47,894 nt of DNA from Candidatus Oscillochloris fontis (GTDB taxonomy: Bacteria; Chloroflexota; Chloroflexia; Chloroflexales; Chloroflexaceae): assembly GCF_004138135.1 (NCBI RefSeq), contig NZ_RYFD01000034.1, forward strand, positions 1 through 47,894, read 5' to 3'. Under the pieces are notes generated by a model that did not search any database, was not told the DNA's origin, and worked only from the letters and a program-made list of their open reading frames with translations. Position 1 is the first letter of the stretch. Each line of letters begins with the position of its first letter. Of this stretch, positions 1 to 47,894 are shown piece after piece. The translations under genes and the position numbers were made by a program.

Positions 1-359
1 GTGGCTCGTCCATAGCGGTAGTATGCCGGATTCTACTGATTCTCGCAACTCAGGAGTGACCCACCCTGAACGGATACGTGCCAACAACGAACGGGCGGGG
101 AGAGAGAGCGTGCGTTGCATACGATGATGCTCCTGTGCTGTGTATGAGCCAAGATCTGACCATGGCGATACGCCTCAGACGATCTGAAGCGCACGAGGCC
201 CACGGGGCCACGTTGGAACTTGAGGAATGCGATCCACGGATGGCGCTAGTATGAAGGATCTTGAGCAAGGATTGGGGCAAAAAAAGTACAAATAAAGTAC
301 AAAGATCACGGAGACGTAGCGACGCAAGATGTTGCGTCGCTACGCAACATCTTGCATCG
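1..359. other. Left-edge intergenic stretch, no supported gene
   Basis: No convincing protein is seen here. A short frame on the plus strand is open from the left edge to about position 130 and could be the tail of a gene lying outside the window, but its translation is not recognisable. The right part holds nested hairpins (316-363) just beyond the 3' end of the minus-strand response regulator. The other open frames here are low-complexity readings of those palindromes. Confidence 0.5.
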
Positions 360-363
360 CTAC
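316..363. repeat. Nested GACGCA/TGCGTC palindromes
   Basis: GTAGCGACGCAA at 316-327 is answered by TTGCGTCGCTAC at 332-343, and a second arm TTGCATCGCTAC follows at 352-363, so two alternative hairpins share one left arm. It lies just past the stop of the response regulator gene and may end its transcript. It belongs to the same palindrome style as 3517-3542, 8561-8602 and 27723-27750. Confidence 0.7.
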
Positions 364-1019
364 GCCTCCCCCATCCGACGCGCATAGACGGCTGCCTGAG
401 CGCGGTTGGCGAGATGGAGCTTGCTGAGGATCTGCTTCATGTGGTATTTGATCGAGGATTCGCTCATGTGGATGTGGTAGGCGACTTCGCGGTAGGTACA
501 CCCTTGGCCAATCAGATGTAGGATCTGGCGTTGGAGTGGAGAAAGCATAGCATCCTCTTTGGTGCTGGTTGCTATGGTACTCAGCAGTTCGCGATCAATC
601 TTCTGGGCCAATTCGGGCGCAATCGGGGGCGCACCTTGGTCGAGGCCAGCCAGTAAGAGGAAGAAGTCTTCGGCACGCAGGCTCTTGAGCAGATAGCCGG
701 AGGCGCCCGCCTTGAGTGCCTCAAAAAGTTGCTCCTCATCAGCGGAGACGGTGAGGATAACAATCCGTATCTCTGGATACTCAGCCGTGATCCGGCGAGT
801 TGCCTCTAACCCATTACAAGTGGGCATGTGCAGATCCATCACGATCAGATCGGGGCGTAGGGTGTGGGCGAGATGTTGCGCTTCAAACCCATCGCTGCCG
901 AGGCCAACCACCTGCATGCCATGAGCCGTCAATAGGCTCCGCAGCCCCTCAAGGAACATGGGATGGTCATCAATCAAGACAACGCGGAGGGAATTAACTG
1001 ACATGTGATGCGTTTGCAT
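360..1019 (-). CDS. NarL/LuxR-family response regulator
   Basis: A 219-residue two-component response regulator. An N-terminal receiver domain (about residues 10-125) has the acidic pair D17/D18, the probable phospho-acceptor D62 in 'VMDLHMP' and the conserved Lys in 'LLKSLR'. A C-terminal LuxR-type helix-turn-helix (about 155-215, 'SPLQRQILHLIGQG' and 'SESSIKYHMKQILSKL') should bind DNA. The gene overlaps the 3' end of the sensor kinase by 26 bp, so the two are almost certainly co-transcribed cognate partners. An alternative start at Met6 (1004) is possible; neither start has a clear Shine-Dalgarno. Target genes cannot be read from the window. Confidence 0.93.
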   Translation of the reverse strand: MQTHHMSVNSLRVVLIDDHPMFLEGLRSLLTAHGMQVVGLGSDGFEAQHLAHTLRPDLIVMDLHMPTCNGLEATRRITAEYPEIRIVILTVSADEEQLFEALKAGASGYLLKSLRAEDFFLLLAGLDQGAPPIAPELAQKIDRELLSTIATSTKEDAMLSPLQRQILHLIGQGCTYREVAYHIHMSESSIKYHMKQILSKLHLANRAQAAVYARRMGEA

Positions 1020-3480
1020 AGGTGTTAATCGGGATCTCTAGAGAAATTTCGGTACCATGATGCGCATCGGAGCAGATATATAGCACTCCACGCAATTCAT
1101 TGGCACGTTCCTGCATTGTCTTCAGGCCGAAGTGTTGGGTTGAGTCGGAACTTGGCGGTAGGGTAAGGCCAATCCCATTATCGTGGATGTGCAGTTTGAG
1201 GCGATCATGGTGACGTTCAAAACGAATACGCACGAGGGTGGCGTAGGCATGTTGGCGCACATTACTGAGAGCCTCTTGAATGATACGTAAGAGGTTGATC
1301 TCGTTAATCGGCGAGAGCCAATGCGCATCCCATGGCTCATCTTCCTCCATCTGTACCGTGATCCCATAACTACGTATATTCTCAATACTCTGCTGCAACG
1401 CCATCCAGAAACTGCGGGTGGGCGTACCACGCAGACCGAGGATGAAGCCACGCACATCGGCGTGGGCTTGGCGCGCCGCCACCCCCACCTTCTCAAGCGC
1501 GTGGTTGGCAGCCGTAGTCTCGTTGCGCTGTAGCAACACCTGCGCTGTCTGCACCTGCATGTTGATCACCGCAAACATCTGGCCGAGGCTATCGTGCAGA
1601 TCGCGACCTAGTCGCTCACGCTCCGCAAGAGTAGCCAGCATGCGTTGATGTTGCAAGATCTGGGCTTGCGCCTTTTGATTCTCACTCATCTCGGCCTGTA
1701 GTTGGACATTGATCACATCAAGCTTGGTGGTACGTTCCGCAACTTGGCTCTCAAGAGTCTGGATGAGCCGTCCCTGATCGGCTGACAATTGGTTAAAGGC
1801 ACTGGTGAGGAAGCCAATCTCATCCTCGTAGCGTACCGGTAAGTTGGTGCTGTAATCGCCGCCCATCATGCGTCGTACCCCAGCCAGCAGCGTGTTGAGT
1901 GGATGCACAAGGGTGCGCTGAAAGAACCAGGGGAAGATGCCAACAATAAAGATGCTGGTTGCAAGAATCAACCAGACCAACGGTATGAGCAGGTGGTGGA
2001 GTTGGCTCCGATAGTCGAGCAGATAGTCGTGGATGGCCCCTTCTGGCCCAATGGATATGGGGAGCGTGGCAACATTGATCGGTTGTGGTGTGCGCCTTCC
2101 TTCAGAACCAGGGAGCGCCCCAATTACCCACGCACTCGCGCCGGGGTTATTGTTGGGGTAGTAGGTGAGCAGGGGAGGAACAGCATGGTAGGTAAGGTCA
2201 AAACAACCATCCTTATAGAGGATGGCCTGAAAGGTGAAGACCTGTTCGGGTTCATGATAGTTGGGCAGATCATACCATGTAATAACCATGCGCTCTGGAT
2301 CTTGATACACAAAGACCCCACCCTGACCCGCATCGGCATCGAGATTGGTGAGTAGCGCCATGATCACGGGGGTACCTCCACCATAATAGTACTGATAATT
2401 ACGATACGCCACCGCTTGACCCATACTCACCGTGCCATCATTACAGACAAAGACATGATCATAGCGTTTTCCATAGAATGGGAAGGAAAAATTTAATGGA
2501 TGACTACACTCATGCGCAGGAGATTCGCTCAGAAAAATCTTGGTTCCTAATAATTCAATATCGGTAACGGGCTGAGCCACAATCTCATAACCAGAATCAA
2601 TCTTGGGGCTAAAACGTAGGGTTTGTTGATTAGGAAGCATGACCGGGTTGTTGACTGCATTGGGTGGTGCAATCACCCAACCAACACAGCCAAGAATCGC
2701 CAACATTGTTGTACATGTTATACCAGCCAGTTTGATCATAAACGATGTTGTTTCGGGTTGGGCATTCAGATAGTTAAGAGCAAAAAAGAAGAGGACAAAC
2801 AACCCGCCTACTGATATCACAATATTAGAAAGGGTGTCTGAAATAATATAATGATGACGTAAAATATAAGACACATCTGTTACTATCAAAAAACACGCGA
2901 TAATCATGTTATTACGAGTAGCACGCACAATCATATTTGGCGGATGGATGATCATCGCGACAACCCCGGCCCAACCCGGTTCCCTCTGCGGGGTAAGCAC
3001 TAGGAGTTGGCGGAGGAAGGCCATCGGTAACAAGAGGATGAGAAGCAGAAGCAGATAGTTATTCCACCCTGGTCGGTAGATAAATTGTTGATGCCCAACC
3101 AGTGTTATCGCTCGATAGAGGGCATAGCCCCACTCCCAAAGCGCATAGAGGCCACTCAGAAGGAGCACCAAGCGTGCTTCGCGGCGGCGGGTCTCAGCAA
3201 GGTGGGGGAAGCGGTAGGCAAATTGGAAGATGAGGATCAGACCGAGGGAGATCAGAGGGGTTTGAAGGAAGAGGGGATAGATACGTTGGCTCGGTGCCAG
3301 TGCTGATTCAAAAAAGAATGTAAAAAGTAATCCAGTAATGACAAAAAAATAATAACCAAGAATACGATTTATAGGTTGACGACGATGAGATTGCAAGACC
3401 AGCAGATAGCAACCGATCATCAGGCAGAGGATCAGTTGGTTGAGATAGCCAATGGATGCGGGGGTGATGTAGAGCTCCAT
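994..3480 (-). CDS. Membrane sensor histidine kinase (HisKA_3 type)
   Basis: An 828-residue sensor kinase. The N-terminal third holds about eight hydrophobic helices (7TM-like sensor). An extracytoplasmic domain of about 200 residues follows, then a TM helix ('LIPLVWLILATSIFIVGIF'), a HAMP linker, a coiled coil and the dimerisation/phosphoacceptor helix 'GRDLHDSLGQ' with H629. The ATPase domain has the N box 'EALSNVRQHA', 'DNGIGL' and 'FGLKTMQERA'. This HisKA_3/NarX-like class normally pairs with NarL regulators, matching the overlapping downstream gene. The ATG lies in the loop of a 7-bp hairpin (3469-3488), so translation could be structure-sensitive. The ligand is unknown. Confidence 0.92.
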   Translation of the reverse strand: MELYITPASIGYLNQLILCLMIGCYLLVLQSHRRQPINRILGYYFFVITGLLFTFFFESALAPSQRIYPLFLQTPLISLGLILIFQFAYRFPHLAETRRREARLVLLLSGLYALWEWGYALYRAITLVGHQQFIYRPGWNNYLLLLLILLLPMAFLRQLLVLTPQREPGWAGVVAMIIHPPNMIVRATRNNMIIACFLIVTDVSYILRHHYIISDTLSNIVISVGGLFVLFFFALNYLNAQPETTSFMIKLAGITCTTMLAILGCVGWVIAPPNAVNNPVMLPNQQTLRFSPKIDSGYEIVAQPVTDIELLGTKIFLSESPAHECSHPLNFSFPFYGKRYDHVFVCNDGTVSMGQAVAYRNYQYYYGGGTPVIMALLTNLDADAGQGGVFVYQDPERMVITWYDLPNYHEPEQVFTFQAILYKDGCFDLTYHAVPPLLTYYPNNNPGASAWVIGALPGSEGRRTPQPINVATLPISIGPEGAIHDYLLDYRSQLHHLLIPLVWLILATSIFIVGIFPWFFQRTLVHPLNTLLAGVRRMMGGDYSTNLPVRYEDEIGFLTSAFNQLSADQGRLIQTLESQVAERTTKLDVINVQLQAEMSENQKAQAQILQHQRMLATLAERERLGRDLHDSLGQMFAVINMQVQTAQVLLQRNETTAANHALEKVGVAARQAHADVRGFILGLRGTPTRSFWMALQQSIENIRSYGITVQMEEDEPWDAHWLSPINEINLLRIIQEALSNVRQHAYATLVRIRFERHHDRLKLHIHDNGIGLTLPPSSDSTQHFGLKTMQERANELRGVLYICSDAHHGTEISLEIPINTYANASHVS

Positions 3481-3516
3481 GGCTCTACATTATAACCAAG
3501 TTTATAACCGCATACA

Positions 3517-3542
3517 TCGCGACGCATCATGATGCGTCGCGA
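3517..3542. repeat. 26-bp perfect palindrome
   Basis: Positions 3517-3542 equal their own reverse complement, centred on ATCATGAT with GACGCA/TGCGTC arms. It sits between the 5' end of the sensor kinase and the stop of the ABC exporter gene, where it could fold as a terminator for the exporter operon. It has the same core as the other GACGCA palindromes. Confidence 0.8.
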
Positions 3543-3546
3543 CATC

Positions 3547-5358
3547 TCACGCTGCTTTGCGGGCCTGCTCGATATACTCCAGGCTCTGGTGGCGGAAGTA
3601 GGTGTTGTACAACTCGGCGTAATGGCCGCCCGCCGCCAAGAGGTGTTGGTGGTGGCCTTCTTCGATGATCTGGCCTTTGCGCAACACGATGATGCGATTT
3701 GCGTGGCGCACGGTGCTCAGACGGTGGGCGATCACGATGGCGGTGCGCCCGGCAAGTACCGTGTCTAGCCCCTCTTGGATCAGAGTCTCGGTGAGCGGGT
3801 CAACACTCGCGGTGGCCTCGTCCAAAATGATGATCGCTGGGTCTTGCAGGAGTACCCGCGCCAGTGCCACTAGTTGGCGTTGGCCCATCGAGAGGCTGGC
3901 GCCGCGTTCACCCACCGGGCTGTCTAGCCCTTGGGGTAGCGCATTGATCCACGCTTCGCCGCCAATGTGGCGCGCCGCCGCTACGACCTCGGTGTCGCTG
4001 GCTTCGGGGCGTCCGTAGCGGATGTTCTCGCGCACCGTGCCGTCAAACAGGAAGGGCGATTGTGTGACCATGCCCAGCCGGGCGCGGTAGTCGCTCAGGT
4101 CGAGGTGACGAATGTCCACGCCGTCAATCAGGATCTGGCCGTGCTGGTACTCGTAGAAGCGGGCGACTAGCTTGGCGATGCTGCTCTTGCCCGATCCGGT
4201 GTGGCCCACCAGCGCTAAGGTCTCGCCCGCCCGGATGTGTAGGTTGAAGTGCTGGAGTACCGGCTCCTCCGGCTTGTAGCCGAATTCCACATCGCTAAAA
4301 CGGATCTCGCCGCGTAGCTGCGGCAGGCGCTGCGAGTCGCTCTGAATCACCCGTGGCTCGGCGTCAATCAGGCCGAAGACGCGCTCGCCCGCCGCTAACC
4401 CCAACTGGAACTGGCTCCAGAACGAGGCGATGCTGGTGAGCGGGAACCAGATGCTCTGTAAACCCTGGATGAAGAGGAACCAGGTTCCGGCAGTCAGTTC
4501 GCCCTCGCGCACCCCGATGCCCCCCGCGTAGACCAGCGACGCTGTCCCGATCCCGGCCAGTATGTTCAGGATCGGGAAGATGCTGCTGAAGACGTAGCGC
4601 GTGCGCCGGTTGACCCGCAACGACTGGCGGTTGACGCCCAGGAACTCCGCGTGGATCACCGCCTCTTGGCGGAAGGTCTTGGCGACCCCGATCCCGCTGA
4701 CGGTCTCCTGAATATGGCTACTCACCTCGGCATTCATGCGCCGCGAGGCGGTGATGGTGCGCCGCGCAATGGCACGGAAGGCCAACGCTACGCCCATGAT
4801 GATTGGCGCGAGTGCCAACAGGATGCTGGTCAGTTTCAGGCTGACAGTGGCGAGGTAGCCGACCAGCACCGTGACCAGTAGCAGGCGACTGAGGAGTTCC
4901 ATGGAGAGATTCATCACCTGCGAGAAGGCGGCGCTGTCCGAGGTGACGCGGCTGACGATCTTGCCCGACGAGAACTGGTCGTAGAAGGACATATCGCGGC
5001 GCAGCACCGAATCGCAGGCATCCTCGCGGATCTTGAGTACCACATCGCCCACCGCCTGGGCGGCGAGGGTCTGGCGGATGAGGTTGAAGACCCACGAGCA
5101 GGAGGCGAGAATGGTGAGGATGAGTGCCGTCGTGGCGAGGCGGCCCAGGCTGGTATCATCGCGCAGGGTATCTATGCTGCGCGAGATGAAGATCGGGATG
5201 CCTGCTTCGAGCAGCGCGGCGGCACTGATCATCGCAGCGGCGATACCCATCTTGCCCGCCTGAGGGCGGAAGTAGTGCAGGATGCGCTTGACGAGATCGG
5301 CGTCGGTATAGTTGCGGTCATATGCTTCGGCGTCGAGGCCGTCAAAGAGAAAGCCCAT
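3547..5358 (-). CDS. ABC exporter half-transporter, canonical Walker B, atypical signature
   Basis: A 603-residue fused ABC exporter subunit: six-TM domain (about residues 25-320) then a nucleotide-binding domain. Visible motifs are Walker A 'GHTGSGKSS', signature 'LSMGQRQLV' (Gly to Met against LSGGQ), Walker B 'IIILDEATASVD' with catalytic Glu, and H-loop 'IVIAHRLSTV'. I take the ATG at 5358, preceded by GGAG; the 13 upstream codons read through a GACGCAAAGG-type repeat and are unlikely to be translated. It lies downstream of another half-transporter with a degenerate Walker B, and the two probably form a heterodimeric multidrug- or lipid-type exporter. The substrate is unknown. Confidence 0.92.
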   Translation of the reverse strand: MGFLFDGLDAEAYDRNYTDADLVKRILHYFRPQAGKMGIAAAMISAAALLEAGIPIFISRSIDTLRDDTSLGRLATTALILTILASCSWVFNLIRQTLAAQAVGDVVLKIREDACDSVLRRDMSFYDQFSSGKIVSRVTSDSAAFSQVMNLSMELLSRLLLVTVLVGYLATVSLKLTSILLALAPIIMGVALAFRAIARRTITASRRMNAEVSSHIQETVSGIGVAKTFRQEAVIHAEFLGVNRQSLRVNRRTRYVFSSIFPILNILAGIGTASLVYAGGIGVREGELTAGTWFLFIQGLQSIWFPLTSIASFWSQFQLGLAAGERVFGLIDAEPRVIQSDSQRLPQLRGEIRFSDVEFGYKPEEPVLQHFNLHIRAGETLALVGHTGSGKSSIAKLVARFYEYQHGQILIDGVDIRHLDLSDYRARLGMVTQSPFLFDGTVRENIRYGRPEASDTEVVAAARHIGGEAWINALPQGLDSPVGERGASLSMGQRQLVALARVLLQDPAIIILDEATASVDPLTETLIQEGLDTVLAGRTAIVIAHRLSTVRHANRIIVLRKGQIIEEGHHQHLLAAGGHYAELYNTYFRHQSLEYIEQARKAA

Positions 5359-5411
5359 AGGTACTCCGGTTTTTAACGCAAAGGCGCAAAGACGCAAAGG
5401 TTATAGTAAAG

Positions 5412-5560
5412 GTACCTGTTCACACTTGGGGTAAAAGAAATCCCGTGTTGACGCCAAGGCGCAGAGACGCAAAGGGTTTGATTGGGGTGTATCTTGCAGG
5501 CTTTGCGCCTTGGGGTCTTGGCGTCAAAACCTGGAGGCTAGGAGAAGTGTGAACAGTTAC
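5412..5560. mobile_element. MITE-like 149-bp palindromic element, copy 1
   Basis: The ends are near-perfect inverted repeats (GTACCTGTTCACACTT on the left, AAGTGTGAACAGTTAC on the right). The inner arms are also inverted (GACGC..AAGGCGCAGAGACGCAAAG against CTTTGCGCCTTGG..GGCGTC). It matches the 150-bp element at 17173-17322 end to end in opposite orientation, including the non-palindromic 'TCTCCTAGC' and 'TTTCTTTTACCCC' sections. It lies between the two ABC exporter genes and abuts the stop codon of the upstream one. No clear target duplication is seen at this copy. A further GACGCAAAGG tract lies at about 5376-5400. Confidence 0.75.
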
Positions 5561-5562
5561 GG

Positions 5563-7347
5563 TTAGCTATCTTCCTGGGAAACGAGATCATAGCGCGCAA
5601 AGATACGCCGATAGATCGCTGATTGCTGCAACAACTCTTCGTGCGTACCCGCCGCGCTGATCCGTCCGTCCTCCAGCACAAGGATGAGATCGGCCCAGCG
5701 GATCTGCGAGATGCGGTGGGTGATAAGCAGCACGGTGCGCCCCTCCTGGGCCTTGCGGATGGCCTGTTGGATCTGATCCTCGGTGGCACTATCAATCGCA
5801 CTGGTGCTGTCGTCCAGGATCAGGATGCGCGGATCGCTCAGGAAGGCGCGGGCCAGGGCGATGCGCTGGCGCTGCCCGCCGGAGAGGGTCGTGCCGCGCT
5901 CCCCGACTACCGTCTCGTAGCCATTGGGGAAGCTGCTGATAAAGTCGTGGGCCTGGGCCGCTTGGGCGGCGGCGATCACCTCGTCGCGGGTGGCGTCGGG
6001 GCGAGCAAAGGCGATGTTCTCGGCAATCGTGCGCGAGAAGAGGAAGATGTCCTGCTCGATCTTGCCGATCTGCGAGCGCAGTGCATGCAAGCTCCACTCC
6101 CGCACATCCACCCCATCAATCAGTACGCGGCCAGCGGTCGCCTCGTAGGTACGGTTCACCAGTTGAGTCAGCGCACTCTTCCCACTGCCGGTCTGGCCAA
6201 CAATTGCCACGGTCTTCCCGGCGGGGATGTGGAAGGCGATATGTTCCAGCACGCGCTTGGAGCCAGATTCTTCATAATCGAACTCGACCGCTTCGAAGGT
6301 GATCTCGCCACGCATCGGGGCGCTATAGCCGGCACGCTGCTCATCCAGATCGCTCTCACCGCGCACAATATGGAGGATGCGGTCGGCGCTGGCGATGCCA
6401 GATTGAATGAGCGAGAAGGCGAAGAGTGAGATGAAGGTGGGGAAGCGCAGCACATTCACCAGAGCGACGACTGCGATCACCTGACCGACGGCGATCTGGC
6501 CCTGGCGATAGAGCCACATCGCGTGTAGGAAGCTGAGTCCCAGCGCGAAGCCGTAGAGCAGCAGGGGCAGGTAGCGCGCCTCGATATAGCCCTGGCGCAC
6601 GAAGAAGTCGCGGAAGAGACGCGCATTACGGCGGAACTTCTCGCGCTCAAAGTTCTCGCGGGCACTCGCCTTAACCACCTCGATGCCAGAGATGGTCTCT
6701 TCCAACCCGGCGTTCATGGCCCCAAACTGCTCGCGCTGATCATGCACCACCGGGTTGAGGCGGCGCACATAGCGCTTGGCGGTGACAATGTAACTGGCCA
6801 CGAAGCAGAGCGGCACCAGCAGCAATTCGAGACGGACGAAGGCGATATAGGTGAGCGGAATGACGATCCCCATCACCGTCTCCGAGACGAGCGTGATACC
6901 GGGCACGATCAGATTCGAGAGCTGATTGGTATCATCGGTGGCACGCGCCATAATATCCCCAGCGCGCTGGCGGTCGTGGAAGCCCTTGCTCTTACTCAGC
7001 AGGCTCTCGTACAACTCCTGGCGCGCATCGGCCTCAAAGCGGGCGGCGACATTCTCGGCGGAGAGGCTGCCAAACAAGGCCGAAACCCCATCGCCAACCA
7101 GGACGCCCAGGATGGTGAGCGCGATGATCAACAGGCCATCGGCGCTACTGGGGCTAATAATCTCATCAGCGGCACGCCCGATCAGCACCTGCGAGCCGGC
7201 ATAACAGGCCCAGGCAATGGTGAAGAAGAGATAGAAACCGAGCGCAAAATACCAGTAGCGCCGCACATGCGAGAAGATCCAACGCCATGTACTACGCTGG
7301 TCGTAGGTATAGGTATTCGGGGCGGTAAATTCACTCCGTTGTGCCAC
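5563..7347 (-). CDS. ABC exporter half-transporter with degenerate Walker B
   Basis: A 594-residue ABC exporter: TM domain (about residues 30-330) then ATPase domain with Walker A 'GQTGSGKSA', canonical signature 'LSGGQRQRIALAR', Walker B 'ILILDDSTSAID' and H-loop 'LLITHRIS'. The catalytic Glu after Walker B is Asp, the change typical of the non-hydrolysing site in heterodimeric exporters. Its partner downstream has the Glu but an altered signature. In a heterodimer the altered Walker B here faces the altered signature there, giving one dead and one live site. The start codon is about 90 bp from the next minus-strand gene's stop. Confidence 0.93.
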   Translation of the reverse strand: MAQRSEFTAPNTYTYDQRSTWRWIFSHVRRYWYFALGFYLFFTIAWACYAGSQVLIGRAADEIISPSSADGLLIIALTILGVLVGDGVSALFGSLSAENVAARFEADARQELYESLLSKSKGFHDRQRAGDIMARATDDTNQLSNLIVPGITLVSETVMGIVIPLTYIAFVRLELLLVPLCFVASYIVTAKRYVRRLNPVVHDQREQFGAMNAGLEETISGIEVVKASARENFEREKFRRNARLFRDFFVRQGYIEARYLPLLLYGFALGLSFLHAMWLYRQGQIAVGQVIAVVALVNVLRFPTFISLFAFSLIQSGIASADRILHIVRGESDLDEQRAGYSAPMRGEITFEAVEFDYEESGSKRVLEHIAFHIPAGKTVAIVGQTGSGKSALTQLVNRTYEATAGRVLIDGVDVREWSLHALRSQIGKIEQDIFLFSRTIAENIAFARPDATRDEVIAAAQAAQAHDFISSFPNGYETVVGERGTTLSGGQRQRIALARAFLSDPRILILDDSTSAIDSATEDQIQQAIRKAQEGRTVLLITHRISQIRWADLILVLEDGRISAAGTHEELLQQSAIYRRIFARYDLVSQEDS

Positions 7348-7440
7348 GTACTATCTCCTCATTAACACGCCCATGAGTAGGGGGCAATGCGTCGCCCCGA
7401 CTCGTGTGCAAAGCGTAGCACATGAGGGCGGGCTAGGCCA

Positions 7441-8547
7441 TCAGTCAAAAGGCGGAATCTCTTCAGCCTTATGGCGGTAAGCTTCGCGCAGATGATCAAT
7501 ACTCACCACCTCACCCGGAGAATGTTCGCAATACCAATACTCCCACCCATTCGCGGCGGTTTTGTGTTGGGCGAGCGCAGCGATCTTGTGGATCGAGCCG
7601 CTCTGATCGCCCCACAGCAGGTGTGCATCGGCCTTGACCGTGGCGATGATCTGGTGATCCGACGAGAAGATCTGCTGACCCACGTGGACGTAGTTGGCGG
7701 CGATGAGTTGGCCAAAACTGATGCGTGGGGCGGTGCGTTTGGAGGGGGTACGCAGGGTGTGATCGTTGAGAGGAGCCGAAACAATCGCCGCGATACGCTC
7801 CTGTGCGATGCGTACATACTCAGCCGACTGTTCGATACCAATAAAGCTGCGCTGAAGTTTTGTCGCCACCGCGCCGGTGGTTCCAGAGCCAAAGAAGGGG
7901 TCAAGCACAACATCGCCGGGGTTACTGGCGGCAATCAGCACGCGGTAGAGCAGCGCTTCGGGCTTTTGGGTCGAATGAGCCTTCTTGCCATCCACTTTCA
8001 GCCGCTCGGTGCCGGTACAGATGGGAATATGCCACACATTCTGCATCTGTTTTTCGTCATTCAGGTTCTTCATCGCGTGATAGTTAAAGGTATAGCGCTT
8101 TTGTTGGCTCGATTTCTTGGCCCAAATGAGCGTTTCGGTCGCATTCTGGAAGCGGCTACCACGGAAATTGGGCATCGGGTTGGTTTTATGCCAGATCACA
8201 TCATTGATCAGCCAATAGCCGAGATCCATCATCATTCGGCCAACCCGAAAGATGTTGTGATAGGAACCGATCACCCAGATCGTCCCATCATCCTTGAGGA
8301 TACGCCGACACTCGGCGAGCCACTGCTCGGTAAACCGATCATACTCGGCAAAACTGGTAAACTGATCCCAGTCATCATCCACCGCCGCGACCAGACTCTG
8401 ATTGGGGCGCAACAGGGGATTCTGGAGTTGCAGATTGTAGGGCGGGTCGGCAAAGACGAGATTGACCGAGTTGGAGGGCAAGGTCTTGAGGATCTCCAAG
8501 CAATCGCCGTGGAGGATCTGGTTGAGGGGGAGTTGGGGAGTTGGCAT
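7441..8547 (-). CDS. CcrM-like DNA adenine-N6 methyltransferase with RAMA domain
   Basis: A 368-residue beta-class adenine methyltransferase. Motif IV 'ADPPYNLQLQ' is near residue 35. 'NGT/DGTIWVIGSYHNIFRVG', 'KTNPMPNFRGSRF' and 'AHSTQKPEALLYRV' follow in the CcrM order, and the SAM-binding motif 'DPFFGSGTTG' is late, as expected for permuted beta-class enzymes. The last ~90 residues ('GSIHKIAAL', 'NGWEYWYCE', 'SIDHLREAYR') match the RAMA DNA-binding tail of CcrM. CcrM and the related HinfI methylase modify GANTC, so that target is inferred. No restriction enzyme is adjacent, suggesting a solitary regulatory methylase. I start at ATG 8547 because the 20 codons upstream read through a palindromic repeat. 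Confidence 0.9.
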   Translation of the reverse strand: MPTPQLPLNQILHGDCLEILKTLPSNSVNLVFADPPYNLQLQNPLLRPNQSLVAAVDDDWDQFTSFAEYDRFTEQWLAECRRILKDDGTIWVIGSYHNIFRVGRMMMDLGYWLINDVIWHKTNPMPNFRGSRFQNATETLIWAKKSSQQKRYTFNYHAMKNLNDEKQMQNVWHIPICTGTERLKVDGKKAHSTQKPEALLYRVLIAASNPGDVVLDPFFGSGTTGAVATKLQRSFIGIEQSAEYVRIAQERIAAIVSAPLNDHTLRTPSKRTAPRISFGQLIAANYVHVGQQIFSSDHQIIATVKADAHLLWGDQSGSIHKIAALAQHKTAANGWEYWYCEHSPGEVVSIDHLREAYRHKAEEIPPFD

Positions 8548-8560
8548 AAGATTAACGGGA

Positions 8561-8602
8561 ACGTAGAGTAGAGACGCAAAATTTTGCATCTCTACTCTAC
8601 GT
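8561..8602. repeat. 42-bp near-perfect palindrome upstream of the CcrM-like gene
   Basis: ACGTAGAGTAGAGACGCAAA is mirrored by TTTGCATCTCTACTCTACGT around AAAATTTT, with one mismatched pair. It lies between the stop of the gene at 8611 and the methyltransferase ATG, only 13 bp from that ATG. It may act as terminator of the upstream gene, or as a 5' leader hairpin if the two genes are co-transcribed. Confidence 0.8.
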
Positions 8603-8610
8603 TGCACACA

Positions 8611-9567
8611 TCACCCGCGTTGCAGGCTGAGGGTACGGAACAACGGGCTAAGCATCGTCGCGGCCTGGGTGATCATCGTGGGTGACTCGTTGGCCATGGC
8701 CACTAGGCGGTGGTGCATGGGGCAGTCCTCGTGGTAGGCGCGATCAACGGCGGCCCATTTGGGGAGCACATCGCGCTCGATCCACTCCCAGCGGTCGGCG
8801 GGGCGGGTGACGCTCTTGTTGCCGCTGAAGAGCGAGAGTGGCCCGGCGTGGCTCCCAAACCAGGGCGAGGTCATTGGGTTGCCCTCGAAGTTCATCCATG
8901 CGCCCATCGAGGCAATCGAGCGCCCAAAGTCGGACATGCGATCAAAGTAGGTGGGCAGCGTATTCATCTGCTCGTGGCGCAGCAGTGCCACATTGCCCTG
9001 GCTAATCAGCTTAGGCGCTTCTTGGTCGGTGGGGTCTTTGCTTAGCCGCTGAGCACCTTCATCAATCATCTGGAAACCCACCAACAGACTCTCGCGCTCA
9101 CCATCGCGCACATTGGCCTCGATTTCACGCAGGCCACCCTGGGAATAGGCGGCGTGAGCCCAGCCAATATCGGCAAAGATGGCGTCGTTGCCCTGTTTGA
9201 GCAGATCTAGATCGTTGAGCAGCAGTTGGCGGCTGAGTGAACTGTGCAGGGTGACGGGGAGAAAGAGCGCGAGGGTGAGCATTTGGCCATACAGATCGCG
9301 GCCCACATCGAGCAGGTTGCGGTCGGCAGCGGGGGCCGCGCCAGTGACGAGCAGATCGCGGGGGGCGCGCAGCACTTCGGCAATCGCCAACGCCAAGCCG
9401 ACCTGATCCGAGGCAAAGGCAGCCATCCCCGACCATTTGAAGAGCCAGGGTTCTTGCAGGTACCAACGGGCATAGAAGGATGTGATGCGGCGGTTACGCG
9501 CCACAAAAGCGGATGGGGGCGGCAATTGTTGTTCGAGTAGATCGTGCCACGCTTCGCGAGTCGGCAT
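8611..9567 (-). CDS. Conserved hypothetical protein, unrecognised family
   Basis: A 318-residue soluble, mainly helical protein with no signal peptide. Conspicuous segments are 'VARNRRITSFYARWYLQEP', 'KWSGMAAFASDQVGLAL', and later Trp/Asp-rich 'RPADRWEWIERDVLPKWAAV'. The arrangement faintly recalls DUF2515-type proteins, but I cannot assign it. I chose ATG 9567, which has GGAGG seven bases upstream; the longer frame adds ten residues without support. It lies upstream of the CcrM-like gene on the same strand, separated by a strong palindrome, so co-transcription is uncertain. No catalytic motif is seen. Confidence 0.7.
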   Translation of the reverse strand: MPTREAWHDLLEQQLPPPSAFVARNRRITSFYARWYLQEPWLFKWSGMAAFASDQVGLALAIAEVLRAPRDLLVTGAAPAADRNLLDVGRDLYGQMLTLALFLPVTLHSSLSRQLLLNDLDLLKQGNDAIFADIGWAHAAYSQGGLREIEANVRDGERESLLVGFQMIDEGAQRLSKDPTDQEAPKLISQGNVALLRHEQMNTLPTYFDRMSDFGRSIASMGAWMNFEGNPMTSPWFGSHAGPLSLFSGNKSVTRPADRWEWIERDVLPKWAAVDRAYHEDCPMHHRLVAMANESPTMITQAATMLSPLFRTLSLQRG

Positions 9568-9636
9568 GGGGAGCCTCCGGCATGAGTATTTGGGCACAGG
9601 GGGTGCTAGGTTCTATTGTATAGTATAAGGCAAGCC

Positions 9637-9709
9637 GTAGGGGCGAAGCATCGCCCTCCATGGATCAGAGGAACCCGAACGAGGTTGGCGGGCGATGCTT
9701 CGCCCCTAC
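9637..9709. repeat. 73-bp GTAGGGGCGAAGC hairpin repeat, copy 1
   Basis: The ends GTAGGGGCGAAGCATCGCCC and GGGCGATGCTTCGCCCCTAC are inverted repeats around a non-palindromic centre. Its reverse complement matches the 73-bp element at 29821-29893 across nearly the whole length, centre included, so this is a dispersed family and not a simple terminator. It sits in the divergent promoter region between the 8611 gene and trpD. Confidence 0.85.
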
Positions 9710-9725
9710 ACCATAAGGAGGCCGC

Positions 9726-10742
9726 GTGAATATCCGTGATGCAATCATCGCCGTGGTTGGAAGGAAGGATCTGAGCCAAGCCGAAGCCGCGATGGTCATG
9801 GACGAGATTATGAGTGGGGTGGCGACCCCGGCTCAGATCGGTGCCTTCCTCACTGCGCTGCACCTGAAGGGCGAGACTGATGCTGAGATTGCGGGTATGG
9901 CCGAGGTGATGCGGGCGAAGGCGACCCACGTCTATGTGGATGGGCCAGTGGCGGATACCTGTGGCACCGGTGGTGATGGCTCACACACCTTTAATATCAG
10001 CACGGCGGCGGCGTTTGTGGCGGCGGGGGCGGGCTTGACGGTGGCGAAGCATGGCAACCGGGCCATGTCGAGTGTCTGCGGGAGTGCCGATGTGCTCGAA
10101 GGGTTGGGGGTACGCATCGATCTTGATGCCGAAGGGGTGGCGCGCTGCCTCTCTCAGGCTCAGATCGGCTTTATGTTTGCGCCCAACTTCCACCCCGCGA
10201 TGCGTTTTGCGGGGCCAGTGCGGCGCGAGATTGGCATCCGCACGATCTTCAACATCCTCGGCCCGCTCACCAACCCGGCACGTGCGCGCCACCAAGTCTT
10301 GGGGGTGGCCAGCGCACCACTGGCCGAGAAGTTGGCGTGGGCACTCAGCCGCCTCGACACGGTGCATGCGCTGGTGGTGCATGGCCACGGTGGGGTAGAC
10401 GAACTGACCCTGAGTGGCCCGAACCTGATCTATGATGTGCGGGGCGGTCAGGAGCCGACGCGGCACAGCGTAGCGCCAGAGGATCTGGGGTTGGCGCGGG
10501 CCGAGCAGAGTACGCTGCGCGGTGGTGATGTGGCGACGAATGCGGCGATGGTGCGTGCGATTCTTGCTGGAACGGAGCAGGGGCCGCCGCGTGATGTGGT
10601 GTTGCTCAATGCGGCAGCGGCGCTGGTAGCAGGCGATCTGGCGCAGGATCTGGGGGAGGGTTTGGCACAGGCGCGCGCGAGTATTGATCGTGGCCAGGCC
10701 ATGCAGCGGCTTGATGCGCTGGTGGCGGTGAGTAACCAGTGA
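9726..10742 (+). CDS. trpD: Anthranilate phosphoribosyltransferase
   Basis: A 338-residue enzyme of tryptophan synthesis, converting anthranilate and PRPP to N-(5'-phosphoribosyl)anthranilate. Diagnostic motifs are the glycine-rich PRPP loop 'DTCGTGGDGSHTFNIST' (about residues 79-95), 'KHGNRAMSS', and 'MFAPNFHPAM' followed by 'R.E.GIRTIFNILGPLTNPA'. Length is usual for the family. The start is a GTG with AAGGAGG upstream. The stop overlaps the start of the TrkA-like gene (TGATG), so the two are translationally linked, and trpC follows that gene. Confidence 0.97.
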   Translation: MNIRDAIIAVVGRKDLSQAEAAMVMDEIMSGVATPAQIGAFLTALHLKGETDAEIAGMAEVMRAKATHVYVDGPVADTCGTGGDGSHTFNISTAAAFVAAGAGLTVAKHGNRAMSSVCGSADVLEGLGVRIDLDAEGVARCLSQAQIGFMFAPNFHPAMRFAGPVRREIGIRTIFNILGPLTNPARARHQVLGVASAPLAEKLAWALSRLDTVHALVVHGHGGVDELTLSGPNLIYDVRGGQEPTRHSVAPEDLGLARAEQSTLRGGDVATNAAMVRAILAGTEQGPPRDVVLLNAAAALVAGDLAQDLGEGLAQARASIDRGQAMQRLDALVAVSNQ

Positions 10743-12583
10743 TGCCCCCACGCCCCGCCCCAACCAAGCCACGCCCCGCCACCTCCGAAGATGAGGTGCG
10801 CCTAGAGCGGCTGCGCGGGCGGCGACGGCGTTACTCGTTCTGGCGCTTACTGTGGGCCAATCTGCGCGATGATGGACGCCTGCTCAAGCGGGCATGGTTC
10901 CCGCTTACGGCCTTGCTGCTGGTGCTGAGTAGCGGTACGCTCTACCTCTATTGGCGCTACTTCCCCCAACATTGTCAGGCCGATGGCAGCGATTGTGGGA
11001 TCGATCTGGCCCAGGCGCTCTACGAGACGCTGCAACTGCTCATCTTCCAGAGTGGCTTGGCGTTCCCGCCCGATGCGGTGGGGCGGTTGCTCTTCTTCGG
11101 CATTCCGTTGTTGGGGCTCTTCTTCCTCTTGCAGAGCGCGATTGACCTGAGCCGCCTGATCTTCGACAAGAGCGCCAACCCGGAGATCTGGCAGATCGCG
11201 TTGGCGCGCACCTTCAGCAACCACATCATTATTGCCGGGTTGGGGCGGGTGGGCTACCGCACCGCGCTCCAGTTGCTCGACTCGGGCTATGAGGTGGTGG
11301 TGATCGAAGCGAATTGGGCGAGTGAGTTTGTGGCGACGCTGCTACAACTCAAGGTGCCGGTGGTGCTGGGGGATGCGCGTGATCCCCAGATCCTGCGCCA
11401 GGCCGGGGCGACCCGGGCGCGCGGGCTGATCGCGGCGATCAACGACGACCTACTCAATATTGAGATTGTGTTAACGGCGCGGCGGATTGCGCCCGCACTT
11501 CAAACCGTGTTGCGCATCTATAACCGCGAACTGGATGCCAACCTCGAACGAACCTTTGGCCCCAACACCGCCTTCTGCATCTCGATGCTCTCCGCGCCCA
11601 CCTTCGCCGCCGCCGCACTGAGCCGCGAGATTGTGCAGGTGATCAACCTTCCCGAAGGGTTGCTCGGTATCTCCGAACTGACCGTGGCACCAGAGAGTAG
11701 TTTCTCCGGGTTTGTGCGCAGCATCGAGGAGCAGTATGGGGTGCGCATCTTGCGCCACCGCGACCAGCAGGGGCGTGAGCGGCGCGCCGGGTTCATGCAG
11801 CAACTCGCCGCCGGGGATGTGGTGCTCATGATCGGGCGGCTGGAGAACCTCGAACGAGTGCGTTTAGAGAATATTCCGCAGAGTAAGACCGGCTTCTTAC
11901 GCCCGTTAGCCACACGCCCCACTGGCCCAACCCTGAATAGTGTGATCGTGTGTGGGATGGGTCAGGTGGGCTTGCATGTGATCCGGCTACTCTTGGCCAA
12001 TGCGCCGCATGCCGAGATTGTGGCGATCTGTACGCCGGAGACCCCGGCCCGGATTATGACCGAGATGAAGCAACTGGGGGTGCGGGTGATCAAGGGCGAT
12101 GCGCGCCAACCCCAGGTGCTGGCCGAGGCGGGATTGGAGCACGCCTACGCGCTGGCTTCGCTCTACAGTAACGACCTGCTCAACGTACAGGTAGGCATGG
12201 CGGCGCGTACTCAGCGCCCCGATCTGCATCTGGTGTTGCGGGTCTTTAGTGATGTGCTGGCCGAACGACTGGCGGTACTGTTTGGCATCAACACCGCCTA
12301 CAGCACCTCGGCGCTGGCCGCGCCTGCATTGGCCGCTGCCGCGATCAGGTATGATGTGGGCTACGCCTTTGATGTGGGCGAACGTATCTTTGCCACGCGG
12401 GTGTTTCAGGTGGCGGATGGAGATGCGCTGCTGGGGCAGCGCGTGGCGGATCTGCGTGAAGCACGTGGCCAGTTGGTGATCTGCCTGCGCCGGGGTGGTG
12501 CGAGCCTCCTGCCACCAAGCCTCGATGAGTGCATTCAGCTTGGGGATGAGGTGGTGGTGGTGGGAGATATTCGGCGAAACTGA
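10742..12583 (+). CDS. Membrane protein with two TrkA-N/RCK NAD-binding domains
   Basis: A 613-residue protein. After a basic N-terminus come a TM helix ('FPLTALLLVLSSGTLYLYW'), an extracellular loop with two Cys, and a second helix ('LLFFGIPLLGLFFLLQSA'). Two Rossmann RCK modules follow: 'IIIAGLGRVGYRTALQLLD' near residue 160 and 'SVIVCGMGQVGLHVIRLLL' near residue 400, each with a TrkA-C-like region. RCK pairs gate K+ channels and Trk/Ktr transporters. The pore region between the helices reads 'ALYETLQLLIFQSG' and lacks the K+ filter TVGYG, so this resembles the CASTOR/POLLUX-like group more than a classic K+ channel. It overlaps the trpD stop codon. Confidence 0.82.
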   Translation: MPPRPAPTKPRPATSEDEVRLERLRGRRRRYSFWRLLWANLRDDGRLLKRAWFPLTALLLVLSSGTLYLYWRYFPQHCQADGSDCGIDLAQALYETLQLLIFQSGLAFPPDAVGRLLFFGIPLLGLFFLLQSAIDLSRLIFDKSANPEIWQIALARTFSNHIIIAGLGRVGYRTALQLLDSGYEVVVIEANWASEFVATLLQLKVPVVLGDARDPQILRQAGATRARGLIAAINDDLLNIEIVLTARRIAPALQTVLRIYNRELDANLERTFGPNTAFCISMLSAPTFAAAALSREIVQVINLPEGLLGISELTVAPESSFSGFVRSIEEQYGVRILRHRDQQGRERRAGFMQQLAAGDVVLMIGRLENLERVRLENIPQSKTGFLRPLATRPTGPTLNSVIVCGMGQVGLHVIRLLLANAPHAEIVAICTPETPARIMTEMKQLGVRVIKGDARQPQVLAEAGLEHAYALASLYSNDLLNVQVGMAARTQRPDLHLVLRVFSDVLAERLAVLFGINTAYSTSALAAPALAAAAIRYDVGYAFDVGERIFATRVFQVADGDALLGQRVADLREARGQLVICLRRGGASLLPPSLDECIQLGDEVVVVGDIRRN

Positions 12584-12650
12584 GTATAAGATGTTGACGC
12601 AAAGGCTTGTTAGACCTGGTTCAACCAAGATTGACACTGTGCCGTTATAT

Positions 12651-12787
12651 GGCCCTCACCCCCAGCCCCTCTCCCGTGGGCTTCGCCCACAGGAGAGGGG
12701 GGCACAATTCTGCGGTATCTCGGAGCGTCTCCCCCCCTCTCCCGTTCGCTCCGCGAACGGGAGAGGGGGGCTAGGGGGGTGAGGGCC
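12651..12787. repeat. 137-bp pyrimidine/purine-rich hairpin repeat, copy 1
   Basis: Begins GGCCCTCACCCCC and ends GGGGGGTGAGGGCC. Inside are two smaller hairpins (CTCCCGTGGGCTTCGCCCACAG and CTCCCGTTCGCTCCGCGAACGGGAG), separated by 'CTGCGGTATCTC'. It is related to the element at 23111-23233, which has the same ends, the GTGGGCTACGCCCAC hairpin and 'GCTGCGGAATCTC'. It separates the RCK gene from trpC. Confidence 0.8.
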
Positions 12788-12822
12788 ATCAATACGCTGC
12801 ATTTTGATAGAAGGAACTGTTT

Positions 12823-13620
12823 ATGAGCGAGACTTTTCTCACCAAGATCCTGAACCATAAAGCGACCGAAGTCCGCCGTCAGATCGCCAAGATCCCGCTG
12901 GCGGCACTCGAACAGCGCATTGCGCGCATGCCCGCCCCGCGTGACTTCGCGGCGGCGTTGCGCTGCCCGCCGCGCACCGCGCTGATTGCCGAGGTCAAGA
13001 AGGCGTCGCCGAGCCGGGGCGTGTTGGTTGAGGCATTCGACCACCTCGAAATCGCCCGTACCTACATCAAGGGTGGCGCGGCGGCGATCTCGGTGCTGAC
13101 CGACATCCGCTTCTTTCAGGGGAGCCTGTTGTTTCTGGAGGGCATTCGCCAGTTACCGGGGGTGCCGCCGCTGCTACGCAAGGACTTCATTATTGACCCG
13201 TACCAAGTGTATGAGGCACGCGCCTACGGAGCCGATGCGCTCTTGCTGATCGTGGCGGCGCTGGATGATACGCAGATGCGCGACCTGCTCAAGCTGACCG
13301 ATGACCTCGGCATGCAGGCGCTGGTTGAGGTGCATGACGAAGCCGAACTGGAGCGCGCATTGGCTCTGGGTGTCAAGATTGTAGGGGTGAACAACCGCGA
13401 TCTACACAGCTTCAACATCAGTTTGGAGACCACGGCGCGCCTCGCGCAGCGCGTAGGGGCGGAGCCAGAACGGCCAGTGCTGGTGAGCGAGAGCGGCATC
13501 TTCACCCCGGAGCATGTGGAGATGGTGCGCGGGCGCGGCGCAGACGCGGTGTTGGTGGGCGAGGCACTCGTCACCGCCCCAGACATGCTGGGGCAGGTGG
13601 AGGCGTTGGTGCGGGCGTGA
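12823..13620 (+). CDS. trpC: Indole-3-glycerol phosphate synthase
   Basis: A 265-residue TIM-barrel enzyme that decarboxylates and cyclises CdRP to indole-3-glycerol phosphate in tryptophan synthesis. Motifs include 'LIAEVKKASPSRG' (catalytic Lys), 'AAAISVLTD..FFQGS', 'PPLLRKDFIIDPYQVYEAR', 'ALVEVHDEAELERAL', 'VGVNNRDLHSF' and 'VSESGI'. Length is normal and the ATG has AAGGAA upstream. It follows trpD with the RCK gene and a repeat in between, so this is a small interrupted trp cluster. The other trp genes are not in the window. Confidence 0.97.
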   Translation: MSETFLTKILNHKATEVRRQIAKIPLAALEQRIARMPAPRDFAAALRCPPRTALIAEVKKASPSRGVLVEAFDHLEIARTYIKGGAAAISVLTDIRFFQGSLLFLEGIRQLPGVPPLLRKDFIIDPYQVYEARAYGADALLLIVAALDDTQMRDLLKLTDDLGMQALVEVHDEAELERALALGVKIVGVNNRDLHSFNISLETTARLAQRVGAEPERPVLVSESGIFTPEHVEMVRGRGADAVLVGEALVTAPDMLGQVEALVRA

Positions 13621-13630
13621 TGGGAGGTGA

Positions 13631-14200
13631 TTACCGTGGCTGCCCAAAAACCTGCGTCCAATAGTGGTAATACGGGCCACCCCCACTCGGTAAGGGCTGG
13701 TCATCGGCCTGGTAGTAGTACCCAATCCCGATCTCGGTATAGGTGCAGTTGAGGAGATTGGTGCGGTGGCCATCGCTCGTCATCCAGCCTTGCATGACGC
13801 TGGAGGCGCTGCTATACCCGGCGGCGATATTCTCGGCCAGCGACTGCCACGCATAGCCGGTGGCATTCACCCGCAGCGTCAGCGTTGCGCGGCTGGGATC
13901 GGGGTTGGTGTGGCTAAAGAAGTTATTCAGCGCCATATCCTGGCTCTCACGCTGGGCGGCGAGAGTCAGCTTCTCGTTCATCGTTAGTGGGGCGCAGGCC
14001 GGGCTGGCGCTGGCACGTTGCGTATTGACGATAGCCAGCACCGCTTGGGCAATCTGGTACTGCTCAAGTGTCTGTCCAGCCGGTGGCGCACGCTGTACGA
14101 GCGGCAGATAGACATAGTAGGTCGTTTGCGCCTGGGCATTAGGCTGCGCAAAGAGAAGCAACGCGAATAGGATGGTGAGAAGGATGGTGCGCTGCTGCAT
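13631..14200 (-). CDS. Secreted CAP/SCP-domain protein
   Basis: A 189-residue protein with a signal peptide ('TILLTILFALLLFAQPNAQAQ') followed at the mature N-terminus by 'YYVYLPLVQR', a motif more often seen at the ends of Chloroflexota secreted proteins. The rest is a CAP domain: 'IVNTQRASASPACAPLTMNEKLTLAAQRESQDMA', 'FFSHTNPD', 'AENIAAGYSSA' and 'GWMTSDGHRTNLLNCTYTEIGIG'. Bacterial CAP proteins (YkwD type) are extracytoplasmic and mostly of unknown role. It follows the subtilase gene on the same strand with only 21 bp between, so the two are probably co-transcribed. Confidence 0.9.
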   Translation of the reverse strand: MQQRTILLTILFALLLFAQPNAQAQTTYYVYLPLVQRAPPAGQTLEQYQIAQAVLAIVNTQRASASPACAPLTMNEKLTLAAQRESQDMALNNFFSHTNPDPSRATLTLRVNATGYAWQSLAENIAAGYSSASSVMQGWMTSDGHRTNLLNCTYTEIGIGYYYQADDQPLPSGGGPYYHYWTQVFGQPR

Positions 14201-14221
14201 AGGTTTTGGGGGTTCTTTCGA

Positions 14222-17164
14222 TTATTTATATACAGATGGTAGATAGATCATATAAGGTTGCAGTAGATTTCTCAATGAGAAATGGGTACTAACTGGCCCT
14301 GATACTCCTTCCACACTCGCAAGCAGCGCAAATTCGCCTGGAGTCCCATTCGCTTGTACGGTTAGCTCAGCCCAGCCATCAAGATCGGTCGTCACCGTAT
14401 TCCCCGCAGGGAACGTAACCCCCGCCCCGCTGGGAGGGCTAGTAAACGTGACCATCGCCCCCGGTACCCGTTTGCCGACACTATCCACCACGATCAGGCT
14501 CAGTTTGGAAGTAAAAGCGGTATTGATCACCGCATTCTGGTTATTCCCGTCCATCACGATCAGTTGGGCCGGGCCAGCCTGCATGTGGCGGAAGTCCACA
14601 TCAACATCCACCAGGGTGGTTGATGTGTTGGGATCAGCCAGTTTGACATGGCCATACCAGAAATCGCCCTCAACCGAAGTAGGCGTAGTGAGCGTAAACT
14701 CAAGATCAATCGGCCCACCAGGGCTACTACTGGGAAGATCGAGCGTGAGGTTACCAGGATTCGCATTTGGCACCACAGCGGTGAGCAGCGTCACGGGATC
14801 ATTTGTCTGGTTCGGCGAGGCCAAATAGTTATCCACGCGCACAAAATAGGTACCGGGGGTTGGATTGGGGATACTACAATACTCATCCACCAACTCTGTG
14901 GCACTGTAGCAGGCCCACGCCCAGGCTTCAGAAGAATCGAGGATCTGGTTATCGTTCGCATCACGGATCAGGAAGAGATCGACATCCTGCGAGGTTGAGC
15001 CTTGGATCTCGGCCACAAGGCGGGCGGTATTGGCGGGCACAACCAGCAGCGTCGAGGTATCACTAACCCCATTGGCAATCGTCATGGTCTGGCGGGTGGC
15101 CTGGGTGAGGCCAGTGATCTGGGTGGTGAGCGCGGTGTAGGGCAGGGTCGAGATGGTGCGCGTATGCTGGCTCGTGGAGGTGGTCGCACTCAAGACCAGC
15201 CGACTCGCAAGGTTATTCGTCTTAGGCACCGCCGCCACGGGAAAACTTGCATCGGGGGCCAGAGCATCACGAGCACTGAGGGTAGCGCGATCAAAGACGT
15301 AGGTATCGAAGGGCTTACCGGCGACATTCAGGGTGAAGGTGAGGCTCTGGGTGCCATGGGCGGGAATCGTGAAACTGGCGGGTTCGACACTCAGCGCACT
15401 CGTCTGGGTGGTGGCTGTCCACGTCACCGCCACATCGAGCGGATTAGAGACGATGCGTGTCCACGAGCAGCTATAGACACAACTCGGATCGGCCATGCTG
15501 GGCAGATTGAGCGCCCTGGCATCACCACCAATTGCGGGGCTAGTATTACGAAAATTGGTCGAGGTCTCATCGAGCAGCAACCCCGCCCGTGCGGCGCGGT
15601 CGAGGCGCACCCGTCCCGCACCACTATCGAAGGGCGTCGTGGGGGTGATACCATCCTCCTTCGTGATCGGCGCATAGCTAGTGGTCATCAGGGCGGATTG
15701 TACCTGGCTCGGTGACCAATCGGGGTGCAAGCCGATCAAGAGCGCGGCGGCCCCACTGACATGCGGCGCGGACATGGAGGTTCCGCTCATCAGGCCATAG
15801 TTGGGGCTGGTTCCGCCGGTGTTGGCATAGGCCGCGAAGATGTAGGAGCCCGGCGCAGCTAGATCGGGCTTAATGACCCGTGCATAGGATTCGAGGGCCG
15901 GGCCACGCGAACTGAAATAGGCCATGAGATCGCCATTGGCCGGGTTGATAGTACGGGTGGTATTGGCGCGATCATGGGTTGAGGCGGCCACACTCATCAC
16001 CCACGGGCTGACATGGGCCACCGTGCCAACATAGGGGCCGGAGTTGCCCGCCGACGTGCTGACGACAATCCCGGCGGTGCGGGCATTCAGAAAGGCTTGT
16101 TCAACCACGTCGTTCCAGGGATCTGCGCCGCCACTGATCGAGTAGCTGATCACATCCACCTGATCGGCAACGGCTTGGTTGACCGCCGCCAGTAGATCGG
16201 CGGAGGGGCAACTCGCATAGTACACGCCATTCACCGTATAGCCACAGGCATCATAGGCGATGATGTTGGCATGCGGGGCGACCCCGGAGATGCGCGAGTA
16301 GGTGACACTACCAGAGACGATGTTGTAGAGAACGTTGCCCGCAGCCGTGCTGGCGGTATGTGAGCCATGATTATGTTCGTCGTTGGGGCTTGGCTCGCCG
16401 GTACTGGTATTGAATGCGGTTGCCGTGTTGGGAAACGTCCACGCACCGATCAGTTTGTTGTTGCAGATGATCGCCGGGTTATAGCCAGAGGGATTCCCGT
16501 TCGCACGGCTAGGCAGGTTGGTGGGGTCACACGCCCCCTTATAGACCCCTTGGCCCAGCGGGTTGAGGTGGCGATAGCCATCGCCGCCAACCTCAGCGAA
16601 GGAGGGGTGGCGGGTATTGATCCCGGTATCAATCATCCCAATGATCACCCCTTCGCCCATATAGCCACTGTTCCAGACCTGATCGGCCCCGATCCAGGTG
16701 GGGCCAGCATCGCTGGTAAGTTCATAGAAGGCTTCGGGCTGCACCGCCACAATGCCGGGGAGATCCGCGATCTGGGCGGCTTGTTCGGCAGTAAGCTCCA
16801 GCGCCACCCCATGGAAGACGAGGTCATAGCTATAGGCAAGCGGCGGCTCCTGGCCGATGCGCTGGGCAATGGTGGCGAGTACCTGGGCGCGTTGCTTGGC
16901 GAGTTGGTTCTGGTAGCGCTGGGCCGCCGAACTGGTGAGATCGAGTTCAGCATTCGGATCAGCCCCGGCAAGTTGGGATGCCTGAGCCAGAACCGTCACC
17001 AGTGGATCACCGGCGAGTTGGACGATATAGCGACTGGGAGGTGTGGTTGTTTGAGTGGTGGTAACGAGGCTTGCCCCAGCATGATGAGGCTGGAGGGCAA
17101 GGATCAGACCAGCCACAACCAGCAACCCCCACATAGAACGCAGGGTGTTGTGCATAGTGGCCAT
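14222..17164 (-). CDS. Secreted S8 subtilisin-like serine protease
   Basis: A 980-residue exported protease. It has a signal peptide (residues 1-31), an I9-type propeptide (about 45-145) and a subtilase domain with the triad D179 ('GMIDTGI'), H266 ('HNHGSHTA') and S463 ('SGTSMSAPHVSG'), plus the oxyanion Asn374 in 'SAGNSGP'. All catalytic residues are intact. An insertion between His and Ser may hold a PA-like segment. The C-terminal half is beta-rich and ends in a Big_1-like Ig domain ('GAMVTFTSPPSG') and the tail 'YMIYLPSVYK'. The ATG at 17155 (Met4) may be the true start, because AAGG then lies nine bases upstream. A MITE-like element is inserted just 5' of the gene. Confidence 0.93.
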   Translation of the reverse strand: MATMHNTLRSMWGLLVVAGLILALQPHHAGASLVTTTQTTTPPSRYIVQLAGDPLVTVLAQASQLAGADPNAELDLTSSAAQRYQNQLAKQRAQVLATIAQRIGQEPPLAYSYDLVFHGVALELTAEQAAQIADLPGIVAVQPEAFYELTSDAGPTWIGADQVWNSGYMGEGVIIGMIDTGINTRHPSFAEVGGDGYRHLNPLGQGVYKGACDPTNLPSRANGNPSGYNPAIICNNKLIGAWTFPNTATAFNTSTGEPSPNDEHNHGSHTASTAAGNVLYNIVSGSVTYSRISGVAPHANIIAYDACGYTVNGVYYASCPSADLLAAVNQAVADQVDVISYSISGGADPWNDVVEQAFLNARTAGIVVSTSAGNSGPYVGTVAHVSPWVMSVAASTHDRANTTRTINPANGDLMAYFSSRGPALESYARVIKPDLAAPGSYIFAAYANTGGTSPNYGLMSGTSMSAPHVSGAAALLIGLHPDWSPSQVQSALMTTSYAPITKEDGITPTTPFDSGAGRVRLDRAARAGLLLDETSTNFRNTSPAIGGDARALNLPSMADPSCVYSCSWTRIVSNPLDVAVTWTATTQTSALSVEPASFTIPAHGTQSLTFTLNVAGKPFDTYVFDRATLSARDALAPDASFPVAAVPKTNNLASRLVLSATTSTSQHTRTISTLPYTALTTQITGLTQATRQTMTIANGVSDTSTLLVVPANTARLVAEIQGSTSQDVDLFLIRDANDNQILDSSEAWAWACYSATELVDEYCSIPNPTPGTYFVRVDNYLASPNQTNDPVTLLTAVVPNANPGNLTLDLPSSSPGGPIDLEFTLTTPTSVEGDFWYGHVKLADPNTSTTLVDVDVDFRHMQAGPAQLIVMDGNNQNAVINTAFTSKLSLIVVDSVGKRVPGAMVTFTSPPSGAGVTFPAGNTVTTDLDGWAELTVQANGTPGEFALLASVEGVSGPVSTHFSLRNLLQPYMIYLPSVYK

Positions 17165-17172
17165 CCTTAAAT

Positions 17173-17322
17173 GTAACTATTCACACTTCTCCTAGCATCC
17201 CGGTTTTGACGCAAAGGCGCAGAGGCGCAAAGACTTCAAGAATATGCCCCCCTCAAAACCTTTGCGTCTTTGCGCCTTTGCGTCAACCAGAGGTTTCTTT
17301 TACCCCAAGTGTGAACAGTTAC
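17173..17322. mobile_element. MITE-like 150-bp palindromic element, copy 2, with 8-bp target duplication
   Basis: Terminal inverted repeats GTAACTATTCACACTT and AAGTGTGAACAGTTAC match at 15 of 16 positions. CCTTAAAT occurs directly outside both ends (17165-17172 and 17323-17330), an apparent target-site duplication. The interior has inverted GACGCAAAGGCGC tracts and no ORF. It is the reverse-complement homologue of 5412-5560. It separates the subtilase start codon from the pseudokinase stop. Confidence 0.82.
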
Positions 17323-17346
17323 CCTTAAATGTGAAATTGATTATCG

Positions 17347-19245
17347 TTATAAGAACGCAAGAATGAGGACAATCACAAATAAGAGGGTCAAAAATGCCGC
17401 CAAACCGGCCAGCGCCATGCGTTCGGGGTTGAAGAGCGACCAATCACCAAAGAGTTCATTATCGAAACCAACCAAGTAGATACGCTGCGGTTTCTCTTCA
17501 AGTAGGAAATCCATCTCGGTAATGGTTGTCCCACGGATCTTCAGTTCTGCCGCAATGAGGCGCGTATCATCACCGGCATCTTCGACCGCTTTTTTGAGCA
17601 TATCAGCGAGGGGGGCGACACTGTACCACTGGCCGGCATAGGGATCAATCCGCGCACTATAGACCGATTCGATCCGTTTCTTGACCGCCAGTTGGGGCAG
17701 ATCTTCAATATCATCGCTATTTTGCCACTCTTTGGCGCGACGGGCATAGGTAAAGACCTGCTCCTTAGCCTGATTACCAGTGCCTTCGCATGCCGGACAC
17801 TTCTGGTTAGGATAGCCACGACAACTTGGACATTCGCTCGTCACCGACTCTTCCGTCACGCTGCGGTCGGGATGACTCACCTTACGCACCTTATTGACTG
17901 TGCCCTTACCCTGGCACACCTTACAGGGTTGCTCACCGGCACCACCGCATGCAGTACAACTGATGATACTGATCGAGTTGGGTAATGGGATGATCTTCGC
18001 AGCGACAGTCTCAAAGGGATCGCGGGTGGGCACCTCGACACTCCAGACATCAGGCGTGGCCTGGAGCGAGGGGCGTTCATCGGGTTTCTGCGGGCGGATA
18101 CGAGCTTCAGGGGCACTACGTGACTCATAGAGGGTACGCAGTTCATAGAAGTAGATGTTGTAGCTGACGATCTGTTCGGGCTGGACGAGTTGGCCGAGGG
18201 CACGGCGGCGGAAGAAGCCATCGCGGCTCCAGCGATTGAGGTGGCGACGGATGACATCGCGGCGGTGCAACTCGTCGGCGCGCTTACGCGAGCGGGCCAG
18301 ATACTCCTTGAAACTGGCATCGAGCTGATCGCCGAGCGCCGTCTCCAGCGGGTTCTCTAGCCACTCGGCACTCGTCTCCCAGCGCGACTCCTCCATATCG
18401 GTGGTAGCCAGATCAATATGGCTACGCAGGGCTTGGCGCAGCGCACTCGCGGCGGCTCCGGCACTCGGAAAGCGTGCTTCGGGGTGGGTCGCAAGCATGC
18501 GTTGGAGTACGCGATCTGCGGGGGCGAGGCTGGGATCGCGGGCGGCGAGGCTGGGGAGTGGGCTGCCCGGTGCGGGTGGCACTTCACCACTGAGCATGTG
18601 ATACGCCACCGCCCCTAGGCTATAGACATCCAGCGCCGCTCCGGCTTCACCCTGCGCCAAACGCTGTTCCGGTGCGGAATAGGGCGTCAGGTAGTCGGCC
18701 TCATCAATACTGCTCAGATCGGGCGTATCAGGGCTGGCCGCAAGGCTCAGGTTGAAGAGGTAGGCCACGCCCTGGGCGGTGACGAGGATGTTCGCCGGTT
18801 GCACATCGCGGTGGAAGATCTGCTGCTGGTGGAGATCATCGAGGGCAGCGGCGATCTGGGCAACCACGCGCAGCGCGAGCATCACCTCCAACGAGCCGCT
18901 GGCCAACAACACCGCCAGTGGGCGCCCGTCGGTCTGCGGGGTCACCAGATAGTCCCCATACTTCTCGTCGTGGCCTGCGTCAATCACCGGCAGCAAGTTG
19001 GGGTGCGCGAGCCGCGCCGCAAGGCGTGCCGCGAGTTGGAAGCGGCTACTCGAAATCCAATCCTGACGCCGCAGAATATGTACCTGCACCGGACGATCAA
19101 GGGTCAGGTGGCTGGCACGGTAGACCGTCGCCAACTCCTCCTGCCCGATCCGCTCGTGCAGACGATAGTTGCGCATCTCGTAGGAGGCATTCGGTTCGCC
19201 AACCGGCTTGCGCTCGGGGCGCACAGGAGTAGCATGTGTGCTCAT
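17347..19245 (-). CDS. Pseudokinase fused to CxxCxG zinc-motif domain and C-terminal membrane anchor
   Basis: A 632-residue protein. Residues 27-275 fold like a Hanks Ser/Thr kinase ('YRLHERIGQ', 'HRDVQPANIL', 'PYSAPEQR', 'DVYSLGAVAYHMLSG'). The ATP-anchoring Lys is His56, the Lys after HRD is Gln149, and DFG reads NLS (165-167), so catalysis is unlikely. After a charged helical linker, residues 430-490 carry four DnaJ-type motifs (C430/C433, C441/C444, C472/C475, C483/C486), which should bind two zinc ions. One TM helix near the C-terminus ('LAAFLTLLFVIVLILAFL') suggests a tail-anchored, cytoplasm-facing protein. I start at ATG 19245; a TATACT lies seven bases upstream. A signalling scaffold is inferred. 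Confidence 0.85.
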   Translation of the reverse strand: MSTHATPVRPERKPVGEPNASYEMRNYRLHERIGQEELATVYRASHLTLDRPVQVHILRRQDWISSSRFQLAARLAARLAHPNLLPVIDAGHDEKYGDYLVTPQTDGRPLAVLLASGSLEVMLALRVVAQIAAALDDLHQQQIFHRDVQPANILVTAQGVAYLFNLSLAASPDTPDLSSIDEADYLTPYSAPEQRLAQGEAGAALDVYSLGAVAYHMLSGEVPPAPGSPLPSLAARDPSLAPADRVLQRMLATHPEARFPSAGAAASALRQALRSHIDLATTDMEESRWETSAEWLENPLETALGDQLDASFKEYLARSRKRADELHRRDVIRRHLNRWSRDGFFRRRALGQLVQPEQIVSYNIYFYELRTLYESRSAPEARIRPQKPDERPSLQATPDVWSVEVPTRDPFETVAAKIIPLPNSISIISCTACGGAGEQPCKVCQGKGTVNKVRKVSHPDRSVTEESVTSECPSCRGYPNQKCPACEGTGNQAKEQVFTYARRAKEWQNSDDIEDLPQLAVKKRIESVYSARIDPYAGQWYSVAPLADMLKKAVEDAGDDTRLIAAELKIRGTTITEMDFLLEEKPQRIYLVGFDNELFGDWSLFNPERMALAGLAAFLTLLFVIVLILAFL

Positions 19246-19252
19246 TGCTTTT

Positions 19253-19258
19253 AGTATA
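19253..19258 (-). promoter_or_regulatory. Possible -10 box for the pseudokinase gene (leaderless)
   Basis: TATACT on the minus strand ends seven bases before ATG 19245, so transcription would begin at or next to the start codon. No convincing -35 and no Shine-Dalgarno are seen, which fits leaderless translation. Confidence 0.35.
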
Positions 19259-19419
19259 CACCGTTGGTGCGACTCTGGTGGTAGAACTATCACCCGTGGT
19301 GACGATCTTGTGTCCGCGTGAGGGTAGATGCGGATCTACAATAATCAGACACTTCGTGCTCCCCCGGCATGTGGGCATCGCCTACCCTCGCATCCCAACA
19401 CCAAGAACGGAGGTTCCCT

Positions 19420-21999
19420 ATGAACCGGCGTCTTCTCTCCGCCTCACCCGGCATCTTCAGCCTCGTACTCGTCTTCAGCCTGTTGCTGGCCGCGTGTGGC
19501 AATAATGGCCCGCCAACCACTGGCGAGAACCCCGCAACGAATACGGCTGCGCCCGCCGCACCGACCGCCACCCTCGCGCCGCCCGAACCCGCCACCTTCA
19601 CTGAACAGGAGCGTATCAGCGCCGCCGCCGATGGCGAAACCCAGGTCGTCGCGGGCGCTGAGGTCGCACTACCGGCGGAGGCCGTCGAAGGTGCTGGCAA
19701 CCTCGAACTGGCCGTGGTCGAGGCGAGGGGCACGATTGTAGAGCAACTTGATCAGGTGGTGCAGCGCGAGACGCCCTTCTACACCCTTCAGATGAGTGGG
19801 GAGAGCGACTCGCGCCTGCCAGTAGAGCTACGCCTCCCCGCCACCAGCCCCGACTCGCGGGTGGCGGTCTTGGTTGATGGGCTCTACCTCTTTGTGTATG
19901 AAGTAGAGCCAGAAGATGGCTTCTTGAGCATCCCGGTGCGCGTGCCATCCGCCAGCCCGCCCGATCTGGAGGGCGACCCGATGGCGACCGCTGGGACGAG
20001 CCACTACTTCGTGATTGGCCCGCGCAATGCGGCGGTGCCGCTCTGGGATCAGATCAGTGGGGTGAGCGTGGCCCACGCCCAGAATAGTGGCAACCGCAAC
20101 TGTATCGTCTATGGCGATATTCCGGTTGAACTGAGCACCTGCCGCCGCAACGCCTCCGGCTCGGTACAGGTGGCCTGGGGTCGCGCCGGCCTGATCACGA
20201 CCGAGACCGCCGATGCGGTGATCGCCGCCACCGAAGAGGGCATGCGCCGTTTGGCCGCTGCGGGCTTCACCGCCGCTAAGATCTCCGGCCTCAGCCCGGT
20301 GCAGATTGCGATCATTGCCGGTGATACAACCCCCACCTACAACTCGACCTTGGGCCGCGTGCGGATCGGGGCCGACGCTGCGGGCCAGATCGGGGGTGCC
20401 GAGAGCCGTTATAGCCTGTGGCACGAACTGATGCACTGGGTTGAGGACGAGAACTACGCCATGCTGTGGGGCTTCGTGAATGGCGATCTGCGTTGGTGGC
20501 TGGAGAGCGTCGCCGAGGTGGGCGTCTTCATCGCCGACCCCGCCGCCGCCGATTTTGCCGCCAACTTCTATGGCCGCTCGACGCTGAATGACAATAAAAC
20601 CCTGATCTATCAACTCTCACCCTACCAGTGGGCGTCGAGTGAACAGTATCTGCATGCGCAGTTGCTACGGGCGAATATCTGCTCCAGCGGCTGCCCGTTG
20701 ACAATGGAGAGCTTTGTTGCGGCGGTGAATGCGGGTACCTACCCCATGCAAGAGAGCGACAAGCGCGCCACGCTGCGGACCAACCTGGATCGCTATGCGC
20801 GCTACATCCTCACCGGCAAGCTCGATGGCTATGCCGATACCGTGAGTGCCTTTAGTACTGGCGCACCCATCGGCGACTACGTGGGGGTGATTGAGGACAA
20901 GAGTGCGCCGTTTGTCCTCGATACAACCAGTTACCCACCCCAGGTGGTCAAGACGGGAACGATAGAAGCCTCGATGCAGCCGGATAGTGTCTACCCCTTG
21001 ATGATCCGCAGTGGCCTGGATGGCAGCGCACCGCTGATGAAGCAACGCCCCTCCGGCCAGCCGGTGATGCTGACGGTCGAGGCGGGGGTGGAAGTCTACT
21101 ACAGTATCAATGGTGGCGAGCCGCAGCACCACACCGGCGCGAGCAAACTGGTGATCGCCCCCATCCACGATGGGATCGGCGAGCCACAAGTGCGGTTGGT
21201 GGCAATTGCCCGCGAGACCGCAACCACCTTCAAGGCCAAGGTCGAGCCAATCAAGCTCGAAGGCGACTGGGTGTTTAGCGTCAAAAGCGCAAACATCGTT
21301 TCGATGAACTGCCCCAGCGATGACCCTGAAGATGATAGCAGCGCAGAACTGACCGATTCGGATACGCTGCTCCAGTTGACAACCCTGGTCGCCCCAAAGG
21401 GTTCCTACCATGCGGCTAACCCCAATCGCCCCGGTGAGTTGGAGTTTGTGTTTGATCCGGGGGCCAGCCTGAAGACCGAACCCACTGATCCCGACATCAC
21501 CTATGTCTCGACGATCACGCTCAAGGATAAGGAATTCCTTGCCGATCTGGAACTCAGCATCCCGCCAGCTACTACGAGTGGTGCAGCCCCTGGCTCCCAG
21601 GCTAACGGCGCAGGCGTCGCCGTAGCCCTGACCCTGCCGACTGGCCTCGCGCTCTTCTTCATGCGCCGCCGCCGCCGTGGCGCGGCCATCCTGATGAGCC
21701 TGCTCGCCGTGACCATGCTGACTGGGTGTTTGGGCATCAACATCAGTGGCTCGTTTGGGAGTGAGGTACGCTTCCAGAAGTTGACCTACCAGGACAACCT
21801 TGGGGTAGCAACCACGCCCATGTGGCGGCTCACCGAGGGGAAGGGCACCTTCGATATCGATCTGACGATTAAGGTAGAGGTGGCGAGCATTGATGATAGC
21901 CCGCCCACCAGCGAGACGCGGGTTTGTCAGGCGACGCTGGCGATCACCGCCGAGGGTGAACTCTTCCCCGATGGGGTGGTGCAACCGGCGGAGGATTAA
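19420..21999 (+). CDS. Large lipoprotein with HExxH motif and a second internal lipobox
   Basis: An 859-residue protein starting at ATG 19420 (CGGAGG upstream). A lipoprotein signal ('FSLLLAACGN') is followed by a Pro/Ala/Thr linker. The middle has 'SLWHELMHWVEDENY' with H335, E336 and H339, a zincin-type HExxH, in a region that could be a metallopeptidase domain; the third metal ligand is not obvious. A later segment resembles a chitobiase-like beta module ('GVEVYYSINGGEPQ'). Near residue 728 comes a hydrophobic stretch ending in 'FFMRRRRRG', and at once another signal-like stretch with lipobox 'LLAVTMLTGCLG' (C770) and about 90 further residues. It looks like two lipoprotein genes fused in frame. 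The function is unproven. Confidence 0.75.
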   Translation: MNRRLLSASPGIFSLVLVFSLLLAACGNNGPPTTGENPATNTAAPAAPTATLAPPEPATFTEQERISAAADGETQVVAGAEVALPAEAVEGAGNLELAVVEARGTIVEQLDQVVQRETPFYTLQMSGESDSRLPVELRLPATSPDSRVAVLVDGLYLFVYEVEPEDGFLSIPVRVPSASPPDLEGDPMATAGTSHYFVIGPRNAAVPLWDQISGVSVAHAQNSGNRNCIVYGDIPVELSTCRRNASGSVQVAWGRAGLITTETADAVIAATEEGMRRLAAAGFTAAKISGLSPVQIAIIAGDTTPTYNSTLGRVRIGADAAGQIGGAESRYSLWHELMHWVEDENYAMLWGFVNGDLRWWLESVAEVGVFIADPAAADFAANFYGRSTLNDNKTLIYQLSPYQWASSEQYLHAQLLRANICSSGCPLTMESFVAAVNAGTYPMQESDKRATLRTNLDRYARYILTGKLDGYADTVSAFSTGAPIGDYVGVIEDKSAPFVLDTTSYPPQVVKTGTIEASMQPDSVYPLMIRSGLDGSAPLMKQRPSGQPVMLTVEAGVEVYYSINGGEPQHHTGASKLVIAPIHDGIGEPQVRLVAIARETATTFKAKVEPIKLEGDWVFSVKSANIVSMNCPSDDPEDDSSAELTDSDTLLQLTTLVAPKGSYHAANPNRPGELEFVFDPGASLKTEPTDPDITYVSTITLKDKEFLADLELSIPPATTSGAAPGSQANGAGVAVALTLPTGLALFFMRRRRRGAAILMSLLAVTMLTGCLGINISGSFGSEVRFQKLTYQDNLGVATTPMWRLTEGKGTFDIDLTIKVEVASIDDSPPTSETRVCQATLAITAEGELFPDGVVQPAED

Positions 22000-22008
22000 C
22001 ACGTAGCC

Positions 22009-22043
22009 GAGCTTCCGGGAAGCTTTCAGCTTCCCGGAAGCTC
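22009..22043. terminator. Bidirectional hairpin between convergent genes
   Basis: GAGCTTCCGGGAAGCT and AGCTTCCCGGAAGCTC pair around TTC; each arm is itself nearly palindromic. It lies between the stops of the plus-strand lipoprotein gene and the minus-strand glycosyltransferase gene, where a shared terminator is expected. No long T tract is present. Confidence 0.6.
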
Positions 22044-23096
22044 TCAGCGTAGCATGTCTAGCGCCATGCGCACGATCTCGTCCACGCCGATCTTCTGCAT
22101 ACACTCGGATGGATCGGTATGGCGCGGGCATGTCTGGAATTGGCTGCACGGGCTACACGCCAAACCCGCCGTCACCACCCGATGGCGCGCCGGATCGCCC
22201 CACGGCCCGAAGCGTCCGGGGTCGCTGGGGCCAAAGAGGTGAATGCTGGGGCAGCCCTGGCTGACCGCGAGGTGTAGGGGGCCGGTATCACCGCCGATCA
22301 TCAGGTGGGCACGGGCCAGAATTGCGGCCAGTTGAGGGATGTTGGTAGCTCCGGCCAGGTTGAGCGCCGGGGGGTGTTGTGCTGCCACGCGCCGTGCCAG
22401 TTCGACCTCGTCGGGGCCGCCGCTCAGTACGATCCGCCAGCCGCGTGAGGCCAGCGCATGCCCCACGGCGACCCAGCGTTCCGGTGGCCACGCCTTGGTT
22501 GGCCCGCTGGCCCCTGGGTGGATGACCACGAAGGGCGCATTGGTCAGGTTGGTGGCGCACCACTGTGCGGCCCACGCACTGGCCGCCGCCCCCGGATCAA
22601 AGAAGGTCGGTGGTGCATCACTGGCAACGTGCCCCAACAAGGCCGCCACCACCGCCAAACTCTGGCGGCTTACATGCGCCTTGGGATCGTAGGGCAGTGC
22701 GTGGGTGAGGAAGGGCGCACAACGCGGGTGGGCATGGCCGATGCGGATGGGAATCCCGGCCAGGGCGATCAGCATTGCCCCCCACCAGTGGTCGTCGCGG
22801 AAGAGCAGCGCGGCATCGTAGTGCATGCGGCGCAGCACCGCTGCGTAGCGCAGCAGCATCCCGTAGGGCCGCAGACGCCGCCGTGGGCCAATGGTGCGTG
22901 CAAAGCCGGGGAACTCTAGCGTATGCAGGGTGTTGAGGGCTGGATGGGTGGCCCAGATCATGCGCGACCACGGGCCGACCACCGCGCTGATGTGGGCATG
23001 CGGCAAGCCCTGGCGCAACTGCCCCAATGCCGGGGTTGCCAGCAGCAGATCACCGAGTGCATCGGGCTTGATCACCAAAACGCGGGTGGGTGGCAT
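22044..23096 (-). CDS. Glycosyltransferase family 9 (heptosyltransferase-like)
   Basis: A 350-residue GT-B enzyme resembling ADP-heptose:LPS heptosyltransferases. N-terminal 'VLVIKPDALGDLLLATPAL', central 'FVVIHPGASGPTKAWPPERW', 'IVLSGGPDEVELA', and the donor-binding 'MIGGDTGPLHLAVSQGCPSIHLFGPSDPGRFGP' are all family hallmarks. The C-terminal 'CSPCSQFQTCPRHTDPSECMQKI' is the usual Cys-rich GT9 end. GAGG lies seven bases before the ATG. In Chloroflexota, which mostly lack LPS, such enzymes probably act on other glycoconjugates; donor and acceptor are unknown. Confidence 0.92.
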   Translation of the reverse strand: MPPTRVLVIKPDALGDLLLATPALGQLRQGLPHAHISAVVGPWSRMIWATHPALNTLHTLEFPGFARTIGPRRRLRPYGMLLRYAAVLRRMHYDAALLFRDDHWWGAMLIALAGIPIRIGHAHPRCAPFLTHALPYDPKAHVSRQSLAVVAALLGHVASDAPPTFFDPGAAASAWAAQWCATNLTNAPFVVIHPGASGPTKAWPPERWVAVGHALASRGWRIVLSGGPDEVELARRVAAQHPPALNLAGATNIPQLAAILARAHLMIGGDTGPLHLAVSQGCPSIHLFGPSDPGRFGPWGDPARHRVVTAGLACSPCSQFQTCPRHTDPSECMQKIGVDEIVRMALDMLR

Positions 23097-23110
23097 GGGG
23101 AACCTCTGGC

Positions 23111-23233
23111 GGCCCTCACCCCCCCCAGCCCCCCTCGCCCGTGGGCTACGCCCACAGGCGAGGGGGGAGTAGGCGCATCACGCTGCGGAATCTCCCCTCT
23201 CCCATCAAGGGAGAGGGGCTGGGGGTGAGGGCC
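23111..23233. repeat. 123-bp pyrimidine/purine-rich hairpin repeat, copy 2
   Basis: Starts GGCCCTCACCCCC and ends GGGGGTGAGGGCC, with the inner hairpin GTGGGCTACGCCCAC and a CCCCTCTCCC/GGGAGAGGGG pair. It shares ends, layout and the 'GCTGCGG.ATCTC' spacer with 12651-12787. It lies between the glycosyltransferase start and the CpXC gene's stop. Confidence 0.8.
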
Positions 23234-23240
23234 GATCTGC

Positions 23241-24551
23241 CTAAAACAGCATCGCGCCCGACTCGCGGGCCAGTTGGCGCAGCCGATCACTAGAGGCTTT
23301 GTTGTTGCGCTTCTCTTCTTGATCGGCCAACGCATTGAGCTGCGTGACGAGATCGGACGTGATCATGGCCACGTTCTTGCGCAGCAGCTTGGTCGCCGCC
23401 TGAGGCGTTTCGGCCAGCATCAGTTCGTTGATGAAGCGCTCCTGGGGCGAGAGCCGATCCTGGATGATCGTCACCGCCTCTTCGGCGAGACGATCAAGCA
23501 GCGCCACGGCCTGCTCATGTCCGGCGCGCTGGGCGGCACCGACGTTGGCCGAGAGTACCATCAGGAAGGCTTCGTTGACCTGATCGGCGTTGGTGTGGAG
23601 GGCCGCAAATGGATCTTCAGCCGAGAGTACCAGTTCTAAGACCTTGCTCCCAGCCTCAAACATCTCCTGGGCTTGGCGGTCGAGATCCTCGACAATCTCT
23701 AGGACGCGGGTGCGGCGTACGGTGAGCCGCTCCACCTCCACCGTATCCCCGGCCAGTTCGAGCGCTTCGATCTGCTGCGTCCAGACCTCGAAGAAGTCAT
23801 AGTCAATGTAGCCGCGCAACTGGGCGACGTTCTCTTCGAGATCCTCTTCGGGGGCGCTCGCCAGCCGTGCGATCACCTCGGCCAGTTCGGCATCCTCAGC
23901 GGCGGAGCCATCGAGGCCACCCAACTCTTCGGCGAGGTGGTCGCGCACCGCCTCCAACAACATCCGCGAGTCGGCCTGACTCGGCGGGGTTGCGCCGATG
24001 AAGGCGTTGAGGGTCGTGAAGAACTCCTCGTTCAGTTCGGTGCGGTGGGCGTCTACCAACTCGGAGAAGCCAGAGCCAGTGGCGAGTGCCCCGGCCAGTT
24101 CGCTGATCAGATCCACCCGGCGGCGCTGGGCTTCGAGCATCTCGCGAGAGATACCGTCAGCTTCGAGAATCGTGTCCAACAACGAGGGCAGAGTCAGGAA
24201 GTGGCGCGGATTGAGCAGATGTACACGCGGGGCATTTTGGGGGAGCGACTGCATCACAAAGCTGGTTGCATCACTCACAAAACGCTCTTGTTCAGCCGGT
24301 GAACTCTTCATCTCTTGGGGGAAATAGACCAGACAGAGTTGCTTGGTGGCATCGTGATAGAAGATCGGTGCCCCCAGCATACTGGCGGTCTGACAATTGG
24401 GGCAAACGGCCATATTCAACTGACCGCTGAGGAGCGCCTGCTTGAGTTCGGGTTGCTGCGTTACATCAATCAAGGTATAGACGGCGGTGCGAAAGGGATT
24501 GCCACATGCGGGGCAATTGAGTTGCACCGGTTGAGGGGCGACAGCAGGCAT
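23241..24551 (-). CDS. CpXC-domain protein
   Basis: A 436-residue cytoplasmic protein. The first ~130 residues form a CpXC zinc-ribbon-like domain: 'LNCPACGNPFRTAVYTLIDV' and 'NMAVCPNCQT' give two CxxC pairs, followed by 'YHDATKQLCLVYFPQEM'. The rest is acidic and mostly helical, rich in Leu/Glu/Ala, with coiled-coil potential ('EIVEDLDRQAQEMFEAGSKVLEL'). CpXC proteins are widespread and uncharacterised. The ATG has GGAG upstream. Neighbouring genes give no clear functional link. Confidence 0.85.
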   Translation of the reverse strand: MPAVAPQPVQLNCPACGNPFRTAVYTLIDVTQQPELKQALLSGQLNMAVCPNCQTASMLGAPIFYHDATKQLCLVYFPQEMKSSPAEQERFVSDATSFVMQSLPQNAPRVHLLNPRHFLTLPSLLDTILEADGISREMLEAQRRRVDLISELAGALATGSGFSELVDAHRTELNEEFFTTLNAFIGATPPSQADSRMLLEAVRDHLAEELGGLDGSAAEDAELAEVIARLASAPEEDLEENVAQLRGYIDYDFFEVWTQQIEALELAGDTVEVERLTVRRTRVLEIVEDLDRQAQEMFEAGSKVLELVLSAEDPFAALHTNADQVNEAFLMVLSANVGAAQRAGHEQAVALLDRLAEEAVTIIQDRLSPQERFINELMLAETPQAATKLLRKNVAMITSDLVTQLNALADQEEKRNNKASSDRLRQLARESGAMLF

Positions 24552-24610
24552 GTCAGTCTCCGCTAGATGATGGGTGACGATTATCGCCGGATTATACCAG
24601 AGATCGCGAT

Positions 24611-25240
24611 CTAGCCTCTTCTCCCGATAACCGCAAAGAGCGGATCACTCAGCCAGCGACAGGGTGAACGATCTAAACCACGAATAGCATCGAAGCACCC
24701 GGCATAGCTGAAGTATTGTTTCACTAAGGTCATATGCTGCGCGTCGCTGGTACCCACCCAGACATGCACGGCTTTACTGGGAAAACAACGGTTGGAGAAA
24801 CTGACAATAAAGGGTGCCCCTGGTTTGAGAATCCGCCCAACTTCAATAAAGACCTCAATGGGGCGGGTGAGGTACTGTACCGAGACAGTACACAGAGCGG
24901 CGTCGAAGCTGGCGTCGGCAAAGGGAAGATGGGGTTCGTTATTCAGGTCGTGGATGATGTACTCGTTGAGTTGCGTGTTTTGACGCAACTCCTCCTCGTT
25001 GAGGCCCAATCCAACCACCCATTTCCGCGTCAGATCGCTGGGGAGGTGGGTATGATAACTACTCATCAGATCGAAGATGTGGGCGGAAGCGGGGATCTCT
25101 TCGTGGAAGATCTGGCCCAAGGCACGTTGGGCAGGCTCATCAATGTGGGCAGTGAGGCGCGGGTAACGGTAGAAATCGCGGTCGTCACCCTCATCGTAGC
25201 GGCGGAAGTAGGTGGTGGGAAAATGGTGTTCACCAAACAA
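24611..25240 (-). CDS. Class I SAM-dependent methyltransferase
   Basis: About 209 residues if started at TTG 25240, which has AGGAG six bases upstream; the frame stays open to another TTG at 25273, with a GTG at 25255. The fold is Methyltransf_11-like: 'IFDLMSSYHTHLP' (motif I region, without a classic GxGxG), 'VVGLGLNEEEL', 'HDLNNEPHLPFADASFDAALCTVSVQYL' (motif II) and 'VGRILKPGAPFIVSFSNRCFP'. Relatives in Proteobacteria and Cyanobacteria are annotated only as methyltransferases. The substrate is unknown. It is divergent from the quinone oxidoreductase gene. Confidence 0.85.
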   Translation of the reverse strand: MFGEHHFPTTYFRRYDEGDDRDFYRYPRLTAHIDEPAQRALGQIFHEEIPASAHIFDLMSSYHTHLPSDLTRKWVVGLGLNEEELRQNTQLNEYIIHDLNNEPHLPFADASFDAALCTVSVQYLTRPIEVFIEVGRILKPGAPFIVSFSNRCFPSKAVHVWVGTSDAQHMTLVKQYFSYAGCFDAIRGLDRSPCRWLSDPLFAVIGRRG

Positions 25241-25329
25241 TGGATGCTCCTTCACCTTTCTACCCCGAAGCAAATTCCTGTTATAGTATAGGCTCAGGTT
25301 TTCTCGCGGCGCAAGGGAGGAAGAGAGCT

Positions 25330-26298
25330 ATGCGAGCAATCCGCTTCCACGAGACGGGTGGGCCAGAGGTGTTGCGTGTTGATGAGATTGATCGCCCTGA
25401 TCCGGAACCGGGTCAGGTACGGGTGAAGGTAGTTGCTACGGGGCTTAACTATATCGAGACGTATCATCGTAGCGGGCTTTATCCGCTGTCGCTGCCCTAC
25501 ATCCCTGGGAGTGAGTTTGCTGGCACGGTGGATGCCATCGGTGCGGGGGTGAACGGCGTGGCGGTTGGGGATCGTGTGGCAACGGCGGCGGGTCTGGGCG
25601 GCTATGCTGAGTATGCGCTGATTCCCGCCGAGAAGTTGGTGCATGTTCCCGCTGCGGTGGATCTTGACCTGGCGGCGGCGGTGATGCTTCAGGGAATGAC
25701 CGCGCACTACCTCGTCTTTAGCACCTATCCGCTTAAAGCGGGCGAGACCTGCTTGATCCACGCGGCGGCGGGTGGCGTGGGCTTGCTGCTGGTGCAACTG
25801 GCGCACCGTATTGGGGCGCGGGTGATCGCCACGGTGGGTTCGGCGGCCAAAGCCGAGTTGGCGCGCACCGCCGGGGCCGATGAGGTCATTTTCTACCGCG
25901 AGGAGCCGTTTGCCCCCCGCGTGCGTGAACTGACCGCCGGGCGCGGCGTGGATGTCGTCTACGACTCGGTCGGTAAGGATACCTGGGAGGGCAGCCTGGA
26001 TAGCCTGCGCCCACGTGGGATGCTGGTCAGTTTTGGCAATGCGAGTGGGGCAGTGCCGCCCACCAGCCCGCTCGTGCTAAGTGCCAAAGGCTCGATCTTC
26101 CTCACCCGGCCCATGCTCTGGCACTACATCGCCACGCCAGAGGAGTTGGCATGGCGGGCGACCGATCTCTTCACCTGGATCGCCCAGGGCGAACTTCAGG
26201 TGCGTGTTGATCGCCGCTTCCCACTCGCGGACGCCGCCGACGCCCATCGCGCCCTTGAAGGCCGCGAGACGGCGGGCAAAGTCTTGATCATTCCTTAA
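25330..26298 (+). CDS. qor: NADPH:quinone oxidoreductase (zinc-free MDR family)
   Basis: A 322-residue medium-chain reductase. It opens with 'MRAIRFHETGGPEVL', then 'GLNYIETYHRSGLYPLSLPYIPGSEFAG', the catalytic-domain signature of quinone reductases without zinc ligands. The Rossmann segment 'HAAAGGVGLLLVQLAHRIGARVIATVGSAAKAELAR' binds NADPH. ATG 25330 is preceded by GGGAGG; the 30 codons upstream overlap the divergent promoter region and are not coding. It is followed 19 bp later by the aspartokinase gene, so the two may be co-transcribed. It probably reduces quinones or enones; the physiological substrate is not evident. Confidence 0.93.
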   Translation: MRAIRFHETGGPEVLRVDEIDRPDPEPGQVRVKVVATGLNYIETYHRSGLYPLSLPYIPGSEFAGTVDAIGAGVNGVAVGDRVATAAGLGGYAEYALIPAEKLVHVPAAVDLDLAAAVMLQGMTAHYLVFSTYPLKAGETCLIHAAAGGVGLLLVQLAHRIGARVIATVGSAAKAELARTAGADEVIFYREEPFAPRVRELTAGRGVDVVYDSVGKDTWEGSLDSLRPRGMLVSFGNASGAVPPTSPLVLSAKGSIFLTRPMLWHYIATPEELAWRATDLFTWIAQGELQVRVDRRFPLADAADAHRALEGRETAGKVLIIP

Positions 26299-26317
26299 AC
26301 CATAGGGTCAACCAGTT

Positions 26318-27718
26318 ATGCGCGTTGTGATGAAGTTTGGCGGTACCTCGGTCGGCAGCGCCGATGCAATCCGACAGGTCGCCGCTATTGTCAACGAGAG
26401 TCGCCAGGACCACGAGGTGGTGGTTGTGGTGTCGGCGATGAATGCCCCCGACCTACGGACGACCGATACGCTGATTGCGGCGGCCCATGCGGCGGCGCAA
26501 GGCGATGGGAATGCGACGGCCCATGTGGCTCCGCGCCTGCTCGATCTTCATATGCGTGCTGCGGCTGAGTTGGCCCCGCCTGCTGCATGTGCGGCGCTGG
26601 AGCCAGAGATTCGCACGATGCTCGATTATCTGAGCAATCTTTCGCGCAGTATTGCGGTGCTGGGCGAACTGACGCCGCGTGCGCTCGATCTCTTCAGTGG
26701 CCTGGGTGAACGGCTCAATGCGCGCCTCATCGCCACCGCCCTGCGCGCCGCCGGGGTGCCCGCCGAGGCGATTGATGCCACCGAATTGATCATTACCGAT
26801 GATCGCTACGGTGCGGCCTCGCCGCTGATGGAGGAGACCACCGAGCGCACCCGCAAGCGGCTTCTCCCCCTCCTCGAAGCAGGGGTCGTGCCGGTGGTTA
26901 CCGGGTTCATCGGGGCAACACGCGCCGGGGTGCCGACCACCTTGGGCCGGGGCGGGAGCGACTATTCCTGTTCCATCCTGGGGTCATGCCTCGATGCCAA
27001 CGAGGTCTGGTTCTGGAAAGAGGTGGATGGCGTGCTGACCGCCAACCCCAAGGTGGTGCCCGAAGCGCGTTCGCTGCGCGTGCTCTCCTATAGCGAGATG
27101 GCCGAATTGGCCTACTATGGGGCGAATGTCCTGCATCCCAAGACGGTATTGCCGTTGGTGCAGCGCAACATTCCGATTCGCATCCGCAACACCTTCAACC
27201 CCACACACCCCGGTACGCTGATCGGTGAGGGACGGGGGGATCGTACCGCTCGTGCAGTGACGGCGATCAAAGAGGTGAGCATGATCACCGTGGGCGGGCC
27301 GGGGATGCTCGGTCTCTCTGGGGTGGCGGCGCGCATCTTTACCGCTGTGGCACGCGCCAAAGCCAACATCCTGCTCATCTCGCAGGCCAGCAGCGAGCAG
27401 AGCGTCTGCCTCGCCGTGCCCCTGGCCGAAACTTCGGCGGCGGTAGCCGAACTGCGCAAAGAATTAGAGAGCGAGTTCTCGGCCCATAATGTCGAGCATA
27501 TCGAGGTGAAGGACTCGGTCATGATCATCGCCGTGGTCGGATCGGGCATGCGCGGAACACCCGGTATTGCCGGGCAGGTCTTCGGGGCAATGGGCGAGGC
27601 GAAGATCAATGTGATCGCGATTGCTCAGGGCAGCACCGAGAACAACATTTCGTTGGTGGTCTCCGCCACCGATGGGGATGCGGCGGTACGGGCGATTCAT
27701 CGCAGTTTTGCATTATGA
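26318..27718 (+). CDS. Aspartokinase with tandem ACT domains
   Basis: A 466-residue aspartate kinase, the first step toward Lys, Thr and Met. The catalytic domain has 'MKFGGTSVGSADAIRQ', 'LSGLGERLNARLIA', 'GATRAGVPTTLGRGGSDYS' and 'EVWFWKEVDGVLTANPK'. Two ACT domains follow (about 315-390 and 395-466): 'ITVGGPGMLGLSGVAARIF' and 'VGSGMRGTPGIAGQVFGAMGEAKINVIAIAQG'. The ACT arrangement is like the kinase half of bifunctional aspartokinase-homoserine dehydrogenase, but this protein stops before the dehydrogenase, so it is a stand-alone lysC/thrA-type enzyme. Feedback inhibition by Lys or Thr is likely; which one cannot be told. Confidence 0.95.
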   Translation: MRVVMKFGGTSVGSADAIRQVAAIVNESRQDHEVVVVVSAMNAPDLRTTDTLIAAAHAAAQGDGNATAHVAPRLLDLHMRAAAELAPPAACAALEPEIRTMLDYLSNLSRSIAVLGELTPRALDLFSGLGERLNARLIATALRAAGVPAEAIDATELIITDDRYGAASPLMEETTERTRKRLLPLLEAGVVPVVTGFIGATRAGVPTTLGRGGSDYSCSILGSCLDANEVWFWKEVDGVLTANPKVVPEARSLRVLSYSEMAELAYYGANVLHPKTVLPLVQRNIPIRIRNTFNPTHPGTLIGEGRGDRTARAVTAIKEVSMITVGGPGMLGLSGVAARIFTAVARAKANILLISQASSEQSVCLAVPLAETSAAVAELRKELESEFSAHNVEHIEVKDSVMIIAVVGSGMRGTPGIAGQVFGAMGEAKINVIAIAQGSTENNISLVVSATDGDAAVRAIHRSFAL

Positions 27719-27722
27719 ATCC

Positions 27723-27750
27723 GTAGAGACGCATAATTATGCGTCTCTAC
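27723..27750. repeat. 28-bp perfect palindrome
   Basis: GTAGAGACGCATAA is exactly mirrored by TTATGCGTCTCTAC. It lies between the convergent stops of the aspartokinase gene and the molybdopterin oxidoreductase gene, so it may be a bidirectional terminator; its arms match the 8561-8602 palindrome (GTAGAGACGCA). Confidence 0.85.
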
Positions 27751-29798
27751 CCCAACCGCACCACCTCGACCCGATTAGAATGAAACACCGCCCCGCCGCC
27801 CAGATCGGCCAGATCATCCGAGGTGGTCCAGTTGATGTTGCGACCCTCTGGCGAGTGGCTGGGCCAGTGGCCCTTGAGCGCCACCGCCACCCCCGGCGGC
27901 ACATCGCTGCTGATCTGCGCCCGCAGCAGACAGTCGCCACGGGCATTCACGACCCGCACCGGATCGCCGTCACTGATCCCGCGCACCACCGCATCCTGCG
28001 GGTTGAGTTCGATGCGTGGCTCGCCCTGCTTGTTGCGGAGGCTGGGCTGGTTGCCAAAGGTACTACTCACAAAGTGGTGCGCCCCGGCTGAGATCAGAAT
28101 CAGCCCCGTGCCATCCAACTCCGCCACCGGCACATGGTCGGGGAGCGGGTCAACCCCGTGCTGCGCCATCGCCGCACAGAGCAGCTCCACCTTGCCCGAT
28201 GGCGTGGGAAAGCGCAGATCCGCATACGGGGTGAAGTTCTCTTCGGTAAAGTGCAGCGCCACAGTGCCCTCACGCTGCAACTGCTCCAGGGTGATGCCGG
28301 TTAGTTGCGGGTTGTGCGGGCGACTCGCCTCCAGGATCTCGGCGATCACCTCTTCGGCACTCGCGTGCAGCCACGGCTCGGTGTAGCCCATCGCCTGTGC
28401 CAGGGCACGCATGGTGTCCCAATTGCTGTGCGCCTCGCCCAGCGGCGCAATCGCGGCATGGTTGTATTGCAGATGGCGGTGGCCATACGGGCGGTGCAGG
28501 TCTACCTGCTCAAGTTGGGTCGTGGCGGGCAGGACAATATCGGCATAGCGGGCGGTGTCGCTCATGAACTGCTCATGCACGACGGTGAAGAGATCCTCGC
28601 GCAGCAAGCCGCGCACGATCAGGCCCGCGTTGGGAGCCGAGGCCACCGGGTTGGCTCCGTAGACATACAGCCCCATGATCGGCGGATCTTGCACCTCCCC
28701 GGTCAGTACCGCCCCCAGGCGGTTCATGTTGATGCTGCGCGGGCTAGGCGGGCATTCATGGGCATGACCGACCGCCGCGCTCGCCCATTTGACATAGCCA
28801 CTGGTGCTGTAGTTCAGCCCGCCACCAGGAACCCCATACTGCCCGACCAGGGCGGGCAGGCAACAGAGCGCCCGTACTGCTTGGCCGCCATTCGTATGGC
28901 GTTGAATGCCATCGGCGAACTTGAGCATGGCCGGTTTGGTGGTGGCATAGCGCCGCGCCAGATCAACGATCACCTCAGACTCCAGGCCAGTCAGGGCAGC
29001 CACGCGCTCCGGCGGGTAGAGCGCGGCACGATCCTGAAGCTCGCGCCAGCCGTGGGTGTGCGCCGCCAGCCACGCCTGATCCTGCAAACCCTCGGCAAAG
29101 ATGACATGCATCAACCCCAAGGCCAGCGCCGCATCGGTTGCGGGCCGAATCTGGAGGAAGAGATCGGCATGCTGGGCGGTCAGACTGCGGCGCGGGTCTA
29201 CCACCACCACGTAGGTGCCCTGGCGCTGGGCCGCACGCAGCAGCGGCATGAAGTGCGGGCCAGACGTGGCCGGATTGTTCCCCCAGAGAATAACCAACTT
29301 ACTCTTCAGCACCTCACGCGGGTCGGGGCCGTGGCGCACCCCCAAGGTCGCCGGCACCGCGACATGCGAAGCGCTACAGCAGATCGTGCGATCCAGCCCG
29401 CTGGCCCCCATCCGATTCCAGAGGCGTTCGTCACACACCCCCATCTGCACCAAACCGAGCGTCCCACTATAGGAGTAGGGCAGAATCGCCGCCGCGCCGT
29501 GGGTAGCGATGATCGCCTGCCAGCGCTCGGCAATCTCGGCCAGCGCCGCCGCCCAGGAGATACGCTCCCACTGATCGCCGCCCTTCGGGCCAACCCGGCG
29601 CAGCGGGTGTAACACGCGCTCAGTACTATAGACCCGTTCCAAGTAGGGGCGCACCTTGGCACACAACCAACCCTGAGTCATCGGGTGGGCCGGGTCACCA
29701 CGCAGAGCGACCGCACGCCCCGCATGAACCTCGGTGATCAACGCACATGTATCGGGGCAGTCGTGGGGGCACGCGCCCCGAATCTGGGTGGAAGTCAT
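27747..29798 (-). CDS. Molybdopterin oxidoreductase (formate dehydrogenase/DMSO reductase family)
   Basis: A 683-residue molybdenum enzyme. The N-terminal [4Fe-4S] site is 'CPHDCPDTC' plus Cys in 'GWLCAK'. The Mo-bis-MGD fold includes 'ILPYSYSGTLGLVQMG', 'VILWGNNPATSGPH' and 'VVVVDPRRSLTAQHADLFLQIRPATDAALALGLMHVI'. A C-terminal Molydop_binding domain has 'LISAGAHHFVSSTFGNQPSLRNKQGEP' and 'DAVVRGISDGDPVRVVNARG'. There is no Tat signal, so it is probably cytoplasmic. No partner Fe-S or membrane subunit is adjacent, so the electron partner and substrate are unknown. The 3' end overlaps a perfect palindrome. Confidence 0.9.
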   Translation of the reverse strand: MTSTQIRGACPHDCPDTCALITEVHAGRAVALRGDPAHPMTQGWLCAKVRPYLERVYSTERVLHPLRRVGPKGGDQWERISWAAALAEIAERWQAIIATHGAAAILPYSYSGTLGLVQMGVCDERLWNRMGASGLDRTICCSASHVAVPATLGVRHGPDPREVLKSKLVILWGNNPATSGPHFMPLLRAAQRQGTYVVVVDPRRSLTAQHADLFLQIRPATDAALALGLMHVIFAEGLQDQAWLAAHTHGWRELQDRAALYPPERVAALTGLESEVIVDLARRYATTKPAMLKFADGIQRHTNGGQAVRALCCLPALVGQYGVPGGGLNYSTSGYVKWASAAVGHAHECPPSPRSINMNRLGAVLTGEVQDPPIMGLYVYGANPVASAPNAGLIVRGLLREDLFTVVHEQFMSDTARYADIVLPATTQLEQVDLHRPYGHRHLQYNHAAIAPLGEAHSNWDTMRALAQAMGYTEPWLHASAEEVIAEILEASRPHNPQLTGITLEQLQREGTVALHFTEENFTPYADLRFPTPSGKVELLCAAMAQHGVDPLPDHVPVAELDGTGLILISAGAHHFVSSTFGNQPSLRNKQGEPRIELNPQDAVVRGISDGDPVRVVNARGDCLLRAQISSDVPPGVAVALKGHWPSHSPEGRNINWTTSDDLADLGGGAVFHSNRVEVVRLG

Positions 29799-29820
29799 GT
29801 GGGTACTCCTTGATCATCCC

Positions 29821-29893
29821 GTAGGGGCGAAGCATCGCCCGCCAACCTCATTCGGGTTTCCCTGCTCTATGGTGGGCGATGCTTCGCCCCTAC
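29821..29893. repeat. 73-bp GTAGGGGCGAAGC hairpin repeat, copy 2
   Basis: Same ends and same length as 9637-9709 but in opposite orientation, including the shared centre (GCCAACCTC.TTCGGGTT). It sits in the divergent region between the oxidoreductase gene and the VWA lipoprotein gene. Confidence 0.85.
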
Positions 29894-30011
29894 TCCTGAT
29901 GATCGGGTTTCTTGGTATCTTAACATAGAGCCAACGGCATCGGAACTTTCCCCGCCCGCAACACGTCTCTCCAACAGCATGCCCAAATTCTCCACCCAGA
30001 GGAGGCTCCCG

Positions 30012-31391
30012 ATGCACCCATACCGCCGCTTGCCATCCATGGCCCTGTTCTTCAGCCTCATCCTGATGCTCCTGGCCGCCTGTGGATCTGCGCCTAGCTC
30101 CCAGTCTGTGCCGGTCAGTGCCCCCGCCGCTGGCGCGGGCAGTAGTGGCCTATCGAGTGCTGAACGTGAGAATAGCGCCCCACCCGCCCCCGCCGCTACC
30201 GCCCCAGCCGACGTTATGGGGTTGCCCGCCACTGATGCCAGCAGCGGCGACGCCGAGAAGCCCCCGATTGCCGGGGAGGTCGCCGCCGCCCCAACTGACG
30301 GTGGCCTCGGTGAGGCCAGCCCCGCCTCGCGCCCCCAGGGCCAAGTTGCCAACCTCAAGGCGGGCGAGATTGATGACAACGACGATTTTGCCGCCTACCT
30401 CGACTACCTGCGCACCTACCAGATGGGTGAAGTACGCCAGGTTGATCCCAGCGAGCGCTACCTGATCCGCGTGATTGACGATAACCAGCGCCCGGTGCTC
30501 GATGCACGGATCAGCATCTACGCCGGGGAGGAACTGGTCTTCCAGGGGCGCACCTACGCCGGTGGCGAGACGATCTTTCTGCCACGGGTGATCGGGGTTA
30601 GCCCGAACGCCACCACGTTCCGCCTCGTGGCCAATTATGGCAACGCCAGCGCCGAGGTGAGTTTCGAGCGCGGGAGCAGCGCCCCGATTGAGGTCGGGCT
30701 GCGCGGTGTCCAGATCGATCCGACCCTGCGCCTTGATCTGCTCTTTCTGCTCGATACCACCGGCAGTATGGGCGACGAGTTGTACCGTATCCAGGAGACG
30801 ATTGACAGCATCGCCCAGCGCATAGACACCTTCAACCCACGTCCACAGATCCGCTACGGGTTGGTAGCCTACAAGGACGAGGGCGATGAGTATGTGACCC
30901 GCCCGGTCGCCTTCACCACCGACCTCGCCGCCTTCCGCGCTGAACTAAACGCCCTCACGGCCATGGGCGGGGGCGACACCCCGGAGGCGGTGGATGCCGC
31001 GTTGGAGGATGCCCTGCTCACGATGGAGTGGAGCGATCAAGCGGCGGTGCGCCTCGTCTTCCTGGTTGCCGATGCTGGCCCGCACACGTATGAGCAGATG
31101 CAGTTTACCTACCTGGACGGTGCGCGTGAGGCTGTCGCACGCGGGGTCAAGATCTACCCGATTGCCGCCAGCAACACCGATGCTCCGGCGGAATATGTCT
31201 TCCGCCAACTGGCCCAGCAGACCATGGCGGGCTTCATCTTCCTGACCTACCAGGAGGGTGCGAGTTCGGGTGCGCCGGGTGAGAGCACCACACTTGAGGC
31301 GGGCGATCAGCCCTACACCGTCGAGCGCCTGGATGATCTGATCGTCAGTATCGTGCAGCGCGAGTTAGCCGCAGCGGTGGGGGTGCGTTAA
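30012..31391 (+). CDS. VWA-domain lipoprotein
   Basis: A 459-residue surface lipoprotein. ATG 30012 has GGAGG eight bases upstream. The signal ends in lipobox 'LMLLAACGS' and is followed by a long Ala/Pro/Ser-rich linker (to about residue 115). A beta-rich segment ('YLIRVIDDNQRPVLDARISIYAGEELVFQG') looks like a carboxypeptidase-regulatory or Big-like fold. The VWA domain follows, with MIDAS motif 'LFLLDTTGSMGDEL' and later 'YGLVAYKDEGDEYVTRPVAFTTDL' and 'GGGDTPEAVDAAL', all consistent with metal-dependent ligand binding. Probably an adhesion or scaffold protein of the cell surface; the ligand is unknown. Confidence 0.9.
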   Translation: MHPYRRLPSMALFFSLILMLLAACGSAPSSQSVPVSAPAAGAGSSGLSSAERENSAPPAPAATAPADVMGLPATDASSGDAEKPPIAGEVAAAPTDGGLGEASPASRPQGQVANLKAGEIDDNDDFAAYLDYLRTYQMGEVRQVDPSERYLIRVIDDNQRPVLDARISIYAGEELVFQGRTYAGGETIFLPRVIGVSPNATTFRLVANYGNASAEVSFERGSSAPIEVGLRGVQIDPTLRLDLLFLLDTTGSMGDELYRIQETIDSIAQRIDTFNPRPQIRYGLVAYKDEGDEYVTRPVAFTTDLAAFRAELNALTAMGGGDTPEAVDAALEDALLTMEWSDQAAVRLVFLVADAGPHTYEQMQFTYLDGAREAVARGVKIYPIAASNTDAPAEYVFRQLAQQTMAGFIFLTYQEGASSGAPGESTTLEAGDQPYTVERLDDLIVSIVQRELAAAVGVR

Positions 31392-31399
31392 GCAGTCAC

Positions 31400-31430
31400 A
31401 CGGTGCGGAACCGATTGGGTTCCGCACCGT
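31400..31430. terminator. Bidirectional terminator hairpin
   Basis: ACGGTGCGGAACC pairs perfectly with GGTTCCGCACCGT around a five-base loop. It lies between the convergent stops of the VWA lipoprotein gene (31391) and the hybrid kinase gene (31433). Confidence 0.75.
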
Positions 31431-31432
31431 AC

Positions 31433-34153
31433 TTATTCCTTTACCACCTGCAACAAGCGCTCCTTCACCCGCCGATACTCCACCTCGATCACCCCAAAGA
31501 GCGCGTAGGTCTCATTATCGGCCAGATTCTGGTGCGCACGCTGCTCCAACTGCTGACAGATCGCGGCTAGACTTTGGGCACCCAACGAGAGGCTACTGCC
31601 CTTAAAGCGGTGGGACAAACGCCCCAATTGGTTCAAGTCATTGGGCCATGCCGCCCGCATCGCAATCAGATCACGTTCAGCCTGTTCCAAGAAGATCTCG
31701 ATCAGCTTGGCAAATTCGGATGCACTGCCCATACTCTCCCGCAGCATCGTCAAGACATCCTGATTGAGCTGAACCGGCTCCTCAGCAGGGGCAATTTCGG
31801 TCGTCGTTGGTGCATGGCGTCCACGCTGGGCACGCAGCAGCGCCGCCTCAAGATCAGCGCGCAACATCGGCTTACTGATATAGTCATCCATACCCGCCGC
31901 CAGACACACCTCACGGTCGCCCGTCATCGCATTGGCTGTCACAGCGATGATGTAGGGTTGGCGGGATTCGGGCAACATCGCCCGCAGACGGCGCGTAGCA
32001 TCCAAGCCATCCATATCGGGCATCTGCACATCCATCAGCACCACATCATAATCACGGTGGTGCATGGCGGCAATCACCTCTTTGCCATTGGAAGCGAGGT
32101 CGGCATAATAGCCAATCTTCTCCAACATACGCAGGGCCACCTGCTGATTGACTTGGTGATCCTCCGCGAGCAACACGCGCATTGGGCGGCCCAACTTTGC
32201 CAGTTTGGGGCGATCAGTACGAGGAATAGTGGTGATGATGGATGGGTTGGGATCAACGGCTGTACTACGGAATGTCACGCGGAAGGAGGAGCCAACCCCA
32301 ACCTTACTCTGCACCGTAATCGTGCCCCCCATCAACTCACTCAAGCGACGGCTGATCGCCAAACCCAGCCCAGTACCACCAAAGCGACGGGTCGTACTCG
32401 CATCAATCTGGCTAAAGGGGCGGAAGAGGCGATCCATGCGATCCTCAGGAATACCGATCCCGGTGTCTGCCACCGTCATCGTGATGATCAGATGATCGCC
32501 GCTGGAGGTCTCATCGGGGCGCGCCGAGACACGTATTGTCACCTCACCAGCATTGGTAAACTTGATCGCATTGGAGACCAGATTCACCAAAATCTGGCGC
32601 ACGCGGGTGATGTCACCGACAATCATCGCCGGCATCTGCGAACTCACCATCCCCGTCAAGACCAGACCCTTCTCCAGCGCCTTGGGGCCAAGGAGTTCAT
32701 TCACCTCTCCGACACACACATGGATACTAAAGGGCTGCTGTTCAAGCTCCATATGCCCCGACTCAATCTTCGAGAAGTCGAGGATATTATTGATCAGCGC
32801 CACCAACATATCACCACTGGTACGGATCGTCTCGGCATACTGACGCTGCTCACGGGTCAAATCGGTATCGAGCATCAGAGTCGTCATACCGATCACCGCA
32901 TTCATGGGCGTGCGGATCTCGTGGCTCATGGTCGCAAGGAAGGATGACTTCGCCAGCGTCGCTGCTTCAGCCGCATCCTTGGCATGCACCAACTCTGCGG
33001 TATCACGCACACGATCACTCACATCACGATAGAGCCAGAGGTGACCATGGTAGCACTCATCCTCAAAGACGGGCACAAAATCACACTCCAGGCTGCGCCC
33101 ATCGGCCATACGCACCATATGCCCAGTGACGGGTTGGCGCTGTTCAAGGATCTGGTGAAAGCGTGCAAAGAAGGCATCTGCATTCTCTAGGCTTGGGGTG
33201 ATCATGCGCGCAATATCCTGGCAATCCATCCCAATCAACGCCTCTGGAGGAATGGCAAGGCCAAACATGGCGCAGAAGGTCTGGTTGACAAGGGTCAGGC
33301 GACACTGATCATCCTCAACCAGCACCCCCGCTTGGATATTCGCAATCAGGGTCGAGAGGCGCGAATTAGCATTCTGCGACGCCATCGTGACCTGAATGCG
33401 CGAGCTAATATCGAAGGCCACCCCGATCACCCCAGTCACCTGCCCCTGCACATCGCGGATGGGGTGGTAGCGCGTCTCGAAGGAGAAATCCTTGAGTTGG
33501 TTGAGGACAGCAAAGCTCTCGCCATCAAGCGCCCGGCGGATACTTTGCAGAATCTGGGGTTGATCAGCATAGATAGTAAAGACCGATTGCCCAGTGAACA
33601 TGCCGGGCTTCAAGCCCAACAACTCCAAACCCTTACCTGCACCGAGGATAAAATGACCCTGCTGATCGAGCACAAACAGAACCACTGGCATGGTCTGAAA
33701 GACCATACGCAAATAGGTTTCGCTATGCCAGAAGAGTTGCGAGTAATAGCGCCGCTCACTGATGGGCGTCACCACACCAAAAAAGTTGCTCAACTGGCCC
33801 TGCGCATCAAAAATAGGCGAGACCTGGAGCGAGATCCAGTAGGGTTGGCCCGCTTTATTGTAGTTGAGTACGGTTTCGCTAAAGCCCTGGCCTTGGCGAA
33901 TAGCGAGACTCATGCGCTCAACGGTGGCCTTATCGGTACCCGGCCCCTGAAGCAGATCCCCCGGCTTGTGGCCCGCCACATCCGCCAAGACATAGCCGGT
34001 CAAACGGGTAAACCCTGCATTCACCCACTCGATCCGACCCTGATGATTGGTAAGAATCATCGCATTGCTCGAATGTTGCGCAATGCGGGTTAGAACATGG
34101 GCATCTTGATATGCACCCTGCGGCTGGCTTGTGGCGGAGGATGACAAGAGCAT
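31433..34153 (-). CDS. Hybrid sensor histidine kinase (PAS x3, HisKA, HATPase, REC, HPt)
   Basis: A 906-residue cytoplasmic hybrid kinase without TM helices. Three PAS/PAC modules fill residues ~20-390 ('ILTNHQGRIEWVNAGFTRLTGY', 'VLFVLDQQGHFILGAGKGLELLG', 'GVLVEDDQCRLTLVNQTF'). HisKA has 'FLATMSHEIRTPMNAVIGM'. The ATPase domain has 'NLVSNAIKF', 'DTGIGIPEDRMDRLF' and 'GGTGLGLAIS'. A receiver domain follows with 'LMDVQMPDMDGL', then an HPt domain with the phospho-His in 'LSHRFKGSSLSLGA'. A full His-Asp-His relay is therefore in one chain, ending on a missing separate regulator. Multiple PAS domains suggest redox, light or small-molecule sensing. Confidence 0.94.
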   Translation of the reverse strand: MLLSSSATSQPQGAYQDAHVLTRIAQHSSNAMILTNHQGRIEWVNAGFTRLTGYVLADVAGHKPGDLLQGPGTDKATVERMSLAIRQGQGFSETVLNYNKAGQPYWISLQVSPIFDAQGQLSNFFGVVTPISERRYYSQLFWHSETYLRMVFQTMPVVLFVLDQQGHFILGAGKGLELLGLKPGMFTGQSVFTIYADQPQILQSIRRALDGESFAVLNQLKDFSFETRYHPIRDVQGQVTGVIGVAFDISSRIQVTMASQNANSRLSTLIANIQAGVLVEDDQCRLTLVNQTFCAMFGLAIPPEALIGMDCQDIARMITPSLENADAFFARFHQILEQRQPVTGHMVRMADGRSLECDFVPVFEDECYHGHLWLYRDVSDRVRDTAELVHAKDAAEAATLAKSSFLATMSHEIRTPMNAVIGMTTLMLDTDLTREQRQYAETIRTSGDMLVALINNILDFSKIESGHMELEQQPFSIHVCVGEVNELLGPKALEKGLVLTGMVSSQMPAMIVGDITRVRQILVNLVSNAIKFTNAGEVTIRVSARPDETSSGDHLIITMTVADTGIGIPEDRMDRLFRPFSQIDASTTRRFGGTGLGLAISRRLSELMGGTITVQSKVGVGSSFRVTFRSTAVDPNPSIITTIPRTDRPKLAKLGRPMRVLLAEDHQVNQQVALRMLEKIGYYADLASNGKEVIAAMHHRDYDVVLMDVQMPDMDGLDATRRLRAMLPESRQPYIIAVTANAMTGDREVCLAAGMDDYISKPMLRADLEAALLRAQRGRHAPTTTEIAPAEEPVQLNQDVLTMLRESMGSASEFAKLIEIFLEQAERDLIAMRAAWPNDLNQLGRLSHRFKGSSLSLGAQSLAAICQQLEQRAHQNLADNETYALFGVIEVEYRRVKERLLQVVKE

Positions 34154-34246
34154 AGCAGCGCATCCCTGATGATAACCTGTAGATCTCCATAACCAGTATA
34201 GCGCATGTTCGTATCAATAGATAGGTTGGGATCTAGATTAGGTGTT

Positions 34247-34323
34247 GTAGGGGCGAGGCATGTGGCCCAACGAATAGGGCAGAACCCATCCATATTGTAT
34301 GGAGCCACATGCTTCGCCCCTAC
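34247..34323. repeat. 77-bp GTAGGGGCGA hairpin repeat, copy 3 (diverged)
   Basis: Ends GTAGGGGCGAGGCATGTGGC and GCCACATGCTTCGCCCCTAC are inverted repeats. The outer ends match the 73-bp family but the centre differs, so it is a subfamily. It lies between the divergent hybrid kinase and DinG-like genes, and its right end abuts the TATAAT at 34331. Confidence 0.75.
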
Positions 34324-34330
34324 AAGCGGG

Positions 34331-34336
34331 TATAAT
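34331..34336 (+). promoter_or_regulatory. Consensus -10 box upstream of the DinG-like gene
   Basis: A perfect TATAAT lies 37 bases before ATG 34374. No good -35 is visible; the position where one would fall is inside the right arm of the hairpin repeat, so the repeat may have replaced the original -35 region. Confidence 0.4.
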
Positions 34337-34373
34337 ACCCCTACGAACCTCACCTACACAAGATACAAACCCT

Positions 34374-37181
34374 ATGAAAGAACGCATCTTCGTCGCCCTT
34401 GATGTCGAGACAACCGGGCTGCAAGCCGGTATAGACGAGATCATCGAGTTTGCGGCGGTCAAATTTCGTGGTGGCGAGATCCTTGAGCGCTTTAGCCAAC
34501 TCATCGCACCGCGCCAACCCCTGCCACTCAAGATCACCCGGCTGACCGGGATTACGCCAGACGATCTCGCCGATGCCCCGTCCTTCAACGAAGTGGGCGG
34601 CAAGATCGTGAGTTTCATTAAGAGTTACCCGCTGGTGGGGCATTCGATCAGTTTTGATCTCAAAATGCTGACCTCCCAGGGCATGAATTTCAGTCAGCCC
34701 GTCTATGACACCTTCGATCTGGCGACGATCCTGCTGCCCCAGATGGCGGTGTATAAGCTCGGTGCTATTGCGGAGCGCCTGGGGATCGCGCACCCCGCCG
34801 ACCACCGGGCGCTGAATGATGCCGAGGTCACGGCGCATGTCTTCAACCACCTTTTAGGCGTGATTGAAGCGTTGAGTCTGGAGCAACTGAAGGAGATTGT
34901 GCGTATCAGTACGCAAGTCCCCTTCCCCATGCGCGACCTTTTTGAGCATGCGCTGGAGCAGCGCGCCCGACAGGTTCTTGTCGAACCACGTCTGATACCC
35001 GCCAATTCGCGATTCACATGGGAAATGGATGCGTCGCCCACGTTGGAACCAACGAACGACAGTCGCCCGCTCGATCTCGACCAGATCGCGCAGTTCTTCA
35101 GTCGCGAGGGCGCATTGGGGCATGCCTTCCCCGGCTACGAAGAGCGCAGCGCCCAGATCGAGATGGCGCGTGCAGTAGGTGCGGCCTTCAATGAGGGCCA
35201 CGCCCTGATTGTCGAGGCCGGAACGGGTACCGGCAAGAGTTGGGCTTATCTCGTACCGGCGGTGCAGCACGCACTGCGGCGCGGTGAGCGGGTGGTGGTC
35301 TCGACCAACACGATCAATCTGCAAGACCAACTCTTCTTCAAAGATGTTCCCGATCTGCAACAGATCATGGCCGGGGAATCGGAGGACGATCCGCCCTTCC
35401 GGGCTGCCCTGCTCAAGGGACGCAGCAATTACCTCTGCCTCAAGCGCTACCACGAGGTGCGCGAGAACCCAGCCCTCAACCCCGAAGAGGTGCGGGCGCT
35501 GCTCAAGATTCAGCTTTGGCTCCCCACCACCACCAGTGGCGATAAGGCCGAACTGCTACTCTTTGATCGCGAGCATACCGCCTGGAACCGCGTGAGTGTG
35601 ACGAGTGAGACATGTATCGGGGTGCGCTGCAAACACTTTGCGCAGTGCTTCTTCTTCCAGGCGCGCCGCGAAGCCGAAACCGCACATATCCTGGTGGTCA
35701 ATCACGCGCTCTTACTCGCCGATCTGACCAGTACGGCGAGGGTGCTGCCCGACTACAATCATGTGATTATTGACGAGGCCCACAACCTAGAGGATGTGGC
35801 CACCGATCAACTCAGTTTCAGTATTGATCAGGCCAAGTTGATCCAGTTCCTCGACGATCTCTACCTAGAAGGCGGCTTCCAGGCGGTGAGCGGCCTGCTG
35901 AGCGATCTACCCATGCGGATGAGCCAGGGGCAGGTCGAACAGGCACTACTCGACAAAGTGAGCGAGCAGGTACGGGTACTCATGCCGAGCGTCATGCGCA
36001 CGCGGCTCACGATTGACGAGTGCTTCAGCCAGATCAACACCTTTATCGCCAAAGAGGCCGAAGCCAGCCCCTACGACTCCCGCTTGCGGCTCACCGATCA
36101 GATCCGCCAACGCGATACCTGGGAGATAATCCAGGTCAACTGGCAATACCTGTTAGACAATCTAACGGCGATTGGTGACGGTCTGGGTAAGATCGAGGCC
36201 ATTCTGAGCGGCATAGATCGTGATGCCTTCATGAACTATGACGAGCTATTCCTCAAGACCACCATCCTGAACCGATTTGTGCTTGAAGTCCGCACACATA
36301 CCAAGGACATCATCTTTGGCAACCCAGAGGCTATTTGTTGGCTGACCCATGATCGCTTCCGTAACAGCCTCTTTATGATCGCCGCGCCCCTGGATGTGGC
36401 CGAGATCATGCAGGCGCACCTCTTCACCCAAAAGCGCAGCGTGATCCTCGCCTCAGCCACGCTGACCATTGCGGGGAGCTTCGACTTCATCAGCGAACGA
36501 ATCGGCATCAGCGACTACCAGAGTCTCCAACTCGACAGCCCCTTCGACTTTGAGCAACAAGCGCTGGTCTTCATCCCCAACGACATCGCCGAACCCAACC
36601 AACGCGGCTATCAGCAATCGGTCGAGCAGAGCCTGATTGATCTCTGCACCGTCACTGGCGGGCGCACATTAGCGCTCTTCACCGCCAACAGTGCGCTCAA
36701 GCAGACCTACGCCGCCATCCAGGAGAACTTGGAGGAGCAGGAGATCGCCGTCTTAGCCCAGGGGGTAGACGGCTCACGGCGCGCGCTCCTCGACCGCTTC
36801 CGCGAATTTCCGCGCACCGTCCTCTTAGGCACGAGCAGCTTCTGGGAGGGCGTGGATGTGGTGGGGGATGCACTCTCGGTGTTGGTGATCACCAAACTGC
36901 CCTTCACCGTCCCCACCGATCCGATCTACGCGGCGCGCAGTGAACTCTTCACCGACGCCTTCAACGAATACAGCGTCCCATTGAGTATTCTGAAGTTCAA
37001 GCAGGGCTTCGGGCGGCTCATCCGCTCACGAGAAGATCGTGGGATCGTGGTCATTCTCGACAAGCGGGTGATCTCGAAGAAGTACGGGCAACAATTCCTC
37101 GACTCGCTACCCCACACCCGTATCCGCACCGGTGTACTCAAGCAGTTGCCGAGCTTAGCCAAGCGGTTTTTTGAGGGGTGA
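34374..37181 (+). CDS. DnaQ-like exonuclease fused to DinG-family helicase
   Basis: A 935-residue protein. Residues 1-170 are a DEDDh 3'-5' exonuclease ('FVALDVETTG', 'GHSISFDLKML', 'HRALNDAEVTAHVF'). The remainder is an XPD/DinG superfamily-2 helicase: Walker A 'EAGTGTGKSWAYL', four Cys for a [4Fe-4S] cluster ('NYLCLKR', 'CIGVRCKHFAQC'), Walker B 'IIDEAHNLED', 'LASATLT', 'SSFWEGVDVVGD' and 'GFGRLIRSREDRG'. This exonuclease-DinG fusion is also known in Firmicutes, where some members lack the Fe-S Cys; here they are kept. It should act in DNA repair and replication-fork processing. ATG 34374 is chosen because the upstream frame runs through a repeat. Confidence 0.93.
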   Translation: MKERIFVALDVETTGLQAGIDEIIEFAAVKFRGGEILERFSQLIAPRQPLPLKITRLTGITPDDLADAPSFNEVGGKIVSFIKSYPLVGHSISFDLKMLTSQGMNFSQPVYDTFDLATILLPQMAVYKLGAIAERLGIAHPADHRALNDAEVTAHVFNHLLGVIEALSLEQLKEIVRISTQVPFPMRDLFEHALEQRARQVLVEPRLIPANSRFTWEMDASPTLEPTNDSRPLDLDQIAQFFSREGALGHAFPGYEERSAQIEMARAVGAAFNEGHALIVEAGTGTGKSWAYLVPAVQHALRRGERVVVSTNTINLQDQLFFKDVPDLQQIMAGESEDDPPFRAALLKGRSNYLCLKRYHEVRENPALNPEEVRALLKIQLWLPTTTSGDKAELLLFDREHTAWNRVSVTSETCIGVRCKHFAQCFFFQARREAETAHILVVNHALLLADLTSTARVLPDYNHVIIDEAHNLEDVATDQLSFSIDQAKLIQFLDDLYLEGGFQAVSGLLSDLPMRMSQGQVEQALLDKVSEQVRVLMPSVMRTRLTIDECFSQINTFIAKEAEASPYDSRLRLTDQIRQRDTWEIIQVNWQYLLDNLTAIGDGLGKIEAILSGIDRDAFMNYDELFLKTTILNRFVLEVRTHTKDIIFGNPEAICWLTHDRFRNSLFMIAAPLDVAEIMQAHLFTQKRSVILASATLTIAGSFDFISERIGISDYQSLQLDSPFDFEQQALVFIPNDIAEPNQRGYQQSVEQSLIDLCTVTGGRTLALFTANSALKQTYAAIQENLEEQEIAVLAQGVDGSRRALLDRFREFPRTVLLGTSSFWEGVDVVGDALSVLVITKLPFTVPTDPIYAARSELFTDAFNEYSVPLSILKFKQGFGRLIRSREDRGIVVILDKRVISKKYGQQFLDSLPHTRIRTGVLKQLPSLAKRFFEG

Positions 37182-37203
37182 TTTTAGAAAGGCAATCAGA
37201 ATA

Positions 37204-37857
37204 ATGCACCGTGTTAAGCGGCTACTTCGTCCGATTGCGCGTAACCTCGTCTCGCTCGTACTTCGCCAGCGAGAACAGTTAACCCCGAATGCCGTATTAA
37301 CCAAGTATCGCCAAGGCCGCTTTCCAATGGCGGGGCGACTCGACATTGTGCAGTGGCACGACCCAGAGATGCGTGCGATCCTCCCGCTCGATTCGCGTTT
37401 TCATGTCCCCACTAACATACGCAAACTCATCAACCGTGGCCACTTCACCGTCACCTTCAACCGCGCATTCGGCAAGGTGATTGCCGAATGCGCCGCAATC
37501 CATCCTCTACGCGAAACAACCTGGCTCTCGCCCGATCTTGTAGCGGTATACACCAAACTGCATGACCTTGGCTATGCCCATAGTACCGAGGTTTGGAATG
37601 GCGATGATCTGGTTGGCGGTGGATATGGGATTAGTATCGGTGGCTTCTTTTCTGGCGAAAGCTTGTTCTATCGAGAGAAGAACGCCAGCAAAGTCGGGAT
37701 GGTATACCTTATCGAGCACCTTCGCGAACGTGGTTTTGTGCTGGTTGACGCGCAGATGGCCAGCAATCTGACGCGACAGTTTGGGGTGATCGAGATACCA
37801 CGTACCGAGTATCACGCACTTCTGGCTGAGGCGCTGAAGCTCGATGTGCATTTTTAG
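37204..37857 (+). CDS. aat: Leucyl/phenylalanyl-tRNA--protein transferase
   Basis: A 217-residue enzyme that adds Leu or Phe from tRNA to proteins with N-terminal Arg or Lys, feeding the bacterial N-degron/ClpS-ClpA pathway. Signatures are 'YRQGRFPMAG', 'WHDPEMRAILPLDSRFHVP', 'FGKVIAECAAIHPLRETTWLSPDLVAVYTKLH', 'YAHSTEVWNGDDLVGGGYGISIGGFFSGESLF' and 'ASKVGMVYLIEHL'. Length is normal. I place the start at ATG 37204; the frame is open to a TTG at 37171 overlapping the DinG-like stop. The two genes probably form one transcript. The usual 'GxxPMxxxxxxxxWxxP' region is slightly altered. Confidence 0.93.
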   Translation: MHRVKRLLRPIARNLVSLVLRQREQLTPNAVLTKYRQGRFPMAGRLDIVQWHDPEMRAILPLDSRFHVPTNIRKLINRGHFTVTFNRAFGKVIAECAAIHPLRETTWLSPDLVAVYTKLHDLGYAHSTEVWNGDDLVGGGYGISIGGFFSGESLFYREKNASKVGMVYLIEHLRERGFVLVDAQMASNLTRQFGVIEIPRTEYHALLAEALKLDVHF

Positions 37858-37870
37858 TCGGTGCTCGTCA

Positions 37871-37919
37871 GAACACAACGTCGGGGTGGGCCATGTGCCC
37901 ACCCTGACGTTGTGTGTTC
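37871..37919. terminator. Strong inverted repeat after aat
   Basis: GAACACAACGTC.GGGTGGGC and GCCCACCC.GACGTTGTGTGTTC pair over about 21 bases with one mismatch and a two-base bulge around ATGT. It lies 14 bp past the aat stop and probably ends the DinG-aat transcript. No poly-T follows. It may be part of another dispersed palindrome family. Confidence 0.65.
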
Positions 37920-38014
37920 CTTGGGAAACATACGCCGATCACAAATTATGTAAGAGGGAGGTGTCTTGTATGTAGGACGATCATACTGCGACGATTGGGT
38001 GACACGCCACACCG

Positions 38015-39739
38015 ATGCTTACGCCAGACGCCATTGATATATTCCTCGATCATGCGCTGGATGGCGTCAATCTCGCCCACTTGCGAACCTTGATCGGCGA
38101 TCTCTTTGCCAAGCAACCAGATGTGGCGCAGGTGCGGGTACGCACGCTGCCGGGGAGTAGTGCCGGGCTTAGTTCGTTGAGTCTCGTGTTGGCGCAGCCG
38201 ATCACCCACGATGGTGCGGAGTATCATCCGGTGGCGATTCGGATTGGGCAGGCCGCTGCGATTGCTGCCGAGTATCAGAACTACACCCAGTATGTGGAAC
38301 CCTTTACGCGCGCAGAACGCCCCCAGTTGCATGCGACGAGTGCGTATGGTGGGCTGGCGGCGTTGAGTTATGCGTATTTGGGGTCGGTGGATGCGCCGAT
38401 CCAGACGTTGCGCGATTATCTCTGGCAACACCCCGATCAGCAGCGTGCGTTGACGGCTATTCGTAACCTGTTTACCGATACCCTGGCAGGAAGTGGCGGC
38501 CAGAATGGTTGGCATATGAATGCGCGGCTATTCGCCAATCAGTGTCCGGGGTGGTTCTATAATCGCGTGTTGCCGCCAGTGTTGAGTCTGAAAAATGTCC
38601 GTGTCGGGCACGGTGGTGTTGATGCGCAGGCCGTGAAGAGCCTCCTCGCCCGCGCTGATCAGCCAGAGGCCCGCAGCCTGTTGGGTCAGCGCATCACGCT
38701 GGGGGTCTGTGCGGGCTACCCGCTGTTGCAGGAGGTGGAGGCACAGCCGATGGATGCCGGGTTGGTACGGCTACGCCTGCACCTCCTGGCAGGCAACCCG
38801 ATGCCAGCCGGTATCTACCGGCCACTCGATCCCGTTGCGGCACGGATTGAACTAATCATCCCCGCTGAAGACGTCGCCCATGTGCGGGCGGCGCTGCTTC
38901 AGGAGGCTCCACTGGAGGCGCAGGTGGTACAAACCCGCTATACGCTGCTGTATGATCAGATTGAACGCCATGGGTTGCGCCAAGTTGAGAATCTGGTGGG
39001 CCAGAATCTCGCCGACCCGTTAGCGATCTATGCTACCCTGCTCGATACCCCCATATCCTTGCATACCTCGATTATCCATGGCGATCTGAACCTGGGGAAC
39101 ATCCTGATGCGTGAGTATGGCCCCAATGGGATCGGTGGCGTGACAGCATGGTTGATTGATTTTGATCAGACTCGCCCCGGTGGGCATACGGTCTTTGATC
39201 TGGTCAAACTGGAGATGGAGTATAAGTTACATATTCTGAGCCACCGGCTGCGCAGCCGGGTTGATGTGCTCCGTTTGGAGGCCGCGTTGCATGCCGCCCT
39301 AACCAACCCCAGTGATGTTGAACGCTATCTGGATCGGGATCACGAACTGGTACGGGCGTATGAGTTTATCCTGAGGCTACGCCAACTGGCACTCAAGCCG
39401 GTCAAGGGGGGCGGCCCACGCCCCTACGAATACTATCTAGGGCTGATTGGTTATGGACTCGCCGCGTTAAAGTATCGTAATCTGTACGATCAGGGCCGCG
39501 AGCGTTGGGTACAGCCGCAGGCCCGGATCGAACCGCTGGCGAGTGTGGCCTATCTGAGTGCGGCCTATGCGGCCACCGTGATTGAACAGATCCGAAAGTT
39601 GGAGACGTGGCCCAATCAGGTTCAAGCAGCGCCGCGTCCGCTGCGGCGGCACATCAATCCTCGCGGGTGTGGTGTGGGGGGCAGCCTGCATCCGCTCTAC
39701 CAAGCTAGTCTACGTCGTTCATCCATAGGAGGGTTTTGA
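38015..39739 (+). CDS. APH/choline-kinase-like phosphotransferase
   Basis: A 574-residue protein-kinase-fold enzyme. The short N-terminal ~45 residues form a helical segment; the N-lobe then has 'SSLSLVLAQP' and 'PVAIRIGQAAAIAAEYQNY', where the usual VxK lysine appears as Arg and the helix-C Glu is present. The C-lobe has the Brenner-type catalytic motif 'SIIHGDLNLGNILM' and metal-binding 'WLIDFDQTRPGG'. This resembles the predicted kinase components of NTP-dependent conflict systems (TCAD9-like; assignment tentative). It has no Shine-Dalgarno at ATG 38015. It runs directly into an NTPase-wHTH gene (stop 39739, next start 39742), followed by a permease. The substrate is unknown. Confidence 0.75.
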   Translation: MLTPDAIDIFLDHALDGVNLAHLRTLIGDLFAKQPDVAQVRVRTLPGSSAGLSSLSLVLAQPITHDGAEYHPVAIRIGQAAAIAAEYQNYTQYVEPFTRAERPQLHATSAYGGLAALSYAYLGSVDAPIQTLRDYLWQHPDQQRALTAIRNLFTDTLAGSGGQNGWHMNARLFANQCPGWFYNRVLPPVLSLKNVRVGHGGVDAQAVKSLLARADQPEARSLLGQRITLGVCAGYPLLQEVEAQPMDAGLVRLRLHLLAGNPMPAGIYRPLDPVAARIELIIPAEDVAHVRAALLQEAPLEAQVVQTRYTLLYDQIERHGLRQVENLVGQNLADPLAIYATLLDTPISLHTSIIHGDLNLGNILMREYGPNGIGGVTAWLIDFDQTRPGGHTVFDLVKLEMEYKLHILSHRLRSRVDVLRLEAALHAALTNPSDVERYLDRDHELVRAYEFILRLRQLALKPVKGGGPRPYEYYLGLIGYGLAALKYRNLYDQGRERWVQPQARIEPLASVAYLSAAYAATVIEQIRKLETWPNQVQAAPRPLRRHINPRGCGVGGSLHPLYQASLRRSSIGGF

Positions 39740-39741
39740 AT

Positions 39742-41103
39742 ATGCTCGATCCACGTCCAATCACCTATCGTGCCGAGATCATTGAACCGCTCATCCAGCA
39801 CTTGGCTGCGGGTGAATGTTGTAGTATCGTCGGAATCAATGGGATCGGGAAGACCAACATGCTCCAGCATCTTCAACGTTTTGATGTGATTGCCCACTAT
39901 ATCACTGGGAACGGTGAACCCTTAGCCTTTTGTAGCCTCGATGCGAACATGTTGGCGGAACCTAGCGGTTGGGGTTTCTTTGAGGGCTTGACCGTGGCGC
40001 TCCGGGTGGGGTTGCGCACGCTGTTGCCTGAAGTGGCGCTCCAACGTATCAGTGAGGAGCATGCCGCAATCCTCGCCGCCTATGGGAACTATCCGATGGC
40101 GCTGCGTCGCTGTAGCAATGCGATCAATGTCGCCCTCGACTATACCCGTTTAGTTATTATTCTGGATGAATTTGATGCGCTATTACCCCAAATAAGCACC
40201 ACCACACTCCGTAATCTGCGCGCCCTGCGTGATCGCTATAAGTATCGGTTGATGTATCTCGCGCTGACCCGCGAGCGCTTGCCGACGCTCTGCCCCGATA
40301 TGTATGCGGAAGAGAGCGAGTCCTTTCTCGAACTCTTTTCGTTGGGTGAAGAGGGCTTGCCCCCTCTGCGGCATGAAGATGCGCAGCGTGAGACCGTGCG
40401 CTTTAGTAGCCGCTATCAGCAGACGATCCCCCCGGCTGAGATTGAGCGCATCATTGATCTGAGTGGCGGGCATCCCAGCCTCATCCGCACTCTGGTACAG
40501 GTCGTGCTAGAGTATGGAACGTTGAGTGACGAGCCGCGCCTCTTGATGCGGCGTGCTCCGAATGTGCGTAACGAGTGCCTCAAGATCTGGAATGATCTCT
40601 CTGATGAAGAGCAAGATCTGCTCTGGCAGGCCCATCATCACAGAAAGCTCGATCTCCATGATCATGCCGATCTGAGCCTCAAGGGCTTGCTCAAACCCCA
40701 CGCCGATGGGTGGCAGATCTTTAGCCCGCTCTTGGACACACTTGTCGCGGGTGAGATTGCCCGTACTGCGTCGGTCACACCCAATGACTCACAGCCAGAT
40801 CCGATCTCTATCAATCCTACGACCCAGCAGGTATACTATTATGGGCGCGAGATTGGCGATCAGTTGCCGCGCCTACAGTTCGTCCTCTTGGCCTATCTCT
40901 ATGCACGCTATGGTACGGTGTGTAGTGAAGAGGAACTCTATAAGGCCGTCTATCCCGATGAATCAGAGATTGACCTCTCATCGGATCGGATTGGGGTCTT
41001 GGTGCGCCGCTTGTCCAAGCGTCTACAACGTCTCGTGCCGCATCAGCCAAAGTTGATCCATACTGCGCGTGGGCGCGGCTACCGATTGGGGCTGCCATCC
41101 TAG
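39742..41103 (+). CDS. STAND/AAA-like NTPase with C-terminal OmpR-type winged helix
   Basis: A 453-residue protein. The P-loop is 'SIVGINGIGKTNML' near residue 30 and Walker B is 'LVIILDEFDALLP' near residue 140; a sensor-like 'YLALTRERLP' and a helical 'IIDLSGGHPSLIRTL' lid follow, as in MNS/STAND-like ATPases of the ORC/Cdc6-like branch. Residues ~355-453 form a winged helix of the OmpR/PhoB type ('LPRLQFVLLAYLYARYG', 'SSDRIGVLVRRLSKRL', 'TARGRGYRLGL'). AGGAGGG lies eight bases before ATG 39742. It is a likely ATP-switched DNA- or effector-binding regulator for the kinase and permease genes on either side. Confidence 0.82.
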   Translation: MLDPRPITYRAEIIEPLIQHLAAGECCSIVGINGIGKTNMLQHLQRFDVIAHYITGNGEPLAFCSLDANMLAEPSGWGFFEGLTVALRVGLRTLLPEVALQRISEEHAAILAAYGNYPMALRRCSNAINVALDYTRLVIILDEFDALLPQISTTTLRNLRALRDRYKYRLMYLALTRERLPTLCPDMYAEESESFLELFSLGEEGLPPLRHEDAQRETVRFSSRYQQTIPPAEIERIIDLSGGHPSLIRTLVQVVLEYGTLSDEPRLLMRRAPNVRNECLKIWNDLSDEEQDLLWQAHHHRKLDLHDHADLSLKGLLKPHADGWQIFSPLLDTLVAGEIARTASVTPNDSQPDPISINPTTQQVYYYGREIGDQLPRLQFVLLAYLYARYGTVCSEEELYKAVYPDESEIDLSSDRIGVLVRRLSKRLQRLVPHQPKLIHTARGRGYRLGLPS

Positions 41104-41112
41104 GAGGAAGCA

Positions 41113-41985
41113 ATGAACCTGCTCAAGAATCCGGTGTTGACCCGTGAGCTACGCGGACGTATCCGTGGCTGGCGGGCGATGATCTTGTTGAGTATCTATC
41201 TCACGATCACCGGCATGATCACCTTTTTGGTCTATCTGGCCAGTTCAAATAGTTTCTCTGGTGGGATGACGGATATTGAGGCTGGCCCCACGATTGGTAA
41301 GTCGATCTTTATTACGGTGATGATTGCGACCCTAGTGCAGGTATGTATCATCTCGCCCGCGCTTACCGCTGGGGCGATTACGGGTGAGCGCGAACGCCAG
41401 AGTTATGATCTCTTGATCACCACGCTGCTCTCGCCGTTGCAGATTATTCTGGGGAAACTGACTTCGGCGCTGGCGTTTGCGCTGTTGCTCATCTTTGCCG
41501 CTTTGCCCATGGCGGGTTTGGCGTTTCTCTTTGGTGGGGTGAGCGGAACGGAGTTTGCGATTGGGCTGGTGGGCTTGATCGTTACGGCGATCTGCTACGC
41601 CTCGATAGGGATCTTCTTCTCGACTGTGATGCGTAGCACACTGGGGGCGAATATTACAGCGTTGGGGAGTGTCATCTTTCTGCTGCTGATTATTCCCTTT
41701 ATCTTTACGATCATTTCGATCATATTGGGCTACTATGAACCCGACATTATCTATATCTATACGGTGGGCCTCATGCTGAGTGCGCACCCCTTTATTGCGC
41801 TGGGGATTACCGAGGCCGCGTTGGTGGGCGGCGAGAATGCCTTCTACTTCAACATACCAACCAGTACGGGTGATGTGTTGGTACCCTCACCGTGGTTGGT
41901 CTATCTCTTTCTCTCGATTTTGGCCACGGGGCTGTTTTTGTTCCTCTCGGTGCGTTTGTTGAAGCCGGTGGGGGTGGGGAAGTAG
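41113..41985 (+). CDS. ABC-2-type permease subunit
   Basis: A 290-residue membrane protein with about six TM helices. It starts 'NPVLTRELRGRIRGWRAMI', and has the ABC-2 elbow 'TAGAITGERERQSYDLLITTLLSPLQIILGKL', typical of permeases that work with a separate ABC ATPase. No such ATPase is encoded nearby. The AGGAGG Shine-Dalgarno includes the stop codon of the NTPase gene, so translation is coupled. The operon thus joins a kinase, an NTPase-wHTH and a permease. The transported substrate is unknown. Confidence 0.88.
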   Translation: MNLLKNPVLTRELRGRIRGWRAMILLSIYLTITGMITFLVYLASSNSFSGGMTDIEAGPTIGKSIFITVMIATLVQVCIISPALTAGAITGERERQSYDLLITTLLSPLQIILGKLTSALAFALLLIFAALPMAGLAFLFGGVSGTEFAIGLVGLIVTAICYASIGIFFSTVMRSTLGANITALGSVIFLLLIIPFIFTIISIILGYYEPDIIYIYTVGLMLSAHPFIALGITEAALVGGENAFYFNIPTSTGDVLVPSPWLVYLFLSILATGLFLFLSVRLLKPVGVGK

Positions 41986-41995
41986 TGAAATATCT

Positions 41996-42038
41996 TTGTG
42001 TTGTTGTTTGGCGGCTTCGCCGCCAAACAACAACACAA
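41996..42038. terminator. Perfect 19-bp-stem bidirectional terminator
   Basis: TTGTGTTGTTGTTTGGCGG pairs without mismatch with CCGCCAAACAACAACACAA around CTTCG. It lies between the convergent stops of the permease gene (41985) and the NHL lipoprotein gene (42060). Confidence 0.85.
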
Positions 42039-42059
42039 ACTAGGGTTTGGGGCATAGCT

Positions 42060-44108
42060 TTATGGTAGCCCGATCAGTTCCACCGCATCAATCTCGCTCC
42101 AATAGGTGCCGCCGCGCTGATCAATCGTGATGCGTACCTTCACCACCCGGCTCAAGGTCTGGGTGAAGGTGATGCTTTGGGCCAACGGGCATGTGACGCT
42201 TAGGCTGGGGCTACCCGTATAGACCGGGATGACTTCGCCGCGTTCGTCAATCAACTCCACGTGGCTGACAAAACCGGGTTGGCTGTTCTGGTAGATGACG
42301 AGGCTGCTGGCAAAGACCGGCGTCGCGTAGCTCAGTTCGAGCGTGTCGCGGCCATCGGGGGCCGCCGAGGCCCATGCGGCGGGGCTGTCCTGGCACCCCG
42401 CTACATCCGGTGCGCCAAGCACCCCTTCGGGATCATAATCGGGGGCGTAGAAACTGCTGGCAGTAGCCGCACTGGCCCACTGGTGGAGTAACTTCTCCTC
42501 CGGCACAACGGTCGGCTCCGGGGTGGCGCTCTGCTCGGCCTCTGGGCCGGGGGTGGAACTGAGCGCCGCATCGCCCTGGAGGCGCAGCGCTGTCACCGCG
42601 CTGTACTCGCCACTGTTGTCGCTCACCCACACCACCTCGCCGGGGCCAACCACAATCCCGTTGGGCAGGCTAAACTCGCCGGGGCCGGGCAGGCTGCCGC
42701 TCGTGGCGGGCGTGCCGTTGCGTGAAACCGTGACCCCACTCGGTGAGAGGCGCACGATCCCGGCGCTGTAGGTAGCGAGGTAGATATCGCCCCCCGCATC
42801 CAGGTCAATCGAACCTGCGGCAAGGCTCAGTGTCGCTGCCGGATCGCCAAAACGCGCCAGTTCACTACCGTCGGGGGCGAGCTTCACCACCGAGCCACCA
42901 AAGCTCTCGGCGAGGTAGATATTCCCCACACTATCCACCACCAAATCGGATGGGGCCAGATCGGAAGGCAGGTTCAGCCGGGTCACGAACGTCCCATCAG
43001 GCTGAAAGATCATCACGCTAGAGATCGCATCACCTTCAGCATTGGAGCGGCTATCCAGGGCGTAGATCTGTTCTTCTGGGCCAAGGGCGATGCGTTGCGG
43101 CGATGATAGGCCAAACTGATCGGGAGCCTCCCCGGCACTGCCCCAATGCGCAATAAACGTGCCGTCGGCGTGGAAGTGGGCAATGGCGTTGCGCCCATAA
43201 TCGGCCACGAAGAGATCGCCAGTGCTGGTACGTACCACATCATAGGCGTCGAGCAACTCTTCAGCGCCGAAGGTGCTGAGCAGGCTCCCATCGGGCGCAA
43301 AGACCCAAATGCCCCGGCTGTTCTCGGCGACATAGAGTGTACCATCGGGGGCAGTGGCCATGCCGCGTGCCGACATAAAGCGTGCGTTGCGTTCGCCACC
43401 ATTCCCACCAATCCGCAAAACAAACCCGGCTGGCCCCTCGCGCAGCACATCGGGTTGCAGCGCCAGATTGACTGGGGTAGGAGTTGGCGTTGGGGTCAGC
43501 GGGAAGAAGGTGAGACTCTCCAGGATCGCCTGAAAGAGGACGCTCTGCTGCGCCCAACTTGCGGGGTCGCTCTGGCCCACCACGCGCACCACCTGTTGCG
43601 GGCCAACCACCACCACCAACTGACCAGAGCCACCCGTACCTTGCAGATCGGCCAGCAGCGCCGGTTGGCCCGTGATGGTGATCGGGGTGGTCGGGCTGAT
43701 GGTATAGCCGGATTGTTGAATAAGCGCACTACTCACCTCAAAGAAGGCTTCGGGATTCTGGCTCGCCTCGCGCCCATACTGCGCCGCCACCTGCTCGGAC
43801 GGAGTGGCATCGAGCGTAATCAGCAGATCCGGGCCGGGGCTGGTGCGATCCAGGCTACTCGCCGACGGAGCCAACACGAGGGTTCCCGAAATCACCTCGC
43901 TCACCCATCCCTGGGGATGGCTCAGGCGCACCCCCAAGGCTTCCACCAGCGTCTCCGCATCCAGATCGGGAGCCAGAGCGGCGGTCGGTTCGGGGCTAGG
44001 GGGCGGCGCAAGCGTCGCCGCCGGAGGCTGGCCCACCCCCGGCAAACTACAGGCGCTGAGTATCAGGAACGCCGCGACGGCGCATAGAGTGCGGAGTATG
44101 CGGTGCAT
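42060..44108 (-). CDS. NHL-repeat lipoprotein with C-terminal discoidin-like domain
   Basis: A 682-residue lipoprotein with lipobox 'FLILSACSLPG' and a Pro-rich linker. An N-terminal globular part (about 45-200, 'VRLSHPQGWVSEVISGTLVLAPS') resembles PsbP/DcrB-like modules. Residues ~225-500 form a beta-propeller of NHL-type repeats ('ARGMATAPDGTLYVAENSRGIWVFAPDG', 'LFVADYGRNAIAHFHADGTF'). The last ~145 residues ('EGVLGAPDVAGCQDSPAAWAS', 'VVKVRITIDQRGGTYWSEIDAVEL') look like an F5/8-type C (discoidin) galactose-binding fold. Probably surface-exposed and glycan- or protein-binding. A TATAAT lies about 37 bp upstream. Confidence 0.87.
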   Translation of the reverse strand: MHRILRTLCAVAAFLILSACSLPGVGQPPAATLAPPPSPEPTAALAPDLDAETLVEALGVRLSHPQGWVSEVISGTLVLAPSASSLDRTSPGPDLLITLDATPSEQVAAQYGREASQNPEAFFEVSSALIQQSGYTISPTTPITITGQPALLADLQGTGGSGQLVVVVGPQQVVRVVGQSDPASWAQQSVLFQAILESLTFFPLTPTPTPTPVNLALQPDVLREGPAGFVLRIGGNGGERNARFMSARGMATAPDGTLYVAENSRGIWVFAPDGSLLSTFGAEELLDAYDVVRTSTGDLFVADYGRNAIAHFHADGTFIAHWGSAGEAPDQFGLSSPQRIALGPEEQIYALDSRSNAEGDAISSVMIFQPDGTFVTRLNLPSDLAPSDLVVDSVGNIYLAESFGGSVVKLAPDGSELARFGDPAATLSLAAGSIDLDAGGDIYLATYSAGIVRLSPSGVTVSRNGTPATSGSLPGPGEFSLPNGIVVGPGEVVWVSDNSGEYSAVTALRLQGDAALSSTPGPEAEQSATPEPTVVPEEKLLHQWASAATASSFYAPDYDPEGVLGAPDVAGCQDSPAAWASAAPDGRDTLELSYATPVFASSLVIYQNSQPGFVSHVELIDERGEVIPVYTGSPSLSVTCPLAQSITFTQTLSRVVKVRITIDQRGGTYWSEIDAVELIGLP

Positions 44109-44144
44109 GGAGGAACCTCATTGGTGGGCAGGCTGCGTGGCTGT

Positions 44145-44150
44145 ATTATA
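44145..44150 (-). promoter_or_regulatory. Consensus -10 box of the NHL lipoprotein gene
   Basis: On the minus strand this reads TATAAT, 36 bases upstream of ATG 44108, which has its own GAGG. The -35 position does not match consensus. The box is next to the left 15-bp direct repeat of the AT-rich patch, so the insertion happened immediately upstream of this promoter. Confidence 0.45.
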
Positions 44151-45387
44151 CCATCTCACCTCTCCTGAAACCTAGAGATTCAGGGGATGCCCATACGGGT
44201 GTGGCATGGGCTTTACGCAATATGGGAAGATTTGAATGTAGTAATAAAAGCAACTGCTTACCAATAATTTCAGATAATCTAACAGGTACTGCATTTCCAA
44301 TCTGCCTCATTGCCTCACCCCAAGCACCAGTAATAATGAAATCCTGCGGGAATGTTTGAATTAACTTTGCTTCGAATATAGTAAAGTAGCGAACTGATCC
44401 ATCTTCATAGCGGATCAAATTTTCACCACCAGGCACACCATGTCCACCCGCTTTGATGGTTTTCGAGGGTTGGTCAATCTTACTACCTGAATGGCCTGGG
44501 TAGATACGAGCACCACCCTTAAAGATGTGATCTGGAATATTATGGTCTTCCTGTGGGTGTGGAACGCCTACCAGTGCATCGCGAATAGTCTGCCAAGGAA
44601 GTTCTTCTGGTGGAAACATTCCGTACTTCTGCTGAAGCAGAGATTCGATCAAAACATTCTGCTGGCGGGGTAGCTCGTGGCGATCCCAATATTCTGCAGT
44701 AACGAACTTATCCCAGTTCAATCTATCCTCGGTATGTGTGAATTGTGGGAACGTCCATTCAACATCCAAGTCGGAGCGAATACCAATGATCACCACTCGT
44801 TCCCGTTTCTGCGGGATACCATAGTGAGCTGCATTGAGCAATTTGTACTCAACTTTATATTTTATATCATTGTATTGATTCGTTGTGATTTTTCTAAGTC
44901 TATTGAGATGATGCAACCAATCTTCATTTTCTTTGATGGTGCAAGTTGGGTACGTTAGACGAAGAATAATATAATCAAAATACTCAGCGAAAGATGTACG
45001 TAGTAAACCCTTGACATTTTCAAAAAAAAACGCTTTCGGCTGAAGTCGTTCAATGCACTTGATCGCATAGGGAAACATATCCCGACTATCGTGATGAGCT
45101 TTATGCTTTCCACCTAATGAGCTTGATTGCCTCCATCCGGTTGGAACTGCCTTCCCTACATAGATAGGAAAGTCATAGGAAAGTCGATTTAACTCAGCAT
45201 ACCTTTTATAGATAGGATTGCTTCCTGTGTAGTAAAGAGCATAAACGCCAGTTCCAGAAAATCTTTCTGGTGGTGGCAGACAATGAACTGGTGTTCCGTT
45301 AAAAAAACGAACAGCATCTTTAATAAGTTCAGCAAAAGCTTCGTTGTGGTATATATGCTTGTTTCTTTCAAAAGATTTTTGTATCAT
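44146..45387 (-). pseudogene. Decayed Eco29kI-type R-M locus: restriction N-terminus fused to methyltransferase C-terminus
   Basis: A 413-residue chimeric ORF. Residues 1-87 match the N-terminal half of the GIY-YIG endonuclease Eco29kI ('AFAELIKDAVRFFNGTPVH', 'PPPERFSGTGVYALYYTG', 'PIYVGKAVPTGWRQ'). Immediately after, from residue 88, it becomes the C-terminal two thirds of the partner C5 methylase ('SLGGKHKAHHDSRDMFP', 'FFFENVKGLL' motif VI, 'PQKRERVVIIGIR' motif VIII, 'QIGNAVPV' motif X). Lost are the nuclease's downstream catalytic Arg/His/Glu/Asn and the methylase motif I and PCQ cysteine, so neither activity should remain. The C-terminal tail runs out through a 15-bp direct repeat into flanking DNA. 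Codon use is AT-rich, unlike its neighbours, implying horizontal origin. The upstream frame is open to 45489; ATG 45387 is the homologous start. Confidence 0.9.
44177..44191 (+). repeat. 15-bp direct repeat, left copy
   Basis: GATTCAGGGGATGCC, identical to 45633-45647. Similarity continues loosely beyond (CCATACGGGTG against CCATAGGCGTT). The two copies bracket the AT-rich R-M remnant, so they may be the target duplication or attachment-site halves of an insertion. Confidence 0.65.
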
Positions 45388-45632
45388 TATAATGGTTTTT
45401 GTCTTGTGTATATCAATGAAGGTTACTATTGAACCGTACAATTTCCGTTTAACAGAAAGGAATATACCATATTTTCTTTGCGAAAGCAAGTATATATGAA
45501 TGATTATTTGATATAAAGCTTGCCCTGGTTTGTTCTGTTCAAGAGGGAGTTTTCGAGATGAGAGCTTCCCAACTCATGTTGAACCTATCGCCTTGTCGCA
45601 ACCAAGCATGTGCAAAGATGCTACAGGCAAAC

Positions 45633-45647
45633 GATTCAGGGGATGCC
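45633..45647 (+). repeat. 15-bp direct repeat, right copy
   Basis: GATTCAGGGGATGCC, identical to 44177-44191 and in the same orientation, 1,441 bp apart outer to inner. It marks the right limit of the AT-rich section; sequence to its right returns to the local GC-rich style. Confidence 0.65.
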
Positions 45648-45701
45648 GCCCCATAGGCGTTCGGTTACGGAGGGTATCATCCTCGGTGGTACACCCTATC
45701 A

Positions 45702-45800
45702 ACCGCAGAGGACACCGAGGGACGCAGAGGGATGGGTTTTGCGCTCCCTGTGGTTACGACCTATGGTTCTTCCTCTGCGTACCTCTGCGTCCTCTGCGGT
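45702..45800. repeat. 99-bp inverted CGCAGAGG repeat
   Basis: ACCGCAGAGGACACCGAGG at the left and CCTCTGCGTCCTCTGCGGT at the right form inverted arms containing CGCAGAGG motifs, around a ~45-bp centre. It resembles the dispersed 'accgcagaggacgcagagg' repeats common in many bacterial genomes. It codes for nothing evident. Confidence 0.7.
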
Positions 45801-45834
45801 CAAAAACCGGGGCGCAAGAGGACGCTTAACCGAA

Positions 45835-45863
45835 CCGCCCCCTTCGACAGACTCAGGGGGCGG
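45835..45863. terminator. GC hairpin downstream of the aminotransferase/small-protein unit
   Basis: CCGCCCCC and GGGGGCGG pair around a 13-base loop that contains the TTCGACAGACTCAG motif seen in related form at 47401-47430. It lies 18 bp beyond the stop of the 38-residue ORF on the minus strand and may terminate that transcript. Confidence 0.5.
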
Positions 45864-45880
45864 CCTTTCATTCGCTGCGC

Positions 45881-45997
45881 TCAGTGTGGCCCCCGCCGCC
45901 CCCGGAAGTAGCCAGTCCGAAAGGCCAGCGCCGCTACCACCGCGATCACGAGCAGGATGATCATGCACTCCCAGCCACCCAGGGTTGCGATTCTCAT
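45881..45997 (-). CDS. 38-residue single-TM membrane protein, translationally coupled
   Basis: A short ORF starting with ATG in an ATGA overlap with the stop of the aminotransferase gene, the classic geometry for coupled re-initiation. The product is 'MRIATLGGWEC' then a hydrophobic helix ('MIILLVIAVVAALAF') and a strongly basic tail ('RTGYFRGRRGPH'), consistent with a small inner-membrane protein with cytoplasmic C-terminus. A start at the internal Met12 is also possible. No family is recognised. It could be a chance frame, but the overlap and clean TM architecture favour a real gene. Confidence 0.5.
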   Translation of the reverse strand: MRIATLGGWECMIILLVIAVVAALAFRTGYFRGRRGPH

Positions 45998-47223
45998 AAC
46001 GGCAACTGCCCGCCGGGTGCATAGCTCCGCACCACCTCCGCCAAACGGGAGATCCCGGTCTTGATCAACTCCGGTGGCGAGAAAGAGAAGTTGAGCCGCA
46101 TGGTATTGATCACATCCCCCGCCGGGTAGAAGGTGCGCCCCGGCACAAACGCCACCTGATGGCCAATCGCCCGCCCCAACAACTCCGCCGAGTCCCAACC
46201 GTCGGGCAGCGTCACCCAGAGGAACATCCCCCCTGCCGGATGGGTCCAGCGCACCCCGGCGGGCATCGTCGCGTGCAGCGCGGCCAACATCACATCGCGG
46301 CGCTGCCCGTACACCTCGCGCAACACCGGGATGTGGCGTTCCAGCAGCCCATCGCGGCAGGTCAGATAGGCCGCCACCTGGGCCAAACTGCCCGTATGCA
46401 GATCCAGCCCCTGTTTCACCTGCACCAGCTTATCAATCAGGCCGGTTGGCGCGATCAGCCAACCCACGCGCAGGCCGGGGGTGAGTAACTTGGAGAAGGT
46501 GCTTAGATAGATGACATGGCGCAACTCGCCATACAGTTGGCAATCCAGCGCCGCCAAGGGGGTAGCGCGGGTTCCTTCATAATAAAGCTCGCCATAGGGA
46601 TCATCCTCAATGATCGGCAGATCATAGCGCCCCGCCAACTCCACCAAGGCCCGCCGCCGTTCGGGAGCCAGCGTTACCCCGGTGGGGTTCTGGAACGAAG
46701 AGACGATGTAGAGGAAACGCGGGCGCACCCCGCGTGCCAACACCTCGGCCAGCGCCTCCACTTGCAGCCCCTGCGCATCCATAGGCAACGGCAACAGTTG
46801 GGGGCGATAGGGCTGCCATGCTTGCAGCGCCCCCAGGTAGGTGGGGCTCTCGACCGCAATGGGGGCACCGGGGTCAATCAGCAGCTTGCCGAGCATATCG
46901 AGCGCCTGCTGCGACCCAGAGGTGATCAGGGTCTGCGACGGGCTGACCCGCATCCCCAGGTCATGCATCCAACCCGCGATCATCTCACGCAGTGGCGCGT
47001 GGCCCTCGGTTGTCCCATACTGAAGCGCCGAGTCGGGCGACTCAACCAGCGCCTGTTCACACGCGGCTCCAATCTCCTCAGTGGGGAAGAGTTCTGGTGC
47101 GGGCAACCCGCCGCCAAACGAGATTATCTCCGGTTGCACGGTCAGTTTCAACAGATCGCGGATCGCCGAACTACTCATCTCGCGCGCCCGCTGCGCGATG
47201 CGTTCACTCCAATTGATGCTCAT
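45994..47223 (-). CDS. PLP-dependent aminotransferase (2-aminoadipate/MocR-like fold type I)
   Basis: A 409-residue class I/II aminotransferase. ATG 47223 follows CGGAG; the longer frame reads through a repeat. Features include 'ISFGGGLPAPELFP', 'LQYGTTEGHAPLREMIAGWM', 'LITSGSQQALDMLGKLLIDPG', 'FQNPTGVTLAPERRRALVELA', 'IIEDDPYGELYYEG' and the PLP lysine in 'YLSTFSKLLTPGLRVGW'. This is the LysN/2-aminoadipate and aromatic aminotransferase group (COG1167 without the GntR domain). Substrate is not certain; lysine-pathway or aromatic amino acids are likeliest. A 38-residue membrane ORF overlaps its stop codon. Confidence 0.93.
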   Translation of the reverse strand: MSINWSERIAQRAREMSSSAIRDLLKLTVQPEIISFGGGLPAPELFPTEEIGAACEQALVESPDSALQYGTTEGHAPLREMIAGWMHDLGMRVSPSQTLITSGSQQALDMLGKLLIDPGAPIAVESPTYLGALQAWQPYRPQLLPLPMDAQGLQVEALAEVLARGVRPRFLYIVSSFQNPTGVTLAPERRRALVELAGRYDLPIIEDDPYGELYYEGTRATPLAALDCQLYGELRHVIYLSTFSKLLTPGLRVGWLIAPTGLIDKLVQVKQGLDLHTGSLAQVAAYLTCRDGLLERHIPVLREVYGQRRDVMLAALHATMPAGVRWTHPAGGMFLWVTLPDGWDSAELLGRAIGHQVAFVPGRTFYPAGDVINTMRLNFSFSPPELIKTGISRLAEVVRSYAPGGQLPL

Positions 47224-47260
47224 GTCTACTCCGTATGAAAGTGCGGTGAAGGAATATCGC

Positions 47261-47351
47261 GTAGGGGCGCGTCGTGACGCGCCCCTGGCGTCCCCACGCA
47301 ATACGTCGCCGCGATCATCGCGCCGGAGGGCGCGTCACGACGCACCCCTAC
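47261..47351. repeat. 91-bp GTAGGGGCGCGTC hairpin repeat
   Basis: GTAGGGGCGCGTCGTGACGC at the left is answered by GCGTCACGACGCACCCCTAC at the right, with a further GGGCGCGTC/GACGCGCCC pair. The outer GTAGGGG/CCCCTAC ends are as in the 73-bp family, but the arms and centre differ. It lies 38 bp upstream of the aminotransferase start codon, within its promoter region. Confidence 0.75.
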
Positions 47352-47400
47352 ACATCCGCTTCTCGCCGGTTACGATGCGCCACCGCGCCGTTGGCGGTAG

Positions 47401-47430
47401 CTGAGCTTGCCGAAACTGAGCTTGTCGAAG
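47401..47430 (+). repeat. Tandem CTGAGCTTG(C/T)CGAA repeat
   Basis: Two adjacent 15-bp units, CTGAGCTTGCCGAAA and CTGAGCTTGTCGAAG. A third related unit is near 47588 and an inverted one near 45843. It is a dispersed short repeat of unknown role. Confidence 0.55.
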
Positions 47431-47663
47431 CCATGCGGCGCTTCGCGCTAACAAGATTTTTCGTGAAGGCATGCCTCCCCATCCCGGCTACCGGCTATAA
47501 TACCATCCGAACCCGCGTGATAGCTGCGGGGTTTTACCCCCGGTAGAGGAAACGCGGGCGCGGCGCATGGACGGCACGCATGGCCCGACTGAGCTCGCCG
47601 AAGTCCTCGGATACATACGCTGCGAACCACTGGCCTGCTCGAACGAAAACGATGATTGGATGT

Positions 47664-47669
47664 TATACT
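47664..47669 (+). promoter_or_regulatory. Possible -10 box of tnpB (leaderless)
   Basis: TATACT ends six bases before ATG 47676 and there is no Shine-Dalgarno, so the transcript may begin at the start codon. This is the same spacing as at the pseudokinase gene (19253-19258). No -35 match. Confidence 0.35.
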
Positions 47670-47675
47670 GTACGT

Positions 47676-47894
47676 ATGCAGCGAACAATACGCATGCGAT
47701 TGACCCCATCTCCTAGCCAAGCGGCTACGCTGACCGAAACGAGCCGCCTGTTCACGGCTGCCTTCAATCAGTTCGTGCGTCTGGGATGGGATGCGAAGGT
47801 CGGCAATGCGACGAAATTGCATTATCTGGCCTACTACCCGGTACGGGAGAGCGTGCCGACCCTGAACAGCAACCTGATCAATACCGCCCGTGCC
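47676..47894 (+). CDS. tnpB: TnpB/OrfB-family protein, N-terminal fragment (runs off the window)
   Basis: The first 73 residues only. The opening 'MQRTIRMRLTPSPSQAATLTETSRLFTAAFNQFV' is the N-terminal helix-turn-helix/wedge region of IS200/IS605-family OrfB, whose full-length members are RNA-guided nucleases of about 380-420 residues. The catalytic RuvC and zinc-finger parts, and any guide-RNA region at the 3' end, lie beyond the edge. No tnpA is seen upstream, so it may be an IS1341-type tnpB-only element. Confidence 0.8.
   Translation, partial: MQRTIRMRLTPSPSQAATLTETSRLFTAAFNQFVRLGWDAKVGNATKLHYLAYYPVRESVPTLNSNLINTARA

Follow-up and report, generated by a model that had tools for sequence, protein, structure and literature searches.

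A single open reading frame of 413 amino acids in Candidatus Oscillochloris fontis (minus strand, 44146-45387 of the window, i.e. of the whole analysed stretch of 47,894 nucleotides) begins as the N-terminal half of an Eco29kI-like nuclease and passes directly into a C5-methylase that lacks its start. It is most likely a recent deletion pseudogene of a restriction-modification (R-M) pair, preserved as a clean chimera. We consider with good confidence, if short of certainty, that one recent deletion in an acquired Eco29kI-type pair produced it and that both enzymes would be dead.

The reading frame starts with ATG at 45387 and ends with a stop codon at 44146-44148. Residues 1-88, together with the first two bases of codon 89, constitute the nuclease half (45122-45387, minus strand), as delimited by Pfam, phmmer and the junction alignment. 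Positions 1-53 of the 164 in the RE_Eco29kI profile (PF09517) match residues 41-93 (E 1.9e-17 for the whole protein), and this partial match scores 64 bits against a family cut-off of 30.8. In a phmmer search of the PDB, residues 4-90 correspond to residues 25-111 of the Eco29kI nuclease chain 3mx1_A (E 2.7e-38), the match stopping at chain residue 111 (tag numbering). The methylase part comprises residues 90-383 (44239-45120, minus strand), from the Ser of PCQPFS onwards, and is defined by Pfam, the relatives and invariant alignment columns. Here, positions 72-322 of the 324 in the DNA_methylase profile (PF00145) match residues 87-379 (E 1e-38 for the whole protein), with 134 bits against a cut-off of 22. 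The earlier note, made from the letters alone, had described one frame switching from Eco29kI-like nuclease to C5-methylase within two or three codons; Pfam and phmmer agree, and the switch falls at codons 88-90. Past the conserved methylase end, a C-terminal tail of about 30 residues (44146-44238, minus strand) passes through a 15-nucleotide repeat, whose first copy occupies codons 399-404, into GC-rich flank, so that the last residues of the chimera are encoded outside the AT-rich island described below. This long tail is possibly one sign of decay; tails vary in intact relatives too.

At the join, which is known from one assembly, an alignment anchored at the Gln codon gives CAA TCA AG C TCA TTA for the window. 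With the first base of CAA numbered 0, the window's A at +6 is shared by 23% of nuclease rows and its G at +7 by 97%, and no methylase row has either; at +9, +10, +13, +15 and +16, every methylase row carries the window base. The Gln codon lies at 45129-45127, nuclease letters continue through 45122, and methylase letters begin at 45120. The break is therefore placed at 45121, five nucleotides beyond CAA, with 0-1 nucleotide in common between the two ends; within the junction codon 89 (AGC, 45121-45123, minus strand), AG derives from the nuclease and C is assignable to neither side. The intact nuclease of a genome from the host's family (G003) likewise has TCAAG after its Gln codon. A deletion through short homology around CAA, as was originally suggested, is rejected on the letters at +3 to +7, since the nuclease sequence extends five nucleotides past that codon. 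Among the 68 relatives with both motifs, the distance from the nuclease Gln to the methylase Gln is 602 bp in 43, 605 in six, 599 in six and 601 in four, while the remaining nine have other values, one of them -4,795 through a rearranged locus. Of the three closest relatives, two (L064 and L066) show the 605-bp distance. On these alignments, the reading frame would be explained by a single deletion, about 602-605 bp long, whose ends share next to no homology, and a loss of 602 or 605 bp gives exactly the frame shift that suffices to fuse both genes.

Intact counterparts of both genes were found in many genomes. A scan of one genome per species yielded 103 relatives, of which 80 were kept (L064-L143), with a sampling bias towards the methylase tail, from which five of the six search peptides were taken. 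Six loci cut by contig ends were set aside (L078, L088, L105, L130, L136 and L141), leaving 74 assessable, among which L098 was retained although it starts at nuclease residue 9 at a contig end. A typical relative encodes a nuclease of about 214 amino acids followed directly by a methylase of about 370 or more, usually in a different frame. The closest are L064 (85% identity to the nuclease half and 75% to the methylase tail), L065 (Pseudoduganella danionis; 83% and 71%) and L066 (82% and 74%). Relatives in which both genes are separate and complete are what a pseudogene of such a pair should have. They bear out the proposal of an in-frame deletion chimera of an Eco29kI-type pair, and they set the deletion ends at nuclease codon 89 and at the Phe/Ser codons of PCQPFS. 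The same fusion conserved in many genomes, which the earlier note had named as the observation that would speak against it, was looked for: the architecture of the chimera occurs in 0 of the 74 assessable loci, on which a conserved fused architecture is rejected, and it was not seen in the other 40 genomes of the family. The family does hold one close nuclease, that of G003, which is full length (214 amino acids) and 91% identical over the shared part. This intact Eco29kI-like gene (L057, 1-784) is followed by GC-rich sequence and by a contig end about 140 bases on, with no methylase before that end, and the sole methylase match in the 850 contigs of G003 is distant (30%). The missing partner may reflect fragmentation of the assembly or a solitary nuclease.

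The deleted segment spans both active sites. According to passages of PMC1952068, the active site of R.Eco29kI consists of Y49, Y76, R104, H108, E142 and N154. The chimera retains Tyr49 and Tyr76, as counted in the translation; R104, H108, E142 and N154 lie beyond the join, so that four of the six residues are absent. From the methylase, approximately the first 75 residues are missing, and with them 21 of the 113 columns that are invariant among 24 methylases, including the FSGxGG region and PPC; the profile match begins at position 72, past SAM motif I and the catalytic Cys. We take the FSGxGG region to be the SAM-binding motif I and the Cys of the PCQ motif to be the catalytic residue of C5-methylases. 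After the join, 90 of the 92 invariant columns are unchanged, with T replaced by S in one of the other two and M by L in the second, and residues 90-383 retain the motifs ENV and QxRER, the target-recognition region and the C-terminal motifs. An initial description, in which exactly the methylase Cys and the nuclease catalytic residues had been removed, is right in that both centres are hit and too narrow otherwise, as two nuclease tyrosines are kept and some 75 methylase residues are gone. Because catalytic residues are missing from each part, both enzymes are very probably dead.

Little decay has accumulated in what remains. At near-invariant positions, no residue of the nuclease half deviates (70 rows) and two do so in the methylase tail (81 rows), compared with 0-3 and 0-7, respectively, in intact rows. 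About 120 bases upstream of the chimera (45388-45512, minus strand) are also conserved in front of the intact G003 nuclease gene. Within this region, a promoter-like TTGCTT (45484-45489, minus strand) and a TATATT (45461-45466, minus strand) separated from it by a 17-nucleotide spacer were seen by eye and are absent from the promoter scan output. Between the nuclease half and G003, dN is 0.035 and dS 0.69, values that mix time before and after the deletion; against the closest methylases dS is saturated. With 90 of the 92 invariant positions and the upstream region preserved, the deletion looks recent. A product still under constraint would leave the same pattern, and continuing selection on the gene would likewise be consistent with the open frame and the conserved upstream region.

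The locus lies in an AT-rich island (44192-45632) in which 300-base windows have 34-49% GC, compared with about 56-70% in the flanks. The island is bounded by two perfect copies of the 15-nucleotide direct repeat GATTCAGGGGATGCC, at 44177-44191 and 45633-45647 on the plus strand, and the whole genome has no further copy at up to one mismatch. The repeat was spotted by eye before its statistical test, in which 19 of 19,965 random pairs of 200-base stretches (from 400 kb of the genome) shared at least 15 nucleotides. A 14-nucleotide version allowing up to two mismatches finds the same two places in the window only, and 17 of 100 shuffled versions also give two. Direct repeats at the island ends are expected for an R-M insertion with target duplication. 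R-M systems are described in parts of PMC3031569 as inserting with long, variable target duplications, a mode attributed to Nobusato et al. 2000 as cited there and in PMC3874152. The present island resembles this mode in placing an R-M locus between direct repeats, and the duplication itself would here be a putative one. A plain target duplication is weakened by the right flank, which from 45638 is a dispersed repeat: part of 45638-45710 has 17 further matches in the host genome and none in five genus relatives. The segment 45638-45800 is the start of this dispersed repeat and contains an imperfect 29-nucleotide inverted repeat (45702-45730 and 45772-45800). Another dispersed repeat occupies 47240-47299, with 18 further matches in the host genome (85-100% identity) and shorter ones in genus relatives. 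In those relatives with a DNA match to each of the two flanking genes, the matches lay on different contigs; ten flank stretches were retrieved, and an unoccupied site was not found.

We postulate the following history. An Eco29kI-type R-M pair would have been acquired horizontally and would have come to lie between the two repeat copies, perhaps by an insertion of the kind just described. In the ancestral layout, the nuclease gene would have stood first, and the methylase gene would have followed in another frame, either overlapping it or directly adjoining it. A single loss of about 602-605 bp would then have fused nuclease codon 89 to the methylase at the Phe/Ser codons of PCQPFS. By chance, its length would have brought the two frames together, leaving an open frame whose end now lies outside the island.

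R-M systems are regarded as difficult to lose, as residual nuclease kills cells that lack the methylase. The earlier note had argued that the joint loss of both activities avoids a lethal imbalance. This argument fails as stated, as passages of PMC11324026 report that E. coli cells that lost an Eco29kI plasmid underwent post-segregational killing and that none survived. A joint loss of the two genes is the very setting in which such killing occurs, and survival has to be explained differently: for instance, the genome may have offered the nuclease hardly any target sites, the nuclease may already have been dead, or another methylase with an overlapping specificity may have protected the DNA. 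As to the last, methylases of overlapping specificity can attenuate killing (PMC3874152, in part); the PF01555-type methylase of a genome from the host's order (G413) has a best match of 25% identity in the host genome.

An earlier dead nuclease is a refinement of the single-deletion reading and compatible with it: the nuclease would have died first by mutation, the later joint deletion would have been neutral, with no killing to escape, and the chimera would be a second step of decay. We regard this sequence of events as a serious possibility, at slightly below even chances. In eight of the 74 assessable loci, the nuclease gene is disrupted or shortened and the methylase is still present, and the methylase core is lost in none of the 74. 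The damage to the nuclease gene is a deletion, rearrangement or truncation in L070, L114, L122 and L127, and a frame shift, stop or early end in L095, L102, L120 and L138; many loci in the set come from metagenome assemblies, where small frame shifts may be sequencing errors. L114 was considered as a second case of the same deletion on a single-frame read, and was rejected: its nuclease residues 6-74 adjoin a methylase that carries one frame shift, making it a nuclease deletion. Against a nuclease that died first stands the retained nuclease half, unchanged at near-invariant positions, although mutations in the deleted half would be invisible.

The scarcity of target sites is pronounced. By analogy with Eco29kI, the ancestral system presumably recognised CCGCGG. 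The host genome of 4.46 Mb contains 32 such sites compared with roughly 2,100-2,300 expected, an expectation scaled from the window or from the 448-kb figure. There are none in the window (24.4 expected) and none in the window plus a 400-kb sample (448 kb; 215 expected), making CCGCGG the most depleted of the 64 palindromic hexamers. Fifteen of these 64 fall below 0.1 of expectation; other scarce palindromes in the 448 kb, as observed over expected, are GGGCCC (1/130), CTCGAG (4/206) and CGATCG (7/323). For 56 non-palindromic GC-only words, the median ratio is 1.00 or 1.03 and the lowest 0.79 or 0.54, depending on the model. The mirror control word GGCGCC, with 395 occurrences in the genome and about 0.07 of expectation in the sample, is itself depleted. 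Relatives are equally poor in CCGCGG (G035, 5 sites; G036, 39; G037, 31; G002, 26), and a PF09517 search of these four genomes gave no match. The depletion was considered as an imprint of this locus and rejected: because relatives free of PF09517 are as poor, and with GGCGCC and other palindromes scarce too, it characterises the lineage and is not attributable to the locus. Such scarcity would nevertheless lower the cost of methylase loss and may have made the loss survivable. A bolder version, in which the lineage had purged CCGCGG, joint loss became non-lethal and the chimera is the scar of an escape from R-M addiction through depletion of target sites, is in our view doubtful, at perhaps one chance in a handful. 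Were it true, site-poor genomes should lose the methylase core of R-M loci more often than site-rich ones.

Compared with the single-deletion pseudogene, it is distinctly improbable that the chimera is kept as a functional, catalytically dead DNA-binding protein, in which the methylase recognition region would bind CCGCGG-like sites and the nuclease half would be an appendage. The open frame of 413 codons, the conserved upstream region and the 90 of 92 invariant methylase columns would suit such a protein. So would the AlphaFold2 model in part, as most ten-residue blocks of residues 181-310, the recognition region, reach a pLDDT of 81-98. The mean over the chimera is 63, however, and blocks within residues 1-130 range from 24 to 52, with residues 1-131 mostly below 50. 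The intact L064 methylase, modelled as a control, has a pLDDT of 84, and the region deleted in the chimera includes its first four strands (residues 2-68). This contrast stems partly from the alignments (39 rows, mostly of half length, for the chimera and 24 full rows for the control), and is suggestive only; the product, if made, would probably be unstable. A Foldseek search with the chimera model gave 22 matches at E <=0.001, all of the C5-methylase family, with TM-scores by query length of at most 0.33. The functional protein is further disfavoured by its absence from the other family genomes and assessable loci, by the few CCGCGG sites available to it in the genome, and by recency alone accounting for the missing decay. 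The suggestion of a dead DNA-binding protein is hence weakly possible, as the recognition region is modelled with confidence and residues 1-131 are not.

Least probable of all is an assembly error or strain mixture in which an intact locus had some 600 bases skipped: the genome is a draft of 139 contigs with an estimated completeness of 99.99%, yet no collapse-prone repeat lies at the join, the locus DNA has no second copy in it, a profile search finds no other PF09517 match, and the six further C5-methylase reading frames (PF00145) are all distant from that of the chimera.

Two further natural in-frame joins of different structure were encountered among the relatives. In Thiothrix eikelboomii (L070, 3866-5323), about 40 first nuclease residues are in frame with a complete C5-methylase. 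Like the chimera, it joins a nuclease start to a methylase; it differs in having only those 40 or so nuclease residues and a methylase that is complete, including PCQPFS. In a genome of the host's order (G191; L059, 2536-4089), a PF01555-type methylase ends in TSPPYLN and reads on, without a change of frame, into an Eco29kI-like nuclease (Pfam profile positions 3-128 of 164), in which short PATCNLQ-type repeats take the place of the C-terminus. A member of the same genus, G413, has both genes whole between the same neighbours (L062, 1499-3573). This join, apparently also formed through deletion, differs from the chimera in that the methylase, of PF01555 type, comes first and the nuclease second. 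Literature searches aimed at natural R-M fusions or remnants returned no paper on them, and we make no claim of unreported status beyond these searches.

Taken alone, the locus is a decayed gene pair. The apparent one-step loss of both catalytic centres in a genome nearly free of target sites offers a concrete case for when R-M addiction fails, and a natural in-frame join of nuclease and methylase by deletion bears on the origin of fused R-M enzymes. Both parts of the chimera match the Eco29kI system (R.Eco29kI, PDB 3mx1; M.Eco29kI; site CCGCGG); its best copies on E. coli and Salmonella plasmids align in two pieces to 92% of the query, with 63% identity. A DNA search of plasmids with the locus gave no match, and viral contigs held one relative of the methylase. 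In Eco29kI, the nuclease gene precedes the methylase gene with overlapping stop and start (PMC3039593, in part), whereas the chimera is one reading frame without the second half of the nuclease and the first fifth of the methylase. Another parallel is the engineered RM.Eco29kI, in which, as described in parts of PMC3039593, both full enzymes are joined via two Gly codons and are active. A fused R-M enzyme of Type IIC has both catalytic domains complete in one polypeptide, as RM.Eco29kI does; in the chimera both are incomplete. The chimera resembles RM.Eco29kI in being a single polypeptide with the nuclease part first and the methylase part second, and differs from it in that about 602-605 bp, spanning both active sites, are gone.
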